The notes beneath the pieces were generated by a model. That model saw only the letters and a program-made list of their open reading frames with translations, was not told the DNA's origin and did not search any database. The translations under genes and the position numbers were made by a program. From contig NZ_AZEE01000030.1 of NCBI RefSeq assembly GCF_001434895.1, positions 286,526 through 350,525 of the forward strand: a DNA stretch of 64,000 nt. Reading direction: 5' to 3'. This document shows, piece after piece, positions 1 through 64,000 of this stretch (its first letter is position 1; each line of letters starts with the position of its first letter). The stretch is from Secundilactobacillus odoratitofui DSM 19909 = JCM 15043 (GTDB lineage: Bacteria > Bacillota > Bacilli > Lactobacillales > Lactobacillaceae).

Positions 1-434
1 GGGCCGTTATTGAAGAAAACTTTGTTCACTCACATAATAAAATTGGTCAGGATAAACAGTATCTTTTTAAAGACAGAGTGGATAAGGGGCTAATTTATCC
101 AGATTATCTGAAAAAAGGCGAAATTCAAGTGCCCGTAGATGCAAAGTATAAGTTTCCTGAAGGAATTGCGAGTCATGACAGATTACAGATGATGGCTTAC
201 ATGTTGAGATTTCAAAGTAATCGAGGCGTATTGATCCATTTATCTGGGACTGATGTTGCAGTAAGCGATACGGTACAGATTGAAGGTCAATATGTAGATG
301 ATGAATCGCGACCGCAAGTTACCGAGTACGGTATTGGTGTCTCACAAGCCGGTCAGTGGGAACAATTTTTAATGGATATGCACAAGCAGGAAAAACAGTT
401 ATGTCAATTTCTGTCAGGATTTACTACTTACTAA
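1..434 (+). CDS. McrC-like restriction endonuclease subunit, C-terminal part (5' end outside window)
   Basis: The reading frame is open from the left edge to a TAA at 432-434, so only about the last 143 codons are present; a GTG at 78 is internal to the frame. The visible part has IYPDYL followed by VPVDAKYKF and then DRLQMMAYMLRF. A D-x-K preceded by an upstream PD and followed by a D..Q..AY helix is the pattern of the PD-(D/E)xK nuclease domain in McrC and LlaJI-type restriction subunits. By family knowledge, McrC partners an McrB GTPase to cut modified DNA. The partner would lie outside the window to the left. The family call rests on a short motif, so another PD-(D/E)xK nuclease is possible. 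Confidence 0.6.
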   Translation, partial: AVIEENFVHSHNKIGQDKQYLFKDRVDKGLIYPDYLKKGEIQVPVDAKYKFPEGIASHDRLQMMAYMLRFQSNRGVLIHLSGTDVAVSDTVQIEGQYVDDESRPQVTEYGIGVSQAGQWEQFLMDMHKQEKQLCQFLSGFTTY

Positions 435-476
435 AATGCCATTGATGCTGCGTTTCTCAATCTAATGAGTAACACA

Positions 477-520
477 AAACCAGCCCATCCGGTCAACCCC
501 CGGATAAGCTGGTTTTTGTT
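477..520 (+). terminator. Rho-independent terminator, probably bidirectional
   Basis: Arms AACCAGCCCATCCGG and CCCGGATAAGCTGGTT pair with few mismatches and are followed by TTTTTGTTT on the plus strand; the minus strand also ends in a T-rich run. It closes the restriction gene on the left and can serve the convergent permease on the right. Confidence 0.8.
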
Positions 521-578
521 TGTGGGAAAAGTTATTTTTAATTTTGTATGAGTCAAGAATCACTTGGAACACAACAGT

Positions 579-1955
579 TTACCCATTTTGTTCAGCATCA
601 ATATGCCGGACAGAATAACTAAAGTAAATGATAAAACCAATCACTAACCAGGCAAAGTAGGTCAACCAGGCGTTTAATTGAATGTTGACCAAGAGGAAGA
701 GACAAACGAGCACGGACAGGGCGGGAATGACACTACCAAGCGGAATCTTGAATGGTCGTTTTAAGTCAGGTTGTTGCTTACGTAGGACGATTACAATTAA
801 CGAAATCAGTGCGAAAACTGTCAGTGAGCCTACGTTGGCAATAATGGCCAGACTTTTAATATCCAAGAAACCGGCTAGTACTGCGGCTAATAGACCGTTG
901 ATCCACAGCGCAGTGTTTGGGCTTTGCGTGTGACCATTTAGTGCGGCCCAACTCTTTGGTAAAAAGCCACCACGGCCCATTGCCTTCATGATGTTAGAAC
1001 CGGCATAGATGAACGCATAAACCACGGCCATGATTCCCAGTACGGCACCGGCAGCCACGATTTGAGAAGCCATCACGTGGCCCTTATTTAAGAGCACAAA
1101 TGACATGGATTCTGGTACGTTCAACATGGTGTACTTAACCACGCCCGTCATGACTAAGCTGACAATGATGTACAGCGTTGTACAGACGACTAATGAAATC
1201 AGGATGGCCCGTGGTAAGTTACGATTGACGTTTTTGGCGTCCTCCGCTGAAGTTGCCAGAGCGTCGAAGCCAAGGAAGGTGAAGAAGACGGTCGAAGCAC
1301 CGGTGAAGATCCCAGACGCGCCGAAAGGTGTGAATGGGTGCCAGTTAGCGGTGTTAACGTCAAACATGGCCACGCCGATGAAAGTTAGAATCACCAACAG
1401 TTTGATAATCACCAAAATATTGTTGATCCACTTACTCTCGCTCGTACCGCGGGTTAAAACAAAGGTAATCAGGACGATCATGATGATCGCAGGTAAGTTC
1501 ATGATACCGCCGACGAACGGGGAGGCCAGCAGACTGCCCGGTAAATTAATGTGAATTTCTTTTAAAAAGGAATTCAAATACCCGGTCCAGCCGTTTGCCA
1601 CCGTCGCAGTCGTGGTCACATAAACGCCAATCAGCGACCAGCCGGCAAAGAAGCCACCAACCTGACCTAGCGATACATACGCATAGATGTAAGCGCTACC
1701 AGAATTTGGCATACTGGTGGTTAGTTCGGAATAACACAGTCCAATCAAACCACTGGCGACTGCCGCAATCAGGAAGGAATAGACCACACCAGGGCCAGCC
1801 TCTGTGGCCGACACGATACCGGTCAGCACTAAAATCCCGGTACCAATGATCGCACCAATTCCCAGAATCGACAGATCAAACAGACTTAACGTACGTTCTT
1901 CTTCGCTCTTACTCGCATTTTTTAAGATGAGGTTGATGTCTATTTTTTTTGCCAT
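579..1955 (-). CDS. APC-family amino acid permease (cationic amino acid transporter type)
   Basis: A membrane transporter of about 458 residues with roughly 12-14 hydrophobic segments. The N-terminal GIGAIIGTGILVLTG is the conserved first-helix motif of APC amino acid transporters, and the sequence resembles YfnA/CAT-type permeases. I place the start at ATG 1955 (MAKKIDINLI); a GTG at 1964 would add three residues. It lies directly downstream of ald on the same strand with only a few bases between them, so the two are probably co-transcribed. The pairing suggests uptake of alanine or another amino acid that feeds deamination; the substrate is inferred, not seen. Confidence 0.88.
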   Translation of the reverse strand: MAKKIDINLILKNASKSEEERTLSLFDLSILGIGAIIGTGILVLTGIVSATEAGPGVVYSFLIAAVASGLIGLCYSELTTSMPNSGSAYIYAYVSLGQVGGFFAGWSLIGVYVTTTATVANGWTGYLNSFLKEIHINLPGSLLASPFVGGIMNLPAIIMIVLITFVLTRGTSESKWINNILVIIKLLVILTFIGVAMFDVNTANWHPFTPFGASGIFTGASTVFFTFLGFDALATSAEDAKNVNRNLPRAILISLVVCTTLYIIVSLVMTGVVKYTMLNVPESMSFVLLNKGHVMASQIVAAGAVLGIMAVVYAFIYAGSNIMKAMGRGGFLPKSWAALNGHTQSPNTALWINGLLAAVLAGFLDIKSLAIIANVGSLTVFALISLIVIVLRKQQPDLKRPFKIPLGSVIPALSVLVCLFLLVNIQLNAWLTYFAWLVIGFIIYFSYSVRHIDAEQNG

Positions 1956-1972
1956 AATGATCACAACTCAAT

Positions 1973-3073
1973 CTATTGGAATGGAGCGAATGGTAAGTCG
2001 AGACTGTCCGCAACGGCCTTGGATGTTAATTGGCCAGCAAAGGTGTTGATGCCAGTGAAAACGGTGTTGTTATCATCGGCCGCAGCCTTGATACCCTTAT
2101 TCGCAATTTCAATGGCATAACCCACTGTTGCGCTGGTGAGGGCATCAGTTGACGTCTTTGGTACGGCGCCTGGAATGTTGGCAACAGTGTAGTGGATAAT
2201 ACCGTGTGACACATAAACTGGATCGTCATGCGTTGTCGCGTGAGTACTGGTTTCAAAGATCCCACCTTGGTCGATTGGAATATCTACGATCACGCCACCG
2301 TCAGCCATGTTTTTGATCATGTCTTCCGTCACCAGCTTAGGTGCAGAAGCGCCAGGAATCAGTACGGCACCAATCACTAAGTCAGCACCTTCGACAGCGG
2401 TTTTAATGTTATGCGGGTTGGAAATCAACGTTTGGATCTTATCGTTGAAAATGTTATCCACTTCGGCTAAACGTTGGGCGTTGATATCTAAGATGGTCAC
2501 TTGAGCACCCATGCCAACGGCTACTTTAGCAGCGTTGAAGCCAACGGTACCAGCACCAATGATGGTAACTTTGCCACGATGAACACCGGTAACACCAGGT
2601 AGTAAGATCCCTTTGCCGCCATGTGCAGATTCTAAGAAGTGCGCACCAACTTGGATGGACATTCGGCCCGCAATTTCACTCATTGGGAAGAGTAATGGTA
2701 AACCACCGGTACGACCAACCATGGTTTCATACGCGACCCCGGTGACTTCGTTAGCCAGCAGGGCGTCGGTTAATTCACGATCCGCGGCCAGGTGGAGATA
2801 AGTGTAGACAATCATGCCCTTTTTGAAGAAGCCGTACTCTGATGGTAACGGTTCCTTAACCTTAATGATCATTTCGGCATCCCAGGCTTCAGCCGCACTG
2901 CCTAATGTTGCGCCTTGTGCGGTGTAGTCTTCGTCCAAATAACCAGACCCAACGCCGGCACCTGCTTCCACGACCACCGTATGACCCGCGTGGATCAAAC
3001 TGGCAACGGTGCTAGGTGTCGCCCCGACACGTTCTTCTTGGTCTTTAATTTCCTTAGGAACCCCAATTTTCAT
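1973..3073 (-). CDS. ald: Alanine dehydrogenase
   Basis: Catalyses NAD-dependent oxidative deamination of L-alanine to pyruvate and ammonia, or the reverse, in the cytosol. The protein has 366 residues, close to the usual 370. It begins MKIGVPKEIKDQEERVGATP, typical of the family, has the VGRTGGLPLL segment, and a Rossmann nucleotide site VTIIGAGTVGFNAAKVA near residue 170. The C-terminal half keeps the VANIPGAVPKTST motif. The start has a strong ribosome binding site (GAAAGGAG on the minus strand). It is first in an operon with the APC permease and has its own promoter at 3117-3145. Confidence 0.96.
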   Translation of the reverse strand: MKIGVPKEIKDQEERVGATPSTVASLIHAGHTVVVEAGAGVGSGYLDEDYTAQGATLGSAAEAWDAEMIIKVKEPLPSEYGFFKKGMIVYTYLHLAADRELTDALLANEVTGVAYETMVGRTGGLPLLFPMSEIAGRMSIQVGAHFLESAHGGKGILLPGVTGVHRGKVTIIGAGTVGFNAAKVAVGMGAQVTILDINAQRLAEVDNIFNDKIQTLISNPHNIKTAVEGADLVIGAVLIPGASAPKLVTEDMIKNMADGGVIVDIPIDQGGIFETSTHATTHDDPVYVSHGIIHYTVANIPGAVPKTSTDALTSATVGYAIEIANKGIKAAADDNNTVFTGINTFAGQLTSKAVADSLDLPFAPFQ

Positions 3074-3116
3074 AATGTGTTACTCCTTTCTAGTGTGTGA
3101 TTCTTAACTCACGGGC

Positions 3117-3145
3117 AGAATATCATGGTGAGATTTAGTTATCAA
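3117..3145 (-). promoter_or_regulatory. Promoter of ald-permease operon
   Basis: On the minus strand TTGATA, a 17-base spacer and TATTCT stand about 45-70 bases upstream of the ald start. Both boxes are close to the vegetative consensus. Confidence 0.6.
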
Positions 3146-3936
3146 ACGATAAGAATCATTGGAAAATAGTTATTTGCTTGATTATGACAATCTTTTGAAT
3201 GGATTATTGAAATTTTAAGTGATTAAAATGCTGGTAGGTTGAATTCTGGGGTTAAATTCTGCATGGTGTTATAGAATTTTTTGATGGTTGAAAATGTGAA
3301 AGTTTCGACAATTTGTTTGCGGTTGTTTAGTCATTATGTGGTATAAGTTATGAATCATAATGGCATAGTGGGATAAGTTATCGATGCTGAAAAACTAGTC
3401 ATTTTGGAAAGTAATTTGAGTTGATTTTGGACATATTTTGAAGAATACTGGTTTGAAATTTATAACAAATATAATTGGTGCGAAAATGTAGCGGTAAAAT
3501 CGTTTTTGTGCAAGTGTGATTTGAGAATTTTTCGGTGTGAAAATTAAAATGATAAATATTTCGATTTTTGCCGTTAAGACCGGGATAGGTTGTAGCGAAT
3601 TTTAGATAAAAATGCTAAATGATTGGAAGCATAATCGAGGTTCCCAGTTTGAACGATGCACATGATTCTAAAGTGAGTTTGTTCAATCTGCAGTTTTCAG
3701 TGTTGTAACTTTGGATTTTAACCTGTAAATGCCTACAAGAGAAGGTTTAGTTCTAATTTGACTTTTTTTAGTGTGTAATTGGCCAATTTTGTGAAATGCA
3801 ATCAGACACGTTGACGTACTTTTTGAAACTCAGAAAAATCGAGAAGACGTTCAGAAATAATACGACACTCATTTCTGAGAGTGTAAACAGCCTTCGAACG
3901 GGTAAATTAAGACTCCGATCAGCGTTGACGGTATTG
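3146..3936. other. AT-rich gene-free stretch
   Basis: About 790 bases with no convincing gene on either strand: frames are short, lack ribosome binding sites and give no recognisable protein. The plus strand is visibly rich in T and G. ATAAGTTAT occurs twice (near 3346 and 3385), and an inverted repeat CTCAGAAA/TTTCTGAG stands at 3831-3838 and 3873-3880. It separates the ald unit from the leader-peptide unit. I cannot assign a function. Confidence 0.6.
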
Positions 3937-3965
3937 TTGACTTTTAGTAACCAAATGATTATGCT
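3937..3965 (+). promoter_or_regulatory. Promoter of the Cys-rich leader and peptide-binding lipoprotein
   Basis: TTGACT at 3937-3942, a 17-base spacer and TATGCT at 3960-3965. Transcription would begin near 3972, about 30 bases before the leader peptide start at 4001. Confidence 0.65.
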
Positions 3966-4000
3966 TGAATTATCAAATACAGAGCAGGGAGGAAATCACG

Positions 4001-4081
4001 ATGATGTCAGTTGATTGTTGCAAAATGTGTATGTGTCAACACAACAATTGGAATGACCGTGGTTTCTCAAACGTTCACTGA
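4001..4081 (+). CDS. 26-residue Cys-rich leader peptide
   Basis: A short frame MMSVDCCKMCMCQHNN followed by WNDRGFSNVH and a TGA stop at 4079-4081. It has an excellent ribosome binding site, AGGGAGG at 3986-3992, eight bases before the ATG. Four of residues 6-12 are Cys, with two Met codons among them. It lies between a good promoter and an intrinsic terminator, upstream of a substrate-binding lipoprotein gene. This is the layout of a transcription attenuator in which ribosome speed over particular codons sets readthrough. The role is inferred from position; I know no named family for the peptide. It could also be a small Cys-rich peptide with a function of its own. Confidence 0.7.
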   Translation: MMSVDCCKMCMCQHNNWNDRGFSNVH

Positions 4082-4134
4082 ATTGTTTCATTGGCGTGCG
4101 CAATTTTGCCAGTAAACAACGCTGAACGCGTGGA

Positions 4135-4172
4135 GTGCATCAAGGCCAGAAGTGGCTTTGGTGCACTTTTTT
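4135..4172 (+). terminator. Attenuator terminator between leader peptide and lipoprotein gene
   Basis: GTGCATCAAGGCCA (4135-4148), loop GAAG, TGGCTTTGGTGCAC (4153-4166), then six T. All 14 positions pair if G-T is allowed. It stands 54 bases after the leader stop codon and 79 bases before the lipoprotein start, so it must be read through to express that gene. TTGGCGTGC at 4091-4099 could pair with GTGCATCAA of the left arm (8 of 9 positions, three wobbles) and act as an antiterminator. Confidence 0.8.
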
Positions 4173-4250
4173 CGTGCAATCGTTGATGGAGGTGTGTCGG
4201 GACAGATCGGTATTTGGGTTAATCAATTTGGGTACACAGGAGATGTCAAA

Positions 4251-5885
4251 ATGGTCAAGAGAACAAAGTACGTCGCGACAATAATGGTGGCTGGGGTGGC
4301 CGTCTTACTTGCCGCATGTGGTAAGCAGTCAAGTGACAGCAATAAGCAAACGCTGAATCTCAGCATGTCACAGCCAATCGGGTCACTGGATATTTCAAAG
4401 GCAACTGATTTTAGTCAAACGGGAAACGCCTACGAAAGTTTCTTCCGCCTTGGTAAGAACGGGAAGGTAACGTCCGGTTTGGCGAAGTCCAGCAGCGTCT
4501 CAAAGGATGGTAAAACTTGGACCTTCAACTTGCGGCATGCAAAGTGGAGTAACGGTTCGGCCATCACAGCTCAGGACTTTGTTTATTCATGGCGTAGAAC
4601 CGTAACGCCAGCCACTAAGTCGCAGTATGCTTATCTGTTCAGCGGTATTAAGAACGCGACAAAAGTCAACGATGGTAAGGTTGCCGCTAAGACATTAGGT
4701 ATCAAAGCGGTGGGAAAGCACAAGGTCGTGGTTACACTCAATAAACCAATCGCCTACTTTAAAACGTTGATGACGTACTCGTTATTTGCGCCACAGAGTC
4801 AGCGAATCGTTGAAAAATATGGTAAAAAGTATGCGACACGCTCACAGTACAACGTCTATTCCGGCCCATTTAAGATTGAAAATTGGACTGGGACCGGCAA
4901 TAAGTGGGACTTCGTTAAGAATAACCAATACTGGGATAAAAAGGCCGTGAAGTTACACAAGATTAATTATCAAATTGTCGCCGATAATTCGACGGGATTA
5001 GACCTATACCGCCAAAAGAAGCTGGATTTAACGCCACTTTCAAGCGAACAAGTGAAGAATTATCAAAATAATAAGGCCTTCAAGCAATACGCTTTCGCTT
5101 ATATTACCTACCTCAAATACAACTTCAAGGATCCAAATTCCGTCCGGCGCGCAGCCATTCATAATCGCAATATTCGAATGGCGTTCTCACTGGCAGTCAA
5201 CCGTGATGAATTAACCAAGAAAGTGCTTGGAAATGGCTCAACGACACCAACTGGTTTTGTCACCAGCGGACTTGCAGCTGATCCGGAGACCGGTGAAGAC
5301 TTCGGTCAGGCACAGAAGGTTAAGAACCACGTGGTTTACAATAAAGCCTTGGCCCAAGCCTACTGGAAGAAAGGCCTGAAGCAGTTAGGGTTGAAGAAGT
5401 TGTCCTTAACCGTGACTGCCGCCAGTGATGATCAGACAACCAGCCCGGTCACACAGTACTTGAAGGGCCAACTGGAACAGGTATTACCCGGTTTCAACCT
5501 CGACATCAAACAAGTACCCGGACAGGTTGCCAACCAGCTCGGTCAAAAGGGTGAGTTTGACATGACGGTTTCGAGTTGGGGCGCCGACTTCAAGGACCCA
5601 ATTTCGTTCTTACAGATTCCAGAAACTGGCACGGCTTATAATTATGGGAAGTATAGTAATAAAGCCTACGACGCCTTGATTAGTAAGGCACAGAATCAGG
5701 ATGCCAACAACGCTGAAGCGCGCTGGCATGACTTGGTTCAGGCCAGTCGGCTGTTTACCAAGGATCAAGGGATGACCCCGCTTTATCAACAGACCACTTC
5801 GTATTTGCAAAATCCGAATGTGAAGGGGATTGTGCATAATACGGCTGGTGAGGAGTGGAATTTTAAGACAGCTTATGTAAAGTGA
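4251..5885 (+). CDS. Oligopeptide-type ABC transporter substrate-binding lipoprotein (SBP family 5)
   Basis: Extracellular solute receptor anchored by a lipid-modified Cys. I start it at ATG 4251 behind CAGGAG: MVKRTKYVAT, a hydrophobic stretch, then the lipobox LLAAC with Cys at residue 21. The mature part (about 524 residues) has family features: LNLSMSQPIGSLDISKATD near the N-terminus, SGLAKSSSVSKDGKTWTFNL, WSNGSAITAQDFVYSWRR and, near the end, WGADFKDPISFL. No permease or ATPase genes are adjacent, so it must share a transporter encoded elsewhere. Cys codons in its leader suggest a link to sulfur supply, for example Cys-containing peptides or glutathione; this is inference only. Confidence 0.9.
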   Translation: MVKRTKYVATIMVAGVAVLLAACGKQSSDSNKQTLNLSMSQPIGSLDISKATDFSQTGNAYESFFRLGKNGKVTSGLAKSSSVSKDGKTWTFNLRHAKWSNGSAITAQDFVYSWRRTVTPATKSQYAYLFSGIKNATKVNDGKVAAKTLGIKAVGKHKVVVTLNKPIAYFKTLMTYSLFAPQSQRIVEKYGKKYATRSQYNVYSGPFKIENWTGTGNKWDFVKNNQYWDKKAVKLHKINYQIVADNSTGLDLYRQKKLDLTPLSSEQVKNYQNNKAFKQYAFAYITYLKYNFKDPNSVRRAAIHNRNIRMAFSLAVNRDELTKKVLGNGSTTPTGFVTSGLAADPETGEDFGQAQKVKNHVVYNKALAQAYWKKGLKQLGLKKLSLTVTAASDDQTTSPVTQYLKGQLEQVLPGFNLDIKQVPGQVANQLGQKGEFDMTVSSWGADFKDPISFLQIPETGTAYNYGKYSNKAYDALISKAQNQDANNAEARWHDLVQASRLFTKDQGMTPLYQQTTSYLQNPNVKGIVHNTAGEEWNFKTAYVK

Positions 5886-5910
5886 TTTTGATTTAACTGA
5901 ATAATTTTGA

Positions 5911-5949
5911 AGCTGCTGTTACCTGATTTGAAGTGACAGCAGCTTTTTA
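5911..5949 (+). terminator. Rho-independent terminator
   Basis: AGCTGCTGT and ACAGCAGCT form a perfect 9-bp stem followed by TTTTTAT, closing the lipoprotein gene. Confidence 0.85.
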
Positions 5950-6152
5950 TATGGTCGATGGCTCGAAAAACTGATTTAACAGCGATTAGGGCACTTTTTA
6001 TGTGCGAAAAAGTGTGAGGAGAATTTGACCAAATTAGTATATTTTTATGAACTCATAGCATATTTATGGCAAACACTATTGCCAATCTGTTACTTTTAAG
6101 ACAGCAAAACAGTTGTTGTTACTTTTAGCCCCCCACAATAGGAGGACTCGGA

Positions 6153-8303
6153 ATGAAAAAACAGATTAAGTTGTTCAGTAGTGTATTAGCGTTAGGATTA
6201 CTGATTGGGACTGCGACACCGGCGATGGCGAATGTGAAGAACGCGCAAGAGACGCCTGTTACGCAGACGGTTCGGGATGTTGAGAATGTCGAAGAAGTGA
6301 CTTTGAGTGAAGATGATGTTAGGCTTGACTCACAAGGGAATATCACTGGCTTACAAGCTAATACAGAAACTGCCGAGAAATTATTAGCCGGAGCTGCACT
6401 ACGAATTCCTGATGTGATTGGAGAAACAGCTGTTAAAAGTATTGGCAACTCAACGTTTAGCTTTAACAATCTTCAATATGCAGCAGGTAATTATGATTCT
6501 GAGTTACCGGGAATTTCAAAAGTAACAATCGAAGGAAGCGGAAAAATCGGGAATTATGCCTTCTCAGGAAATTCAATTCAAGAAATTGATCTTCCTGAAA
6601 TTACTGAAATTGGCGTTCAGGCATTCTATGAAAACAAAATCGTCAATATTGATGAAGAAGATGTTCCTAGGTTGGAAATTATTGGAGGGTATGCGTTCGC
6701 GAATAATCAAATTTTGAATGTCAACCTTCCCAACATAACAAAAATTGAATACGGTACATTCTCAAATAATAAAATTGAAAATTTACACTTACCAAATGTA
6801 ACTAAAATCGGAGGCGACGCGTTCACAGATAACCGGTTAAAACATTTAGATTTACCGATGGTTCAAGAAATTGACTACGAGGCATTCGAAAATAATCGGT
6901 TAACTGAATTGGAGTTACCATCATTAAAAGTAATTGGAAACGCAGCTTTCAGAAATAATCTTCTAAACGATGTAAACTTAGATGAAGTCACCTATATTGG
7001 TTCAAATTCGTTTTTAGATAACAATATTTCTAAACTAGATTTGCCAAAAGTTACTGAAATTGATGTTGGTGCATTCATGAGTAACGGAATCAAAGATGTT
7101 AACCTACCTGACGTGGAGACAATCGGAGATTTTGCCTTTTGGCATAATGAAATTAAAACCGTTAACTTACCAGAAGTCACACACATCGGTCAGTCGGCCT
7201 TCGCAAGAAACCAGATTGAGAAACTTGAATTGAAGAATGCGGAAGAACTTGGTGATCGTGCGTTTAGATTAAACTCACTCTTAGAGATTAACTTACCGAA
7301 CGTAAAAGATATTGGTAAATACGTATTCGATTCGCAAAATGTTAGCAGGGAAGTTAACGCTAATGAACAGAATGAAGTAAGTTATGACAAAATCCAACCA
7401 AAGATGTCGATTGGTGGGAATAGCGACCTACTCAAAATTAATCAACTTCTAGTGGACAATGAAAGTGTTAAAGCTGACGACGAGAAGAATATTTTATCAG
7501 TTGAAGGTGATAAGACACTGAAATTAGGAATTGAACTGAAATTTGATTCAGAATCGGTTCGCGGTCAATATTCAATTTCGAAATATGATTTAACTGTCAA
7601 TCCATTTGTTGAAGAAGAAGGCGAAACTCCAGGTGGAGGTGGCGAAGAAGGCGAAACTCCAGGTGGAGGTGGTGAGGAAGGCGAAACCCCAGGCGGTGGC
7701 GGTGAAGAAGGCGAAACCCCAGGCGGTGGCGGTGATAACGGTACTCCAGGCGGTGGTGGCGACACCAACAACGGCAACGAAAATACTACACCTGATAACA
7801 ACACCAACCCAGACAATAATAACCAAAACCAGGGTGGTGGTAACTCAAACACCAACCAATCAACAACTTCACGTCCTCACACAGTTTACGCAAAGCGGGC
7901 AATGCGACTTCACAAGAACGTTTCCTTAACGAGCCCAGTTAAGTCTTACAAGAAACAGAGTCGTGCTAAAGCACAAAGTTTCCGTGTGCTCGGCGTATCC
8001 TATGACAAGAAGGGCAACAAGCGTTACAAAGTGAATGGTGGCTACATTACTGCAAGCTCGAAGTACGTTGCGGACAGCCATTTCCGGAGTAGCAAAGTGA
8101 AGCAAGTTCGAGTAATTGGTAACCGTGTGAACAGCTATAAGGATGCGAAGTTATCTGCTAACCAAAAAGTGCGTTCATACAAGAAGGGTACTAAGCTCAA
8201 AGTGAAACGTATCGTGAAGCACGGTCGGACAACTCGGTTCCAATTAACGAACGGTCGTTATATCACGGGTAACAAGCAACTGTTGATTATGGATCATAAG
8301 TAA
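6153..8303 (+). CDS. Secreted BspA-type leucine-rich repeat surface protein with DUF5776-like C-terminus
   Basis: A 716-residue exported protein behind AGGAGG. Residues 1-27 form a signal peptide ending ATPAMA. From about residue 110 to 395 there are many 23-residue repeats of the pattern NxIxxLxLPxVxxIGxxAFxxN, the BspA/LRR_5 type seen in adhesins. Residues 490-530 form a linker of GETPGGGGEE repeats, followed by an Asn/Thr/Pro-rich stretch. The last 140 residues are very basic, with two copies of a module containing LHKNVSL...SYKKQSRAK and GGYITA / NGRYITG; I read these as the DUF5776-type wall-binding domain of lactobacilli. There is no LPxTG signal, so attachment is probably non-covalent. 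Likely roles are adhesion or cell-cell contact. Confidence 0.85.
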   Translation: MKKQIKLFSSVLALGLLIGTATPAMANVKNAQETPVTQTVRDVENVEEVTLSEDDVRLDSQGNITGLQANTETAEKLLAGAALRIPDVIGETAVKSIGNSTFSFNNLQYAAGNYDSELPGISKVTIEGSGKIGNYAFSGNSIQEIDLPEITEIGVQAFYENKIVNIDEEDVPRLEIIGGYAFANNQILNVNLPNITKIEYGTFSNNKIENLHLPNVTKIGGDAFTDNRLKHLDLPMVQEIDYEAFENNRLTELELPSLKVIGNAAFRNNLLNDVNLDEVTYIGSNSFLDNNISKLDLPKVTEIDVGAFMSNGIKDVNLPDVETIGDFAFWHNEIKTVNLPEVTHIGQSAFARNQIEKLELKNAEELGDRAFRLNSLLEINLPNVKDIGKYVFDSQNVSREVNANEQNEVSYDKIQPKMSIGGNSDLLKINQLLVDNESVKADDEKNILSVEGDKTLKLGIELKFDSESVRGQYSISKYDLTVNPFVEEEGETPGGGGEEGETPGGGGEEGETPGGGGEEGETPGGGGDNGTPGGGGDTNNGNENTTPDNNTNPDNNNQNQGGGNSNTNQSTTSRPHTVYAKRAMRLHKNVSLTSPVKSYKKQSRAKAQSFRVLGVSYDKKGNKRYKVNGGYITASSKYVADSHFRSSKVKQVRVIGNRVNSYKDAKLSANQKVRSYKKGTKLKVKRIVKHGRTTRFQLTNGRYITGNKQLLIMDHK
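7621..7740 (+). repeat. Four tandem 30-bp repeats encoding GETPGGGGEE
   Basis: Four in-frame units of 30 bases (7621, 7651, 7681, 7711), near identical with C/T and A/G third-position changes, followed by a degenerate fifth unit. They code for the acidic Gly/Pro linker of the surface protein. Copy number could change by slippage without a frameshift. Confidence 0.9.
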
Positions 8304-8347
8304 ACGAGAGCTGATTATCGTTACGGATGATTAAATGAGAAGTGCTT

Positions 8348-8380
8348 AAAGGGAATCACCAAATGGTGGTTCCCTTTTTA
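8348..8380 (+). terminator. Rho-independent terminator
   Basis: AAAGGGAATCACC, loop AAAT, GGTGGTTCCCTTTTT. It closes the surface protein gene. Confidence 0.9.
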
Positions 8381-8444
8381 ACATACATTTAACAATGTCT
8401 GATTTTCTCAAATCTAAGCCAAATTCTGAGGTTACGATTTGCAT

Positions 8445-8460
8445 GTTCAGTATAATGAAC
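8445..8460 (+). promoter_or_regulatory. -10 box inside a palindrome upstream of the FGGY kinase
   Basis: TATAAT at 8451-8456 sits inside GTTCAGTATAATGAAC, an inverted repeat with one mismatched pair. I see no good -35 box. The overlap suggests an operator that blocks RNA polymerase; the cognate regulator may be the MarR protein at 13591. Confidence 0.4.
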
Positions 8461-8513
8461 CCGTTAGCGCCACTGTCCGCAGCAATTCCACACAAAGAAC
8501 GGGAGCGACCACT

Positions 8514-10022
8514 ATGACGAACTACTTGATTGGCATCGATATCGGCACCTCGAGCACCAAGGCAATTTTGATGACGACTTCAGGACAAATTATTGAGCAG
8601 GTTAAATCAACGTACACCATTGAGACACCCAGAGCGGGTTGGGCGCAGGCAAACGCCAACGACTGGTTTAACGCAGTTACTGACTCGCTGCAACGACTGG
8701 CCAAAGTGGCCCGCAATGGTGACATCATTGGCGTTGGCATCGATGGTCTGTATGGCGGGTCAGGTGTGCCGGTGGATGCAGACGGTAAAGTTCTGGGGCC
8801 AACGCTCATCTGGATGGATCGACGGGCGACAGCTGAAACGCAGCGAGTTCATGAACACATCAGCAATCATGATCTAGTGCAGTTAACTGGTAACGTGGCC
8901 GACCCTTACTTTGGCTTTACCAAGGTCATGTGGTTGAAGGCGCATGAGCCACAATTATATGAAGCAACCGACCAGTTTTTATCACCAGAATCCTACGTCA
9001 TCATGCGACTTACCGGTGCGAAATCAATTAACTACACGGCCGCTGGCAACTTTGGTGGTGTGTTCGATTTAACTCAACGGATGTGGTCACCCAGTTTGGC
9101 GCAATTATTAGGGTTAGACCTGACGAAATTACCGCAACAGTTTGTGACGAGCACAGAACCCGCAGGCTATTTAACGGCAGATTGGGCCATGAAGTTAGGC
9201 TTACCAGCTGATCTGCCAATCTTTAATACCGGGGTCGATGTCGGTCCGGCCACGGTTGGCACCGGTGTGTTGGCACCCGGACAAGTGACCATTGCGCTTG
9301 GTACCTCGATGAACGCCGCCGTAGTCACGAACCAACTGCTTTTGAATCGGCAACTCATTGGCTGGCCATACACTTATCGGCCAACGGAAAATTACTACAA
9401 CTTTACTGGTGCGAACACGGCGGGCGCCATTATGACCTGGTTTACTGAAAATTTTGCGGTTGAACTAACGGACAAAGATCGATTGAGAAGTTTGGATGAA
9501 CAAAGTGCTGACGTACCAGCTGGAAGTCATGGTTTAATCGTCTTACCGTATTTTATGGGCGAACGTAGTCCACTCTGGGATTCAGATGTTCGCGGCACCG
9601 TCTTAGGACTGTCACTGACCACTACCAGACCAGAGCTATATCAGGCTTTTCAAGAAGCGATTGCCTACGCCGTTCGACAAAGCTTGGCACAATTCGGTAA
9701 TCAGGTTGGCGACAGCTTTACGTTAGTGGGTGGCGTCAGTCAATCGGCAAAGATGGTGCAGTTGATTGCTGATGTGACAGGGAAAACGGTGCTGACGACT
9801 CGGACTGGTGGGGAAGCGGACCTTGGTAGTGCCATGCTGGCCGGTATCGGTGTCGGGGCTTTGACAGCGCATGCCGTGAGCCAGTGGCACAAAATTGATC
9901 AACGAGTTGAACCACGAATTGATCGTCATAAAATTTATAATCGGTACTACGATATTTATCAGTTGGCTTATCAGCAGTTAAAGGGGCTCTATCAGGAACT
10001 GGCTCAAATTTCTGAGTCATGA
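8514..10022 (+). CDS. FGGY-family carbohydrate kinase (gluconokinase/xylulokinase-like)
   Basis: ATP-dependent sugar kinase of 502 residues. I choose ATG 8514 (MTNYLIGIDIGTSSTKA) behind GGGAG; the upstream extension looks non-coding. Family features: the phosphate-1 motif GIDIGTSSTK, IWMDRRA, GVDVGPATVGTG, GTSMNAAV and the C-terminal LVGGVSQSAKMVQLIADVTG signature. It starts a cluster with an ADP-ribosylglycohydrolase, an NCS1 permease and a PfkB kinase, so its substrate may be a pentose or sugar acid released by that pathway. It is distinct from the gluconokinase at 50019, which sits with a gluconate permease. A terminator and a new promoter separate it from the next gene, so it may be expressed independently. 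Confidence 0.85.
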   Translation: MTNYLIGIDIGTSSTKAILMTTSGQIIEQVKSTYTIETPRAGWAQANANDWFNAVTDSLQRLAKVARNGDIIGVGIDGLYGGSGVPVDADGKVLGPTLIWMDRRATAETQRVHEHISNHDLVQLTGNVADPYFGFTKVMWLKAHEPQLYEATDQFLSPESYVIMRLTGAKSINYTAAGNFGGVFDLTQRMWSPSLAQLLGLDLTKLPQQFVTSTEPAGYLTADWAMKLGLPADLPIFNTGVDVGPATVGTGVLAPGQVTIALGTSMNAAVVTNQLLLNRQLIGWPYTYRPTENYYNFTGANTAGAIMTWFTENFAVELTDKDRLRSLDEQSADVPAGSHGLIVLPYFMGERSPLWDSDVRGTVLGLSLTTTRPELYQAFQEAIAYAVRQSLAQFGNQVGDSFTLVGGVSQSAKMVQLIADVTGKTVLTTRTGGEADLGSAMLAGIGVGALTAHAVSQWHKIDQRVEPRIDRHKIYNRYYDIYQLAYQQLKGLYQELAQISES

Positions 10023-10052
10023 TTTGCTTGTTATGAAGGGTGATATTGTGCT

Positions 10053-10078
10053 GAAAATACCGTAAATGCGGTGTTTTT
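10053..10078 (+). terminator. Weak terminator after the FGGY kinase
   Basis: ATACCG and CGGTGT pair (one G-T) around a 6-base loop, followed by TTTTT. Short stem. Confidence 0.5.
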
Positions 10079-10089
10079 AACGAGTTAAG

Positions 10090-10123
10090 TTGGTTGTTCT
10101 TTGATTTAAAGTATAATATACTT
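10090..10123 (+). promoter_or_regulatory. Promoter with overlapping 15-base palindrome, upstream of ADP-ribosylglycohydrolase
   Basis: TTGGTT at 10090, a 16-base spacer and TATAAT at 10112-10117. AAGTATAATATACTT (10109-10123) is a perfect inverted repeat around one base and covers the -10 box, as expected for a repressor site. A further hairpin in the 5' leader pairs ACCGATT (10133-10139) with AATCGGT (10164-10170). Confidence 0.5.
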
Positions 10124-10212
10124 CAAATAATGACCGATTTTTACCAACGTTTTATGCGACGTTAATCGGTGAGAAGTTTCAAGCTGTTACTGACTAAGAA
10201 AGGAGGATTCAT

Positions 10213-11217
10213 TTGAGAGCAAGAGACAAGATTTTAGGAACGCTGTATGGTCAAGCAATCGGTGATGCTATGGGCATGCCATCAGAGTTGTGGCCGGTGT
10301 CCAAGATTCGGACTGCGTTCAATGGCCGGATCACCACCTTTATGGCGAGCCCAGCTGACAATGACATTGGCATCAACTTTGAGCGTGGCCAGTACACGGA
10401 TGATACGAACCAAGCGTTGGCCATCTTGGATTCGCTGATTGAAACCAATTGGCAACCGGAGCCCACAAACTTGGTTGACCACATTCTGGCATGGGCGGAT
10501 CAAGTAGATGCTTGGCACCACAACATCTTGGGACCAAGTAGTAAAGCCGCGTTACTGGCAATCAAAGCTGGGCAAGATCCGCGACCGGTTACTCAAAAGG
10601 CGTTGACCAATGGGGCAGCCATGCGCATTGCACCCATTGGCACGTTGTTTGAACCATCGCAACAGGATCAATTAGTCGACTTGGTGTGCGCAGTCACGCA
10701 AATCACTCATGCCAGCGATGTGGCGTACAGTGGCGCTGCCATGGTTGCGGGAGCTGTGACTGCCGCGATGGTGGATTATAGCTGGGACGAAATCGTGACC
10801 TACGCGTTACAGTGCAATGATCAGGCGTTTGGGCGTGGCGCACCAACTTGGGCAGCCCGAACCCATGACCGGCTACTCTTAGGAATTGAGCTGGCGCATC
10901 ATTATCAAGGCGATGAGGCGCAGTTTAGTCGGAGTCTCTACAATTTAGTGGGGACTGGCACCATGATTTCGGAGAGTGTTCCCGCTGCGGTAGCAATTGC
11001 CTATTTTGCCCAAAATGTCCACCAATCAGCGCTGTTAGCCGCCAATCTTGGCGGCGATACTGATACGATTGGTGCCATGGCCACCGCAATTTGTGGAGCA
11101 AAAACCGGCTTTCGTGCTATTGACTCACAGTGGTGTCAATTGATTGACCAGCAAAACCCGCAACATGATTTATCGAACTATGCCGACAAGTTACTGACCA
11201 ACACAACAAAGATATAG
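10213..11217 (+). CDS. ADP-ribosylglycohydrolase family protein
   Basis: 334 residues, starting at TTG 10213 behind AAGGAGGA. Family motifs: GTLYGQAIGDAMGMPSE at the N-terminus, GQYTDDTNQALA with the metal-binding Thr-Asp-Asp, and a C-terminal GGDTDTIGAMATAICG. These Asp and Thr residues bind the two Mg ions in DraG-type hydrolases, so the protein should be active. Family members split N-glycosidic bonds of ADP-ribosyl groups or related small molecules. Here it is linked to an NCS1 base/nucleoside permease and a ribokinase-like kinase, as in the E. coli yegT-yegU-yegV cluster, which points to hydrolysis of an imported N-glycoside rather than protein de-ADP-ribosylation. That substrate is inference. 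Confidence 0.88.
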   Translation: MRARDKILGTLYGQAIGDAMGMPSELWPVSKIRTAFNGRITTFMASPADNDIGINFERGQYTDDTNQALAILDSLIETNWQPEPTNLVDHILAWADQVDAWHHNILGPSSKAALLAIKAGQDPRPVTQKALTNGAAMRIAPIGTLFEPSQQDQLVDLVCAVTQITHASDVAYSGAAMVAGAVTAAMVDYSWDEIVTYALQCNDQAFGRGAPTWAARTHDRLLLGIELAHHYQGDEAQFSRSLYNLVGTGTMISESVPAAVAIAYFAQNVHQSALLAANLGGDTDTIGAMATAICGAKTGFRAIDSQWCQLIDQQNPQHDLSNYADKLLTNTTKI

Positions 11218-11229
11218 GGGCGTTGAAAA

Positions 11230-12597
11230 ATGGATCAAGAATCGATTAAGGTACCTGCTTCAGAAAAGACGTTAACACCTGGCAAATTATTTTATAACTG
11301 GTTTGCGGCCAACATTGGCATTATGGGCTTTGTGTATGGCGCAATTATTGTGAGCTATCATTTATCATTTTTTCAAGCAATTCTAGCGGCCTTTGTGGGC
11401 GCACTATCATTCTTAGCACCAGGTTGGGTCGCCATGATTGGTCAACGAGAAGGCGTGACGACTTTTAAGTTAAGTCGGGCGGCCTATGGCACCCACGGTA
11501 ACAAGATTCCTAACGCCATCGCCTGGTTCAACATGGTCGGTTGGCTAGCCGTCAACGTGATTACTGGGACGTTATTATTGGTCTCGCTCTTCAAGGTGAT
11601 TCACGTTAAACAATCATTCGTGACCACAGCTATTGCGCTTGTGATCTTTGGTGGCCTCGTTGTTTTATCAGGGCTATTAAAAGAAGCGACGTTAGCCAAA
11701 ATTCAAACCTGGTTGAGCTGGATTTTTGGGCTGATCACCGTTGTGATTTTGGGCCTGTTCTTGGCTAAAGCGAACTGGTCGGCCGCTTTAAGTGCACCGA
11801 GTGGTAGTTGGTTAAAGGGCTTTTTGCCAGCTGTTAGTATTGTGGCTGCTGGTTCGGGTATTTCTTGGTCAATGGCCGCCGCGGACTGGGGCGCTTACGT
11901 GAAGCCAACGACTAAACCAGCTGCTACTTTCTGGAATACTACGATGGGCGGCGCTGTGCCACTATTTGTCTTAATGGCTGGTGGAGTGTTATTAAGCACG
12001 ATCGAACCGAATCTCGCAGCTGCTAGCAATCCCTTTGACGTGATGTACGCGGCCTTACCAAGCTGGATTGGTGTGATCTACTTCCTAGTCGCCGCCGGTG
12101 GTCTGATTCCACAGTGTATCGTGTCGCTGCGGTCTGCCCGAATCAATTTGGCGACGATTGGCATCAAGGTGTCACAGCCAACATCATTAACGATTCATAG
12201 TTTAATTGTGATTTTAATCCCGGTATACGTCTTATTCATTTCGGGTAACTTTTTAGGTAACTTTGAAATTTTCCTGAGTTTTCTAGGTATCTGTTTGGCG
12301 AGTTGGGTCGCAATTTTTCTATGTGACAGTCAGATGTTTCGACGTCAGGGTTACGCCCTTAACTTGATGACGGCTGATTCAACGGTCCACTATAACTGGG
12401 GTGGTATTGTGTCGTGGGTTTTGGCAACGGTTACTGGTTTTCTGTTTACCAATAACGCGGTTTGGACCGGCCCGTTTGCTCACGGGATCTTCAAGGATAA
12501 TAGTTTGGGGGTATTCATCTCCGGATTATTCGCAATCGTCTGTATGTTAATCGTTAAGGCCATGCACCGTTCTGGCGCGGTTCAGGTGTCAAAATGA
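11230..12597 (+). CDS. NCS1-family permease (cytosine/purine/nucleoside type)
   Basis: Membrane transporter of 455 residues with about 12 hydrophobic segments. The N-terminus LFYNWFAANIGIMGFVYGAI and the segment GWVAMIGQREGVTTFKLSRAAYG match the NCS1 family, whose members import cytosine, purines, allantoin, thiamine precursors or nucleosides. It follows the ADP-ribosylglycohydrolase by 12 bases and overlaps the start of the PfkB kinase by 4 bases (ATGA), so the three are one operon. The likely substrate is the N-glycoside or base handled by its neighbours; I cannot tell which. Confidence 0.87.
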   Translation: MDQESIKVPASEKTLTPGKLFYNWFAANIGIMGFVYGAIIVSYHLSFFQAILAAFVGALSFLAPGWVAMIGQREGVTTFKLSRAAYGTHGNKIPNAIAWFNMVGWLAVNVITGTLLLVSLFKVIHVKQSFVTTAIALVIFGGLVVLSGLLKEATLAKIQTWLSWIFGLITVVILGLFLAKANWSAALSAPSGSWLKGFLPAVSIVAAGSGISWSMAAADWGAYVKPTTKPAATFWNTTMGGAVPLFVLMAGGVLLSTIEPNLAAASNPFDVMYAALPSWIGVIYFLVAAGGLIPQCIVSLRSARINLATIGIKVSQPTSLTIHSLIVILIPVYVLFISGNFLGNFEIFLSFLGICLASWVAIFLCDSQMFRRQGYALNLMTADSTVHYNWGGIVSWVLATVTGFLFTNNAVWTGPFAHGIFKDNSLGVFISGLFAIVCMLIVKAMHRSGAVQVSK

Positions 12598-13472
12598 AAC
12601 GGACGTTAATTATGGGCGCAGCGTACGTGGACGTTGTTGTCAACGTTCCCACCTTACCGGTTTCTGGTAGTGATGTGACCGGTCAACTCATGACCACTAT
12701 GGTGGGTGGCTCAGCCTTCAACGTATATGGCGCGATGCAGTATGCTCAAGCACCAGCCGATTTGTTCGTGCCGGTGGGCCAGGGTCAGTATGCCCAACTC
12801 GTTCGTGAGCAATTACGAACCAAGCAAATTCCAGAGCTTCTAACTGTCGACGAGGCCGATAACGGGTGGGATATGTCACTTGTTGAGCCTTCAGGTGAAC
12901 GAAGTTTTCTGACCATTCCCGGTATCGACCAAGTTTGGCGAGATGATTGGTTTGACCGCATTCAGTTAACGGATTACGCCTACGTGTATTTAAGTGGCTA
13001 TCAGCTCGAAGATGCCGAAATGGCCGAGCGGATTTTAACGCAGCTTCGACGACAGGCGCCGGATGCGATTATTTTATTTGATGCCTCGCCGCGAATGGCT
13101 TATTTAAAACCGAAAACAGTTGCGCAACTGCTACAACCCAACGTTATCATTCACTGTAATGAAACTGAATTTTGTTATTTTGCGGCTTCAGAACAACCGA
13201 TGGCGACGGTGGCAGCTCAAATTTATCAACAGACCAAACAGCCAGTGATCATCACGTTAGGGGAACGTGGGACGTACTACTATGATCACGGTAACGGTGA
13301 GGTGATTGCGAGTGAACGGGTACCGGTCGTCAACACGATTGGTGCGGGGGATACCCATTGTGGTGGCATGTTGGCAGGCTTAGCAACCGGTCAATCGTTA
13401 CCAGCGGCAATTGAATCGGCCAATCAGTTGGCGGCTAAGGTAGTGTCACAGCAGGCGGGTAGTTTGCTGTAA
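12594..13472 (+). CDS. PfkB-family carbohydrate/nucleoside kinase
   Basis: 292-residue kinase of the ribokinase fold. It begins MKRTLIMGAAYVDVVVNVP, contains GGSAFNVYGA (substrate-binding N-terminal signature) and ends with NTIGAGDTHCGGMLAGLATG, where Asp in GAGD is the catalytic base. Its start overlaps the permease stop, showing translational coupling. In the yegTUV-like layout the kinase would phosphorylate the sugar or nucleoside released after import and hydrolysis. The exact substrate is unknown. Confidence 0.87.
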   Translation: MKRTLIMGAAYVDVVVNVPTLPVSGSDVTGQLMTTMVGGSAFNVYGAMQYAQAPADLFVPVGQGQYAQLVREQLRTKQIPELLTVDEADNGWDMSLVEPSGERSFLTIPGIDQVWRDDWFDRIQLTDYAYVYLSGYQLEDAEMAERILTQLRRQAPDAIILFDASPRMAYLKPKTVAQLLQPNVIIHCNETEFCYFAASEQPMATVAAQIYQQTKQPVIITLGERGTYYYDHGNGEVIASERVPVVNTIGAGDTHCGGMLAGLATGQSLPAAIESANQLAAKVVSQQAGSLL

Positions 13473-13552
13473 TGATGCATCCGTGAAGTTATGAGCGGCT
13501 TTTTAGGTGGATTATCCGAGCACCATATCCATGGTCATTTTGGATAAAATGT

Positions 13553-13558
13553 TATAAT
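13553..13558 (+). promoter_or_regulatory. -10 box of the marR-type gene
   Basis: TATAAT with no clear -35 box. TATCC (13526-13530) and GGATA (13542-13546) form an inverted repeat just upstream, a possible autoregulatory site. Confidence 0.4.
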
Positions 13559-13590
13559 AGAAGCGAACTTACGTAAGAGGGGGGCTTCTT

Positions 13591-14025
13591 GTGACTAAAG
13601 CCAGTCAAAAAAATGACTTCATTCAACAGATTGCGCAGTTGAACATGGCAATTACGACTTACGTCACGACAGCGCTGGAACCGTATGATGTCAATGCCAC
13701 AAACTACTTTTATCTGATGAAGATTGGGGACCACCCGGGGATCGGACAGCGAGATTTTGCTAAATTGATCAACCTAAACCCAAGCTCAATCACTCGAGCG
13801 GTTAATCAGTTGATTAAAAAGGGTTTGGTTGACAAGCAAATCAACACTGAAGATAAACGGACAAGCCAGCTCTATTTGACAAGGGAAGGCAAGAAAATCA
13901 CCAAGCAAGTTAAACGCTTTGTGAATAGTTACAACGCCAAGCTGATGGCGTCGATTACCACCGATGCTAACGAATTTTTAGATCAAGTGGTGCAACTTCG
14001 CATCCAAATTGAACGAACATTATGA
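13591..14025 (+). CDS. MarR-family transcriptional regulator
   Basis: 144 residues, started by GTG 13591 behind GAGGGGGG. Winged-helix pattern: GIGQRDFAKLINLNPSSITRAVNQLIKKGLVDKQ (recognition helix) followed by the wing DKRTSQLYLTREGKKI, all typical of MarR proteins. It lies just after the kinase/hydrolase/permease cluster on the same strand with its own promoter, so it is the best local candidate to control that cluster. The ligand is unknown. Confidence 0.88.
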   Translation: MTKASQKNDFIQQIAQLNMAITTYVTTALEPYDVNATNYFYLMKIGDHPGIGQRDFAKLINLNPSSITRAVNQLIKKGLVDKQINTEDKRTSQLYLTREGKKITKQVKRFVNSYNAKLMASITTDANEFLDQVVQLRIQIERTL

Positions 14026-14032
14026 ATTTTAG

Positions 14033-15196
<1,164 letters not shown>

Positions 15197-15312
15197 GGTC
15201 ATTAACTAGTTAATAATTTCTTATTTCTTTGAAATTCTCAGTTATCCGACCATAATATAGTGTAAAATAGTTCCTAGCGATTAAAGCAGAAATGTAAGTA
15301 GAGGAGATTCCA

Positions 15313-16224
15313 ATGATGAAAGTACGTAAAGCTGTTATCCCAGCTGCTGGTCTGGGGACCCGTTTTCTACCAGCCACCAAGGCACTCGCCAAGGAAATGT
15401 TACCAATCGTTGATAAGCCAACGATTCAGTTCATTGTCGAGGAAGCAAAAGCCAGTGGCATTGAAGACATCCTGATCATCGAGGGGAAACAAAAACGTTC
15501 CATTGAAGATCATTTTGACTCTGCACCAGAATTAGAGCAGAACCTACAACAAAAAGGTAAGACTAAGTTACTGGACTTAGTAAACGAGACGACGGCAGCT
15601 GGCCTAAATATTTACTACATCCGGCAACCATATCCCAACGGGTTGGGCGATGCGATTCGTTACGCCAAGTCGTTCATTGCTGACGAACCCTTCGTGGTGA
15701 TGCTTGGCGATGACCTGATGAGTGATGAAGTACCGTTGACTAAGCAGTTGATCAACGAATACGAGAAGACCCACTCTTCAATTTTGGCCGTTAAGAAAGT
15801 GCCACATGATGAAGTCTCAGCTTATGGCGTTATTGATCCTCAAAGCGAAGTTGACAAGGGCTTGTATAACGTTAGCAAGTTCGTTGAAAAACCAGCTGTT
15901 GAAGATGCGCCAAGTGATTTAGCAATTATTGGTCGCTATTTATTAACCCCAGAAATTTTTGATGTACTTGAAAAGCAAAAGCCAGGTAAGGGTGGCGAAG
16001 TGCAATTAACGGATGCCATTGACACCTTGAACCAAACTCAGCGCGTGTTTGCCCACGAATTTACTGGCCAACGGTTTGACGTTGGTAATAAGTTTGGCTA
16101 CGTTAGAACCAACGTTGAATATGGTCTGACTCACCCAGAAATCAAAGATGAATTAAAAGACTATATCTTAGAAACTGCGGATAAGCTTCGTAAGGCTGAC
16201 GCACAAAAGAAATCTGAAAAATAA
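15313..16224 (+). CDS. galU: UTP-glucose-1-phosphate uridylyltransferase
   Basis: Makes UDP-glucose from glucose-1-phosphate and UTP. 303 residues behind AGAGGAG. Motifs: [25 protein letters not shown] (nucleotide binding and catalytic Lys), QFIVEEA, VMLGDDL, and [12 protein letters not shown], all as in GalU. A plausible promoter lies upstream, with TTGAAA at 15229 and TAATAT at 15253. UDP-glucose serves teichoic acid, glycolipid and exopolysaccharide synthesis. Confidence 0.96.
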
Positions 16225-16234
16225 CAGTTTGACA

Positions 16235-16284
16235 GACGCTCCCAAAAACGTGATGAATACCATGACGTTTTCGGGAGCGTTTTT
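16235..16284 (+). terminator. Rho-independent terminator
   Basis: GACGCTCCC and GGGAGCGTTTTT with a further inner stem (ACGT/ACGT) make a long hairpin with a T run, closing galU. Confidence 0.9.
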
Positions 16285-16472
16285 GAGTTGTAAATGTGAA
16301 TGTTTGCCATTAAAAGAGGGCAGTGAGAACCGGCTTTGAAGTGGGAGCTAAATTATCACAAATGGGACATTATTTTTTATAAAGTCGTTAAGCCGCTCTC
16401 ATGGTTGACTTATTCAAGTAGTGTAGCATAAGTTTTGGAATCGATTCCAATTGCAGATAAAGGAATGATTGG

Positions 16473-17357
16473 ATGTTAGAACAAGTCACAGTAGCAGGCG
16501 GCGGTACCTTAGGCAGTCAAATTGCCTTTCAATCGGCTTTTTTTGGCAAACAAGTGATCGTCTATGATATTAGCGAAGACGCAATCGAGAAAGCCCGTCA
16601 ACGGTTAGCCAACCTGGATCAAAATTATCGACGCGACATGCAAGCAACGCCAGCTCAGCTGGTTGAAACGCACCAGCGCATTCAGCTGACCACGGTACCC
16701 GAACAAGCTTTTAGTCACCGCGATTTGATCATCGAGGCGGTGCCGGAAGTACCAACGATTAAGATCAATTTATACAAGCAAGTGGCGACGCTTCGTGCCA
16801 CCAATAGTATTTTAGCGTCAAATTCATCGACGTTTTTGCCTTCCCAGTTTGCGGATGAGACCGGGGCCCCGGCTCAGTTTGCTAACTTACACTTTGCCAA
16901 TTCAATTTGGCAACATAACACGGCGGAAATTATGGGTCACGCGGGTACCTCGGTGGATACGATCCATCAACTCACTGAGTTCGCAAAATCTATTCAAATG
17001 GTACCAATCGTATTGAAAAAGGAGCAGCCCGGCTACGTCCTGAATACGATGTTGACCCCATTCTTGGAGAACGCTGCTTATTTATGGGGCGCTGGAATTG
17101 TCGATGCGCCAACGGTTGATCAGACTTGGATGATTGGGACCGGCGCACCCGAGGGTCCTTTTGGCATCATCGATAAAGTCGGCTTAAGAACCTTTTACAG
17201 TATTGAATCACAACGAAAGGGCAATGATCCTGAGTATCAGCCTATTTTAGAGCAACTTAAGGCCATGATTGATCGCGATGCTCTCGGTGTAGAAACTGGT
17301 CACGGTTTTTATGATTATCCCGATCCAGCCTATGAGCGACCAGACTTTTTGGTTTAA
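16473..17357 (+). CDS. 3-hydroxyacyl-CoA dehydrogenase family protein
   Basis: 294-residue NAD-dependent dehydrogenase. It begins MLEQVTVAGGGTLGSQIAFQSAFFG (Rossmann Gly motif) followed by VIVYDIS with the Asp that selects NAD. IIEAVPE, ILASNSSTF and a C-terminal 6-phosphogluconate-like helical domain are conserved. The family's HFFNP catalytic motif reads HFANS, so the His is kept but the Pro is lost. No other fatty acid oxidation gene is nearby, and lactobacilli lack that pathway. The true substrate may be another 3-hydroxy acid. The start has AAAGGA about 9 bases upstream. Confidence 0.85.
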   Translation: MLEQVTVAGGGTLGSQIAFQSAFFGKQVIVYDISEDAIEKARQRLANLDQNYRRDMQATPAQLVETHQRIQLTTVPEQAFSHRDLIIEAVPEVPTIKINLYKQVATLRATNSILASNSSTFLPSQFADETGAPAQFANLHFANSIWQHNTAEIMGHAGTSVDTIHQLTEFAKSIQMVPIVLKKEQPGYVLNTMLTPFLENAAYLWGAGIVDAPTVDQTWMIGTGAPEGPFGIIDKVGLRTFYSIESQRKGNDPEYQPILEQLKAMIDRDALGVETGHGFYDYPDPAYERPDFLV

Positions 17358-17440
17358 AGGAAAACCTGGTCATCCAACCTGTGAGTAGCGCAATAATCGC
17401 ATTTTGGCGTAACCGTCATCACCCACTCGATAGACAACAT

Positions 17441-17486
17441 AAAAGTCGTTGCAGATTTCGTTAATGAAGATCCGCAACGGCTTTGG
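17441..17486. terminator. Bidirectional terminator between convergent genes
   Basis: AGTCGTTGCAGAT and ATCCGCAACGGCT pair with few wobbles; T-rich ends follow on both strands. It serves the dehydrogenase on the left and nadC on the right. Confidence 0.75.
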
Positions 17487-17513
17487 TGTATTCAAAAAAT
17501 TATTAAAACTGGA

Positions 17514-18347
17514 CTACCCAACTAAATTAAACGAAATATCCAGCGCGTCAACACTATGCGTCAGGTAACCGAGTGAAATGAAATCGACGCCGGTTTGAGC
17601 ATAAGCAGCTAAGTTGGCTAGGGTAATGCCACCAGACGCTTCAGTTTTAATCTCAGCTGGAATCTGTTGGCACCAATCTTGCATTACGGCAGGTGATTGA
17701 TTGTCAATCAAAATCATGTCAACTTGGCTGGCAATGGCGGTTGCTAATTGGGCTGGTGTCGCCACTTCGACTTCGATAATCTTGGTTGGCCCAATTATTT
17801 GACGTAAACGCTGGACCGCAGTACTTAAGTCACCAATCAACGGCCAGTGATTATCCTTGATCATGACCGCGTCATACAAGCCCATCCGGTGATTAATGCC
17901 GCCACCACACGTGACAGCGTATTTGTCGAAAGGTCGTAATCCCGGCGCAGTTTTCCGGGTATCCATGATACCAACCTCAGCGTTGCCAAGCGTTAAAACG
18001 GCCTGTTGCGTCGCCGTGGCGATACCACTCATGCGTTGTAGTAGGTTTAAAATGACGCGTTCGCCAGCTAATAGATCTTGCGCATTGCCGGTAACCCGGC
18101 CAATCGTCGTGCCAGCTACAACTTGATCACCATCAGCAACGAGTGGCGTATAATTAGCGCGGTCACCAAGTAGCTGATACACGTCACCGGGAATGTTAAT
18201 GCCACTGATTACGCCAGCCTGTTTAGCTGTAAAATTACCGGCAACGGAGCAGTGAGGCAGAATGGGCACGGCTAAATCACCGGCGCCGACGTCCTCGTCG
18301 ATATAGCGTTGTAATTCATGCATCAATTCGTAGTGTGGTAGTGGCAT
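17514..18347 (-). CDS. nadC: Nicotinate-nucleotide pyrophosphorylase (quinolinate phosphoribosyltransferase)
   Basis: Converts quinolinate and PRPP to nicotinate mononucleotide. 277 residues; the family signature TRKTAPGLRPFDKYAVTCGG with GGINHRMGLYDAVMIKDNH is complete, and IEVEVATPAQL and IDNQSP follow. The start overlaps the stop of the transporter by one base and has AAGGAGG, so the two are co-transcribed. No nadA or nadB is in view. Quinolinate may therefore come from outside, possibly through the partner transporter. Confidence 0.95.
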   Translation of the reverse strand: MPLPHYELMHELQRYIDEDVGAGDLAVPILPHCSVAGNFTAKQAGVISGINIPGDVYQLLGDRANYTPLVADGDQVVAGTTIGRVTGNAQDLLAGERVILNLLQRMSGIATATQQAVLTLGNAEVGIMDTRKTAPGLRPFDKYAVTCGGGINHRMGLYDAVMIKDNHWPLIGDLSTAVQRLRQIIGPTKIIEVEVATPAQLATAIASQVDMILIDNQSPAVMQDWCQQIPAEIKTEASGGITLANLAAYAQTGVDFISLGYLTHSVDALDISFNLVG

Positions 18348-19531
18348 CAGGCAGCCTCCTTGGGACTTAAGGCTTGCTCGCGGACCCCGAAGACTAAGAC
18401 GATCACGCCAACAATGAGTAACGCAATGAAGACACCCCAGATACTGGTGACTGAGAAGTTAAATTGCAGTAATAAACCCACTAAGTAGGGGCCAATTGTG
18501 GCGCCAATTCGGCCAATCGACTGTGCCATGCCCATCCCGGTGCCCCGAATGGCTTGTGGAAACTGGCTGGGCGTCAGCGCAATCAAGGTACCCCAGGCCC
18601 CTAAGTCAAAGAATGACAGCCAAGCGCCACTCATTAGAATCGTGGTATTCGTGTTAGCGATGCTGAAAGCGAGCGCACTCAAAATGGTACCAATCAAGTA
18701 AATCGTCAAAACGGTTTTGCGTTGCAGTTTGCCCATCAGATAGGCGGCTAAATAATAGCCCGGCAACTGCGCCAAACTGATCAACAATGTAAAACTGAAG
18801 CTTGTGACGATTGGAAAGCCGCGTAGCAGCAAAACGCTTGGCAACCACAAAAACATCCCGTAATAAGTGAGCATGACAATAAACCACAGTGCGCTGAGTA
18901 GAATCGATTGTCGACGGTACTGCGGCTGAAACAACGTGCGGTAGCTAGATTGCTTTACTTTTTGGGTTTGACGCGGTTCATCGTTGGGTAGGTGTCGGCG
19001 CATCATCAGCGCGTACAGGGCCGTGATTCCCGTTGCCAAAACGGTCCAACGCCAACCAATTACCGGCATGACCATGAACGCCAGAATTGAAGCAATGATC
19101 CAACCAATCGCCCAAAAACTATCAGCTAACACCAACATGCGTGATTGTTGCGTACTTTTGTAACGGTCGGCAATTAAGGTAGCCGCGACGGGTAATTCAC
19201 CACCAAGACCAATCCCGGTTAGAAAACGGGTCGCAATAAACCAGGTGACGTTAGGGGTGAAACTGAGTAAGACGTTTCCCAGTGAAAATAGGATCAGGGT
19301 GTAAATCAAGACGTGCTTGCGGCCAAACCGATCTGCGAGATAGCCGCAAATTAAGGCACCAAACACCATTCCAACCGAAGTAGCAGCGCTAACCAACCCC
19401 AGTTGCAGTGGGGTTAGTGACCATTCGGTTTTCAAAAAGGTCATGATGAATGACAGCATAGCCACGTCCATCGCGTCAAAAAGCCAGGCGGTACCAACAA
19501 TACCAAGTAGTTTATATTGCTTGAGCTGCAT
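18347..19531 (-). CDS. niaP: MFS transporter, NiaP-like (nicotinate/quinolinate uptake)
   Basis: 394-residue major facilitator with 12 hydrophobic segments. The N-terminal WLFDAMDVAMLSFI with its membrane Asp, the loop motif GYLADRFGRKHVL and FLTGIGLGGELPVA match the aromatic acid/H+ symporter branch that includes NiaP. RBS AAAGGGAGG. It is the first gene of an operon with nadC, and nrtR lies directly upstream on the same strand. NiaP imports nicotinic acid in other bacteria; with nadC downstream, quinolinate is an alternative. The symbol rests on context as well as sequence. Confidence 0.8.
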   Translation of the reverse strand: MQLKQYKLLGIVGTAWLFDAMDVAMLSFIMTFLKTEWSLTPLQLGLVSAATSVGMVFGALICGYLADRFGRKHVLIYTLILFSLGNVLLSFTPNVTWFIATRFLTGIGLGGELPVAATLIADRYKSTQQSRMLVLADSFWAIGWIIASILAFMVMPVIGWRWTVLATGITALYALMMRRHLPNDEPRQTQKVKQSSYRTLFQPQYRRQSILLSALWFIVMLTYYGMFLWLPSVLLLRGFPIVTSFSFTLLISLAQLPGYYLAAYLMGKLQRKTVLTIYLIGTILSALAFSIANTNTTILMSGAWLSFFDLGAWGTLIALTPSQFPQAIRGTGMGMAQSIGRIGATIGPYLVGLLLQFNFSVTSIWGVFIALLIVGVIVLVFGVREQALSPKEAA

Positions 19532-19585
19532 GATACAAAATCCTCCCTTTAGTTAAAAAATAAAGAACGTTTGAAATAATAGCTA

Positions 19586-19608
19586 ATAAAAGTTAAAAAC
19601 ACTTTTAT
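19586..19608. promoter_or_regulatory. Inverted repeat in the 5' leader of the niaP-nadC operon
   Basis: ATAAAAGT and ACTTTTAT, 8 bp perfect with a 7-base spacer, just downstream of the predicted transcription start. It may be a second NrtR site or an RNA hairpin. Confidence 0.4.
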
Positions 19609-19619
19609 GATTAGTTATC

Positions 19620-19677
19620 AATATAGGAGAAAACATTGCTTTAGTCAAGTAATTGGCATTATCGATCAATTGACTAA
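19620..19677 (-). promoter_or_regulatory. niaP-nadC promoter with probable NrtR operator
   Basis: On the minus strand TTGACT, a 17-base spacer and TATATT (19620-19648) give a strong promoter. TTAGTCAA (19641-19648) and TTGACTAA (19670-19677) are a perfect 8-bp inverted repeat, and one half overlaps the -35 box. The adjacent NrtR-type regulator makes it the likely binding protein. Confidence 0.65.
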
Positions 19678-19683
19678 GCAGAA

Positions 19684-19722
19684 CAAAAAAAGTCCACCAA
19701 TCATGGATTTGATTGGTGGACT
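19684..19722 (-). terminator. Rho-independent terminator of nrtR
   Basis: On the minus strand AGTCCACCAATCA, a short loop, TGATTGGTGGACT and seven T. A 13-bp perfect stem. Confidence 0.92.
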
Positions 19723-19732
19723 AAGTGACACG

Positions 19733-20515
19733 TTATTTGGCGTCAACGGGGTGTTCCGATAGCTTAAGATATGTTAACCGAAATACTTTGGCTGGTCGAC
19801 CGGGGTGTTTACTGCTTGAAGTACCAACCATTTCGATTACGTGACGGTGATTTTTTTTGAAGTTAGAGTTATCGATGTCTTCAAGTTTAATCTGTTGGAA
19901 AGTCGCAAAAATCATTCTGGCTTCTTTGAGTGTGAACGTCGGACCGAGAATCAGTAAAATATTTGGTTGGTAGTCAAGCTTGTTGCGTATCCGATCACAG
20001 GCAATTTTTAGGATCCAGTCATGATCTAAGGCCAGATAATGCTTGGGTTTAGCCTTACGTTTCGCTAACTTTTGGTAGTAGTTAAACTGGCTGGTTTCAC
20101 TCGTCGGCGTGAAAGTAAGTTTACCATTGGTGAAACAGAACTGGTTCTTGGTTGACTGCAGGCTAAACCAGCGTGCGTCCGTGGCACCATAACCAGCGGT
20201 GAGTGCAGGCATCTCCGGTAAAAAGGTCATGTAGGCTAGCGAAAGTGTTCGCTGTTCAGGTGTTCGTTTTGGGTTGGTAAACGTTGCCAGTTGTTCGGTG
20301 TGAAAACTCGCGAGTTTTAAGCCGATTTTTTCTCGGACTAATCGTAAAGCGGCTTGATCAGCACCTTCCTGGGATCGCATGATGGTTTCTGGCAACGCCC
20401 AGTAATCAGCGAAGGGGGCATCCGCCCGCCGAACCAGTAGCAAGTTGACAAGCTTAGTATCCCGGTCAAAACTCCAGATAATATTCGTAATGTTAATAGT
20501 AGGTTGCTGCGACAT
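19733..20515 (-). CDS. nrtR: NrtR-type Nudix-related transcriptional regulator of NAD metabolism
   Basis: 260 residues. The N-terminal half is a Nudix fold (LLLVRRADAPFADYWALPETIMRSQEGADQAALRLVREKIGL is the region of the Nudix box), but the catalytic REUxEExGU motif is degenerate (REKIGL), as expected for a sensor instead of a hydrolase. The C-terminal half is a winged-helix DNA-binding domain ending in SSKHPGRPAKVFRL, a segment seen in NrtR. RBS AAAGGAC. It lies directly upstream of niaP-nadC, whose promoter has a palindrome. NrtR proteins sense ADP-ribose and repress NAD genes. Confidence 0.88.
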   Translation of the reverse strand: MSQQPTINITNIIWSFDRDTKLVNLLLVRRADAPFADYWALPETIMRSQEGADQAALRLVREKIGLKLASFHTEQLATFTNPKRTPEQRTLSLAYMTFLPEMPALTAGYGATDARWFSLQSTKNQFCFTNGKLTFTPTSETSQFNYYQKLAKRKAKPKHYLALDHDWILKIACDRIRNKLDYQPNILLILGPTFTLKEARMIFATFQQIKLEDIDNSNFKKNHRHVIEMVGTSSSKHPGRPAKVFRLTYLKLSEHPVDAK

Positions 20516-20753
20516 GGCCAGGTCCTTTCGGTATATCTTGATTACTATCCATTTTACTTGAGTTTACTTAAAAATACAGTTATTTGAGGAAGTTTTCGAT
20601 TTTGGGGACTGAAAATCAGTGCGGTGACACGCTCAACTTTCAGCATCTGCGGGACGTGATGATGTCTATCTGCGAAGTTAATGAACGAAGGCCAATTTCA
20701 CAAAGCAAAGGTGCGATAAAGTAGTTTCTTAGCGCTTGATTTTGTTAAGCTTG

Positions 20754-20762
20754 TGATATAAT
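20754..20762 (+). promoter_or_regulatory. Extended -10 promoter of the ECF S component gene
   Basis: TGATATAAT is a consensus extended -10 element, with TTGATT 15 bases upstream of TATAAT. It precedes the GAGGAGG ribosome binding site by about 20 bases. Confidence 0.6.
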
Positions 20763-20794
20763 ATCTGAGAATTGAATGAAGAGGAGGCTACATT

Positions 20795-21379
20795 ATCGAA
20801 TCTCGAGGTCGGGCCTATCGTGTTACTATTTTAGCCCTGTTTATTGCCATTGTTTTTATTCAAAGTATGGTGCCGTTTTTAGGGTATATTCCTGTCGGCC
20901 CGTTTAGTATTGTGATTATTCAAGTGACCGTTGTGATTGCCGCCATCTTGCTTGGCCCAAAGGGGGGCACCTGGGTCGGCTTGACGTGGGGCCTGATTAA
21001 CTGGGTCCGCGCCTTTGTTTGGCCAACCAGTCCGTTAGCCCTTTATGTATTTGTTAACCCGCTTGTCTCAGTTTTACCACGGCTACTAGTGGGCCTAATC
21101 AGTGGTTGGCTATTTCAAAAAATGGTTGCTAAGCGCGACCCCAAAGTTTGGCAGATGTCGGTTGCCGGGGTGGTTGGTTCCGTTGTGAATACAGTTCTCG
21201 TATTAGGGTTCATTGCTGGTATGTACTATATTGGCTGGTTACCACTGAATAAGTTGAACGTGACCGATTTAATGCCTTGGTTACTTGGTATCATGGCCAC
21301 CAACGGGATACCAGAAGCCATTATGTCTGGCGTCCTCGTTCCATTGATTGCAAAACCACTTTTACGGTTCGTTAAATGA
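20795..21379 (+). CDS. ECF transporter S component, apparent non-ATG start
   Basis: Membrane substrate-binding subunit of an energy-coupling factor vitamin transporter, about 194 residues with six hydrophobic segments. VPFLGYIPVGPFSIVIIQ and AAILLGPKGGTWVGLTWG are typical of S components of the PanT/RibU type. The frame is open upstream of the first ATG (20867) and codes for a plausible N-terminus ending ALFIAIVFIQSMVPF, the first membrane helix. A TGA at 20777 closes the frame upstream, and GAGGAGG stands at 20781-20787, so translation must begin at ATC 20795 (7-base spacing) or ATT 20792. The vitamin is not identifiable. The shared EcfA/EcfT genes are elsewhere. Confidence 0.8.
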   Translation: MESRGRAYRVTILALFIAIVFIQSMVPFLGYIPVGPFSIVIIQVTVVIAAILLGPKGGTWVGLTWGLINWVRAFVWPTSPLALYVFVNPLVSVLPRLLVGLISGWLFQKMVAKRDPKVWQMSVAGVVGSVVNTVLVLGFIAGMYYIGWLPLNKLNVTDLMPWLLGIMATNGIPEAIMSGVLVPLIAKPLLRFVK

Positions 21380-21469
21380 TAATTTAATTAGACAAGGCCT
21401 AGGGTGGTAGCATCGCCGTTTTATTTCTGATAGACTAAAGGTTCAAGAAAGAAGCGGAGGAAAAATAAT

Positions 21470-22522
21470 ATGAAGATTGTGGTATTAGCGGGTGGCCGCT
21501 CTACTGAACGCAACGTGTCCCTGTCTTCTAGCGCAAAGGTAGCCAACGCATTGCGGCGTAAAGGTTACGAAGTTGCTTTAGTTGACCTGTTTTTAGGGTT
21601 ACCAGATGCAACCGATAGTCAGTTAAACGCATTATTCACCAGCGAAGAACAAGCTATTGATCTCAACATTAGTGACGAGATTATGACGGATGATGTGATT
21701 AACGCACTTCGGCCAGATGGTTCCACCCAGTTATTTGGTCCTAATGTTTTGAAGATTGCCGGTTTGGCTGACATCGTATGGATCGGTCTGCACGGTGGCG
21801 ACGGCGAAAACGGTAAGGTCCAAGCTGTGCTTGACCTGAATAACATTGCCTATACGGGTAGTGGACCATTAGCTTCTGGCATCACCATGGATAAGAGCGT
21901 TTCTAAACAAATTATGCTCTATAACGGCATTCAAACCGCGCGATTCATTAACTTGAATCGAGCCGATGCTGCTAACGTGACCTTGCCATTTGAATTTCCA
22001 GTGGTCATCAAACCGGCTAATGGTGGTTCTAGTGTCGGCATGTACATTTCGAAGGATGAAGCCAGCTTTAAGGCTGACTTGGCCGCTGCTTTTGAATTTG
22101 ATGATGACGTGGTGATCGAAGAATACATCAAAGGACGCGAGTTCTCGATGGCCGTGGTCAACGGTCGAGCACTTTCTGCCATTGAGATCATCGTGAATGA
22201 TGGTTGGTATGACTTTGAGCACAAGTTTGTTTCTGGCAATACAACTCAGTTCGTCACACCGCCAGATATTCCGGAAGCGGTCCACGATGAGATGAAGCAG
22301 ATTGCGTTGAAGACGTTTAAGGCGCTTGGCTTAAGCAATTACGGTCGAATTGATTTCTTTTGGAATGATAACGGACTGTATGTCATTGAAGGTAACTCCT
22401 TACCAGGGATGACGCCATTATCGCTGATGCCACAAGAAGCCGAAGCGGATGGTATCTCATACGAAGACTTATGCGATTCAATCGTGCAGGGTCAAGTTAA
22501 ACAACTAGGGTTAAGCATTTAA
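21470..22522 (+). CDS. ddl: D-alanine--D-alanine/D-lactate ligase
   Basis: ATP-grasp ligase of 350 residues making the terminal dipeptide or depsipeptide of peptidoglycan precursors. [46 protein letters not shown] and [16 protein letters not shown] are conserved. At the position of E. coli DdlB Tyr216 the sequence reads HKFVSG, with Phe253. In Leuconostoc and vancomycin-resistant lactobacilli this Tyr-to-Phe change goes with D-Ala-D-Lac synthesis and intrinsic vancomycin resistance (established knowledge). RBS AGCGGAGG. Confidence 0.96.
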
Positions 22523-22533
22523 TAATGAATAAA

Positions 22534-22580
22534 ACAAAAATCACCGTTCATCTCAATTCGAGAATGAACGGTGATTTTTA
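22534..22580. terminator. Bidirectional terminator between ddl and DUF2187 gene
   Basis: AAAAATCACCGTTCAT and ATGAACGGTGATTTTT form a perfect stem with T runs on both strands. Confidence 0.92.
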
Positions 22581-22618
22581 GTTAAACTACAGTGTACGGA
22601 TCACTCGTACCGGTGGGT

Positions 22619-22852
22619 TTAGTCTTGTTGATCGTCATCTTCAGCAGGTACTTCAGGTTCTGGCGCCGCTTTGATCAAGGTCAACTTTTTCTTGTTGATG
22701 ACAACGCGATCATGGTACTTGTCCACGATCTCTGCATCGTCACTCTTAAAAGTAATCATAAATGAATTTTGGTATGCTTTATCGATAAAACCGGTAAAGT
22801 CTTGACCTTCTAATTTGAAGCTAACTTCATCGCCAATTTTCAATGCACTCAT
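22619..22852 (-). CDS. DUF2187-family small protein
   Basis: 77 residues. MSALKIGDEVSFKLEGQDFTGFIDKAYQNSFMITF matches the small DUF2187/YkvS-like family, which has a KOW/SH3-like beta-barrel pattern; the tail is acidic (AEDDDQQD). Function is not known. It is monocistronic on the minus strand between ddl and cydA. Confidence 0.8.
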   Translation of the reverse strand: MSALKIGDEVSFKLEGQDFTGFIDKAYQNSFMITFKSDDAEIVDKYHDRVVINKKKLTLIKAAPEPEVPAEDDDQQD

Positions 22853-22983
22853 CTCCCAAATTAAACATTAGTATAAATTACTTGATTTTGAACCGTTTGT
22901 CAACGAAATTACGTTTAAAATCCGAATAATGGGTCAATTTAAAAGAAAATTGCATTTTTATGACTTTTTGTAAGGGTTTACTA

Positions 22984-23012
22984 TTGAAGATTCACTTATC
23001 AGCCGATATAAT
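22984..23012 (+). promoter_or_regulatory. cydA promoter
   Basis: TTGAAG, a 17-base spacer and TATAAT. The transcript would have a leader of about 120 bases before the cydA ATG; I see no obvious Rex or cre site in it. Confidence 0.65.
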
Positions 23013-23139
23013 AAAGGTTGTAACATAGGAATTTTTCTAAAGAGCAGTTAGTCAGTTTTGTTAGCAGCTCAAGCTAGGCTTGTGTGATTACTTGTGAAGA
23101 TAATAACGAGTCTAGTCCACTATTGTTAGGGGGGGTATC

Positions 23140-24600
23140 ATGTTAAGTGCTGGTTTAACAGTATTAGGTTTATCACGTTTCCAGTTTGCCATGACGACGG
23201 TCTTTCATTTCTTCTTCGTGCCATTTTCAATCGGTTTAGCATTCGTTGTCGCTGTTATGGAAACCATGTACGTGATTAAAAAAGACGAGACTTACAAGAA
23301 GATGAGCCAATTTTGGGGCAAAATCTTCCTGTACAGTTTCGCAGTTGGTGTTGTGACAGGGATTATCCAAGAATTCCAATTCGGGATGAACTGGTCAGAA
23401 TACTCACGGTTTATGGGTGATATCTTCGGGGCACCATTGGCCATCGAAGCGTTGGCAGCCTTCTTTATGGAGTCAACCTTCATTGGACTATGGATGTTTA
23501 CCTGGGATCGCTTTAAGCCAGGCATTCACGCACTATTCATTTGGTTAGTTGCGTTTGGTTCATGTCTGTCTGCTGTTTGGATTTTGGCAGCCAATAGTTT
23601 CATGCAAAATCCAGTTGGGTTTGCCATCAATACCCATACGGGGCGGGTTGTGATGACTGACTTTGGCGCGGTGGTTTCTAATCCACAACTTTGGATGGAA
23701 TTCCCACACGTTATTATGGGTGCATGGATTACCGCATCCTTTGTGATTGTGGGATCATCTGCATGGCGTCTATTGAAGAAGGATCACGTCGAGTTCTACC
23801 GTAAATCACTCAACGTGGCCTTAGTGATTGGTTTAATTGCCAGTCTTGGTTCAATTGCTTCCGGTGACGTGCAATCTCGTTTCTTGATCAAGAATCAACC
23901 AATGAAGTTTGCCGCAATGGAAGGGCTGTATAAAAACTCGACCGATAAAGGGAATTGGGCGGTTTACAGCAGTTTTGATACGAAGCAGCACAAGACCACT
24001 TCATCATTGGAAGTCCCTTACGTGCTTAACATCTTGAGTTATCACAAGTTATCAGGGACAATCAAAGGTCAAAACGCCGTTAACAAAGAACTTCATGCTA
24101 CTTACGATAAGAAGTTCGGCAAGGATATGAACTACTATGTCCCAGTTAAGACGTTGTTCTGGAGCTTCAGAATCATGGCCGTATCTGGCGGATTATTCGC
24201 GCTGGTCGCAATCATTGGTCTGTTCTTTAACCGGAAGAAGTCGCAGATGATCATGCGACAACGTTGGTTCCTCTACATTCTTGGTTTGATGCTTTGGCTA
24301 CCATTTATCGTTAACACGGCTGGTTGGTTCGTAACAGAATTCGGTCGTTATCCATGGGTTGTTTATGGTCTGTTAACCATTGCCGATGCCGTTTCACCAA
24401 CTTCAACTGTTGCGTCATTGCTCTTTACTAACATTGTTTACTTCGCCTTGTTTGCTGGTCTTGGTTTAGTGATGATCATTTTGTCACACCGAGTATTAAA
24501 GGCTGGACCAGATTCAGTTGAAGCAAATGGTTATGCGGTAGAAGATCAAGACGGTCAAATTGAAGACCCTTATGGAACGGAGGCGTTTGACCATGACTAA
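23140..24600 (+). CDS. cydA: Cytochrome bd ubiquinol oxidase subunit I
   Basis: Quinol-oxidising subunit carrying the hemes of the bd oxidase, in the membrane. 486 residues; SRFQFAMTTVFHFFFVPFSIGLAF holds the first-helix His ligand region, and the GRYPW motif (FGRYPWVVYGLL) near residue 405 is diagnostic. The Q-loop is the short Firmicute type. RBS is a run of G at 23131. It overlaps cydB by eight bases. Lactobacilli of this type need external heme and menaquinone to use it (established knowledge). Confidence 0.97.
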   Translation: MLSAGLTVLGLSRFQFAMTTVFHFFFVPFSIGLAFVVAVMETMYVIKKDETYKKMSQFWGKIFLYSFAVGVVTGIIQEFQFGMNWSEYSRFMGDIFGAPLAIEALAAFFMESTFIGLWMFTWDRFKPGIHALFIWLVAFGSCLSAVWILAANSFMQNPVGFAINTHTGRVVMTDFGAVVSNPQLWMEFPHVIMGAWITASFVIVGSSAWRLLKKDHVEFYRKSLNVALVIGLIASLGSIASGDVQSRFLIKNQPMKFAAMEGLYKNSTDKGNWAVYSSFDTKQHKTTSSLEVPYVLNILSYHKLSGTIKGQNAVNKELHATYDKKFGKDMNYYVPVKTLFWSFRIMAVSGGLFALVAIIGLFFNRKKSQMIMRQRWFLYILGLMLWLPFIVNTAGWFVTEFGRYPWVVYGLLTIADAVSPTSTVASLLFTNIVYFALFAGLGLVMIILSHRVLKAGPDSVEANGYAVEDQDGQIEDPYGTEAFDHD

Positions 24601-25600
24601 TTTGCAATTTCTGTGGTTCTTACTGATTGGTGTGTTATTTAGTGGCTTCTTCTTCCTTGAAGGCTTTGACTTCGGGATTGGGATGGCCGTTCGGTTCTTT
24701 GGTAAAAATACCGCTGAGCGTGATACGATTATCAAGACAATTGGCCCGCACTGGGATGGTAATGAAGTTTGGCTGATCACAGCTGGTGGGGCAATGTTTG
24801 CCTCGTTCCCAATGTGGTATGCCTCACTGTTTTCTGGTTACTATCTGATTTTATTCCTGATTTTAGTCAGTTTGATTTTCCGTGGCGTTTCATTTGAGTT
24901 CCGCGCTAATATGCAGACGGATACTTGGCGTCATTTCTGGGAATGGGCCGCTACCTTGGGTAGTTTCTGCGCCGCCTTCTTGTTTGGTATGATGTTTACC
25001 AGCATGATCGAAGGGGTGCCAATGGACGCGCAGGGTAACATCTTTGGTTCATTTACCACCTACGTTAACTGGTTCTCACTAGTTGGCGGTGTGGCAGTGA
25101 CCTTGATGTGCTTTATTCACGGCCTCAACTTCTTGCAGCTCAAGACTTTGGGCAGCTTACGTGACCGTGCTCAAGCTTGGAACAAGATTTTGTATCCAGT
25201 TTTAATTGTCGGCGAAGTTTTGTTTGTGGTCTTGTTATACATCACCACTGACTTCTTTGCTAAGAAGGCCGCTTCAACGTGGACGATTCTCATTGTGTTA
25301 GTCTTACTCACCTTGATTGCATGGTGGGGTGTTTCAAAGACCCACAATTGGACGGCATTCATTGCCAGTGGTCTCTCACTGATCAGCATCGTGGTCCTGA
25401 TTTTCAACGGGTTATTCCCACGGGTCATGATTGCCACGAACAGTGCCCACTCAATTTTGATTAAAGACGCTTCAAGTTCACCTTATACGTTGCACTTGAT
25501 GACGATTATTGCCTTTTCAATTTTACCAATTGTGCTCGTTTACTTTATTTGGAGCTACTGGGTCTTCTACAAGCGACTCAAGAGTCCCAAAGCAGCTTAA
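24593..25600 (+). CDS. cydB: Cytochrome bd ubiquinol oxidase subunit II
   Basis: 335-residue membrane partner of CydA. It starts at ATG 24593 inside the cydA end, behind CGGAGG: MTNLQFLWFLLIGVLFSGFFFLEGFDFGIGM, where GFDFG is the family motif, followed by GPHWDGNEVWLITAGGA. The gene overlap indicates translational coupling with cydA. Confidence 0.97.
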   Translation: MTNLQFLWFLLIGVLFSGFFFLEGFDFGIGMAVRFFGKNTAERDTIIKTIGPHWDGNEVWLITAGGAMFASFPMWYASLFSGYYLILFLILVSLIFRGVSFEFRANMQTDTWRHFWEWAATLGSFCAAFLFGMMFTSMIEGVPMDAQGNIFGSFTTYVNWFSLVGGVAVTLMCFIHGLNFLQLKTLGSLRDRAQAWNKILYPVLIVGEVLFVVLLYITTDFFAKKAASTWTILIVLVLLTLIAWWGVSKTHNWTAFIASGLSLISIVVLIFNGLFPRVMIATNSAHSILIKDASSSPYTLHLMTIIAFSILPIVLVYFIWSYWVFYKRLKSPKAA

Positions 25601-25676
25601 CGCTTAATTTAAATATTGTGTGAACTCGGTTTGGACTGGTGCGACCATTAATCTTTGACATGGCGGCCAGTCAAGT

Positions 25677-25726
25677 AAGAGGACCATTCGGATGTTGCAT
25701 TCGTCAATATCTAGATGGTTCTCTTC
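25677..25726 (+). repeat. Hairpin in cydB-cydD spacer, possible attenuating terminator
   Basis: AAGAGGACCAT (25677-25687) pairs with ATGGTTCTCTT (25715-25725), one G-T, and CCTTTATG follows. The poor T run suggests partial termination that would lower cydDC expression relative to cydAB. Confidence 0.5.
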
Positions 25727-25760
25727 CTTTATGAACACCGAGATCAACTAAATTCTTGAA

Positions 25761-25814
25761 TGATGAGCCCTGATTGAGCTCTGCCACGTGGCAAGGCTCA
25801 GTTGGGGCTCATCA
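25761..25814 (+). repeat. 54-base near-palindrome in cydB-cydD spacer
   Basis: TGATGAGCCC/GGGCTCATCA (outer), TGAGC/GCTCA (middle) and TGCCAC/GTGGCA (inner tip) nest in one long hairpin with no T run. It could be an mRNA processing or stability element. The rest of the 311-base spacer shows nothing else except the cydD ribosome binding site. Confidence 0.7.
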
Positions 25815-25911
25815 TGGTTAAACTGTATTTGACACAATTGATTAATACTGGTGAGCTTGTCTTGTTAATGCTAAACTGGAAGCGATCACAAAAAACATAG
25901 GGGGGAGCAAC

Positions 25912-27648
25912 TTGATAGATAAGCGTTTATTCAAATTTCCCGGCATCACACCGCGCGTTATTTTAATTGCCATCTTGATGGTGATTCAAGCCATAATGAT
26001 TATTATTCAAGCACGGGCATTAGCGATTGCCGTGGTAAATTTGTGGGAACTCAAGGCCTTGTCAACCATTGTCGTGCCGACAACCGTATTCGCCGTGAGT
26101 TTTCTAGCACGACACTTTATTACGGTGATTCAAAACCGGGTTTTCTACCCGTTTGTCGAACAGACTTCAGGCAAAATGCGAGAGCAGTTGATGGCCAAAC
26201 TATTCCGGTTAGGGCCGAGCGTGGTTGAAAAAAACGGGACCGGTAACATGGTCACCATGGCATTGGAGGGAATCGATAAGGTTCAGACCTATCTGATGCT
26301 GATCATTATTAAAATTATGGATATGGGCATCACACCCTGGTTGATTTTAATTTACATTGCCTTCATGCAGTGGAAGGAAGCGCTCTTTTTACTGGTGATC
26401 TACCCAGTGATTATTTTATTTATGATTATTTTGGGCTTAGCTGCCCAAAGTAAGGCGGATACCCAGTATGAGGGTTATCAGCGACTGTCCAATAACTTTG
26501 TGGATACGTTACGTGGCCTTGGTACCCTGAAACAGTTAGGGTTGTCAAAACGGTATGCTGGTAACGTCTATCAGGTCAGTGAGGACTATCGGAAGCAAAC
26601 CATGTCGGTCCTACGAATTGCGATGACATCGACCTTTGCATTGGACTTTTTTACGACGCTGTCAGTCGCCGTGGTCGCGGTTTTTCTTGGCTTTGATTTG
26701 ATGGACGGCAAAATTTTGCTGTTACCTGCGTTGACGATTCTAACGTTGGCACCAGACTACTTTTTGCCGGTCCGAAATTTTGCCAGTGACTACCACGCAA
26801 CGTTGAATGGTAAAAACGCGTTACAAGCTGTTTTAGACGTGTTGGAATTGCCTGAAATGACGGACCGCGAACAGATAAGTGAACTGGATTGGCAACCTGA
26901 TTCACAGTTACAGTTGAATAACGTTTCGATGACGTATGATGGCGCCGATGCGGCCACTTTAAAGCACATTTCGTTTGGGGTGAAAGGTTACCAAAAAATT
27001 GGCATTATTGGGGCATCTGGTTCTGGTAAATCCACGTTGATTAACTTGATTGGTGGTTTTTTAAGTCCGGATCAAAGTGATGCCATTCAATTGAACGGTC
27101 AAACGCTGCCACACTTGAGCCAAACTGGTTGGCAACACAATTCCATTTATATTCCGCAGTCACCATACCTATTCCATGCTAGCTTGCGTGAAAACATCAG
27201 TTTCTACCAACCAGATGCCAGTCAAGCCGACATCTTGAACGCTTGTGACAAGGCTGGGTTAACGGACTGGCTTGCCACGTTACCGGATGGATTGGCTACC
27301 ATGATTGGTGAAGGTTCCCGTGGTGTCAGTGGTGGACAAGCGCAACGAATTGCGTTAGCGCGGGCCTTTCTCGACGAAAAGCGCCACGTTTTGTTATTTG
27401 ATGAACCGACCGCGCACTTGGATATCGAAACTGAGGCGGCACTCAAAGAAGACATTTTGCCATTATTGGATAACCGCTTAGTCTTCTTCGCCACTCACCG
27501 ACTGCACTGGATCAATCAAATGGATTACGTGTTAGTCATGGACCACGGTGAGCTAGTTGAACAGGGGACGCCTGAGCAACTTGCAGCCCACAATGGGCCT
27601 TACACCAAGTTACGTGCAGAAATGGGGGGATTACATGCACTCAGTTAA
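25912..27648 (+). CDS. cydD: Thiol reductant ABC exporter subunit CydD (called CydC in B. subtilis)
   Basis: 578-residue half ABC transporter with six membrane helices and an ATPase domain. Walker A GASGSGKST near residue 369, signature SGGQAQRIALARAF and Walker B HVLLFDEPTAHLD are intact. With its partner it exports cysteine/glutathione and is needed for assembly of bd oxidase. TTG start at 25912 behind AGGGGGGAG. It overlaps the next gene by 14 bases. Confidence 0.93.
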   Translation: MIDKRLFKFPGITPRVILIAILMVIQAIMIIIQARALAIAVVNLWELKALSTIVVPTTVFAVSFLARHFITVIQNRVFYPFVEQTSGKMREQLMAKLFRLGPSVVEKNGTGNMVTMALEGIDKVQTYLMLIIIKIMDMGITPWLILIYIAFMQWKEALFLLVIYPVIILFMIILGLAAQSKADTQYEGYQRLSNNFVDTLRGLGTLKQLGLSKRYAGNVYQVSEDYRKQTMSVLRIAMTSTFALDFFTTLSVAVVAVFLGFDLMDGKILLLPALTILTLAPDYFLPVRNFASDYHATLNGKNALQAVLDVLELPEMTDREQISELDWQPDSQLQLNNVSMTYDGADAATLKHISFGVKGYQKIGIIGASGSGKSTLINLIGGFLSPDQSDAIQLNGQTLPHLSQTGWQHNSIYIPQSPYLFHASLRENISFYQPDASQADILNACDKAGLTDWLATLPDGLATMIGEGSRGVSGGQAQRIALARAFLDEKRHVLLFDEPTAHLDIETEAALKEDILPLLDNRLVFFATHRLHWINQMDYVLVMDHGELVEQGTPEQLAAHNGPYTKLRAEMGGLHALS

Positions 27649-29374
27649 ACAAACCTTTGCGCACGATACCTGGGTGATGCCCTACTTACGCAAATACAAG
27701 TGGTTATTGGTGTTAGTTTTATTCCTTGGTATGATGACCTTTCTGTCTGCAGCTGCACTGATGTTTAACTCTGGTTACCTGATCAGTGAAGCAGCGAGAA
27801 GACCTGATTCAATTATTTATATTTACGTACCAGTCGTTTTAGCACGAGGCTTTGGGATTGCGCGACCAGTTTTCAGATACGCTGAACGTTTGACCTCGCA
27901 TAATTGGGTCTTGCGAATCGTGTCAGATTTTAGACGAAAGCTTTATCAAGCTGTTGAATCCAAAGCTTCGGCAATCAAACAAACTCATCAAACCGGTGAC
28001 ATTTTAAGCATTTTAGCCGACGATATCGATCACATCGAAAACTTATATCTACGAACGGTTTTCCCAATTGTGATTGGGTGGTTACTCTACGCCTTTATCA
28101 TTATTGGCGTGGGTGTTATGAGTTGGCCGGTTGGCTTATTGATGGCATTGTTATTAGGCGTGATCGTGATTGTCATGCCACTCCTATCAGTTGCAGTTAA
28201 CGGCGCACGTGAGTTCAAGCAAAAACAGATTCAGTCGCACTTCTATACGAATTTGACCGACGAAGTGTTGGGCCTGACTGATTGGGTTATTTCTGGTCGG
28301 TATACGGACTTTATGGCGCTTCAAAAAGCCCCCATTGATGACATTGCAACGTTACGCCGCGAGGATCATCACTTTCAATGGTGGCGGGGTTTTGCCGTTC
28401 AAGTCTTCTTCTTAGCAGCTGTGTTAACGCTGTTGATTTGGTCAGGAGCGACGTTTACGGGTAGCAAGGGCATGGCAAACTGGATTGCTGCCTTTGCGTT
28501 AGCCTTGTTCCCAATTGTGGAACCCTTCCTTGAAATTAGCCAGGGGGCCAGTGAATGGCCAGTGTATCAACAATCAATCGAACGGGTCAACGACTTGTCT
28601 AACGATGAACCAACCTTACCTCGTCAGCATGAGCTAACTGCACCCGTTCAACAGTTAAAAGTCGACCACGTTGATTTTAAGTACGCGGCGGATGACAAGC
28701 AGATTTTAACCGATCTGTCGCTCACCATTAACCGAGGTGAAAAACTCGCGTTATTAGGACCAAGTGGGACTGGTAAGAGTACCTTATTAAAGTTGTTGCT
28801 TGGTGATCAGACGCCGACTAAGGGTACAGTGTCGATTGATGGCACATCCGTGAGTTTATTGCAGGATCAGCGCGCACAACTATTTGGTGTGCTCGATCAG
28901 CGCCCTTATTTGTTTGACACAACCGTTATGAACAATGTGCGGTTAGGTAATCTCAACGCCACGGATGAACAGGTAAAGGCCGCCATTGCCGCGGTTGAAT
29001 TGCAGCCGCTGATTGAATCGTTGACGGACGGTTATGATACCGTCGTACAAGAATCGGGTACCCGTTTTTCGGGTGGTGAGCGTCAACGGTTATCACTGGC
29101 GCGAATTTTACTTCAAGATGCACCAATCATTATCTTGGACGAACCGACCGTCAGCCTTGATCCAATCACGGAACGGCAATTGCTAGATACGGTCTTTGAC
29201 GTTCTCAAGGACAAGACGATCATCTGGGTCACGCATCATTTGGCTGGTATTGAACACGTTGACCAAGTCCGCTTCCTTGAAAATGGTGTCTTCGACATGC
29301 AGGGCACCCCACAGGCCTTGTATCGTGATGAGCCACGGTTCAGAAAGCTTTACGCATTAGATGCTGGGCGCTAG
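27635..29374 (+). CDS. cydC: Thiol reductant ABC exporter subunit CydC (called CydD in B. subtilis)
   Basis: 579-residue half ABC transporter. I start it at ATG 27635 (MHSVKQTFAHDTWV) behind GGGGGGA. ARPVFRYAERLTSHNWVLRIVSDFRRKLY is the CydC signature region. ATPase motifs are GPSGTGKST, SGGERQRLSLARI and IIILDEPTVSLD. It forms a heterodimer with the preceding subunit. A terminator follows. Confidence 0.93.
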   Translation: MHSVKQTFAHDTWVMPYLRKYKWLLVLVLFLGMMTFLSAAALMFNSGYLISEAARRPDSIIYIYVPVVLARGFGIARPVFRYAERLTSHNWVLRIVSDFRRKLYQAVESKASAIKQTHQTGDILSILADDIDHIENLYLRTVFPIVIGWLLYAFIIIGVGVMSWPVGLLMALLLGVIVIVMPLLSVAVNGAREFKQKQIQSHFYTNLTDEVLGLTDWVISGRYTDFMALQKAPIDDIATLRREDHHFQWWRGFAVQVFFLAAVLTLLIWSGATFTGSKGMANWIAAFALALFPIVEPFLEISQGASEWPVYQQSIERVNDLSNDEPTLPRQHELTAPVQQLKVDHVDFKYAADDKQILTDLSLTINRGEKLALLGPSGTGKSTLLKLLLGDQTPTKGTVSIDGTSVSLLQDQRAQLFGVLDQRPYLFDTTVMNNVRLGNLNATDEQVKAAIAAVELQPLIESLTDGYDTVVQESGTRFSGGERQRLSLARILLQDAPIIILDEPTVSLDPITERQLLDTVFDVLKDKTIIWVTHHLAGIEHVDQVRFLENGVFDMQGTPQALYRDEPRFRKLYALDAGR

Positions 29375-29401
29375 AGTTAGTGATTAAGCATTTATGTCTC
29401 C

Positions 29402-29458
29402 AAATAAAGTGACGTGAAAGTGGGCCAGTGAGGCAAACTTCTACGCCACTTTATTTTG
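29402..29458 (+). terminator. Terminator after cydC
   Basis: AAATAAAGTGACGT and ACGCCACTTTATTT pair over 13 of 14 positions around a long loop, ending in TTTATTTTG. The rest of the 29375-29612 gap shows nothing clear. Confidence 0.7.
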
Positions 29459-29612
29459 ACTAGTCGGGCTGTCAATGATTACAGGTAGGGTGATTGTCTT
29501 GCGTGTGGTCGTTGGTTGCTATAAACTTGATGGAGCGCATCATGCCGTTTTTTAAGCTCGTCATAACCTTGACGGGTTAGGGTTTAAAGTGTCAAAAAGT
29601 TGGAGGTAAGTT

Positions 29613-30524
29613 ATGTCAGTCAAAGTGTTTTTAGAGCTGGTGGAGGCGAAGGCCAAAATTGCATCGGTCTGGCCCTTTTTCATGGGCCTGTTTTTCGCCT
29701 ACTACGTTTACGGTCAGGTGAATTGGCCGTTAGCCATCACGTTTTTTGTGGCCATGCTACTGTTTAATATGTCAGTTGATGCTCACGATAACTATGAGGA
29801 TTATCAGGGGGCAACGGAAGCGGCTGCTGAATGGAAGCAAAAGACCAACATCATTGGTGTGCACAACCTGTCATTAAAGTTAATTCGTAACTTGATCCTG
29901 GTCATGGCCGGCAGTGCCACTATTTTAGGAATCTTAATGGTGATTGAGACCGGCTGGCCGTTACTTGTTATGGGCGTTTTCTGTTTCTTGGTGGGGTACT
30001 TTTATGCCGCCGGTCCGTTACCAATTTCCCAAACCCCATTTGGTGAGGTCTTTTCAGGACTGACAATGGGATTTGTGATCACATTGATTTCGGTTTATAT
30101 CAACACATTTCCAGTTGAAGCAATCACTTGGTCACTATTTTGGCGCGTACTGCTTGCATCGGGCATTGCAGTTTTTGCCATCAGCAACATTATGTTAGCC
30201 AATAACCTGTGTGACGCGGATGAAGACCGGACCTTAAATCGTAAAACCATCGTTTATTACTTTGGTAAGCCAGTCATGATCAAAGTCTTTGCTTTTAACG
30301 TGGTTGCCGGCTACCTCTGCCTGATTGCGAGTGTCTTCCTAAACTTATTACCATACACAAGCTTATTAGTTCTCTTCAGCGCGCCAATCGTGTATCGTAA
30401 TACTAGAGCCTTTATGGCAAAACAGGTTAAAAAAGAGACCTTCAAGTTTGCAGTTCAAAATGCCCTGGTTGAAGCATTATTTTGCATTGTTTTAATCGGC
30501 ATTGGGACAATTTTCAACTGGTAA
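29613..30524 (+). CDS. menA: 1,4-dihydroxy-2-naphthoate polyprenyltransferase (UbiA family)
   Basis: Prenylates dihydroxynaphthoate to demethylmenaquinone, the electron carrier for the bd oxidase. 303 residues and about eight membrane helices. The first Asp-rich motif reads NMSVDAHDNYEDY and the second NNLCDADEDRTLNRKT, both as required for prenyl diphosphate and Mg. It lies after cydABDC, an arrangement known in lactobacilli, and other men genes are not present. RBS TTGGAGG. Confidence 0.92.
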   Translation: MSVKVFLELVEAKAKIASVWPFFMGLFFAYYVYGQVNWPLAITFFVAMLLFNMSVDAHDNYEDYQGATEAAAEWKQKTNIIGVHNLSLKLIRNLILVMAGSATILGILMVIETGWPLLVMGVFCFLVGYFYAAGPLPISQTPFGEVFSGLTMGFVITLISVYINTFPVEAITWSLFWRVLLASGIAVFAISNIMLANNLCDADEDRTLNRKTIVYYFGKPVMIKVFAFNVVAGYLCLIASVFLNLLPYTSLLVLFSAPIVYRNTRAFMAKQVKKETFKFAVQNALVEALFCIVLIGIGTIFNW

Positions 30525-30620
30525 TCGTGAGTTACCATTGAAAAACGGGTTTTATATCGGGTAAACTAATGATAAGACAATTTGTCAAAGAACTGGACCT
30601 AAATTAGGAGGAACTTATCA

Positions 30621-31205
30621 ATGAAGTTACTTGAAGATCGAATTAAGCGTGATGGGACTGTCTTACCTGGTGAAGTGTTAAAGGTAGATAATTTTTTAAA
30701 CCATCAAGTCGATCCACAATTGATGTATGAATTGGGTGGCGAATTTAAGCGGTTATTCGCAGATGCTGGAGTGACACGCATCCTAACCGTTGAATCTTCA
30801 GGTATTGCTCCGGCCGTGATGGCAGGATTACAAATGAACGTCCCCGTGGTCTTTGCACGGAAACATCGTTCGTTGACACTAACTGATAACTTGTATACCG
30901 CACGGGTTTATTCGTATACCAAGCAGGTCAACAACGATATTAGTATTGATAAGCGATTCATCGATCCAGATGATAAAATCCTAATTATTGATGACTTTTT
31001 AGCAAACGGTCAAGCGGTGGAAGGTATGTTAGAAATTGCCAAGGCTGCTAACGTTGAAGTGGCTGGTGTTGGTGTCGTGATTGAAAAACGCTTCCAAAAA
31101 GGTCACCAGTTAGTATTAGATCAAGGCATTCACCTTGAAGCGTTGGCTAGTGTCACGTCGTTTGATGATAATCAGGTTCATTTTGCGGAGGACGACGCCG
31201 ACTAG
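30621..31205 (+). CDS. xpt: Xanthine phosphoribosyltransferase
   Basis: Salvages xanthine to XMP using PRPP. 194 residues; MKLLEDRIKRDGTVLPGEVLKVDNFLNHQVDP is diagnostic, and ILIIDDFLANGQA is the PRPP-binding loop. RBS TAGGAGG. I see no purine riboswitch fold in the short upstream gap, unlike in Bacillus. Confidence 0.95.
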   Translation: MKLLEDRIKRDGTVLPGEVLKVDNFLNHQVDPQLMYELGGEFKRLFADAGVTRILTVESSGIAPAVMAGLQMNVPVVFARKHRSLTLTDNLYTARVYSYTKQVNNDISIDKRFIDPDDKILIIDDFLANGQAVEGMLEIAKAANVEVAGVGVVIEKRFQKGHQLVLDQGIHLEALASVTSFDDNQVHFAEDDAD

Positions 31206-31223
31206 TGATCGGAGGGATGACGG

Positions 31224-31763
31224 TTGCACATTGAAGTTGGAACACTCATTCTGATATTTGTGGTTAACTTTGTTTATATCACGTTGAACACCATCAGGTT
31301 TATGCTGACGATGAAGGGTTACCGTAACTTGGCGCCACTGTTAAGCATGGTCGAAATTACGGTGTACGTCGTCGGTTTGTCGTTAGTTTTAAATCGACTT
31401 GATAACGTTTTAAACATCATTGCATACGCGCTCGGCTACGGCGTTGGTGTCCGGGTTGGTATCTGGGTGGAAGATAAACTTGCGTTAGGCTACATTATGG
31501 CCACCGTGATCCTGCCAGATACGACCAGTCAGCTGCCGACGTTACTACGGTCTAACGGCTTTGGCGTGACGCAAAGCGAAGCGCAAGGTCTTGAGGGTAC
31601 TCGGTTAGTCTTAGATATTTTGACACCCCGCAACCAGGAGCGCCGGTTATATGCAATCGTGAATGAGGTCGCACCTAAAGCGTTCATCATTACGTACGAA
31701 CCAAAATATATATCTGGTGGTTTTTGGGTGAAACGCGTCCGTCGTCGATTTCGGCAACCATAA
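31224..31763 (+). CDS. UPF0316 membrane protein (DUF5698/DUF2179)
   Basis: 179 residues from TTG 31224 behind GGAGGGA. Three N-terminal hydrophobic helices (IFVVNFVYITLNTIRFMLTMKG, VEITVYVVGLSLVL) are followed by a cytosolic DUF2179-like domain (GYIMATVILPD, QERRLYAIVNEVAPKAFIITYEPKYISGGFW). The family has no assigned function. It lies 18 bases after xpt and is probably co-transcribed. Confidence 0.85.
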   Translation: MHIEVGTLILIFVVNFVYITLNTIRFMLTMKGYRNLAPLLSMVEITVYVVGLSLVLNRLDNVLNIIAYALGYGVGVRVGIWVEDKLALGYIMATVILPDTTSQLPTLLRSNGFGVTQSEAQGLEGTRLVLDILTPRNQERRLYAIVNEVAPKAFIITYEPKYISGGFWVKRVRRRFRQP

Positions 31764-31792
31764 GAACTAAATTAATTCTAAAGATTGCCGAT

Positions 31793-31825
31793 ATACCTAG
31801 AACTAGGTATTTTGATAGTTATAAT
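31793..31825 (+). promoter_or_regulatory. 18-base palindrome just upstream of a TATAAT box
   Basis: ATACCTAGAACTAGGTAT (31793-31810) is a perfect inverted repeat around AA, and TATAAT follows at 31820-31825. The palindrome occupies the -35 region, as an operator would. The same bases could also fold as a weak terminator hairpin ending in TTTTG for the UPF0316 gene. Confidence 0.55.
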
Positions 31826-31872
31826 AAAATAACAGATTAGCAGTTTATTGAAAAAGAAGGTAGTGAACAAAT

Positions 31873-33027
31873 TTGGACAATCAGGTTTTATATCCAGGCG
31901 GCACCATTGGCGTAATCGGTGATAGCACCGATGGCCCAATGATTGTATCAGCTGCTCGTCAAGCAGGCTTTAAGGTCGGTGCATACGGCTCAGATGAAAC
32001 AAGTGAGATGTTACAACTGGCAGACTTTAAGATTGTTGGCGAACTTTCGGATCGTGAGCGCTTGAGTGATTTTGCGGAGCGGTGTGACCTTGTTACTTAC
32101 GATTCGCAACATCTAAGTCCAGATGTATTGACCGCAATTGCTGAGAAAACAGCTTTACCGCAAGGTAGCGATTTTCAGATGATGATGCAAGACCGGCTAT
32201 TGGAACGCGCGTTTTACGAACAACTAAACGTCAATATTCCACCATACGCTACAATCGTAAGCTTGGATGACGTCTATCAGTCAATTAATTCTATCGGCTA
32301 TCCCAGTGTCTTAAAACCGATTCAAAAGGACCTCGTGCACGGTGAGGAACTCACGATTCGAACACAGACCGATATTGCGAAAGCTGCTGGGTTGATGGAC
32401 TGGGGGACTTACATCCTTGAATCGACGGTTGATTATTCCCGTGAATTAGCAGTGACAGTTGCAAGAAATGCCAGTGGTGAATCACGGTTATTCCCCGCTG
32501 TGGAACTTAAACGTCAAAATGGCCAGTTAACTTGGGCTTATTTGCCAGCTACGTTAGATGATGACGTGCAAGGTGAGCTAGACCGAATTTGTCACGAAAT
32601 CGTGGCAAATGTGTCTTACGTCGGGGTTTTTGAAGTTGATTTCATGCTCAATGACAACGGCTCTATTTACGTGAAGCAGATCATTCCAACCTTCGGTGAA
32701 GCCGGTCGAATCTTTGACCGCGCGACAACTGTTAGCCAATTTGAGCAACACATTCGTGCGATTGCTGGCATGCCGCTAAGCGATGTTCAAATTCTCAAAC
32801 CGACTGTGATGGCGGCCTTTACGCACCAACAGGCCAACGCCATTAAAACCCAGTGGACTTTGAAGCCTAACTGGCACTTCTCGTTTTACCGTCATGGGCA
32901 TCAAGATATTGACAATCAGCAACTAGCTGGTCATATTTTGGTGCAAGGTGATGAGCTCAGTAAAGTCTTAGAACAATTAGAAGATACCGAAATTTGGACC
33001 CCCAAATCAGAAACTGAATCAGAGTAA
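31873..33027 (+). CDS. PurK-like ATP-grasp protein, probably degenerate
   Basis: 384 residues from TTG 31873. The overall order matches PurK (N5-carboxyaminoimidazole ribonucleotide synthase): N-terminal Rossmann-like GGTIGVIGDSTDGPMIVSAARQAGF, ALPQGSDFQMMMQDRLLERAFYEQL, GYPSVLKPIQKDL, YSRELAVTVARNASGE. Two hallmarks are lost: the GQLGRM motif reads GVIGDST, and the NEVAPRPHNSGH motif with catalytic residues reads YVKQIIPTFGEAGRIFDRAT. No purE or other pur gene is adjacent. Either it is a pseudoenzyme or it acts on another substrate. It precedes pcrA, as in other lactobacilli. Confidence 0.75.
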   Translation: MDNQVLYPGGTIGVIGDSTDGPMIVSAARQAGFKVGAYGSDETSEMLQLADFKIVGELSDRERLSDFAERCDLVTYDSQHLSPDVLTAIAEKTALPQGSDFQMMMQDRLLERAFYEQLNVNIPPYATIVSLDDVYQSINSIGYPSVLKPIQKDLVHGEELTIRTQTDIAKAAGLMDWGTYILESTVDYSRELAVTVARNASGESRLFPAVELKRQNGQLTWAYLPATLDDDVQGELDRICHEIVANVSYVGVFEVDFMLNDNGSIYVKQIIPTFGEAGRIFDRATTVSQFEQHIRAIAGMPLSDVQILKPTVMAAFTHQQANAIKTQWTLKPNWHFSFYRHGHQDIDNQQLAGHILVQGDELSKVLEQLEDTEIWTPKSETESE

Positions 33028-33034
33028 TCGCATC

Positions 33035-33100
33035 ACTAACCGCTTGTGGTTAGTTTGAGGCCCAGCTTGACCGATGGTTGTCGGACGAGCTGGGCCTCTC
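33035..33100 (+). terminator. Two adjacent hairpins after the PurK-like gene
   Basis: ACTAACC/GGTTAGT (33035-33054) is followed by AGGCCCAGCT/AGCTGGGCCT (33058-33097), then CTCTCCTGT. The second stem is strong but the T run is poor. The rest of the 322-base gap before pcrA shows no gene and no convincing promoter. Confidence 0.6.
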
Positions 33101-33350
33101 CTGTGACTTATCAAAAATGTGGTGGGTTGATGAAAAAGGCGTGAGGATTTTTAGGAACGTATGTTCAAATTGCCGACTATCCTGTATGATTTTAATTGGT
33201 TAACAGATAGAATCTGACTTGCGTAATTGGGTCATTTAAGCGACAATTTGATAGTGTGATTTTTGGAACTGATGGGGTAAAATTATAGGGACGAATCCCA
33301 ATAACAAGTGGGTAGCGACTACCCGATAAATAAGAGAGGATTGGATATAC

Positions 33351-35603
33351 GTGGCTGAATCAGCATTATTAGCAAAACTCAATAAGGAACAACGAGAGGC
33401 GGTCGAACATACCGAGGGGCCACTTTTGATTATGGCCGGCGCCGGTAGTGGTAAGACCCGGGTTTTAACGCACCGAATTGCCTATTTAATTGAAAAAGGT
33501 GTAATGCCTTGGCACGTTTTGGCCATTACTTTTACCAATAAAGCGGCTCGAGAGATGCGAGAACGAATTGTGAAGCTGCTTGGCCCGGAAGGTAATGATG
33601 TTTGGGCTTCCACTTTCCACGCCCTTTGTGTTCGGATTTTGCGGCGCCACGCTGAAAAACTCGGGTACAATCAAGCGTTCACGATTGCCGACACGAGCGA
33701 TCAGCGAACGTTAATGAAACGAGTTTTATCAGAACTCAACATCGACTCTAAAAAATTCGATCCACGAAGTATTTTGGGGACGATCTCAAACGCTAAGAAT
33801 GAACTTAAAACACCTGCCCAATACGCCCAAGAAGTTGGTAACCCCTTCGAAGAGGTAACCGCCAAGGCGTATGACCGTTATCAAAACGCGTTGCAGCAAA
33901 ACCAAGCCATGGACTTTGATGATTTGATCATGCTGACGATTCAGCTGTTTAAGCAAAACGCCGATGTCTTGGCTGAATACCAACGCAAGTTCCAGTACAT
34001 TCACGTTGATGAATATCAAGATACCAACGACGCCCAGTACACGTTGGTTAATTTATTAGCTAAAGAACACCATAATTTATGTGTTGTAGGTGATTCTGAC
34101 CAAAGTATTTACGGCTGGCGTGGTGCTAACATTGAAAATATCATGAACTTCGAAAAAGATTATCCAGATGCGCACGTGACCATGCTAGAGCAAAACTACC
34201 GGTCAACCAAAACCATTTTGGACGCCGCTAATGAAGTGATTCAAAATAACGAGTACCGTAAAGACAAAAACCTGTGGACGCAAAATGACCAGGGTGACCA
34301 GATCAGCTATTATCGTGGTCAAAGTGAAAACGATGAAGCTCGATTTGTGGTTGCTCAAATCCAGCAACTGATGCATGAACAACAGTACCACTATGGTGAT
34401 TTTGCCATTCTGTATCGGACTAATGCCCAGTCACGGGTAATGGAAGAAACGCTGGTTAAAGCCAACGTGCCTTATACGATCGTTGGTGGGCATAAGTTCT
34501 ACGATCGTAAAGAAATCAAGGATCTATTGGCCTACTTAACCTTGGTTGCTAATGATTCTGATACGATTAGTTTGGAACGGGTCATTAATGAACCCAAGCG
34601 TGGCATTGGTTCAGGCTCAATTGAAAAATTACGGCTATTTGCCCAGGAGAACGGGTGGTCTGAATTAGAGGCTGCCATGAACGTTGACGTTGCCAACCAA
34701 ATTACAAGTCGGGCGCGTGGTGCAATCAGTGGGTTTGCGATGACTATTCAAAAATTACAAGCGATGGCCAGCACCAGTACTGTAACTGAGTTAACTGAAC
34801 AGATTCTTGATACCACTGGTTACAAGGCCGCTTTGCAAGCCTCACGTAACCTAGAGTCCGAAACCCGACTGGAAAACATCGAAGAATTCTTGTCCGTTAC
34901 CAAGAAGTTTGATGATGGCTTTGATCCTGAAAATAGCGAATCAGGAGACCGCATCGTTGATTTCTTAGCTGACTTAGCGTTGGTCTCGGATCAAGATGAC
35001 GTGGCTGAAGAGCCGGCGCAAGTAACTTTGATGACATTACATGCGGCAAAGGGCCTCGAGTTCCCGGTTGTCTTTTTAATTGGGATGGAAGAGGGAATTT
35101 TCCCACTCAGTCGTGCCGCTGCAGATAACGATGAACTTGAAGAGGAACGTCGCTTGGCGTACGTGGGTATCACCCGTGCTAAACAAAAGCTATTCATCAC
35201 CAATGCGTTTTCACGGATGTTGTATGGCCGTAGCCAACGCAACCCACAGTCTCGATTTATCGAAGAGATTCAACCAGAATTATTGCACATGGAAAATCGA
35301 GTCGATCCAGGTCGCTCAGGTTCAGCGCCATTAAAAACACCGTTTGACCGTCGAACTGCTTCGGCAACTCAGCCAGCATACCGACAAAAGCGGTCGAGCA
35401 GTGCGGTTGCTAATACTGGAACGGGTGCTGATAAAAAAGCCTGGCAAACTGGCGACAAGGTTACCCATAAGAAGTGGGGAACTGGAACGGTCGTTAAAAT
35501 TAATGGTACTGGTGAAGACATGGAATTAGACATTGCCTTTCCACAGGAGGGTGTAAAACGCCTGTTGGCCGCTTTTGCGCCAATTACCAAAGTTGAACAA
35601 TAA
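33351..35603 (+). CDS. pcrA: ATP-dependent DNA helicase PcrA (UvrD/Rep family)
   Basis: 750-residue superfamily 1 3'-5' helicase for repair and replication restart. GTG start at 33351. NKEQREAVEHTEGPLLIMAGAGSGKT (Q motif and Walker A), VDEYQDTNDAQ (motif II), GDSDQSIYGWRGA (III), QNYRSTKTIL (IV) and VTLMTLHAAKGLEFPVVFLIGMEEGIFP (V) are intact. The C-terminal tail has the KKWGTGTVVKINGTGEDMELDI RNA-polymerase-interacting fold. It precedes ligA by 12 bases and leads the pcrA-ligA-camS run. Confidence 0.96.
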   Translation: MAESALLAKLNKEQREAVEHTEGPLLIMAGAGSGKTRVLTHRIAYLIEKGVMPWHVLAITFTNKAAREMRERIVKLLGPEGNDVWASTFHALCVRILRRHAEKLGYNQAFTIADTSDQRTLMKRVLSELNIDSKKFDPRSILGTISNAKNELKTPAQYAQEVGNPFEEVTAKAYDRYQNALQQNQAMDFDDLIMLTIQLFKQNADVLAEYQRKFQYIHVDEYQDTNDAQYTLVNLLAKEHHNLCVVGDSDQSIYGWRGANIENIMNFEKDYPDAHVTMLEQNYRSTKTILDAANEVIQNNEYRKDKNLWTQNDQGDQISYYRGQSENDEARFVVAQIQQLMHEQQYHYGDFAILYRTNAQSRVMEETLVKANVPYTIVGGHKFYDRKEIKDLLAYLTLVANDSDTISLERVINEPKRGIGSGSIEKLRLFAQENGWSELEAAMNVDVANQITSRARGAISGFAMTIQKLQAMASTSTVTELTEQILDTTGYKAALQASRNLESETRLENIEEFLSVTKKFDDGFDPENSESGDRIVDFLADLALVSDQDDVAEEPAQVTLMTLHAAKGLEFPVVFLIGMEEGIFPLSRAAADNDELEEERRLAYVGITRAKQKLFITNAFSRMLYGRSQRNPQSRFIEEIQPELLHMENRVDPGRSGSAPLKTPFDRRTASATQPAYRQKRSSSAVANTGTGADKKAWQTGDKVTHKKWGTGTVVKINGTGEDMELDIAFPQEGVKRLLAAFAPITKVEQ

Positions 35604-37657
<2,054 letters not shown>

Positions 37658-37658
<1 letters not shown>

Positions 37659-38797
37659 TGAGACGATTTAAAGCACTGTTTGTAGTGGCAGTGTGTGGCC
37701 TATTTTTAAGTGCTTGTGGTAATTTGGGTAGTTCCAGTGGAACGTCAAGTACAACGACGTCAAAAGGCACTCAGTTAACTGGACAGGCAGCTTCTGGTGA
37801 TTACCAAAGTGTGATTAAGAATGGTCGTTATGTCACGAGTAAGGCACGCGGTGTCAATGTGTCACAAAACGATAACCAATATAATCTAAAGAGCTTCGAA
37901 AGTGGCTTACTGACGGTTTCCAAGAAGGTTTACTCACCAAGTAAGTACGTTTTTGAAGAGGGACAGTATTTGACCACCAATACGGTTCAAAATTGGCTGG
38001 GACGCAAATCGAAGTCCAACCCGACCGGTTTAAATCCAGTGAATAATGGTAAAACTGGTGCCAACACCCGGAACCCAATTTACCTACAACAGATGGAAGA
38101 ACAAGATTACATGAAGGAAAATGGTAAAAAATTATCACTTTCTGGTATCACGATCGGTCTTGGCTTAAATTCCGTTGATTACTATGAAAAAACCAAATTT
38201 GGGGCAACTTATGAAACCCACATTAGTAACGCTGAAATTAAGCAACAGGGTGAAAAGATTGCCAACCAAGTTTTGGCCCGGTTACGGAAAAAAGCCGCTC
38301 TCAAGAACGTGCCAATCACGATTGCACTATACAAGCAAGCAGCAACTGACAGCTTAGTCGGTGGGAGCTTCTTCTCTTATTCAGTGAATAAGGCGGGGAG
38401 CACTTCAGTTGGTTCCTGGAAGGCAATCAGTGAGAAGAGTTACGTTTACCCGACGACGTCTTCAAGTGCCTCAGTTGGTAATTCAAACGACGAAAGTTCA
38501 TTTGAAAACTTTAAAACTCAGATTCAAAACTACTTCCCGAACTTGAGTGGTGTGACCGCCCAAGCCCATTACACGGATAAGCAATTGTCCGGTATGAACG
38601 TTAATATCACCACTCAGTTCTATAGTGAAACGGAAATTATTAGTTTTACGCAGTACTTACAACAAGCCGCGCAAAAATACCTGCCTTCTGGTGCACCAAT
38701 TGACATTACGGTGAAATCTTCCGAAGGGGTGCAGAGTTTCCTAAGTCGTGATACTGGCGATAAGAAGTTTACTTCGCACGTGTTTGATAGTTATTAA
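37658..38797 (+). CDS. camS: CamS-family sex pheromone precursor lipoprotein
   Basis: 379-residue lipoprotein. Signal MRRFKALFVVAVCGLFLSAC with the lipobox LSAC. The mature protein has the CamS pattern (RGVNVSQNDNQYNLKSFESGLLTVSKKVYSP, YLQQMEEQDYM). In Enterococcus the cAM373 pheromone is cut from the signal peptide; the equivalent segment here is CGLFLSA, but whether it is released is unknown. Position between ligA and gatC is conserved in lactobacilli. Confidence 0.93.
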
Positions 38798-38820
38798 CAA
38801 CGTGATGTCAGGTCGCAATC

Positions 38821-38856
38821 AGCACTGATTTCTATTGAGAAATCGGTGCTTTTTAT
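38821..38856 (+). terminator. Rho-independent terminator after camS
   Basis: AGCACTGATTTCT, loop ATTG, AGAAATCGGTGCTTTTTATT. Confidence 0.9.
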
Positions 38857-38929
38857 TAGCATAATGTGTTACTATATTTGATGTGTAACGTAATTTTTAC
38901 GTAGAATACTTGTGAAAGAGGGAAACTTG

Positions 38930-39238
38930 ATGGCAAGCCGAATTGACCAAGAACAAGTACAACACGTTGCCTCGTTAGCCAAATTAGATTTGAGCAGCGA
39001 CCAACTGAAGTACTTTACGACTCAATTAGATGAGATTATTGGGTTATTTGAAACCTTAAGCGAAGTTGATACCACGGGCGTTGAACCAACGTCTAGTGTC
39101 AGCGACCAGATTAATGTGATGCGTGAAGACGTTGCTGATAACTGGGGTCAACGTGATGCCTTGCTGGCAAACGCACCTGAAGCCGAGAACGGCTATATTA
39201 AAGTACCTGCAATTATTGATGAAAGCGAGGGTGAGTAG
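38930..39238 (+). CDS. gatC: Asp-tRNA(Asn)/Glu-tRNA(Gln) amidotransferase subunit C
   Basis: Small stabilising subunit of the GatCAB amidotransferase, 102 residues. I start at ATG 38930 (MASRIDQEQVQHVASLAKLDLSSDQ) behind AGAGGG; a GTG at 38912 would overlap the ribosome binding site. The end is followed after six bases by gatA. Confidence 0.95.
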   Translation: MASRIDQEQVQHVASLAKLDLSSDQLKYFTTQLDEIIGLFETLSEVDTTGVEPTSSVSDQINVMREDVADNWGQRDALLANAPEAENGYIKVPAIIDESEGE

Positions 39239-39244
39239 ACGCCG

Positions 39245-40714
39245 ATGAACTACTTTCAAAAAGATCTAGCGTCGTTGCATGACGACTTAGTTGCAAAGAA
39301 GATCACTGTGACTGATTTGGTTAATGCAACTTATGACAACATCGATGCAACTGACCCGGAAGTAAACGCCTTTTTGAACTTGAATAAGGAAGCCGCTTTG
39401 AAAAAGGCAGCCGAACTTGATGAAAAGGGTATCGATCAAGATAACGTTTTAGCTGGGATTCCACTGGCAATTAAAGATAATATCGTTACGAATGGCTTAA
39501 CGACGACAGCTGCTTCCAAGATGCTGGAGAACTTCGTACCAGTCTATGACGCAACCGTAATGACTCGTTTGAAGGCTAAGGACACGATCAACGTTGGTAA
39601 GACCAACATGGATGAATTTGCCATGGGTGGTTCAACTGAGAACTCAGCTTTTAAGGTGACTAAAAACGCTTGGAACCATGACTATGTTCCTGGTGGTTCA
39701 TCAGGTGGTTCTGCAGCTGCTGTGGCTTCTGGTCAAGTCGTTGCTGCATTGGGTTCCGATACTGGTGGTTCAATTCGCCAACCCGCTTCATTTAACGGCA
39801 TTGTCGGGATGAAGCCAACGTACGGCCGTGTTTCGCGTTGGGGTTTAATTGCCTTTGGTTCAAGTTTAGACGAAATTGGGCCAATGACTCGGACGGTTAA
39901 GGACAACGCCATCGTCTTATCAGCAATTGCTGGTCACGATGACCACGACTTAACCAGTTCAACCCACGAAGTACCTGACTTTGCTGCTGAATTGAACGAA
40001 AACACCAGCGTTAAGGGTATGACGATCGGGTTACCAAAGGAATTCCTTGGCGAAGGGGTCGATCCTGACGTTAAAGCTGCAATTTTAGCAGCTGCTGACA
40101 AGTATCGCGAACTTGGCGCAACGGTGGATGAAGTATCACTGCCTCACAACAAGTATGGCGTGGCTGCTTACTACATTATCGCCAGTTCAGAAGCTTCTTC
40201 TAACTTGCAACGATTTGATGGCATTCGCTATGGTCACCGTGCCAACGACGTGAAAAACTTGGAAGACGTTTACGTTAAGTCACGGACTGAAGGCTTTGGC
40301 GACGAAGTTAAGCGTCGAATCATGCTGGGGACGTTCTCATTGTCCGCTGGTTTTTACGATGCCTACTTTAAGAAGGCTGCCCAAGTTCGGACGTTGATTT
40401 TAAAGGACTTCCAGGCTGTTTTAAAGGATCACGATTTCATCATGGGACCAGTTGCACCAACCCCAGCCTTTAAGATTGGTGACGAGATCTCAAATCCAAT
40501 GACCATGTACATGAATGATATCTTGACCATTCCGGTTAACCTGGCTGGTTTACCCGGGATGTCGATTCCAGCTGGTTTTTCAAACGGATTACCAATCGGC
40601 ATGCAACTGATTGGTCGACCATTTGACGAAAGCACGCTTTACAAAGCTGGCTACGTCTTTGAACAAGCCACTGATTTTCATCAACAAACACCAACACAAG
40701 GGGGCACTCACTAA
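39245..40714 (+). CDS. gatA: Asp-tRNA(Asn)/Glu-tRNA(Gln) amidotransferase subunit A
   Basis: Amidase subunit that releases ammonia from Gln for tRNA-bound Glu or Asp. 489 residues; the Ser-cisSer-Lys triad is present: [10 protein letters not shown] with Lys77, [14 protein letters not shown] and [14 protein letters not shown]. It overlaps gatB by one base. It allows Gln-tRNA formation in cells lacking GlnRS. Confidence 0.97.
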
Positions 40715-42135
40715 TGAATTTTGTAACAACCATTGGTCTTGAAGTCCACGTTGAATTAAAAACAAATTCAAAGATTTTCAGTCCATCCCCCGTTGAATTT
40801 GGGGACGACCCTAACGCCAATACCAACGTGATTGACTGGGGTTACCCAGGGGTCTTACCATCCACCAACAAGGGTGTGGTTAAAAGCGGTATTATGGCTG
40901 CCTTAGCCTTACACGCTGAAGTCGAACCACACACTCATTTTGACCGGAAAAACTACTTCTATCCTGATAACCCAAAAGCCTACCAAATTTCACAATCTGA
41001 TAAGCCATTGGCACATGACGGTTGGATCGAAATTGAAGTTGATGGTCAAAAGAAAAAAGTCGGCATTGCTGAGATGCATATTGAAGAAGATGCCGGTAAA
41101 AACACCCATGAGCGCGACTATTCATACGTCGATTTAAACCGACAAGGAACACCGTTGATTGAAATTGTGTCGAAGCCTGAGATTGCTTCACCAGACGAAG
41201 CCTACGCTTATCTTGAAGCACTTCGTCAACGCATTCAATTCACTGGTATTTCTGATGTGAAGATGGAAGAAGGTTCTATGCGTGTCGATGTCAACATTTC
41301 GATTCGGCCTGCTGGTCAAACCGAATACGGGACTAAGACTGAGTTAAAGAACTTGAACTCCTTTAACTACGTTCGTAAAGGATTAGCCTATGAAGAACAA
41401 CGCCAACAACGCGTGTTGATGTCTGGCGGCGAAATTCAACAAGAGACCCGTCGCTTTGATGAAACTACTGGTCAAACCATTTTGATGCGGGTCAAGGAAG
41501 GCTCAGACGATTACCGTTACTTCCCAGAACCCGATCTACCAGCCTTAAACATTAGTGACGACTGGATCAATGAAATTGGCAGTGAAATGCCCGAGATGCC
41601 TGGTAAACGTCGTGAACGTTACGTCAACGAATTAGGCGTGACGGATTACGATGCTATGGTGTTGACGCAAACCAAGGAAATGTCAGACTTCTTCGATGAA
41701 ACGGTTCGGTTAGGTGCAGATCCTAAGTCAGCAGCCAACTACCTTCAAGGTGACGTTAACGCCTTCTTGAACGAACAACACGCTGATTTGCAGGACACTG
41801 ATTTAACACCGGCTAACCTAGCTGGCATGATCAACTTGATCACGGATGGCACCATCTCAACTAAGATGGCTAAAAAAGTCTTCAAGGCAATCACCCAAGG
41901 CAAGGAACCAAAAGCCTTCGTCGAAGAAAAAGGGTTGGTTCAATTATCCGATCCCGCTCAACTTCAACCAATCATTGATGGTGTGTTAGCTGACAATGAA
42001 CAATCAGTTGAAGACTTTAACAACGGTAAAGATCGTGCGGTGGGCTTCTTAGTTGGTCAAATTATGAAGCAAACTCACGGGAAAGCTAATCCAAAAGTGG
42101 TTAACCAACTCTTAATGGCTTCACTGAAAAAGTAA
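40714..42135 (+). CDS. gatB: Asp-tRNA(Asn)/Glu-tRNA(Gln) amidotransferase subunit B
   Basis: 473-residue kinase/transamidase subunit binding the mischarged t[47 protein letters not shown], and [11 protein letters not shown] are diagnostic; the tail carries the YqeY-like helical domain ([24 protein letters not shown]). RBS AGGGGG. Co-transcribed with gatA and followed by dagK. Confidence 0.97.
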
Positions 42136-42166
42136 CCTTAGTTAGATTAAATTGGAGGAAACACTT

Positions 42167-43186
42167 ATGCGTAAACGTGCGCGGGTGATTTATAATCCTT
42201 CTTCTGGTCGTGAGGCTTTGAAGAAGGATATGGTCGATATCTTAGGGGTCTTTGAACAAGCCGGTTACGAAACCAGTGCTTTTGCTACGACGCCGGCACC
42301 TAATTCTGCACGAGATGAGGCCGAACGTGCAGGCCGCGACGGGTTCGACTTGGTCGTTGCCGCTGGCGGTGATGGCACCATCAACGAAGTCGTTAATGGT
42401 TTAGCTGGTTTAAAAAAGCGACCGAAAATGGCAATTATACCGGCCGGCACAACCAACGATTACGCGCGGGCTCTGCGAATTCCTCGTGAAGATCCGTTAG
42501 CTGCTGCCAAAGTCGTCCTAAAAAATCAGACCATTAAAATGGACATCGGTCTGGCCGGCAAAAATTACTTTGTGAACATTGCTGGTGGCGGGCGATTAAC
42601 TGAACTGACGTATGAGGTGCCATCTAACTTGAAAACCTTGTTTGGCTACCTTGCCTACTTGGTTAAAGGTGCAGAACTGTTGCCAAGAATTCGACCGTTT
42701 AAAATGGACTTAAAGTTTGACGGTGATGAATACGTTGGTGATGCCTCAATGTTCTTCTTGGCGCTGACTAATTCAGTTGGTGGCTTTGAACAGATTGTCC
42801 CCGATGCGTCATTAAACGATGGCATGTTCACGATGATTATCGTGAAGACCAGTAACTTGGCTGAAATCTTACATCTTTTGACCCTTGTGTTAAATGGTGG
42901 CCGCCACATTAATGATCCACGGATTATTTATCGTAAGGTGCGTAAGGTTGACGTGAAGTCACTCGACGACTCACGAATCATGATCAATCTAGATGGTGAG
43001 TATGGTGGCGATGCACCGATGAACTTCACTAACCTGAAGCAACATATTGAAACTTACGCTAATCTTGATGACATTCCAGATGCTGCCGTTGAAACGGAGG
43101 ATCCTGAATTACTTGAGGCTGAGCGGAAGTTCTTGGCGGGTGTTCATGAGCTACCTGAGGACCAATCAAGCACACAATCTAAGTAA
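42167..43186 (+). CDS. dagK: Diacylglycerol kinase
   Basis: 339-residue soluble lipid kinase (DgkB type) that returns diacylglycerol from lipoteichoic acid synthesis to phosphatidate. I start at ATG 42167 (MRKRARVIYNPSSGREALKK) behind GGAGG. The catalytic motif GGDGTINEVVNGL and IPAGTTNDYARAL are present. It sits 31 bases after gatB, a conserved neighbourhood. Confidence 0.95.
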   Translation: MRKRARVIYNPSSGREALKKDMVDILGVFEQAGYETSAFATTPAPNSARDEAERAGRDGFDLVVAAGGDGTINEVVNGLAGLKKRPKMAIIPAGTTNDYARALRIPREDPLAAAKVVLKNQTIKMDIGLAGKNYFVNIAGGGRLTELTYEVPSNLKTLFGYLAYLVKGAELLPRIRPFKMDLKFDGDEYVGDASMFFLALTNSVGGFEQIVPDASLNDGMFTMIIVKTSNLAEILHLLTLVLNGGRHINDPRIIYRKVRKVDVKSLDDSRIMINLDGEYGGDAPMNFTNLKQHIETYANLDDIPDAAVETEDPELLEAERKFLAGVHELPEDQSSTQSK

Positions 43187-43201
43187 CTAGTATGAATTTG
43201 G

Positions 43202-43245
43202 AAGGTTTTGCTGTATGATACATAAGGCAGCAAAACCTTTCTTTT
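43202..43245 (+). terminator. Rho-independent terminator after dagK
   Basis: AAGGTTTTGCTG and CAGCAAAACCTT, a 12-bp perfect stem, followed by TCTTTT. Confidence 0.85.
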
Positions 43246-43266
43246 AGTTAGAACAAGGAGATTTAA

Positions 43267-44640
43267 ATGAAAATTCAAGCACCTGTATCAAAAAATGAAA
43301 CATACACTGGCACCGTGATGGATCTCACCTACGAGGGACTCGGTGTCGTCAAGGTCGATAACTATTCGTTATTTATCGCCAACGCCTTACCTGGTGAAGA
43401 GATTAAGTTTGTCGTCACCAAAGTCGGGAAAAGTTTTGGCTATGGTCGCGTTTTAGAACAAATCACGACTTCACCAGACCGTGCTGAGATTAAAGCCGAA
43501 GACCGCAAATTGGCGCAAGCCGGGATTGCGCCACTGCAACACATGATTTACCCAGCCCAATTAAAATTTAAACAACACCAAATTGAATCACTATTGGCAA
43601 AGACTAAGATGGATCTGACCGTTTCTGAAACAATTGGGATGGATATGCCTTATCATTATCGAAATAAGGCCCAAATTCCGGTTCGTGAGGTCCGGGGCCA
43701 ACTCGAGACTGGCTTTTATCGCCAACACACCCACGATTTAGTGCCATTAACTGATTTTTATATCCAAGATACTCGAATCGATAAGGCAATCGTGATTGTT
43801 CGTGATATTTTACGCGCGGAAGGGATTGTGCCTTATGACGAAAAAACGCATAAGGGTATCATTCGAAACGTGATGGTGCGTCAGAGTCACTATGAGGACG
43901 AGATGATGATTGGTCTCATCACGAATTCCCACACGTTGCCACACGCTAAAGAAATTGTGGCACAAATTACTGAAAGCTTGCCGAAAGTGACGAGCATTAT
44001 TCAAAACGTTAACAGCCGACCAACTAACGTGATCATGGGCCCAATCACCAACGTGCTTTATGGTGAGTCAGTCATTCATGATTCATTACTGGGTAACCGT
44101 TTTGAAATTTCTGCGCAGTCATTTTACCAAGTCAACCCAGTTCAAACTGAAAAACTTTATCAATTAGCCATTGATCGTGCCGGTTTGACTGGTAACGAAA
44201 CTGTGATTGATGCCTATTGTGGTATTGGTACGATTTCGTTGGCCATGGCACGTCACGCTAAGGACGTATACGGTGTCGAAGTCGTCGCAACAGCCGTCGA
44301 AGATGCTAAGAAGAACGCTAAGCTCAATGACTTGACTAACACCCATTTCGAAGCCAATAAGGCCGAATATCAAATGGCTGAATGGCAAAAGCAAGGCTTG
44401 AAGCCGGACGTCATCGTGGTTGATCCCCCACGTAAAGGTTTGGATGCAACGTTGATTGAAAGTGCTGCGGCTATGGCGCCTAAGAAGGTTGTTTATGTGA
44501 GCTGCAACCCATCCACGTTGGTTCGAGACATTCAACGGTTTGCTGAAGTTGGTTATCATGTCACAGCGCCGATCCAACCCGTTGACCAGTTCCCGCAAAC
44601 GCCGCATATTGAATCTGTTACTTTGCTGGAACGCGATTAA
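43267..44640 (+). CDS. rlmD: 23S rRNA (uracil-C5)-methyltransferase RlmD/RumA type
   Basis: 457 residues. N-terminal TRAM domain (TYTGTVMDLTYEGLGVVKVDNYSLFIANALPGEE), then a Rossmann SAM domain with VIDAYCGIGTISLAMA and the nucleophile Cys in VYVSCNPSTLVRD. The 4Fe-4S motif of E. coli RumA (a CGGC-type cluster before QH) is replaced by AQAGIAPLQHM, so this copy appears to lack the cluster. RBS AAGGAG. Target could be U1939 or U747; sequence alone does not decide. Confidence 0.9.
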   Translation: MKIQAPVSKNETYTGTVMDLTYEGLGVVKVDNYSLFIANALPGEEIKFVVTKVGKSFGYGRVLEQITTSPDRAEIKAEDRKLAQAGIAPLQHMIYPAQLKFKQHQIESLLAKTKMDLTVSETIGMDMPYHYRNKAQIPVREVRGQLETGFYRQHTHDLVPLTDFYIQDTRIDKAIVIVRDILRAEGIVPYDEKTHKGIIRNVMVRQSHYEDEMMIGLITNSHTLPHAKEIVAQITESLPKVTSIIQNVNSRPTNVIMGPITNVLYGESVIHDSLLGNRFEISAQSFYQVNPVQTEKLYQLAIDRAGLTGNETVIDAYCGIGTISLAMARHAKDVYGVEVVATAVEDAKKNAKLNDLTNTHFEANKAEYQMAEWQKQGLKPDVIVVDPPRKGLDATLIESAAAMAPKKVVYVSCNPSTLVRDIQRFAEVGYHVTAPIQPVDQFPQTPHIESVTLLERD

Positions 44641-44676
44641 GGTTGATGTTTCGTTAGCAATTTAGTTTAGATTTAA

Positions 44677-44720
44677 AAATAGGACGATTGTCATTTTTTG
44701 GCAATTGTCCTATTTGTTTA
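44677..44720 (+). terminator. Rho-independent terminator after rlmD
   Basis: AAATAGGACGATTG and CAATTGTCCTATTT pair with one mismatch, followed by GTTT. Confidence 0.8.
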
Positions 44721-44752
44721 CTCAAATTTAGCAGTTGAGACTGCCGTCTCCA

Positions 44753-44920
44753 GTTACCAGAAATCGAGGACAGAGTTGCCGTGGGGTCGGTCCGAGCCGA
44801 AGGGCGGTCTCGGACCTCGAATTCAAGCCCCGCCACAAATCGCGCGGGTCTTTAATTCGACCCTGACTGGTGGGGTGGACCCACCAGTCATTTCACGGCA
44901 AGCCCCCGATTTCTGGTAAC
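44753..44920 (-). ncRNA. Cloverleaf-like structured element A
   Basis: A 168-base segment folds into a closed multi-branch junction. Outer stem: GTTACCAGAAATCG with CGATTTCTGGTAAC (14 bp, perfect). Second stem: TTGCCGTG with CACGGCAA. Three hairpins lie inside: GGTCCGAG/CTCGGACC (44789-44816), AATTCAAG...CTTTAATT (44820-44857) and GACTGGTGGG/CCCACCAGTC (44865-44889). Read on the minus strand, the branch order and loop bases match element B at 45161. Local G+C is much above the flanks. No protein frame fits. It could be a structured RNA, or a mobile palindromic repeat with DNA structure. Confidence 0.65.
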
Positions 44921-45160
44921 TTCCGACTACCTTTGCTGGGGAGTAGACGATTAACAAGCATCAAAGTAGATGGTGTTGATTGTTTGATATCTATTACCGC
45001 TTGATATCAATTGAGGGCTTGGAAGACTCATAATCGCTAATTATTAATGATAATGGTCTCATCAGTTTGTATGCTATCAAATATAGTCGATTGCTATTGA
45101 ACCAACGTGATGTGATCGATTATTATGGATGGTCAGATTCAGCAAATGTAAAGCCGTAGC
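44921..45160. other. AT-rich spacer between the two cloverleaf elements
   Basis: 240 bases with no gene. TTGATATC at 44984 and TTGATATCAA at 45001 form direct and inverted repeats 17 bases apart. Because element A points left and B points right, this would be the shared upstream region of both. Confidence 0.5.
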
Positions 45161-45324
45161 GCCAGCGGTGGGTTGGGACTTGTGGTGGCGGTGATACCAG
45201 GTGGTTTTCCTGGTATCACGGGACGACGTTTGAGCCTCACAACGGTCTTGGGTGAGGCTCAAATGCGAGGGGCGAGACCTTGGCTCGACCCGGTCCCCAC
45301 TTCAGGTCCCAACCCACCGCTGGC
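45161..45324 (+). ncRNA. Cloverleaf-like structured element B
   Basis: A 164-base segment with the same plan as element A. Outer stem GCCAGCGGTGGGTTGGGAC (45161-45179) pairs perfectly over 19 bp with 45306-45324. Inside are GTGATACCAGG/CCTGGTATCAC (45191-45219), TTTGAGCCTCAC/GTGAGGCTCAAA (45229-45263) and a third hairpin with CGAG-ACCTTGG-CTCG (about 45269-45291). The third hairpin of element A (minus strand) is CGAG-ACC...TTCGG-CTCG. The second-hairpin loops also match (CGGTCTTG and CGATTTGTG). Stem sequences differ but pairing is kept. A small hairpin CTGGC-GATA-GCCAG follows at 45331-45344. Confidence 0.7.
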
Positions 45325-45418
45325 CGGAGGCTGGCGATAGCCAGTTTAAGTAACAATGCAGGCTCATAAGAACAGACGGTCGGTCTAGTATCAAGTCGAA
45401 ACCCGATTGCCAAATAAC

Positions 45419-45447
45419 TTGTGGCACAGAGAATTTTAATCTATAAT
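45419..45447 (+). promoter_or_regulatory. Promoter of the glutamate-cysteine ligase gene
   Basis: TTGTGG, a 17-base spacer and TATAAT, with the start codon 40 bases further on. Element B ends about 95 bases upstream. Confidence 0.6.
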
Positions 45448-45486
45448 CAATGCAACGAAACGACATCACATACTGGGGGTTCACGG

Positions 45487-47025
45487 ATGTTAGATAATCT
45501 ATTGGACGTTATAAAAGCAGAAGGCGTTAGCGAACAGCTTTATCACGGTTTAGTGGGGGTTGAAATCGAACAGAATCGGGTTGATAAAACTGGTCGGATG
45601 AGTCGCTTGCCGCACCCAACTGTATTTGGATCACGTACATTTCATCCTTATTTACAGTCAGATTTTGCTGAGGCGCAGACTGAACTCATCACGGATCCGA
45701 ATCCTAATATTGGTGGCGTATTGGATCAACTCGATACCCTACAAACCGTGTTGTATCGCTCTTTACAGGGTGATGATCGGATTTGGCCGTTGAGTATGCC
45801 GCCGAAACTAGATGACGAGGATGAGGCGTTCATTAGGGCCCACTTTGACCGGCCAGCCTACGCGAAATATCGTGACTACTTGTCGCAAAAATACCGGCTG
45901 CAATCCAAAATTGTGACTGGGGTTCACCTTAACTACAGTATTCCGGATCCAGTAATCAATCGACTGTATACCCATTATGAAGATGAGTTTGACCGGGTGA
46001 CAGACTTTCGGAACGCACTGTATTTCAGAATGACCCAAAACCTTGTCTTGAATCGTTGGTTGATGACGTATTTATTTGGTGCGTCACCAGTTGCTGAAAT
46101 CGGCTTCTTCGATGAAACGCCGGCTGAATTAACGCAACCGGTTCGAAGTATTCGGAGTAGTCGTTTCGGGTACGCTAACTTACCACAGGACCAGGTTGAT
46201 GCCACCATCTATCAATCGTTACCGCACTTTGTGGCGCAACTTTCGGATCGAATCGAAAGTGGTACATTGTTCGATCAGGCGGAGTTTTACGGGCCAGTTC
46301 GCTTGCGTGGTAACCAACATTTAGCTGATGACCTGAGTAAGGGGATAAAGTATTTGGAATTTCGTGGCTTGGATACCACGCCGTTTCACGTTAATGGCAT
46401 CAGTCGCCACGCGTTGTACTTTATGAAATTATTCTTTATCTATGCTTTGGTCACGCCAATCGATTCAACCGAATTGGTGGACCAGTTAAAACAATCTGAA
46501 CTGGATAACGAACAAGTTGCACTTGAACGACCCACTGAACCGACGTTTAAGGTCGCTGAAGGCCAACGGATTTTTAAGTCGCTCCACCAGCTGGCGATGA
46601 CGTTAAACGCTCACAGTGAGCAGATTAATGCCTTAGATGATTTTGCGGAAGTGATGAGTCATCCGGAGTTGACGCCCTCAGCCAAGTTAATGTCGCATTT
46701 AACCGATGATGGCAGTTTGATGTCCTTTGGGATTCGGCGAGCTGCGGAATGGAAAGCCAGACGAATTGGCGCTGATCAGTTGCTTCCACGAATGTCACGG
46801 CTATCAGTCCGGGCACAAGAACTCGTTTTTCGAGCGGTTCAACTCGGCGTTCGCTACTATGCCGTTCGTGATGAGCATGGTGAAATCATGCTGATGCTGA
46901 CGTTTAACGAACTCACTCAGGTTATCGAAGCTGATCGATTAGCCGATGAACCAGCAACCGCCTATTTAAAACGGTTATTCCCAGATCTGCCACTACCTAA
47001 GCAGCTGGGAGATCAAGCAATTTAA
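45487..47025 (+). CDS. gshA: Glutamate-cysteine ligase
   Basis: Makes gamma-glutamylcysteine, the first step of glutathione synthesis. 512 residues from ATG 45487 (MLDNLLDVIKAEGVSEQLYHGLVGVEIEQNRV) behind GGGGG. GVEIEQNRVD, HPTVFGSRTFHPYLQSDFAEAQTELITDP and HLNYSIPDPV fit the gamma-proteobacterial/Firmicute GCL family, similar to the N-terminal half of the fused GshF. There is no C-terminal ATP-grasp domain, so it stands as a one-activity enzyme; a separate GshB is not in view. Confidence 0.9.
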   Translation: MLDNLLDVIKAEGVSEQLYHGLVGVEIEQNRVDKTGRMSRLPHPTVFGSRTFHPYLQSDFAEAQTELITDPNPNIGGVLDQLDTLQTVLYRSLQGDDRIWPLSMPPKLDDEDEAFIRAHFDRPAYAKYRDYLSQKYRLQSKIVTGVHLNYSIPDPVINRLYTHYEDEFDRVTDFRNALYFRMTQNLVLNRWLMTYLFGASPVAEIGFFDETPAELTQPVRSIRSSRFGYANLPQDQVDATIYQSLPHFVAQLSDRIESGTLFDQAEFYGPVRLRGNQHLADDLSKGIKYLEFRGLDTTPFHVNGISRHALYFMKLFFIYALVTPIDSTELVDQLKQSELDNEQVALERPTEPTFKVAEGQRIFKSLHQLAMTLNAHSEQINALDDFAEVMSHPELTPSAKLMSHLTDDGSLMSFGIRRAAEWKARRIGADQLLPRMSRLSVRAQELVFRAVQLGVRYYAVRDEHGEIMLMLTFNELTQVIEADRLADEPATAYLKRLFPDLPLPKQLGDQAI

Positions 47026-47045
47026 AAACTCAAACAGTAAATTAA

Positions 47046-47091
47046 AAAGCAACGGTCAGCAACCTCAAAGAGAGGTACTGACCGTTGCTTT
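47046..47091. terminator. Bidirectional terminator between gshA and the APC exchanger
   Basis: AAGCAACGGTCAG and CTGACCGTTGCTT, a 13-bp perfect stem, T-rich on both strands. Confidence 0.9.
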
Positions 47092-47102
47092 GTTGTGTCT
47101 TA

Positions 47103-48440
47103 TCATTTAGTTTTAGAACTGGCCTGAGTATGTCGTTGATGGTAATAGTACACTGGGATGCCAATACCAGTGAGAATCAGGCCGGTAATGGCGAGTCCAA
47201 ATTGGGTCAAAATTGTTACGATCAAGATAAATAGGCCGCCAATAATGGCAATAATTGGAATAACGGGATAGCCGGGTACCTTGTAGGGACGCTTCAGTTC
47301 AGGTTCGCGTCTTCTGAGAATGAATAACGCGATGAACAGCATCACGTTGAAGATCCACATCACGAACACCAACATGTCAGTCAAAGTATCAAAGGAACCC
47401 ATAAACATCATGATCAGGGCAATGCCAAACTCAACTAGACCGGCAAAGTAGGGGACGTAGGTTCGTCGTGAAATTTTTTTCAAGTGTTGACTAAACGGCA
47501 AGGCGTCCTCTGAGGCCATCGCAAACGGAATTCGCATCCCCGTTAAAGTGTAACCGTTAATGGCGCCGTAAACCGAAATCAAGATCCCAATCGTCACTAG
47601 TTTGCCGCCAAGTGGGCCAAAGATGAGCTGAGCGGCTTGTGACGCGGTGTTTTGGTTGCCAGCGATTTGTGAAATCGGCAGACTTTTGAGGAAGACAAAG
47701 TTCACCAAGGCGTAGATGATGGTGATAAAGACGAGTCCCAGCACGATTGCGCGGGGCAGGTCTTTTTCAGGGTGTTTCATTTCACCCGCAATATTACCAA
47801 TACTGATCCAACCATCGTAGGCAAACATTGTTGCCAGCAGGCCACTACTAAAAGCGGTCCAGTAGTTCAGGTGGGCGCCCACGGTCACTGGCAACAAACT
47901 AACGCTTACTTCGGATTTTGAGAATAGGCCAAAGATGACGATGATGGCGATTGGAATCAACTTGAAGATGAGGGCAATCGATTGTAAAGCACCGCCGACC
48001 CGAGCACCCATAAAGTTAATGAGGGTGATACTTAACCCACAAATGATCGCAATGGGTAAGTGCCAAGCCAGTGACAGGTGAAATAAATTGAGAAACTGAG
48101 TCGAAAAGATAATGGAAAGTGCAGCAATGTTGGCCGGGTAATACACCAACATGAGCGCCCAACCCATTAGAAAACCGGGCAACTTACCATAGGTGTATTC
48201 GATATACTTGATAGCACCCCCGGTTCGGGGAATGGCGGCCGCTAATTCGGCGGCTGAAAGACCCGCGCAGATGGTTAACAGGCCACCCAAGACCCAAGCA
48301 GCTAGCGTCATACTAGCTGAACCAGTGACTTCGACAACACTGGCGACCTTGAAGAAGACCCCGCCACCAATGACGGTTCCCATGACAGTCGAGAGGGCTG
48401 TAAACAACCCAATCTCTCGTTTTAAATGTGGTTCACTCAT
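47103..48440 (-). CDS. APC-family amino acid permease (SteT/LAT exchanger type)
   Basis: About 445 residues, 12 membrane helices. I start at ATG 48440 (MSEPHLKREIGLFTALSTVMGTVIGGGVFFKVASV), where GTVIGGGVFF is the first-helix motif of the family. AAWVLGGLLTICAGLSAAELAAAIPRTGGAIKY resembles the serine/threonine exchanger SteT. TTG at 48479 would add 13 residues. It is monocistronic on the minus strand; substrate unknown. Confidence 0.88.
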   Translation of the reverse strand: MSEPHLKREIGLFTALSTVMGTVIGGGVFFKVASVVEVTGSASMTLAAWVLGGLLTICAGLSAAELAAAIPRTGGAIKYIEYTYGKLPGFLMGWALMLVYYPANIAALSIIFSTQFLNLFHLSLAWHLPIAIICGLSITLINFMGARVGGALQSIALIFKLIPIAIIVIFGLFSKSEVSVSLLPVTVGAHLNYWTAFSSGLLATMFAYDGWISIGNIAGEMKHPEKDLPRAIVLGLVFITIIYALVNFVFLKSLPISQIAGNQNTASQAAQLIFGPLGGKLVTIGILISVYGAINGYTLTGMRIPFAMASEDALPFSQHLKKISRRTYVPYFAGLVEFGIALIMMFMGSFDTLTDMLVFVMWIFNVMLFIALFILRRREPELKRPYKVPGYPVIPIIAIIGGLFILIVTILTQFGLAITGLILTGIGIPVYYYHQRHTQASSKTK

Positions 48441-48486
48441 GATTATTGATTCGTCCTTCCAAATAACAATAGCTACCAATTATAGC

Positions 48487-48517
48487 AAACAAAAACCCCG
48501 GTGACAACGCACCGGGG
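48487..48517 (-). terminator. Rho-independent terminator of gntP
   Basis: On the minus strand CCCCGGTGCGTTGTCACCGG begins the hairpin (stem CCCCGGT/ACCGGGG), followed by TTTTTGTTT. Confidence 0.92.
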
Positions 48518-48547
48518 AAGGGTTTCAGATTAGAAATTGATAAATTT

Positions 48548-49906
48548 TTAGTGGAAGAACATATTCAAAATCATGACCACAATAATCCCGACAACTGAGA
48601 TAACCGTTTCAAGCACCGTCCAAATTGAAAGTGTTTGTTTGATGGTCAAATCGAAGTATTCACGGAACATCCAGAATCCAGCATCGTTCACGTGTGATGC
48701 GGCGAGTGAACCGGCACCGATGGCAAGCACCATCAATGCAGGATCAACACCGGCAGCAGACATCAATGGGGCAACGATGCCAGCAGCAGTTAAGGCAGCA
48801 ACGGTTGCTGAACCTAACGCAACACGAAGCACAACGGTGACTAACCAGCCAAGAATCAATGGACTGATACTTGAGTTGGCGAAGAGCTTAGCAACTTCAG
48901 TACCAACACCACCATCAATCAAAACTTGTTTGAAACCACCGCCACCACCAATAACTAACAGTAGCATGGCAATTGACTTAACGGCACTTTCAACGGTTTC
49001 CATGATGTCTTTGGTAGCCTTACCACGAGCCCAGCCCATGGACCACATTGCAAAGATGAGTGAAATCAACATTGCAATGGCTGGATCACCAATTAAGGCA
49101 ACGATTTGGTCAAGCATCGTTGCACCCTTAGTTGGCGTTGCACCGCCATCAACGGTCATCTTATAGATAGTCGTAATCGCCATCAAAATAACTGGGAAGA
49201 GGGAGGTCAAAACAGCTAAACCAAAACTTGGTTCGTCGTTAGGATCAGTTTCCTTCATGTCACCAAATGAACTCAAGTTACCTTTTTGTTGGAAGGCCGA
49301 TGGGGCGAATTTTTGAGCTAACTTAGTGAACAATGGACCAGCGATATAAGCTGATGGAATCGCAACAACTAAACCAAACAGGAGCACTTTACCATCGTTA
49401 GCACCCAAAGCTGCGGCAATGGCAGTTGGTGCTGGGTGAGGTGGTAAGAATCCGTGAGTGACAGACAAAGCGGCAGCCATTGAAATCCCGAGGTAAAGAA
49501 TTGGCACACCGGCTTCAAGCGCAATTGCGAAGACGATTGGGACTAAGAGGACCATACCAACTTCGAAGAAGAGCGCGATCCCAATAATGAATGACGCGAG
49601 CATAATAGCTAATTGTAGACGCTTTTTACCAAACTTTTCAATCAGTGTTGTGGCGATTTTGTGCGCACCACCAGCATCGGCAACTAACCGACCCAGCATC
49701 GCACCAAAACCAAAGACCAATGACAATTCACCTAATTGGCTACCAATACCAGTTTCGATACTAGTGGCAATTTTGGTGAGGTTCATACCTAACAAGATGG
49801 CGGTAAGAACGGAAGTTAGAATCAGGGATACGAAGGTGTTCATTTTGAATTGAATAATCAAAACCAACAGAAAGATAATCCCAATAATAAGTGCGAGAAT
49901 TTCCAT
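48548..49906 (-). CDS. gntP: Gluconate permease (GntP family)
   Basis: Proton-coupled gluconate importer, about 452 residues and 12 or more membrane helices. I start at ATG 49906 (MEILALIIGIIFLLVLIIQFKMNTF) behind AAAGGG. HGFLPPHPAPTAIAAALGAN is the GntP signature; SLVFGFGAMLGRLVADAGGA and HVNDAGFWMFREYF are also typical. It is downstream of gntK in one unit, with a hairpin in the spacer. Confidence 0.94.
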   Translation of the reverse strand: MEILALIIGIIFLLVLIIQFKMNTFVSLILTSVLTAILLGMNLTKIATSIETGIGSQLGELSLVFGFGAMLGRLVADAGGAHKIATTLIEKFGKKRLQLAIMLASFIIGIALFFEVGMVLLVPIVFAIALEAGVPILYLGISMAAALSVTHGFLPPHPAPTAIAAALGANDGKVLLFGLVVAIPSAYIAGPLFTKLAQKFAPSAFQQKGNLSSFGDMKETDPNDEPSFGLAVLTSLFPVILMAITTIYKMTVDGGATPTKGATMLDQIVALIGDPAIAMLISLIFAMWSMGWARGKATKDIMETVESAVKSIAMLLLVIGGGGGFKQVLIDGGVGTEVAKLFANSSISPLILGWLVTVVLRVALGSATVAALTAAGIVAPLMSAAGVDPALMVLAIGAGSLAASHVNDAGFWMFREYFDLTIKQTLSIWTVLETVISVVGIIVVMILNMFFH

Positions 49907-49934
49907 AGTTGTAAACCCTTTCAGAAAATGACAT

Positions 49935-49963
49935 AAGAAACGCCGCCCTAACCGGCGTTTCTT
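49935..49963 (-). repeat. Hairpin in the gntK-gntP spacer
   Basis: AAGAAACGCCG and CGGCGTTTCTT pair perfectly over 11 bp. No T run follows on the minus strand, so it is more likely an mRNA stability or partial termination element than a full stop. Confidence 0.65.
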
Positions 49964-50018
49964 GGTGACAATCAACCAAACCCTTTTTAATAGTTAAAAG
50001 TTGTTACCCAATAATGAA

Positions 50019-51578
50019 TTAAAGCTCGTCTGATGCCTTTTTCTTGGCATCCTGGTTCCGTTGATAATCCGCAATTGCTTTATATTCTGTTTGCAATTGT
50101 CGGCTCAAACGGATGTAAATTGGTACAAGTGCCCGGTAGGCTTCGAAAGTTTCTGGGTTAGGATGGTGAACGTTGGTCGCACCAACGAATTGCTTCACGT
50201 CACTTAGATCATCGATTAAGCCTAAGCTGTACATACCCAAGACGGCTGCACCTAAAGCAGTACCTTCAACGGTTTCAGGGATGGTAACATCTTGTTCGAA
50301 GATGTCAGCCAACATCTGACGCCAAAGAGCAGAGCGGGCGAAACCACCAGTTGCTTGAATGCTGACGGGCTTGCCAACAACTTCTTCCAACGCAATCATA
50401 ACGGTGTAGAGGTTGTAAACGATGCCTTCAAGCGCAGCGCGGACCATGTGTGCACGGGTGTGCGTTCGAGTCAGACCGAAGAATGAGCCACGAGCGTTGG
50501 CATCCCAGATTGGCGCACGTTCGCCACCAAGGAATGGGTGGAAAATCAAACCGTCAGAGCCAGCTGGTACCTTAGAAGCAATCTCAGTTAACAAATCGTA
50601 ACTATCGATTTTCATTTGTTCAGCGGTAATCTTTTCTGGTGCGAACAGTTGGTCACGAACCCAGCGGAAGACGATCCCACCGTTATTAACTGGTCCACCA
50701 ACGACCCACTTGTTAGGTGCGAGGTAGTAACAAAATACCCGTCCCTTAGGATCAATCTTAGGTTTATCAGTGACGACCCGAACGGCACCCGAAGTCCCAA
50801 TCGTGACGGCTACGACGCCTGGATCAATCGCGTTAACACCTAAGTTGGCTAATGGGCCATCTGAGGCGCCCATTACAAATGGTGTGTCTGGATCAATACC
50901 AATCACGCGGGCGTAATCTGGATTCATCCCTGATAACTTATCAGTTGTATCCGCAAGTTCAGGTAATTGATCACGACTTACGCCAGCGAGTTCAAGGGCT
51001 TGGTCATCCCAGTCCATCTTGAAGATGTTGAACATCCCGGTGGCGTTTGCAATTGAGTAGTCCTCTTTTAGCACACCGAACAATTTATAGATAATATATT
51101 CTTTAATACCCACGAACCAACGGGCCTTGTCAAACAAGTCCTTGTGTTCGTTACGCAGCCAAATCAGTTTGGTGAACGGGGTCATTGGGTGAATTGGTGT
51201 CCCAGTCTTTTCATAGATCTGCTTGCCAACGCCATTTTCGCGTAATTCATCAGCGTACTTAACGGCCCGGTTATCGGCCCAGGTAATTGCACGCGTCAAT
51301 GGTTTGTGATCTTCATCAAGTAAGATGAGACTGTGCATAGCGGCAGAGAAGGAGACGCCCTTCAATTCGCCAGCACTTAAGTTGGCTTTACGTAAAACCG
51401 TTGTTAACCCATCAACCATGGCTGAGAAGATTTCTTCTGGGTCTTCTTCAGCCATATCGGGAACATCTTGATAAAGTGGGTATAAGTTGTTAGAGTAACC
51501 TTGAACTTTACCCGCGTTATCGAACAGAACGGTTTTAACACTGGTGGTGCCAATATCTACACCAATCATATAATCCAT
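50019..51578 (-). CDS. gntK: Gluconokinase (FGGY family)
   Basis: Phosphorylates gluconate to 6-phosphogluconate, entering the phosphoketolase pathway. 519 residues; MIGVDIGTTSVKTVLFDNAGK, ITWADNRAVKYADEL, GASDGPLANLGV, TIGTSGAVRVV and IQATGGFARSALWRQMLADIF are as in GntK of Gram-positive bacteria. The pairing with gntP and a divergent RpiR regulator supports the substrate. RBS GAAAGGAAG. Confidence 0.95.
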   Translation of the reverse strand: MDYMIGVDIGTTSVKTVLFDNAGKVQGYSNNLYPLYQDVPDMAEEDPEEIFSAMVDGLTTVLRKANLSAGELKGVSFSAAMHSLILLDEDHKPLTRAITWADNRAVKYADELRENGVGKQIYEKTGTPIHPMTPFTKLIWLRNEHKDLFDKARWFVGIKEYIIYKLFGVLKEDYSIANATGMFNIFKMDWDDQALELAGVSRDQLPELADTTDKLSGMNPDYARVIGIDPDTPFVMGASDGPLANLGVNAIDPGVVAVTIGTSGAVRVVTDKPKIDPKGRVFCYYLAPNKWVVGGPVNNGGIVFRWVRDQLFAPEKITAEQMKIDSYDLLTEIASKVPAGSDGLIFHPFLGGERAPIWDANARGSFFGLTRTHTRAHMVRAALEGIVYNLYTVMIALEEVVGKPVSIQATGGFARSALWRQMLADIFEQDVTIPETVEGTALGAAVLGMYSLGLIDDLSDVKQFVGATNVHHPNPETFEAYRALVPIYIRLSRQLQTEYKAIADYQRNQDAKKKASDEL

Positions 51579-51646
51579 GGTTTAAATGACTTCCTTTCAT
51601 GTTGTTAAACTTAGTAATTGCACTGCACTTGCAGTTTAAATGACTT

Positions 51647-51660
51647 TTAAACCGTTTTCA
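51647..51660 (-). promoter_or_regulatory. cre-like CcpA site upstream of gntK
   Basis: On the minus strand TGAAAACGGTTTAA fits the cre consensus TGWAANCGNTNWCA at all but one position. It lies downstream of the predicted start of transcription, as in roadblock repression. Confidence 0.6.
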
Positions 51661-51704
51661 ACAACTCGCATCTAAAATCGCAATTAATCGAATTAACTTG
51701 ATTT

Positions 51705-51733
51705 ATTATATGAAAAAAATTTTCAGTATTCAA
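51705..51733 (-). promoter_or_regulatory. gntK promoter
   Basis: On the minus strand TTGAAT, a 17-base spacer and TATAAT. Confidence 0.65.
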
Positions 51734-51784
51734 CCCTTTTGTGGTAAAAAGTTTACACTTTATATCGTCAGAGCCATAAAAGAC

Positions 51785-51793
51785 TGGTATAAT
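51785..51793 (+). promoter_or_regulatory. Extended -10 promoter of the RpiR regulator gene
   Basis: TGGTATAAT is an extended -10 element; no good -35. It points away from the gntK promoter in the same 350-base divergent gap. Confidence 0.55.
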
Positions 51794-51877
51794 GGGCTTA
51801 AATTTATTTATTCAATTTAACTTACTGGGCGATAGAATTCACATGAACATCATGTGACTGTTGTCAGGTGAGGCTGG

Positions 51878-51894
51878 TCTCATGATTCATGAGA
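51878..51894. promoter_or_regulatory. 17-base palindrome, candidate RpiR operator
   Basis: TCTCATGATTCATGAGA is a perfect inverted repeat around one base. It lies between the rpiR promoter and start codon, suited to autoregulation. Confidence 0.5.
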
Positions 51895-51928
51895 ACTTAC
51901 AGCAAAACATTTGGAGGAGGCATTCCTT

Positions 51929-52777
51929 GTGGCACGTTCAGCAATCAGTAGTATTCGTTCTTACTATCCAAATTTAAGCAAGTTACACCAAAAAATTGCC
52001 GATTTTGTTTTCGCACAACCACAGATGGTGAGTGAATTGACCATCAACCAGTTGGCGGATAAAGTTGGCGTATCAACGGCGTCCATTTCTCGCTTCGCTA
52101 AGGCGGTTGGGTATAATAACTTCCGCGAATTTAGTATGGACCTTGCTAACGTCACGACGGACATTAATCGGGACACGATGTTTAAGAAGATCCATCCCGA
52201 CGACACACCTAATGAAATGGCGGAGAAAACGTTTCAAGCGATGATTGACGCGCTGATTTCAACGCAGTCTTTGTTACACAACGATCGTTTGGAACAGATT
52301 GTCGACCAAATATTAAAGTGCCGTCAATTGGCGTTCTTTGGGTTAGGTGGTTCATCAGTTGCTGCCTTGGACGGCTACCATAAGTTTCTAAGAACCTCCA
52401 TTAATAGCGAGTATTACCCAGACTTTGACGTGCAATTAATGCAGGCCGCGAAAATGACCGAAAAAGACTGTGCCATTATGATTTCTCACTCTGGTGAAAA
52501 CCAACAGGCATTGACGGTTTTAAAGCAGCTGCAAAACAATCACGTTCCGGTGATTGCCATTACCAGTTACGGGCGTTCTTCATTGGCGCAACGTGCTGAC
52601 TACGTGTTACTTTCGCTAGCTGATCAAGTTAACAAAACCTCTGATGGCATGTACACCTTGATTGCCCAGCTTGCGTTAATTGATAGCCTGTTTACCATTG
52701 TTGCGGTCAAACTTGCTAATAAGACTGAAGCCGTCATGGACCGCGTTCGTGAGGCGATTGATCGAACCAGAACTTAA
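51929..52777 (+). CDS. RpiR/MurR-family transcriptional regulator
   Basis: 282 residues from GTG 51929 (ARSAISSIRSYYPNLSKLHQ) behind GGAGGAGG. N-terminal HTH_6 domain: FVFAQPQMVSELTINQLADKVGVSTASISRFAKAVGYNNFREF. C-terminal SIS sugar-phosphate domain: AFFGLGGSSVAALDGYHKFLR, MISHSGENQQALTVLKQL. Divergent from gntK-gntP, so it most likely senses gluconate 6-phosphate and controls them. Confidence 0.92.
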   Translation: MARSAISSIRSYYPNLSKLHQKIADFVFAQPQMVSELTINQLADKVGVSTASISRFAKAVGYNNFREFSMDLANVTTDINRDTMFKKIHPDDTPNEMAEKTFQAMIDALISTQSLLHNDRLEQIVDQILKCRQLAFFGLGGSSVAALDGYHKFLRTSINSEYYPDFDVQLMQAAKMTEKDCAIMISHSGENQQALTVLKQLQNNHVPVIAITSYGRSSLAQRADYVLLSLADQVNKTSDGMYTLIAQLALIDSLFTIVAVKLANKTEAVMDRVREAIDRTRT

Positions 52778-52853
52778 AAATTCGTAACGAGGTGAGCTGA
52801 AACCATTAAGCATGGTAAAATGGAGTTATCGATGATGCGAAGGGTGATTCAAG

Positions 52854-53621
52854 GTGAAACGACGGCGAATTGAACCAATATACGCAAATACTTATCAGCG
52901 GTTACGTAGACGCTCCCGCTGGCTCAGATTTTTTATGATGCTATTGATCGTACTCGTGATTGTAGGTGGTTGGTTGACTTATCAGCATTACCGCAACCAA
53001 CAACTCAGTAATTTTCCGGTTCGTGGCGTTAGCTTGGATCAGGATAACGGGTTCGTTGATTTTCAGCAATTGCAGCATCAAAACTTCCAATTTGCTTATC
53101 TGCGGGCGACTTCCGGGGCAACTTATACGGACGATCAATTCCAGAGTAGTTATGATCGGGCCTTGGGATCAAACCTAGAGATTGGCATCTACCACGTTTA
53201 CAGTTACTCGACCACACCGGCTGCCCAGTTTGCTAACTTTAAGTCTGAAGTCGGTAACCGGCTTGGTAAATTGCCGATTGCAATCCAACTCACCACTTAT
53301 GGCGACTACAACACGTCAACTTTAAAACAGGCGGATACACAAAAACGGCTTAAAACCTTTATTCAGCTATTGACCCAGCACTATCACCGCTCGACCGTGT
53401 TATGGTGTAATGCCTCCGTTTGGCAGGCACTAAGTACATCTAAATTGAGTATGCAGACACAATGGCTAGCAGATGGATCATTGGCTAAACAACCCAACTC
53501 AATTCGTTTTATTGAGTACGCACCACAGGGCAAGATTCGTCAGAGTGGGCAATCTCAGACGGTACCAATTTCAGTGTTTAATGGTTCACAACGACAGTGG
53601 AATGCCTGGGTAACCAAATAA
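52854..53621 (+). CDS. Membrane-anchored GH25-family protein, catalytic residues lost
   Basis: 255 residues from GTG 52854. A basic N-terminus (RRRIEP, RLRRRSRW) and one membrane helix at about 25-43 place the rest outside the cell. The GH25 fold is visible: RGVSLDQDNGFVDFQQLQ, FAYLRATSGATYTDDQF, IGIYHVYSYSTTPAAQFANF. The usual Asp after RG(I/V) is Ser60, and the DxE of the active site reads Q145-L-T147 in LPIAIQLTTYG. All three acids are thus replaced, so lysozyme activity is unlikely; a wall-binding role is possible. Confidence 0.82.
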   Translation: MKRRRIEPIYANTYQRLRRRSRWLRFFMMLLIVLVIVGGWLTYQHYRNQQLSNFPVRGVSLDQDNGFVDFQQLQHQNFQFAYLRATSGATYTDDQFQSSYDRALGSNLEIGIYHVYSYSTTPAAQFANFKSEVGNRLGKLPIAIQLTTYGDYNTSTLKQADTQKRLKTFIQLLTQHYHRSTVLWCNASVWQALSTSKLSMQTQWLADGSLAKQPNSIRFIEYAPQGKIRQSGQSQTVPISVFNGSQRQWNAWVTK

Positions 53622-53636
53622 AAAGATATTGACATT

Positions 53637-53687
53637 AAAAAAGTTCAAGCAAACACCATTATTAGTCGTTTGCTTGAACTTTTGTTT
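53637..53687. terminator. Bidirectional terminator
   Basis: AAAGTTCAAGCAAAC and GTTTGCTTGAACTTT pair over 15 bp, with T-rich ends on both strands, between the GH25 gene and the convergent DUF4828 gene. Confidence 0.92.
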
Positions 53688-53714
53688 CTATTAGTGAAAT
53701 TGATGTGATATGGA

Positions 53715-54083
53715 TTATAAGTCTTGCGCAGGGATGATGTAGTAAACCACATCGTCAGCTTCATCAAACATTTTGATAGGCACTTCCTGGTCCGCGGTAA
53801 TCGTGATGTGATAGCCGTAGTGATCAAGTAGCACAAGTGAATCTTGAGTCAGCGATTCAACTTGTGCGGGAATCGTATGATGGTCAATGTTAATCGTCAG
53901 ATCAGGACCAATGACGAGGGAGTGCGTTCGCGAAGTTTCCGAATGTTTAAGCTGCCATGAACCAACAAAAATCATGGGTGACACAGCGTTACTCTGGTGT
54001 CGGCGTCTGGCAATCCGTGGGGAGTTATGAACGAGATCGTGAAAGAATGACTGACTGGATTGAAAAAGCTGCTTGGCATTCAT
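53715..54083 (-). CDS. DUF4828-like small protein
   Basis: 122 residues. The C-terminal part (FVGSWQLKHSETSRTHSLVIGPDLTINID, LVLLDHYGYHITI, MFDEADDVVYYII) matches what I recall of DUF4828, a lactobacillus family with a lipocalin-like beta pattern. No signal peptide or membrane helix. Function unknown. It has GGGAGG upstream of its ATG and lies alone on the minus strand. Confidence 0.75.
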   Translation of the reverse strand: MNAKQLFQSSQSFFHDLVHNSPRIARRRHQSNAVSPMIFVGSWQLKHSETSRTHSLVIGPDLTINIDHHTIPAQVESLTQDSLVLLDHYGYHITITADQEVPIKMFDEADDVVYYIIPAQDL

Positions 54084-54245
54084 TTTTAACGACCTCCCTT
54101 AAAAACATACTTTGTCTGTTATATTAACATGTTTAGAAAGCGATTCACTATTCTTTTACTTAAATTTAAAGAAAATTGCGCTTATCGTTATCTTTTGACG
54201 TCGGAACTGCTATCATAAATGTAAACCGATAAAGGAGCGTCCAAC

Positions 54246-55250
54246 ATGATTAAATTTGGTATTATTGGCACAAATTGGATTACACAACAATTTGTTGAGG
54301 CTGCACAAGCTTCTAATGAATATGAGTTAACTGCCGTTTATTCACGACATCAAGATACGGCAACCGCATTTAGTGAAAAGAATGGTGGTTCACAAACTTT
54401 CACCGCGCTAGATGACTTTTTTGCAACCGGTGATTTTTCGACGGTTTACATTGCGTCGCCTAATAGTTTGCATTATGAACAAGCGGTGCTTGCAATAAAC
54501 GCTGGTAAGAACGTCATTATCGAGAAACCAGCCTTTGAAAACCAAGCTCAAATGGAAAAAATTCAAGAGCTGCTCAAGCAGCATCCAGAGGTCCGTTATT
54601 TTGAAGCCGCACGAAACATTCACACGCCTAATTTCAAGGCCATTCAAACCCAACTGACTAAAATGCCAGTGGTGCAGGGTGCAAGTTTAACCTACATGAA
54701 GTATAGTTCCCGCTATGATCAAGTTCTGGCTGGCAAGGAGCCCAACGTTTTCTCACTCAAATTCGCAGGTGGGGCCTTACAAGATTTGGGCGTTTATCCA
54801 TTGTATGACGCCATCACACTGTTTGGCATGCCAGATGAATTTAATTACTTCCCTGAATTTATTCAAACCGGTGTTGACGGTAAAGGTGTCGCAATCTTGC
54901 AATACGGCGAATTTAATGTGACTCTAAGCTTTGGCAAGACCACCAACTCCTATATGACATCGGAGATTTACGGTCTTAAAGATACCATTGAAATCGATGA
55001 TGCCGGTGAACTTGGCGAGGCGACTTACATTGATGAAACCGGGAAACGGACTTTGATCAGTGAACCGGTCACAGATAATCCCATGTTACCAGAAGCCAGA
55101 GACTTTGCCCGCGTTTTGAACGATCCCGAAAATGCTGACAATCAGGCTGATTATGACCGCTGGTTAAATTTAAGTGTGCAAGTCAATAAAGTGCTGTTTA
55201 ATCTCCGTCAATCTGGTAAGATTGTATTTTATGACGAACGAGATAACTAA
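54246..55250 (+). CDS. Gfo/Idh/MocA-family oxidoreductase
   Basis: 334 residues. The N-terminal Rossmann domain begins MIKFGIIGTNWITQQFVEAAQ and carries VYIASPNSLHYEQAVLAINAGKNVIIEKPAF, the EKP Lys motif of the family. The C-terminal domain has GGALQDLGVYPLYDAITLFG with the likely catalytic Asp-x-x-x-Tyr. Substrate, probably a sugar or inositol-type alcohol, is unknown. RBS AAAGGAG. The helicase start follows within 25 bases. Confidence 0.92.
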   Translation: MIKFGIIGTNWITQQFVEAAQASNEYELTAVYSRHQDTATAFSEKNGGSQTFTALDDFFATGDFSTVYIASPNSLHYEQAVLAINAGKNVIIEKPAFENQAQMEKIQELLKQHPEVRYFEAARNIHTPNFKAIQTQLTKMPVVQGASLTYMKYSSRYDQVLAGKEPNVFSLKFAGGALQDLGVYPLYDAITLFGMPDEFNYFPEFIQTGVDGKGVAILQYGEFNVTLSFGKTTNSYMTSEIYGLKDTIEIDDAGELGEATYIDETGKRTLISEPVTDNPMLPEARDFARVLNDPENADNQADYDRWLNLSVQVNKVLFNLRQSGKIVFYDERDN

Positions 55251-55274
55251 TTTATGACTGGGAGTGACAATAGG

Positions 55275-56597
55275 ATGATTTCGCAATTTAAAACGCGTTT
55301 CGAAAAACTAGGTTTTACTGAATTATCACCGATTCAGTCGGCCGTATATGAGCCAATCAAGCAAGGACAGAGTGTCCTTGGCTTGGCGCCGACTGGATCT
55401 GGTAAAACACTGGGCTTTGTATTGCCAATGTTGGAGCGATTAACGCCAGGTGACGGTATTCAGGCAATGATTATTGCCCCATCGCAAGAACTCGCAATGC
55501 AATTAACTAACGTTACGCGTTCGTTTGCAACACTTGTGGATCTAAAGGTCACTTCAATTACCGGTGGTGCCAATGTCAAACGGCAACTCGAACAGCTCAA
55601 GAAGCACCCAGACGTTGTGATTGGGACACCGGGTCGAATCTTAAACTTGTTAGAGGAGCGAAAGTTAAAGGCGCACCAAGTCCAGACAGTCATTGTTGAT
55701 GAAGCTGATGACTTGTTAGCCGGCGAAACATTTGATGCCGTCCGTGCAATTTTGCAGGAAGTGCCAGCCCAGGCACAACTCGGCTTCTTTTCAGCGACTG
55801 AAACTCCCATTTTGGCTGAACTTGAAAAGTGGTTTGGTCAACCCGTTGCGCGGTTCGATGTACGTGCGGTTGATAACACTCAGGGCGTGGTTCGGCATGG
55901 CTTACTTCAAGTTGGTAACTTGAAGAAGGCCGGGATGCTGGGTCATTTAACGTCTATTAAACAATTTAAGGCACTTGTCTTTTTTAATCACGTGGGTAAT
56001 CTGCAGCAAACCAAAAGTTGGTTAGTGCACCATCACGTGCCAGTTGCAACACTGACGGCTAATCAACGTCAAACTGAACGTCAAAAAGCGCTGACTGATT
56101 TCCGGTTAGGCAGAGTGAAACTATTGCTTTCGACTGACGTAGCGGCTAGAGGGTTAGATATCGCCAAATTGCCAGCGGTGGTGAACTACGATCTACCGGG
56201 CACAGCAATTATTTATACCCACCGGGTTGGTCGTACAGGTCGAATGGGTGAACCCGGTCAAGTCATTAACTTTGGTGATGATCACGACCTACGTGATTTA
56301 AAACGGTTATTAAAAGACACTGAGTATGACCTGGAACCAGTTTACTATCAGGATCATCAACTAAGCACCTCAATGCCCAAACAGGCTCGACCTAAGTCTG
56401 ATGAGACGCCCGATAAAGCTGTTGGCGACAAGTCACAGGCAACTCAAGTAACTAATAATTCTACAGCTGATCAGCCTGTTTCAAAGGAAGTGGCTGTTTC
56501 TCAGTCTCGAGAATCATCAGTTACCAAAGCGAAAAAACACCGAAACAAAAATAAGCATTCGAAACGTAAAGGGATGCGTCATAAACGAGAAAGCTAA
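55275..56597 (+). CDS. DEAD-box RNA helicase
   Basis: 440 residues. I choose ATG 55275 (MISQFKTRFEKLGFTELSPIQ) behind GGGAGTG; ATG 55254 has no ribosome binding site. Motifs: Q (FTELSPIQ), I (APTGSGKT), Ia (PSQELAMQ), Ib (TPGR), II (DEAD), III (SAT), V (ARGLDIA), VI (HRVGRTGR). A basic tail of about 70 residues ends in KKHRNKNKHSKRKGMRHKRE and would bind RNA. Similar to CshB-type helicases acting in RNA decay or ribosome assembly. Confidence 0.94.
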   Translation: MISQFKTRFEKLGFTELSPIQSAVYEPIKQGQSVLGLAPTGSGKTLGFVLPMLERLTPGDGIQAMIIAPSQELAMQLTNVTRSFATLVDLKVTSITGGANVKRQLEQLKKHPDVVIGTPGRILNLLEERKLKAHQVQTVIVDEADDLLAGETFDAVRAILQEVPAQAQLGFFSATETPILAELEKWFGQPVARFDVRAVDNTQGVVRHGLLQVGNLKKAGMLGHLTSIKQFKALVFFNHVGNLQQTKSWLVHHHVPVATLTANQRQTERQKALTDFRLGRVKLLLSTDVAARGLDIAKLPAVVNYDLPGTAIIYTHRVGRTGRMGEPGQVINFGDDHDLRDLKRLLKDTEYDLEPVYYQDHQLSTSMPKQARPKSDETPDKAVGDKSQATQVTNNSTADQPVSKEVAVSQSRESSVTKAKKHRNKNKHSKRKGMRHKRES

Positions 56598-56629
56598 ACG
56601 AACAATTTTAAGAGAGTGAGCGATGAAAA

Positions 56630-57082
56630 GTGGGTAAACAACAAGCACGCTTTAATTCCGGTAATTTACGATCTACGGGTCAGTCCCACTATAATTTTGG
56701 TGGGGCACAGCACCACAGTGGTGGTAGTAAGTCAGCCGCAAAAAAGGCAATCGAGAGTTACTGGCCTTTTGTTCAAACCCAGTTGACCAAGTTAAGTGAC
56801 CCAGTAGTGGAGGTTGAGTTAAAAGACCTGCATAAATCAGTGAGTCGGTATGGATTACAACGGTTAACCGGGTACCAGGCGGCTGGCGGTACTTACGGGC
56901 CAACAGTTAAAGCCTTCGTGTCCGCGTGCAATGACCAGTTAGCTAACTTGCTGGAGCAGCAATTTGAGGCGTCTGATACCACGATGTCACGACGAGACTT
57001 TACGATTGCCTTTGAGCACGAAGTTAACGCACTGGTTCAGCAATATGAAGCACAATTAACGTCGCTAAGCCGGCAAGCATAA
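56630..57082 (+). CDS. Hypothetical protein downstream of the helicase
   Basis: 150 residues starting at GTG 56630. I do not recognise the family. The N-terminus is low-complexity, Gly/Ser/His/Gln-rich (RFNSGNLRSTGQSHYNFGGAQHHSGGSKS). The rest is predicted helical with no membrane segment (YWPFVQTQLTKLSDPVVEVELKDLHKSV, FTIAFEHEVNALVQQYEAQL). It follows the helicase by 32 bases on the same strand and shares a terminator, so the two are probably co-expressed. Confidence 0.7.
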   Translation: MGKQQARFNSGNLRSTGQSHYNFGGAQHHSGGSKSAAKKAIESYWPFVQTQLTKLSDPVVEVELKDLHKSVSRYGLQRLTGYQAAGGTYGPTVKAFVSACNDQLANLLEQQFEASDTTMSRRDFTIAFEHEVNALVQQYEAQLTSLSRQA

Positions 57083-57120
57083 AGGTCTACAAATCAGAAA
57101 CTTGCCTTATTTGAGTTCGA

Positions 57121-57167
57121 AAAAATGACACGCTATTCAGAACATCCTGAATAACGTGTCATTTTTT
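57121..57167. terminator. Bidirectional terminator
   Basis: AAAATGACACGCTATTCAG and CTGAATAACGTGTCATTTT pair with one mismatch; T runs on both strands. Serves the hypothetical gene and the convergent MarR gene. Confidence 0.92.
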
Positions 57168-57191
57168 GTTGCGTCGTGTCAAAACTTCGAA

Positions 57192-57662
57192 TCAATGCCC
57201 AGCTTGCAAGTCCTGTAAAAAAGTCGCAACTGTCGTGAGTTGTTCCGGGGTATATTTATCAACGAGTTCGGTATGTTGTTTATCAAGTAAGTCAGACAGC
57301 TGACCTTGAACCTCTACCACCTTCGTACCAGTTTTGGTCGGTCTGTACGCCAAACCTGATTCACCGTTTAACTTGCTAATAAAGCCCAACCGGGAGAGTT
57401 TATTGATATTTTTTGAAATCACACCCAAATCTAAGGACATGGCCGTGACCAATTCAGCTTCACTAACTGGTGCAAGTGTCGCAATTTGCTGGAGCAATTT
57501 AAGACTCAGCGTCGACAATTGTGACAATGCATATTGCAAATCACGATTAGGAATATGCAATTGTAGCCATTGTCGTTCAAAGTTATTATCTTGCGCGCGC
57601 GTATTAATAATGTCGATCAGTGGATTTTCAATCTGATGTTTATAAAAGTCTAGTTTATCCAA
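57192..57662 (-). CDS. MarR-family transcriptional regulator
   Basis: 156 residues from TTG 57662 behind GAGGGA. Winged-helix core: LKLLQQIATLAPVSEAELVTAMSLDLGVISKNINKLSRLGFISKL, then a wing with LAYRPTKTGTKVV. It lies divergent to a universal stress gene with 183 bases between, so it may regulate that gene and itself. In the gap CATTTTCTAACA and TGTTAGAAATG form an imperfect inverted repeat. Confidence 0.82.
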   Translation of the reverse strand: MDKLDFYKHQIENPLIDIINTRAQDNNFERQWLQLHIPNRDLQYALSQLSTLSLKLLQQIATLAPVSEAELVTAMSLDLGVISKNINKLSRLGFISKLNGESGLAYRPTKTGTKVVEVQGQLSDLLDKQHTELVDKYTPEQLTTVATFLQDLQAGH

Positions 57663-57845
57663 TTTTTATCCCTCATTTTCTAACAAAAAAATAATATCAT
57701 ATTTAGCCCGGGATAGCTAACCCGTTCTTCAATTGGCGCACGATTGTTAGAAATGAAGTGAGTGGTTTTCAAAATACTTGAAACCGGTTACGAAATGCTT
57801 CAAAATATAAGTGACATCAGATAAATAGAAGAGAGGTTGATGAAA

Positions 57846-58304
57846 ATGTATAATCACATTGTTGTGCCACTAGATGGCAGTCACAATTCAAAACTAGCGT
57901 TGTCTGAGGCGTTGAAGCTCGTTAAACAATTTAACGCTGAATTGACGCTTGTTAATATCGCGGATGACAAGCGCTTGATTTATTCAGTTACCGGAACTGG
58001 AATTGCCAATACTGGCGGCTACTATGAGGAACTGAACCAACGCGCCACCGCAATTTTGAAGGAAGGCCAAAAACTGGCTGCAGATCAAGGCGTTACTGCG
58101 GTGACTAAAGTTTTACATGGTAATCCAAAGCAAGTGATTGCTGTCGATTATCCGGCTGATCACGATGTTGATTTAATTGTGATGGGTAAGTCTGGGACGG
58201 ATGCGATTGACCGGCTACTCGTTGGCTCAACCACCGCTGCCGTTGTTAGAAATGCGCTAACGAATGTCTTGGTCATCGCAGAACCAACAAACGACCCGGC
58301 ATAA
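57846..58304 (+). CDS. Universal stress protein (UspA family)
   Basis: About 152 residues. I choose ATG 57846 (MYNHIVVPLDGSHNSKLALSEAL), nine bases after GAGAGG; the earlier TTG and ATG are too close to it. The ATP-binding motif GKSGTDAIDRLLVGSTTAAVVRNALTNVLVI (G-x2-G-x9-G-S/T) is complete. General stress survival role. Confidence 0.92.
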   Translation: MYNHIVVPLDGSHNSKLALSEALKLVKQFNAELTLVNIADDKRLIYSVTGTGIANTGGYYEELNQRATAILKEGQKLAADQGVTAVTKVLHGNPKQVIAVDYPADHDVDLIVMGKSGTDAIDRLLVGSTTAAVVRNALTNVLVIAEPTNDPA

Positions 58305-58354
58305 GTCCTTTACAACTTTACGAAACCATGAGAAAATATTCAGTGTGTTTTTTT

Positions 58355-58427
58355 GGCCCCATAGCACAACTGGATAGGGCACCCGCCTCCTAAGCGGATG
58401 ATCCCGGTTCGAGTCCGGGTGGGGTCA
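58355..58427 (+). tRNA. tRNA-Arg (anticodon CCT)
   Basis: A 73-base cloverleaf. Acceptor GGCCCCA pairs with TGGGGTC (one G-T), the anticodon loop is CTCCTAA with anticodon CCT, and the T arm is CCCGG-TTCGAGT-CCGGG. The D stem has one mismatch. No CCA is encoded; the discriminator is A. It reads AGG codons. Confidence 0.93.
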
Positions 58428-58461
58428 TTTTTTGTGCTTTTTATTCATTCTGTATCATTTT

Positions 58462-58506
58462 AAAGCGCTGGTATATGAGGTGTGCCTCATATACCAGCGC
58501 TTTTTA
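58462..58506 (+). terminator. Strong Rho-independent terminator after tRNA-Arg
   Basis: AAAGCGCTGGTATATGAGG, loop TGTG, and the exact complement, then TTTTTATTTT. The perfect stem is nearly 20 bp. Confidence 0.93.
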
Positions 58507-58591
58507 TTTTGTAAGAATGAAACAAAACGATAGTGGAGCCCACAAATGCTTCACAAATAATTCTTTTAGAATGTGATCAATGTCGTAATCG

Positions 58592-59206
58592 CTAGATTGA
58601 TGTTTTGGTCTTGGAAGTTAGCTTATTGTTTGTGAACATCAACATGAGCGAGTCTTTCCCATCTTTACTGGTGTAGGTTAGAGTTTGCGCACTGGTGATG
58701 CCAGTAACACCAACAATTGATTCGGTGAGTGGCACCCCAAGTTGCTGTTTAACAGCCTTGAACGAGGTACCAGTCTGGAGAGTATCATATGTGCCGAGAC
58801 TTATTTTGGTTGACTTGCCAAAATCAGCATATCCTTTTCCAATTGCCTTCCCGTTTATGAATTCAGTGGTTACCGTTGCACCGGCTAAACTAGAGCCAAC
58901 ATTGGACCAAGTGTAGCTTTTTGATTTTTCATTTGATCCCGGGATGTCGGTTTCCGTTTCACTTGATGGCTTTCCGTACATACTTTTAACTAATTTTTCA
59001 GTACTTCCACCAGAACCAGTGGTCATGGATCCAAGTTTAATACTATTATACTTATCCATAGTAATCTCATTCTTAGAGGCCTTCTTAGATGAGCTGTTTG
59101 CGGCATTAGATGAAGAATCAGATGATTTGGAAGATGAAGAACTACTACATGCAGTTAAAGTAAACGCTGCCAAAAGTGTAAGGCCTAAAGTTGCTACTTT
59201 TCTCAT
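58592..59206 (-). CDS. DUF3862-type lipoprotein
   Basis: 204 residues. Signal MRKVATLGLTLLAAFTLTAC with lipobox LTAC, then a long Ser/Lys/Asn linker (SSSSSSKSSDSSSNAANSSSK). The rest fits the BLIP/SmpA-like DUF3862 pattern: ITMDKYNSIKLGSMTTGSGGSTEKLVKSMYGKPSS, followed by a second related unit TYDTLQTGTSFKAVKQQLGVPLTES. Extracellular, function unknown. RBS GGGAGG. Confidence 0.83.
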   Translation of the reverse strand: MRKVATLGLTLLAAFTLTACSSSSSSKSSDSSSNAANSSSKKASKNEITMDKYNSIKLGSMTTGSGGSTEKLVKSMYGKPSSETETDIPGSNEKSKSYTWSNVGSSLAGATVTTEFINGKAIGKGYADFGKSTKISLGTYDTLQTGTSFKAVKQQLGVPLTESIVGVTGITSAQTLTYTSKDGKDSLMLMFTNNKLTSKTKTSI

Positions 59207-59456
59207 AGTGATATCCTCCCTAAGCGGGTTTGCCAGCTTTTAAAGTCATCAGTATTTGGACGGCATTATTTATATATCAAGTTTAATGCAAAAGAATCGG
59301 TATGTATATAGATATCTTATTTGAACATTAATTTGATAGTTTAAGACTTAGAATGGAAAAATTTAGTAAATGTGTTGATTGTCAAGATTTACACATAAAA
59401 CAGATTTAAATGAATGCGGTTGTCAGTAGAACAGAGTGTTATCGGAAAATGTATTC
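59207..59456. other. Gene-free stretch upstream of the lipoprotein
   Basis: About 250 AT-rich bases between the lipoprotein start and the gtrA terminator. It must hold the lipoprotein promoter on the minus strand; I see no other clear signal. Confidence 0.5.
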
Positions 59457-59491
59457 CAAAAAAATGGCGACCCTTCGAAAAGGGCCGTCAC
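59457..59491 (-). terminator. Rho-independent terminator of the gtrB-gtrA unit
   Basis: On the minus strand GACGGCCCTT, loop TTCG, AAGGGTCGCC (one mismatch), then a run of seven T. Confidence 0.8.
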
Positions 59492-59547
59492 TGTTCAATT
59501 ATTATTTAAAAAACAAAACAAGGGATTAAGAATTTTCGCTTAAATCA

Positions 59548-59955
59548 TCACGACTTCCGAAAAATAAACCACTTCGAGAAAAAGTAATTAATCACAACAA
59601 TGACAAACTGATCAATAATCTTAACCAGTAATGGATTACCGGATAAAAGTGAAATACCAATCCACATGATACCTTGATCAACCACTAGTGAAAGCAATCT
59701 GAAACCGAAAAACGAGAACGTTTCCCACAGAAATGTCTGCCACCGCACTGATTTTGAATGGAATACCCATAATTTGTTAGTAATAAAGGCAAATAAAACG
59801 GAGGCAAACCAGGCAATCACGTTGGCAATCTGATAGTGAAGACTGGCGTTGAATAAATCAAACACCACGATGTTGATCAGGGTTGTTAAACCACCGAAGA
59901 ACAGGTAGCTGATCACTGACTCGTATTTTTTAAAGAGCTGAATTAACGTTTGCAT
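59548..59955 (-). CDS. GtrA-family membrane protein
   Basis: About 135 residues with four membrane helices. I start at ATG 59955 (MQTLIQLFKKYESVISYLFFGGLTTLINIVVFDLF) behind AAGGAT. YLFFGGLTTLINI and ITNKLWVFHSKS are typical of GtrA, thought to flip polyprenyl-linked sugars across the membrane. It follows a GtrB-like glycosyltransferase by 15 bases. Confidence 0.9.
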   Translation of the reverse strand: MQTLIQLFKKYESVISYLFFGGLTTLINIVVFDLFNASLHYQIANVIAWFASVLFAFITNKLWVFHSKSVRWQTFLWETFSFFGFRLLSLVVDQGIMWIGISLLSGNPLLVKIIDQFVIVVINYFFSKWFIFRKS

Positions 59956-59970
59956 AACCACGATCCTTGT

Positions 59971-60912
59971 TTACTTTTTTTCTTTGACAATGTACTTTGG
60001 TCGGTGCTTGGTTTCGAGGTAAATCTTGCTGATGTATTCACCTAAAATCCCTAAGCTAAATAATTGAATACCACCTAGAAGTAAAATAATGGAAACCATT
60101 GATGGCCAGCCTGCAACAGCATCACCAACGGCTAGTGCGCGAATGAAGACGAATAGTAAACCAAAGACGGCCAGTACGCACGAAAGGCCACCAATCCAGG
60201 TCGCAATCTTGAGAGGGGCGTCAGAAAAATCGACAATGCCATCAATTGCATAGTTAAATAGCTGCATGAATGACCAGTGTGAATTACCGGCAGCCCTTGG
60301 TTGACTTTCGTATGTGAGGTAGGTGGTTTTATAACCAACCCATGCGAAGATGCCTTTTGAGAATCGGTTGTACTCTGGCAACGAGGTGATAGTATTCACC
60401 ATTTGGCGGGTCATTAACCGATAATCACGAGCGTTTGGTTCAATCCGGACTTCGGAAATGGCATCGATGACATTATAAAATTTACTTGATAGGAATGCGC
60501 GAATTCGACCCTGGCCACGACGTGCTTTTTGAATGGTACCAACACAATCATAGCCTTCGTTTTCAATCAAATTGATCATCTTAGGGAGTAATTCGGGCGG
60601 ATCTTGTAGATCGACGTCCATCACCGCGACTAAATCACCGGTGGAAGCATCCAACCCGCAAGCCAGTGCGGCTTCCTTTCCAAAATTTCGAGAAAACGAA
60701 AGGTAATGAACGGTTTCTGGGTGTTGGGCTTGTAAGTCTTTTAAAATGGGTAAAGTTTTATCACTTGAGCCATCGTTGACAAATAGGTATTCTGGCTGAT
60801 ACCGGTCAGTGTCTGCATTGATTGTTTTAAAAACGGCAGATACTGCATCGTAAAATAATTGAATTGAAGGTTCCTCGTTATAACAAGGTACAATCAGACT
60901 AATGGTCTGCAT
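59971..60912 (-). CDS. Family 2 glycosyltransferase (GtrB/DPM1-like)
   Basis: 313 residues. I start at ATG 60912 (MQTISLIVPCYNEEPSIQLFYDAV) behind AAGGAAGGA. GT-A motifs: VPCYNEE, FVNDGSSDKT, SRNFGKEAALACGLDAS and AVMDVDLQDPPELL with the metal-binding DxD. Two C-terminal membrane helices end with GEYISKIYLETKHRPKYIVKE. It would load a sugar on undecaprenyl phosphate for wall polymer decoration, with GtrA. Confidence 0.92.
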   Translation of the reverse strand: MQTISLIVPCYNEEPSIQLFYDAVSAVFKTINADTDRYQPEYLFVNDGSSDKTLPILKDLQAQHPETVHYLSFSRNFGKEAALACGLDASTGDLVAVMDVDLQDPPELLPKMINLIENEGYDCVGTIQKARRGQGRIRAFLSSKFYNVIDAISEVRIEPNARDYRLMTRQMVNTITSLPEYNRFSKGIFAWVGYKTTYLTYESQPRAAGNSHWSFMQLFNYAIDGIVDFSDAPLKIATWIGGLSCVLAVFGLLFVFIRALAVGDAVAGWPSMVSIILLLGGIQLFSLGILGEYISKIYLETKHRPKYIVKEKK

Positions 60913-61135
60913 ACTTTTCAGTCCTTCCTTTTCTAGGCCTAACTTCCATTCTAAGGCAAACGATGCCGATAACAAAGTAATAAAAGTTTAATTTTTTGTG
61001 AAGACAGCTAATATTAAAAATTAACGAGATATGTACCTCTGTAATTGGAGTTCTGCTACAATGATAAAGTTGAACACAATTCATTATAACCGAGTAGGGG
61101 TGCACCACAAACTAAACGATTCAGGAGTGTGAATC

Positions 61136-62257
61136 ATGACTAATCCAATTAAAGTAATGACGGTATTCGGAACCCGACCAGAGGCAATTAAGATGGCACC
61201 CATTGTGCTACGAATGCAGCAGGACCCTGATCACTTCACGCCAATTACCGTTGTGACAGCGCAACATCGTGAAATGCTGGATCAGGTTTTGGCGATTTTC
61301 AAAATTCAGCCTGATTATGACTTAAATATTATGAAACCAAACCAAACCCTAGCTCAAATTACGAGCCGGGTACTGACCAACTTGGACGCAGTTATCACTG
61401 AGGCTAAACCAGATATCATACTCGTCCATGGCGATACGACAACTACTTTTGCCGCAAGTGTCAGTGCGTTCTATCATCAAGTACCACTGGGACATGTCGA
61501 AGCTGGCTTAAGGACTTGGGATAAGTACTCGCCATACCCAGAGGAAATGAATCGGCAGTTAACTGATATTTTAAGTGATATTTACTTTGCACCAACATCG
61601 TTAAGTCGAGAAAATTTATTGAAACAAAATCACCCTGATGACCGTATCTTTGTTACAGGAAATACGGCCATTGATGCGCTCCAACAAACGGTGAACGCTG
61701 ATTATCACCATGACGTGTTGGACCAAGTTGCACCCGGACACCGAGTTATTTTATTAACCATGCACCGTCGTGAAAACCAGGGCGAACCGATGCAACGGGT
61801 CTTTCAAGCTATCCGAAAGGTTGTTGAACAGCACCCAGACGTGGAAGTCGTCTATCCAGTTCACTTAAGCCCCCGGGTCCAAAAGGTGGCCCACGCGGAA
61901 TTGGGTGGAATGGATCGAATTCACTTGATTGAACCCCTTGACGTTGTTGATTTTCACAACTTAGCGGCACGAAGTTACTTAATCATGACCGATTCAGGTG
62001 GTGTTCAAGAAGAGGCGCCCTCATTGGGCAAACCGGTGCTGGTGTTACGCGACGAAACCGAACGTCCAGAAGGTGTCACGGCTGGGACGCTCAAGCTCGT
62101 AGGTACTGACCCACAACGAGTGACTTCGGCGATGGAAACACTCTTGAATGATCAAACAGCTTATCAGACAATGGCTGACGCCAAAAACCCATACGGGGAC
62201 GGGCACGCAGCTGAACGAATTTTAGCAGCGATTCAGTCGCATATTAAACAACTGTGA
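61136..62257 (+). CDS. wecB: UDP-N-acetylglucosamine 2-epimerase (non-hydrolysing)
   Basis: Interconverts UDP-GlcNAc and UDP-ManNAc for wall or teichoic acid linkage units. 373 residues; VMTVFGTRPEAIKMAPIV, VHGDTTTTFAASVSAFYHQVPLGHVEAGLRT and TDSGGVQEEAPSLGKPVLVLRDETERPEG are diagnostic. Equivalent to MnaA. It is followed after nine bases by the YihY gene. Confidence 0.96.
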   Translation: MTNPIKVMTVFGTRPEAIKMAPIVLRMQQDPDHFTPITVVTAQHREMLDQVLAIFKIQPDYDLNIMKPNQTLAQITSRVLTNLDAVITEAKPDIILVHGDTTTTFAASVSAFYHQVPLGHVEAGLRTWDKYSPYPEEMNRQLTDILSDIYFAPTSLSRENLLKQNHPDDRIFVTGNTAIDALQQTVNADYHHDVLDQVAPGHRVILLTMHRRENQGEPMQRVFQAIRKVVEQHPDVEVVYPVHLSPRVQKVAHAELGGMDRIHLIEPLDVVDFHNLAARSYLIMTDSGGVQEEAPSLGKPVLVLRDETERPEGVTAGTLKLVGTDPQRVTSAMETLLNDQTAYQTMADAKNPYGDGHAAERILAAIQSHIKQL

Positions 62258-62266
62258 GGATGAACT

Positions 62267-63205
62267 ATGGCAACCGAATTTAAGCAATTTATGAAACAAC
62301 TTTGGCAACATTTTTTAGACGCCAATATCACGGATTCGGCTGCGGTATTGTCCTATTATATGCTACTGTCATTTTTCCCAATCTTTTTGATTGTCGGAAA
62401 CATCATCACCCTGTTACGGATCAACGTTAATAATGTGTTACGTTACATTGAGCCACTGTTACCTGATGCGGTCTACCAGACGTTTCAGCCGGTTATCCGG
62501 TCTTTTTTGGAGCAGGGGAGTACAGAGACCTTATCACTGGGTGTCTTAGTCACAATTTGGTCGGCAAGTCGAGCCGTTGCGGCATTCCAGCGTAGTATTA
62601 ATCAGGCTTATGGGATTAAGCGCCCAAACGCCATTTTTAGCCGTTTCTTTTCATTCCTACTTATTTTGGTCATCGTCATTGCAATTTTATTGATTGCGAT
62701 GGTTTTTGGGCTGAGTGAATGGCTGATCAGTATCTTACAACCATGGCTTCACATCTCGTCATCGTTCACAAATTTAGTTGGCAGTATCCGCTGGCCAGTT
62801 TCGTTTCTTGGCATCTTCTTATTGAGCGCGTTACTGTACGCTATCGTACCCTCTGCCAAGGTGAAGTTTCGCTACGTTTGGATTGGGGCCCTGGTGACCA
62901 CCATCGGTTGGTTAGCATTAGCCCAAGGCTTTTCTGCCTACGTCCACTACTTTGCCCGCAATATTACGGGTTACAAAACCGTTGGGACCCTGATTATCTT
63001 ACTGATCTGGCTCAATATTTCCGGAGCTATTTTATTGGCAGGTGGTGTGTTAAATGCGACCGTGCAAGAATGGCGCCAGGGTGAAATCGAACAGTTGGAT
63101 CTCATGCAAAATCTGGTGACGCAGGCTCGCAATTCACGTCAAAAACCGCATCAAAAAAGACCCACTTCCAAAAAACAGAAGGGATCTTCACACCAAAAAC
63201 GTTAA
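62267..63205 (+). CDS. YihY/BrkB-family inner membrane protein
   Basis: 312 residues with six membrane helices. ITDSAAVLSYYMLLSFFPIFLIVGNII, LSLGVLVTIWSASRAVAAFQRSINQAYG and YKTVGTLIILLIWLNISGAILLAGGVLNA are conserved in the family. The C-terminus is basic and Lys/Gln-rich. No biochemical role is established. Its stop abuts the stop of the convergent flavodoxin gene with no terminator between. Confidence 0.9.
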   Translation: MATEFKQFMKQLWQHFLDANITDSAAVLSYYMLLSFFPIFLIVGNIITLLRINVNNVLRYIEPLLPDAVYQTFQPVIRSFLEQGSTETLSLGVLVTIWSASRAVAAFQRSINQAYGIKRPNAIFSRFFSFLLILVIVIAILLIAMVFGLSEWLISILQPWLHISSSFTNLVGSIRWPVSFLGIFLLSALLYAIVPSAKVKFRYVWIGALVTTIGWLALAQGFSAYVHYFARNITGYKTVGTLIILLIWLNISGAILLAGGVLNATVQEWRQGEIEQLDLMQNLVTQARNSRQKPHQKRPTSKKQKGSSHQKR

Positions 63206-63655
63206 CTATGCGTTGACGTGGTCGAGCAGTTGTTGAGCGAAGGCGTCCAGCGACTTAATATCGTCATCGTCTGGTTCCAAGTTGATTTTAACGTCAGCAG
63301 AACCTTGCGTTGCGCCCGCGTCCTTCAGTGACTTACTGAAAGCATCAACGGCGACACAGTAATCGTCTTCATAAAAGACATCACCAGAGCCAGCAACGCC
63401 GTAAACCTTACCCGTTAAATCCAAATCCTTCAGGTCGTCGTAAAAGTCCATGCCTTCTTCTGGCAATTCGCCTTCGTCGTAAGTATATGGGCAGACGACG
63501 CAGATATCGACGTCCTCAAATGCGTCAGCGTCAGTTTGAGAAATCTCTGATTCAGTGACGTCAACGCCTAATTTTTCAAGTTGTTCAGTGATGATATCAG
63601 CAACATCTTCATTGTTGCCGGTAATAGTTGCAAATACAACGTGTGCGGTTGCCAT
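63206..63655 (-). CDS. Flavodoxin
   Basis: 149-residue FMN electron carrier, very acidic. FATITGNNEDVADIITEQL holds the phosphate-binding loop, VCPYTYDEGELPEEGMDFYDDL the 60s loop, and VYGVAGSGDVFYEDDYCVAVDAF the 90s region. Usual length. RBS TAGGGG on the minus strand. Divergent from recX with a 73-base gap. Confidence 0.92.
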   Translation of the reverse strand: MATAHVVFATITGNNEDVADIITEQLEKLGVDVTESEISQTDADAFEDVDICVVCPYTYDEGELPEEGMDFYDDLKDLDLTGKVYGVAGSGDVFYEDDYCVAVDAFSKSLKDAGATQGSADVKINLEPDDDDIKSLDAFAQQLLDHVNA

Positions 63656-63728
63656 AAAACTCAGCCCCTATTCTAAAGTATGAAATCATGATTAGTATAG
63701 CAAACAACCAAGGGAGTGTGAAATAATC

Positions 63729-64000
63729 TTGGCAGCGGATTCAGCAAAAATTTTAAAAATTACCAAAATTGAGGCCCAAAAGCACCCTGGTCGGTACAAC
63801 GTTTACGTTAACGACCGCTATGCTTTTCCGGTAGGAGAAGATGTTATGGTGCGCTATCGCTTATTGAAGGGAACGGAATTAACGCCTGCGCTGATTGCCA
63901 CTTTAAAAACAGCGGATGCGCAATCCAAGGCCTGGTCAATGGCACTCAATTATTTGTCATATCAACAGCGGACTGAAAAAGAATTACGTGACTACTTGGT
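63729..64000 (+). CDS. recX: Regulatory protein RecX, N-terminal part (3' end outside window)
   Basis: Open from TTG 63729, behind AGGGAGTG, to the right edge, about 90 codons. It reads LAADSAKILKITKIEAQKHP, then RYNVYVNDRYAFPVGEDVMV and ALNYLSYQQRTEKELRDYL, the latter being the first RecX helical repeat. RecX modulates RecA filaments. Confidence 0.9.
   Translation, partial: MAADSAKILKITKIEAQKHPGRYNVYVNDRYAFPVGEDVMVRYRLLKGTELTPALIATLKTADAQSKAWSMALNYLSYQQRTEKELRDYL

Follow-up and report, generated by a model that had tools for sequence, protein, structure and literature searches.

A pair of long, strongly folding sequences lies between two genes of Secundilactobacillus odoratitofui, and the question they raise is whether they are structured RNAs or parts of a mobile repeat. 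We analyzed them within a window of 64 kb, by which we mean the whole stretch of DNA considered here. The initial annotation, made from the sequence alone, described two divergent elements, A and B, 240 bp apart, each consisting of a long closing stem followed by three hairpins, and regarded them as one family of either structured RNA or mobile palindromic DNA. Its coordinates were correct, and the perfect closing stems (Table 1), the third hairpin common to A and B (CGAG-ACC..GG-CTCG), and the CCCCAC that follows it can all be read in the sequence. The folds are as it claimed: the folding energy is −106 kcal/mol for A (z −10.5; shuffles −58.9, SD 4.5) and −112.3 kcal/mol for B (z −10.7; shuffles −65.4, SD 4.4), and in either case 0 of 200 shuffled sequences were as stable.

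Table 1. Features of the repeat unit and its surroundings, in window coordinates
Feature	Position	Strand	Description
Whole repeat unit	44740..45340	.	Arm A + spacer + arm B; (−,+) layout; outer limits approximate
Arm A	44746..44927	-	GUC/GAC 3-bp outer stem, GGA/GGA internal loop, long closing stem, branched core
Element A as first described	44753..44920	-	168 nt; 14-bp perfect closing stem and three hairpins
Spacer	44928..45152	.	Between arms A and B
Arm B	45153..45331	+	GCC/GGC 3-bp outer stem, GUA/GGA internal loop, closing stem, branched core
Element B as first described	45161..45324	+	164 nt; 19-bp perfect closing stem and three hairpins
Upstream neighbor, read as rlmD	43267..44640	+	ORF; next to the gshA-like gene in 7 of 12 stretches from congeners
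Downstream neighbor, read as gshA-like	45487..47025	+	ORF
Hairpin with A and T runs	44679..44714	.	Just outside arm A; recognized by eye

The arms proved larger than first described. Outside the closing stem, both arms carry a 3 × 3 purine-rich loop and a 3-bp stem (GUC-GGA / GGA-GAC in A, GCC-GUA / GGA-GGC in B). This outer plan, a 3 × 3 loop plus three Watson-Crick pairs, is present in 143 of 270 distinct arms, compared with a mean of 25.9 and a maximum of 39 when the 3′ flanks were dealt among the arms in 50 trials. The loop in the 143 arms reads G-N-A / G-(A,G,T)-A, and the pairs bounding it vary: GCC/GGC (80), GCT/AGC (15), GAT/ATC (13), GTC/GAC (12), GTT/AAC (9), ACC/GGT (7), and others. 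The plan of a closing stem and three hairpins stands with one amendment, namely, that hairpins 2 and 3 probably sit on an extra short helix (GGGAC/GTCCC in B, GGGTC/GACCC in A), which would give two nested three-way junctions. Partial support for this helix comes from 78 arms, in which its third pair is G-C in 63, A-T in 9, and G-T in 6, and its fourth pair is formed in 46.

No named family had been assigned to the elements, and neither A nor B reaches an Rfam gathering score. At E values up to 10, Rfam gave nine matches on the 841 bases at A and B, all far below the gathering score and read by us as chance. The single match at gathering score in the whole window is a tRNA gene (58355-58427), and in seven other arm loci only tRNA and group II intron parts were matched, none of them at an arm.

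The flanking ORFs presumably encode RlmD, a 23S rRNA methyltransferase, and a GshA-like glutamate-cysteine ligase; a homologue of the latter gene (E up to 1e-50) is present in all 15 genus genomes, the own genome counted. The hairpin outside arm A is probably the terminator of the upstream gene, and since a consensus terminator scan of positions 44560-45500 listed none, it is without support from that scan. The spacer contains no listed ORF of at least 60 aa wholly within it and has no blastn match (E 0.01) among the 35 other spacers of the genome, each trimmed by 25 bases per side.

A and B are not alone in their genome (G000; 2.75 Mb, 31 contigs). Sequence searches returned 8 full-length matches with A (86 to 100%) and 8 with B (83 to 100%), self included, plus shorter ones. 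Scripts yielded 60 candidate arms, from which 7 that were truncated, rearranged, or doubly found and then 10 near-alike S. similis arms were omitted, leaving first 53 and then 43 arms for alignment. The first covariance model, R1, was made from 18 of the 43, types with a shifted register of hairpin 1 being omitted; these type-1 arms were aligned with MAFFT (alignment A3), and the structure was set by hand. R1 detects B at 71.5 bits although B was not among the 18 arms, which bears out the original claim that A and B are one family. In the own genome, R1 gave at least 77 matches at E up to 1 with 150 of 649 candidates scored; removal of 5 antisense self-matches left 72 distinct ones. A second model, R2, was built from 78 R1 matches (alignment A5) with an entry limit of E 1.5e-8, chosen to exclude antisense self-matches. 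It scores the cores of A (44772-44905) at 124.7 bits and B (45176-45309) at 105.6 bits, both having been included in its building set.

With R2, at least 94 arms were found at 94 distinct places in the own genome, a lower bound given that the model was applied to the 57 stretches around R1 matches. Arm density reaches 14 to 16 per 100 kb on contigs C2, C10, and C11 of this one genome. On the 680-kb contig C5, 4 arms were observed, all in the first 60 kb; the remaining 620 kb yielded no arm, although an even spread would put about 21 there, or, by a hand calculation, about 13 if pairs are counted once. GC skew in 7 sampled stretches of this contig is positive up to 260 kb and negative from 360 kb, and the switch is likely the replication terminus.

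The arms have a distinct arrangement. The 94 comprise 36 close pairs (72 arms) and 22 solo arms, and every pair less than 1 kb apart (36 of 36) is in (−,+) order with 3′ ends outward and a gap of 123 to 380 bp between model ends. Other genera contributed 34 distinct close pairs from 150 of 167 R2 matches: 31 are (−,+), 2 (−−), 1 (++), and none (+−). The initial annotation is to be corrected in this respect: its two elements are real, and they form the opposite ends of a single repeat unit some 600 bp long. Four equal-score arms on contigs C53 and C61 of genome G065, two per contig, lie in direct order about 360 bp apart and are perhaps a tandem or segmental duplication.

The arms of one pair are homologous, yet they tend to belong to different subtypes. 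When arms were classed by their 5′ motif, 25 of the 36 pairs joined a G-type to a T-type arm, 5 were G+G, 1 was T+T, and 5 were unclear, so that a strict rule of one G-type and one T-type end holds in only 25. Separating the two ends by whole-distance clustering failed, as 17 or 18 of the 36 pairs fell within one cluster in 4- to 6-cluster cuts. A GTAG-like motif, AGCCGTAG, is found at the foot of many arms, on the inner side facing the spacer. Spacers are mostly unlike between copies; a few share pieces of 20 to 46 bp. Solo arms make up 22 of the 58 elements in the own genome and count against a two-ended mobile unit. In one of them (C8:142733-143141, L064), the partner of the A arm is reduced to two stem feet (143107-143141), the cloverleaf interior having been lost. 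Genes flank 19 of the 36 pairs in tandem (11), convergent (6), or divergent (2) orientation, the 17 pairs with no ORF on one side being left out.

Comparison with congeners suggests that the unit was added at this locus. Of 12 congener stretches compared, 7 showed both rlmD and gshA, and between match ends their gaps measure 134 to 339 bp, against 850 bp here; on reading, the unit is absent from all 7 gaps. The three longer ones (314 to 339 bp; L325, L327, and L333) hold other long hairpins, so the gap takes several kinds of insertion.

Four recent copies (L363, L366, L377, and L357) indicate roughly where the unit begins and ends. One arm is 96 to 97% alike among them; for the other arm the figure is 90 to 93% among L363, L366, and L377 and 75% for L357. 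L363 and L377 retain alignable spacers (83% over 78 bp, plus shorter pieces). The outer flanks of the four differ, save some one-side flank common to L366 and L377. By eye, homology ends near an outer GGC(A/G)GC or GACAG motif, and the limits of the unit in Table 1 were drawn by analogy with these ends; no target-site duplication was seen by eye in the four copies. There is a tendency toward insertion behind terminators, which is clear in Secundilactobacillus similis and weak in the own genome. In S. similis, an A-run and a terminator-like hairpin lie outside 19 of 35 arm ends, compared with a mean of 0.1 and a maximum of 1 in 20 rounds of a control made of base-shuffled flanks rather than other intergenic DNA. 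In the own genome, the 36 pairs show terminator-like sites at 10 of their left and 11 of their right inward positions, a weak and uncontrolled figure.

The unit shares several traits with a miniature inverted-repeat transposable element (MITE): it is short and non-coding, lies at many unrelated sites, and has inverted homologous ends. The initial annotation had named many copies at unrelated sites as the mark of a mobile repeat rather than an RNA gene, and that test favors a mobile repeat; mobility itself we consider likely. Our main reading, to which we give a probability of roughly 0.7, is that the window contains a copy of a MITE-like mobile repeat of Lactobacillaceae chromosomes that is non-coding and non-autonomous and has two ends.

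The repeat is unevenly distributed. Among 15 genus genomes, R1 found 76 (own) and 88 matches in two and 0 to 6 in the other 13, with up to 150 candidates scored per genome and antisense self-matches included. Across the family, R2 at E up to 1e-4 had matches in 24 of 151 Lactobacillaceae genomes and in 9 of 40 genera; the best 22 candidates per genome were considered, which makes the high counts minima. A degenerate pattern recovered at least 113 stretches in named genomes, and the 80 listed belong to Companilactobacillus, Levilactobacillus, Secundilactobacillus, Furfurilactobacillus, Lactiplantibacillus, Lactobacillus sp., and uncultured Lactobacillus. S. similis (G013) is rich in A-like arms, while a 103-base B query gave two weak matches there (E 0.17 and 0.59), which does not bear out a two-arm unit in that species. 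In S. similis, many arms are no farther than about 500 bases from the end of a contig, and the repeat seems to break short-read assemblies. Plasmid collections (four blastn queries), phage collections (two blastn queries), and viral contigs (three exact patterns) gave no match to queries and patterns of a kind that misses distant arms; such an absence is odd for an active transposon. A literature survey by titles and abstracts, with most subscription papers and all preprints excluded, yielded no description of a Lactobacillaceae repeat of this kind, and a prior description elsewhere is possible.

What has been preserved in the arms is their shape. In alignment A5 (78 arms), which was fitted to R1, 93.0% of cells are paired and 42 of 48 pairs show changes on both sides; slid structures pair at most 37.6%, and every measure beats 500 of 500 shuffles. 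Alignment A3 was not fitted to the structure, although the structure itself was taken from A's own fold, and there 92.1% of cells are paired and 24 of 48 pairs have both-side changes. Neither figure was attained in any of 500 shuffles, and slid controls pair at most 42.4%. The number of further pair types in A3 was not above that of shuffles (139 of 500). The heavy covariation across arms agrees with the selection on structure proposed in the initial annotation, which had staked its reading on compensatory changes, covariation, and the absence of an exact match to a known transposon end; the first two were found, and no such match was.

The mismatches carry information on the strand. What appears as a G-T mismatch on one strand reads as A-C on its complement, and the two are unequally frequent in the arms, in counts that take related copies as independent. 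Read along the outward strand, well-paired columns contain 92 G-T and 16 A-C mismatches in A5, and 187 and 67 in alignment A6. In the closing stems beyond the model, which are untouched by model alignment, the numbers are 77 and 32 over 220 arms. With a neighbor filter inside the models, they are 57 and 13 in A5, and the bias is weak in A6 (102 and 75). In the own genome, G arms have 25 G-T versus 2 A-C outside and 62 versus 15 inside the model, T arms 7 versus 3 and 51 versus 14, and unclassed arms 7 versus 5 and 16 versus 7; the excess thus points the same way in G and T arms. What folds may accordingly be a single strand of each arm, either RNA or DNA, and as far as substitutions can tell, it seems to be the one running outward, for which the bias is support and not proof. 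That a folded single strand, DNA or RNA, is the functional form is a reading we favor to some degree.

A bolder version, which we hold to be doubtful, makes the folded single strand of each end the working part of a family-wide repeat: the branched ends might be recognized by an enzyme not yet linked to such elements, or they might be an RNA or DNA structure adopted by the host and kept from the terminus region.

Less probable again is a reading in which spacer promoters drive the outward transcription of each arm as a structured non-coding RNA, the copies being paralogous RNA genes. The covariation is of a quality seen in RNA, the purine-rich GGA/GGA and GUA/GAA internal loops are bounded by covarying pairs, G-T exceeds A-C in both arm classes, and the own spacer contains one promoter-like pair directed outward toward B (45097-45126, 9 of 12 in a consensus scan). 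Against it, promoter-like pairs are not enriched in 72 oriented spacers (mean best score 7.56 versus 7.68 when shuffled, with 31 of 40 rounds as high), spacers are unlike between most copies, Rfam has no match, and dozens of copies are present, with jumps between species.

We regard as improbable, more so than RNA genes, that the arms are old DNA palindromes in which template switching or gene conversion maintains complementarity, the fold having no function. Two findings speak for it: in A5 most changes exchange one Watson-Crick pair for another, wobble intermediates being few, and the partner of the solo arm on C8 described above retains only its stem feet. However, loop and junction motifs that are unpaired are also conserved across arm subtypes, the G-T bias is unexpected from symmetric DNA repair, and the 3 × 3 loop stays unpaired where palindrome repair would close it.

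Against mobility, no transposase accompanying the unit was found. The Y1 transposase domain (Y1_Tnp, PF01797) has 0 matches at E up to 1e-5 in the own genome despite its 94 arms. We grouped 38 genomes into 17 with arms and 21 others, the latter including G008, which has two weak R1 matches and none with R2. PF01797 is present in 7 of the 17 and 8 of the 21, and the similar frequencies imply no association with arms. A REPIN-like system, that is, inverted palindrome pairs moved by an IS200-like RAYT, is very improbable, since the inverted, non-coding, chromosomal pairs and the GTAG-like motif at the foot of many arms that recall it are outweighed by this absence and lack of association of Y1 transposases, by arms of about 180 nt with junctions instead of hairpins of 20 to 40 bp, and by tagged 5′ sides that face the spacer.

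The group II intron maturase domain (GIIM, PF08388) likewise has 0 matches in the own genome and in S. similis and occurs in 1 of the 17 genomes with arms and 3 of the 21 others. A link to group II introns was rejected on these grounds and because Rfam matched no intron family at the arms of the window or of seven other loci. Two long inter-arm gaps were opened in search of a parent transposon; one contains what look by eye like ordinary genes and the other a group II intron. The first spans 9.6 kb of contig C4, with a B arm at one end and an A arm at the other; it was dismissed as an autonomous element and read as two solo arms. The second, in Companilactobacillus nantensis (L242), has an intron with reverse transcriptase/maturase at 5980-7798 between arms 5645-5779 and 7873-8000; the 5′ side of the intron lies near an arm foot, as if the arm hairpin were its landing site.

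Under the main reading, that of a MITE-like repeat, the unit consists of an arm, a spacer of roughly 100 to 400 bp, and a second arm; the arms are inverted with 3′ ends outward and resemble oversized terminal inverted repeats. In the mechanism that we propose, an enzyme provided in trans would recognize the fold at both ends, probably in the strand that has its 3′ end at the outer edge of the arm, and would place the arm-spacer-arm unit by transposition in intergenic DNA, in some hosts directly after a terminator. The spacer would then decay, and the shape of the arms would be kept through paired changes.

Bacterial miniature repeats are mostly simple hairpins. Here, a branched fold some 180 nt long is represented by 270 distinct natural copies, all of them from a single bacterial family whose members are mostly food bacteria, and paired changes in these copies define the structure almost base by base. 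These arms, together with the range of 0 to 88 matches per genus genome, make the spread and use of the fold testable in laboratory strains that are harmless: how an element without genes and with folded ends spreads, and whether the cell uses the fold.

We found neither a named family nor a known mover for the repeat, and its place is best described by comparison with known systems. Fold-back elements and the terminal hairpins of parvoviruses have branched hairpins at both ends in inverted orientation; the likeness is one of shape only, and no replication or packaging gene was seen with the present unit. Structured RNAs in Rfam share with the arms deep covariation, conserved loops, and junctions, but the arms match no family at gathering score. 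REP, REPIN, and BIME sequences with their RAYTs are likewise inverted palindrome pairs that are intergenic, chromosomal, and non-autonomous, and many present arms have the GTAG-like foot motif. The present arms are far larger and branched, with 5′ tags toward the spacer, and no Y1 transposase was matched in their high-copy host genome; of the GTAG-tagged palindromes of 20 to 40 bp that mark such systems, the arms have the tag in part and not the size. GTAG repeats are described from Proteobacteria, Cyanobacteria, Chloroflexi, and the PVC group, and lactobacilli go unmentioned in the main text of that source (PMC3733652).

The closest likeness is to MITEs such as bcr1 of Bacillus cereus and Efa-1 of Enterococcus faecalis, set against the present repeat by their published descriptions: all are short, non-coding, intergenic, multicopy, and folded, with inverted ends. 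Efa-1 is 163 bp long with 65 copies, and a Lactobacillus johnsonii repeat family within coding sequence is the sole Lactobacillus match in that source (PMC2267715). What sets the present repeat apart is a decaying spacer between cloverleaf arms that are each some 180 nt long and usually differ in subtype, with no parent or target duplication found. The repeat fails as a member of the REPIN/RAYT systems and is best filed as an apparently mobile variant of the miniature repeats with two branched ends.
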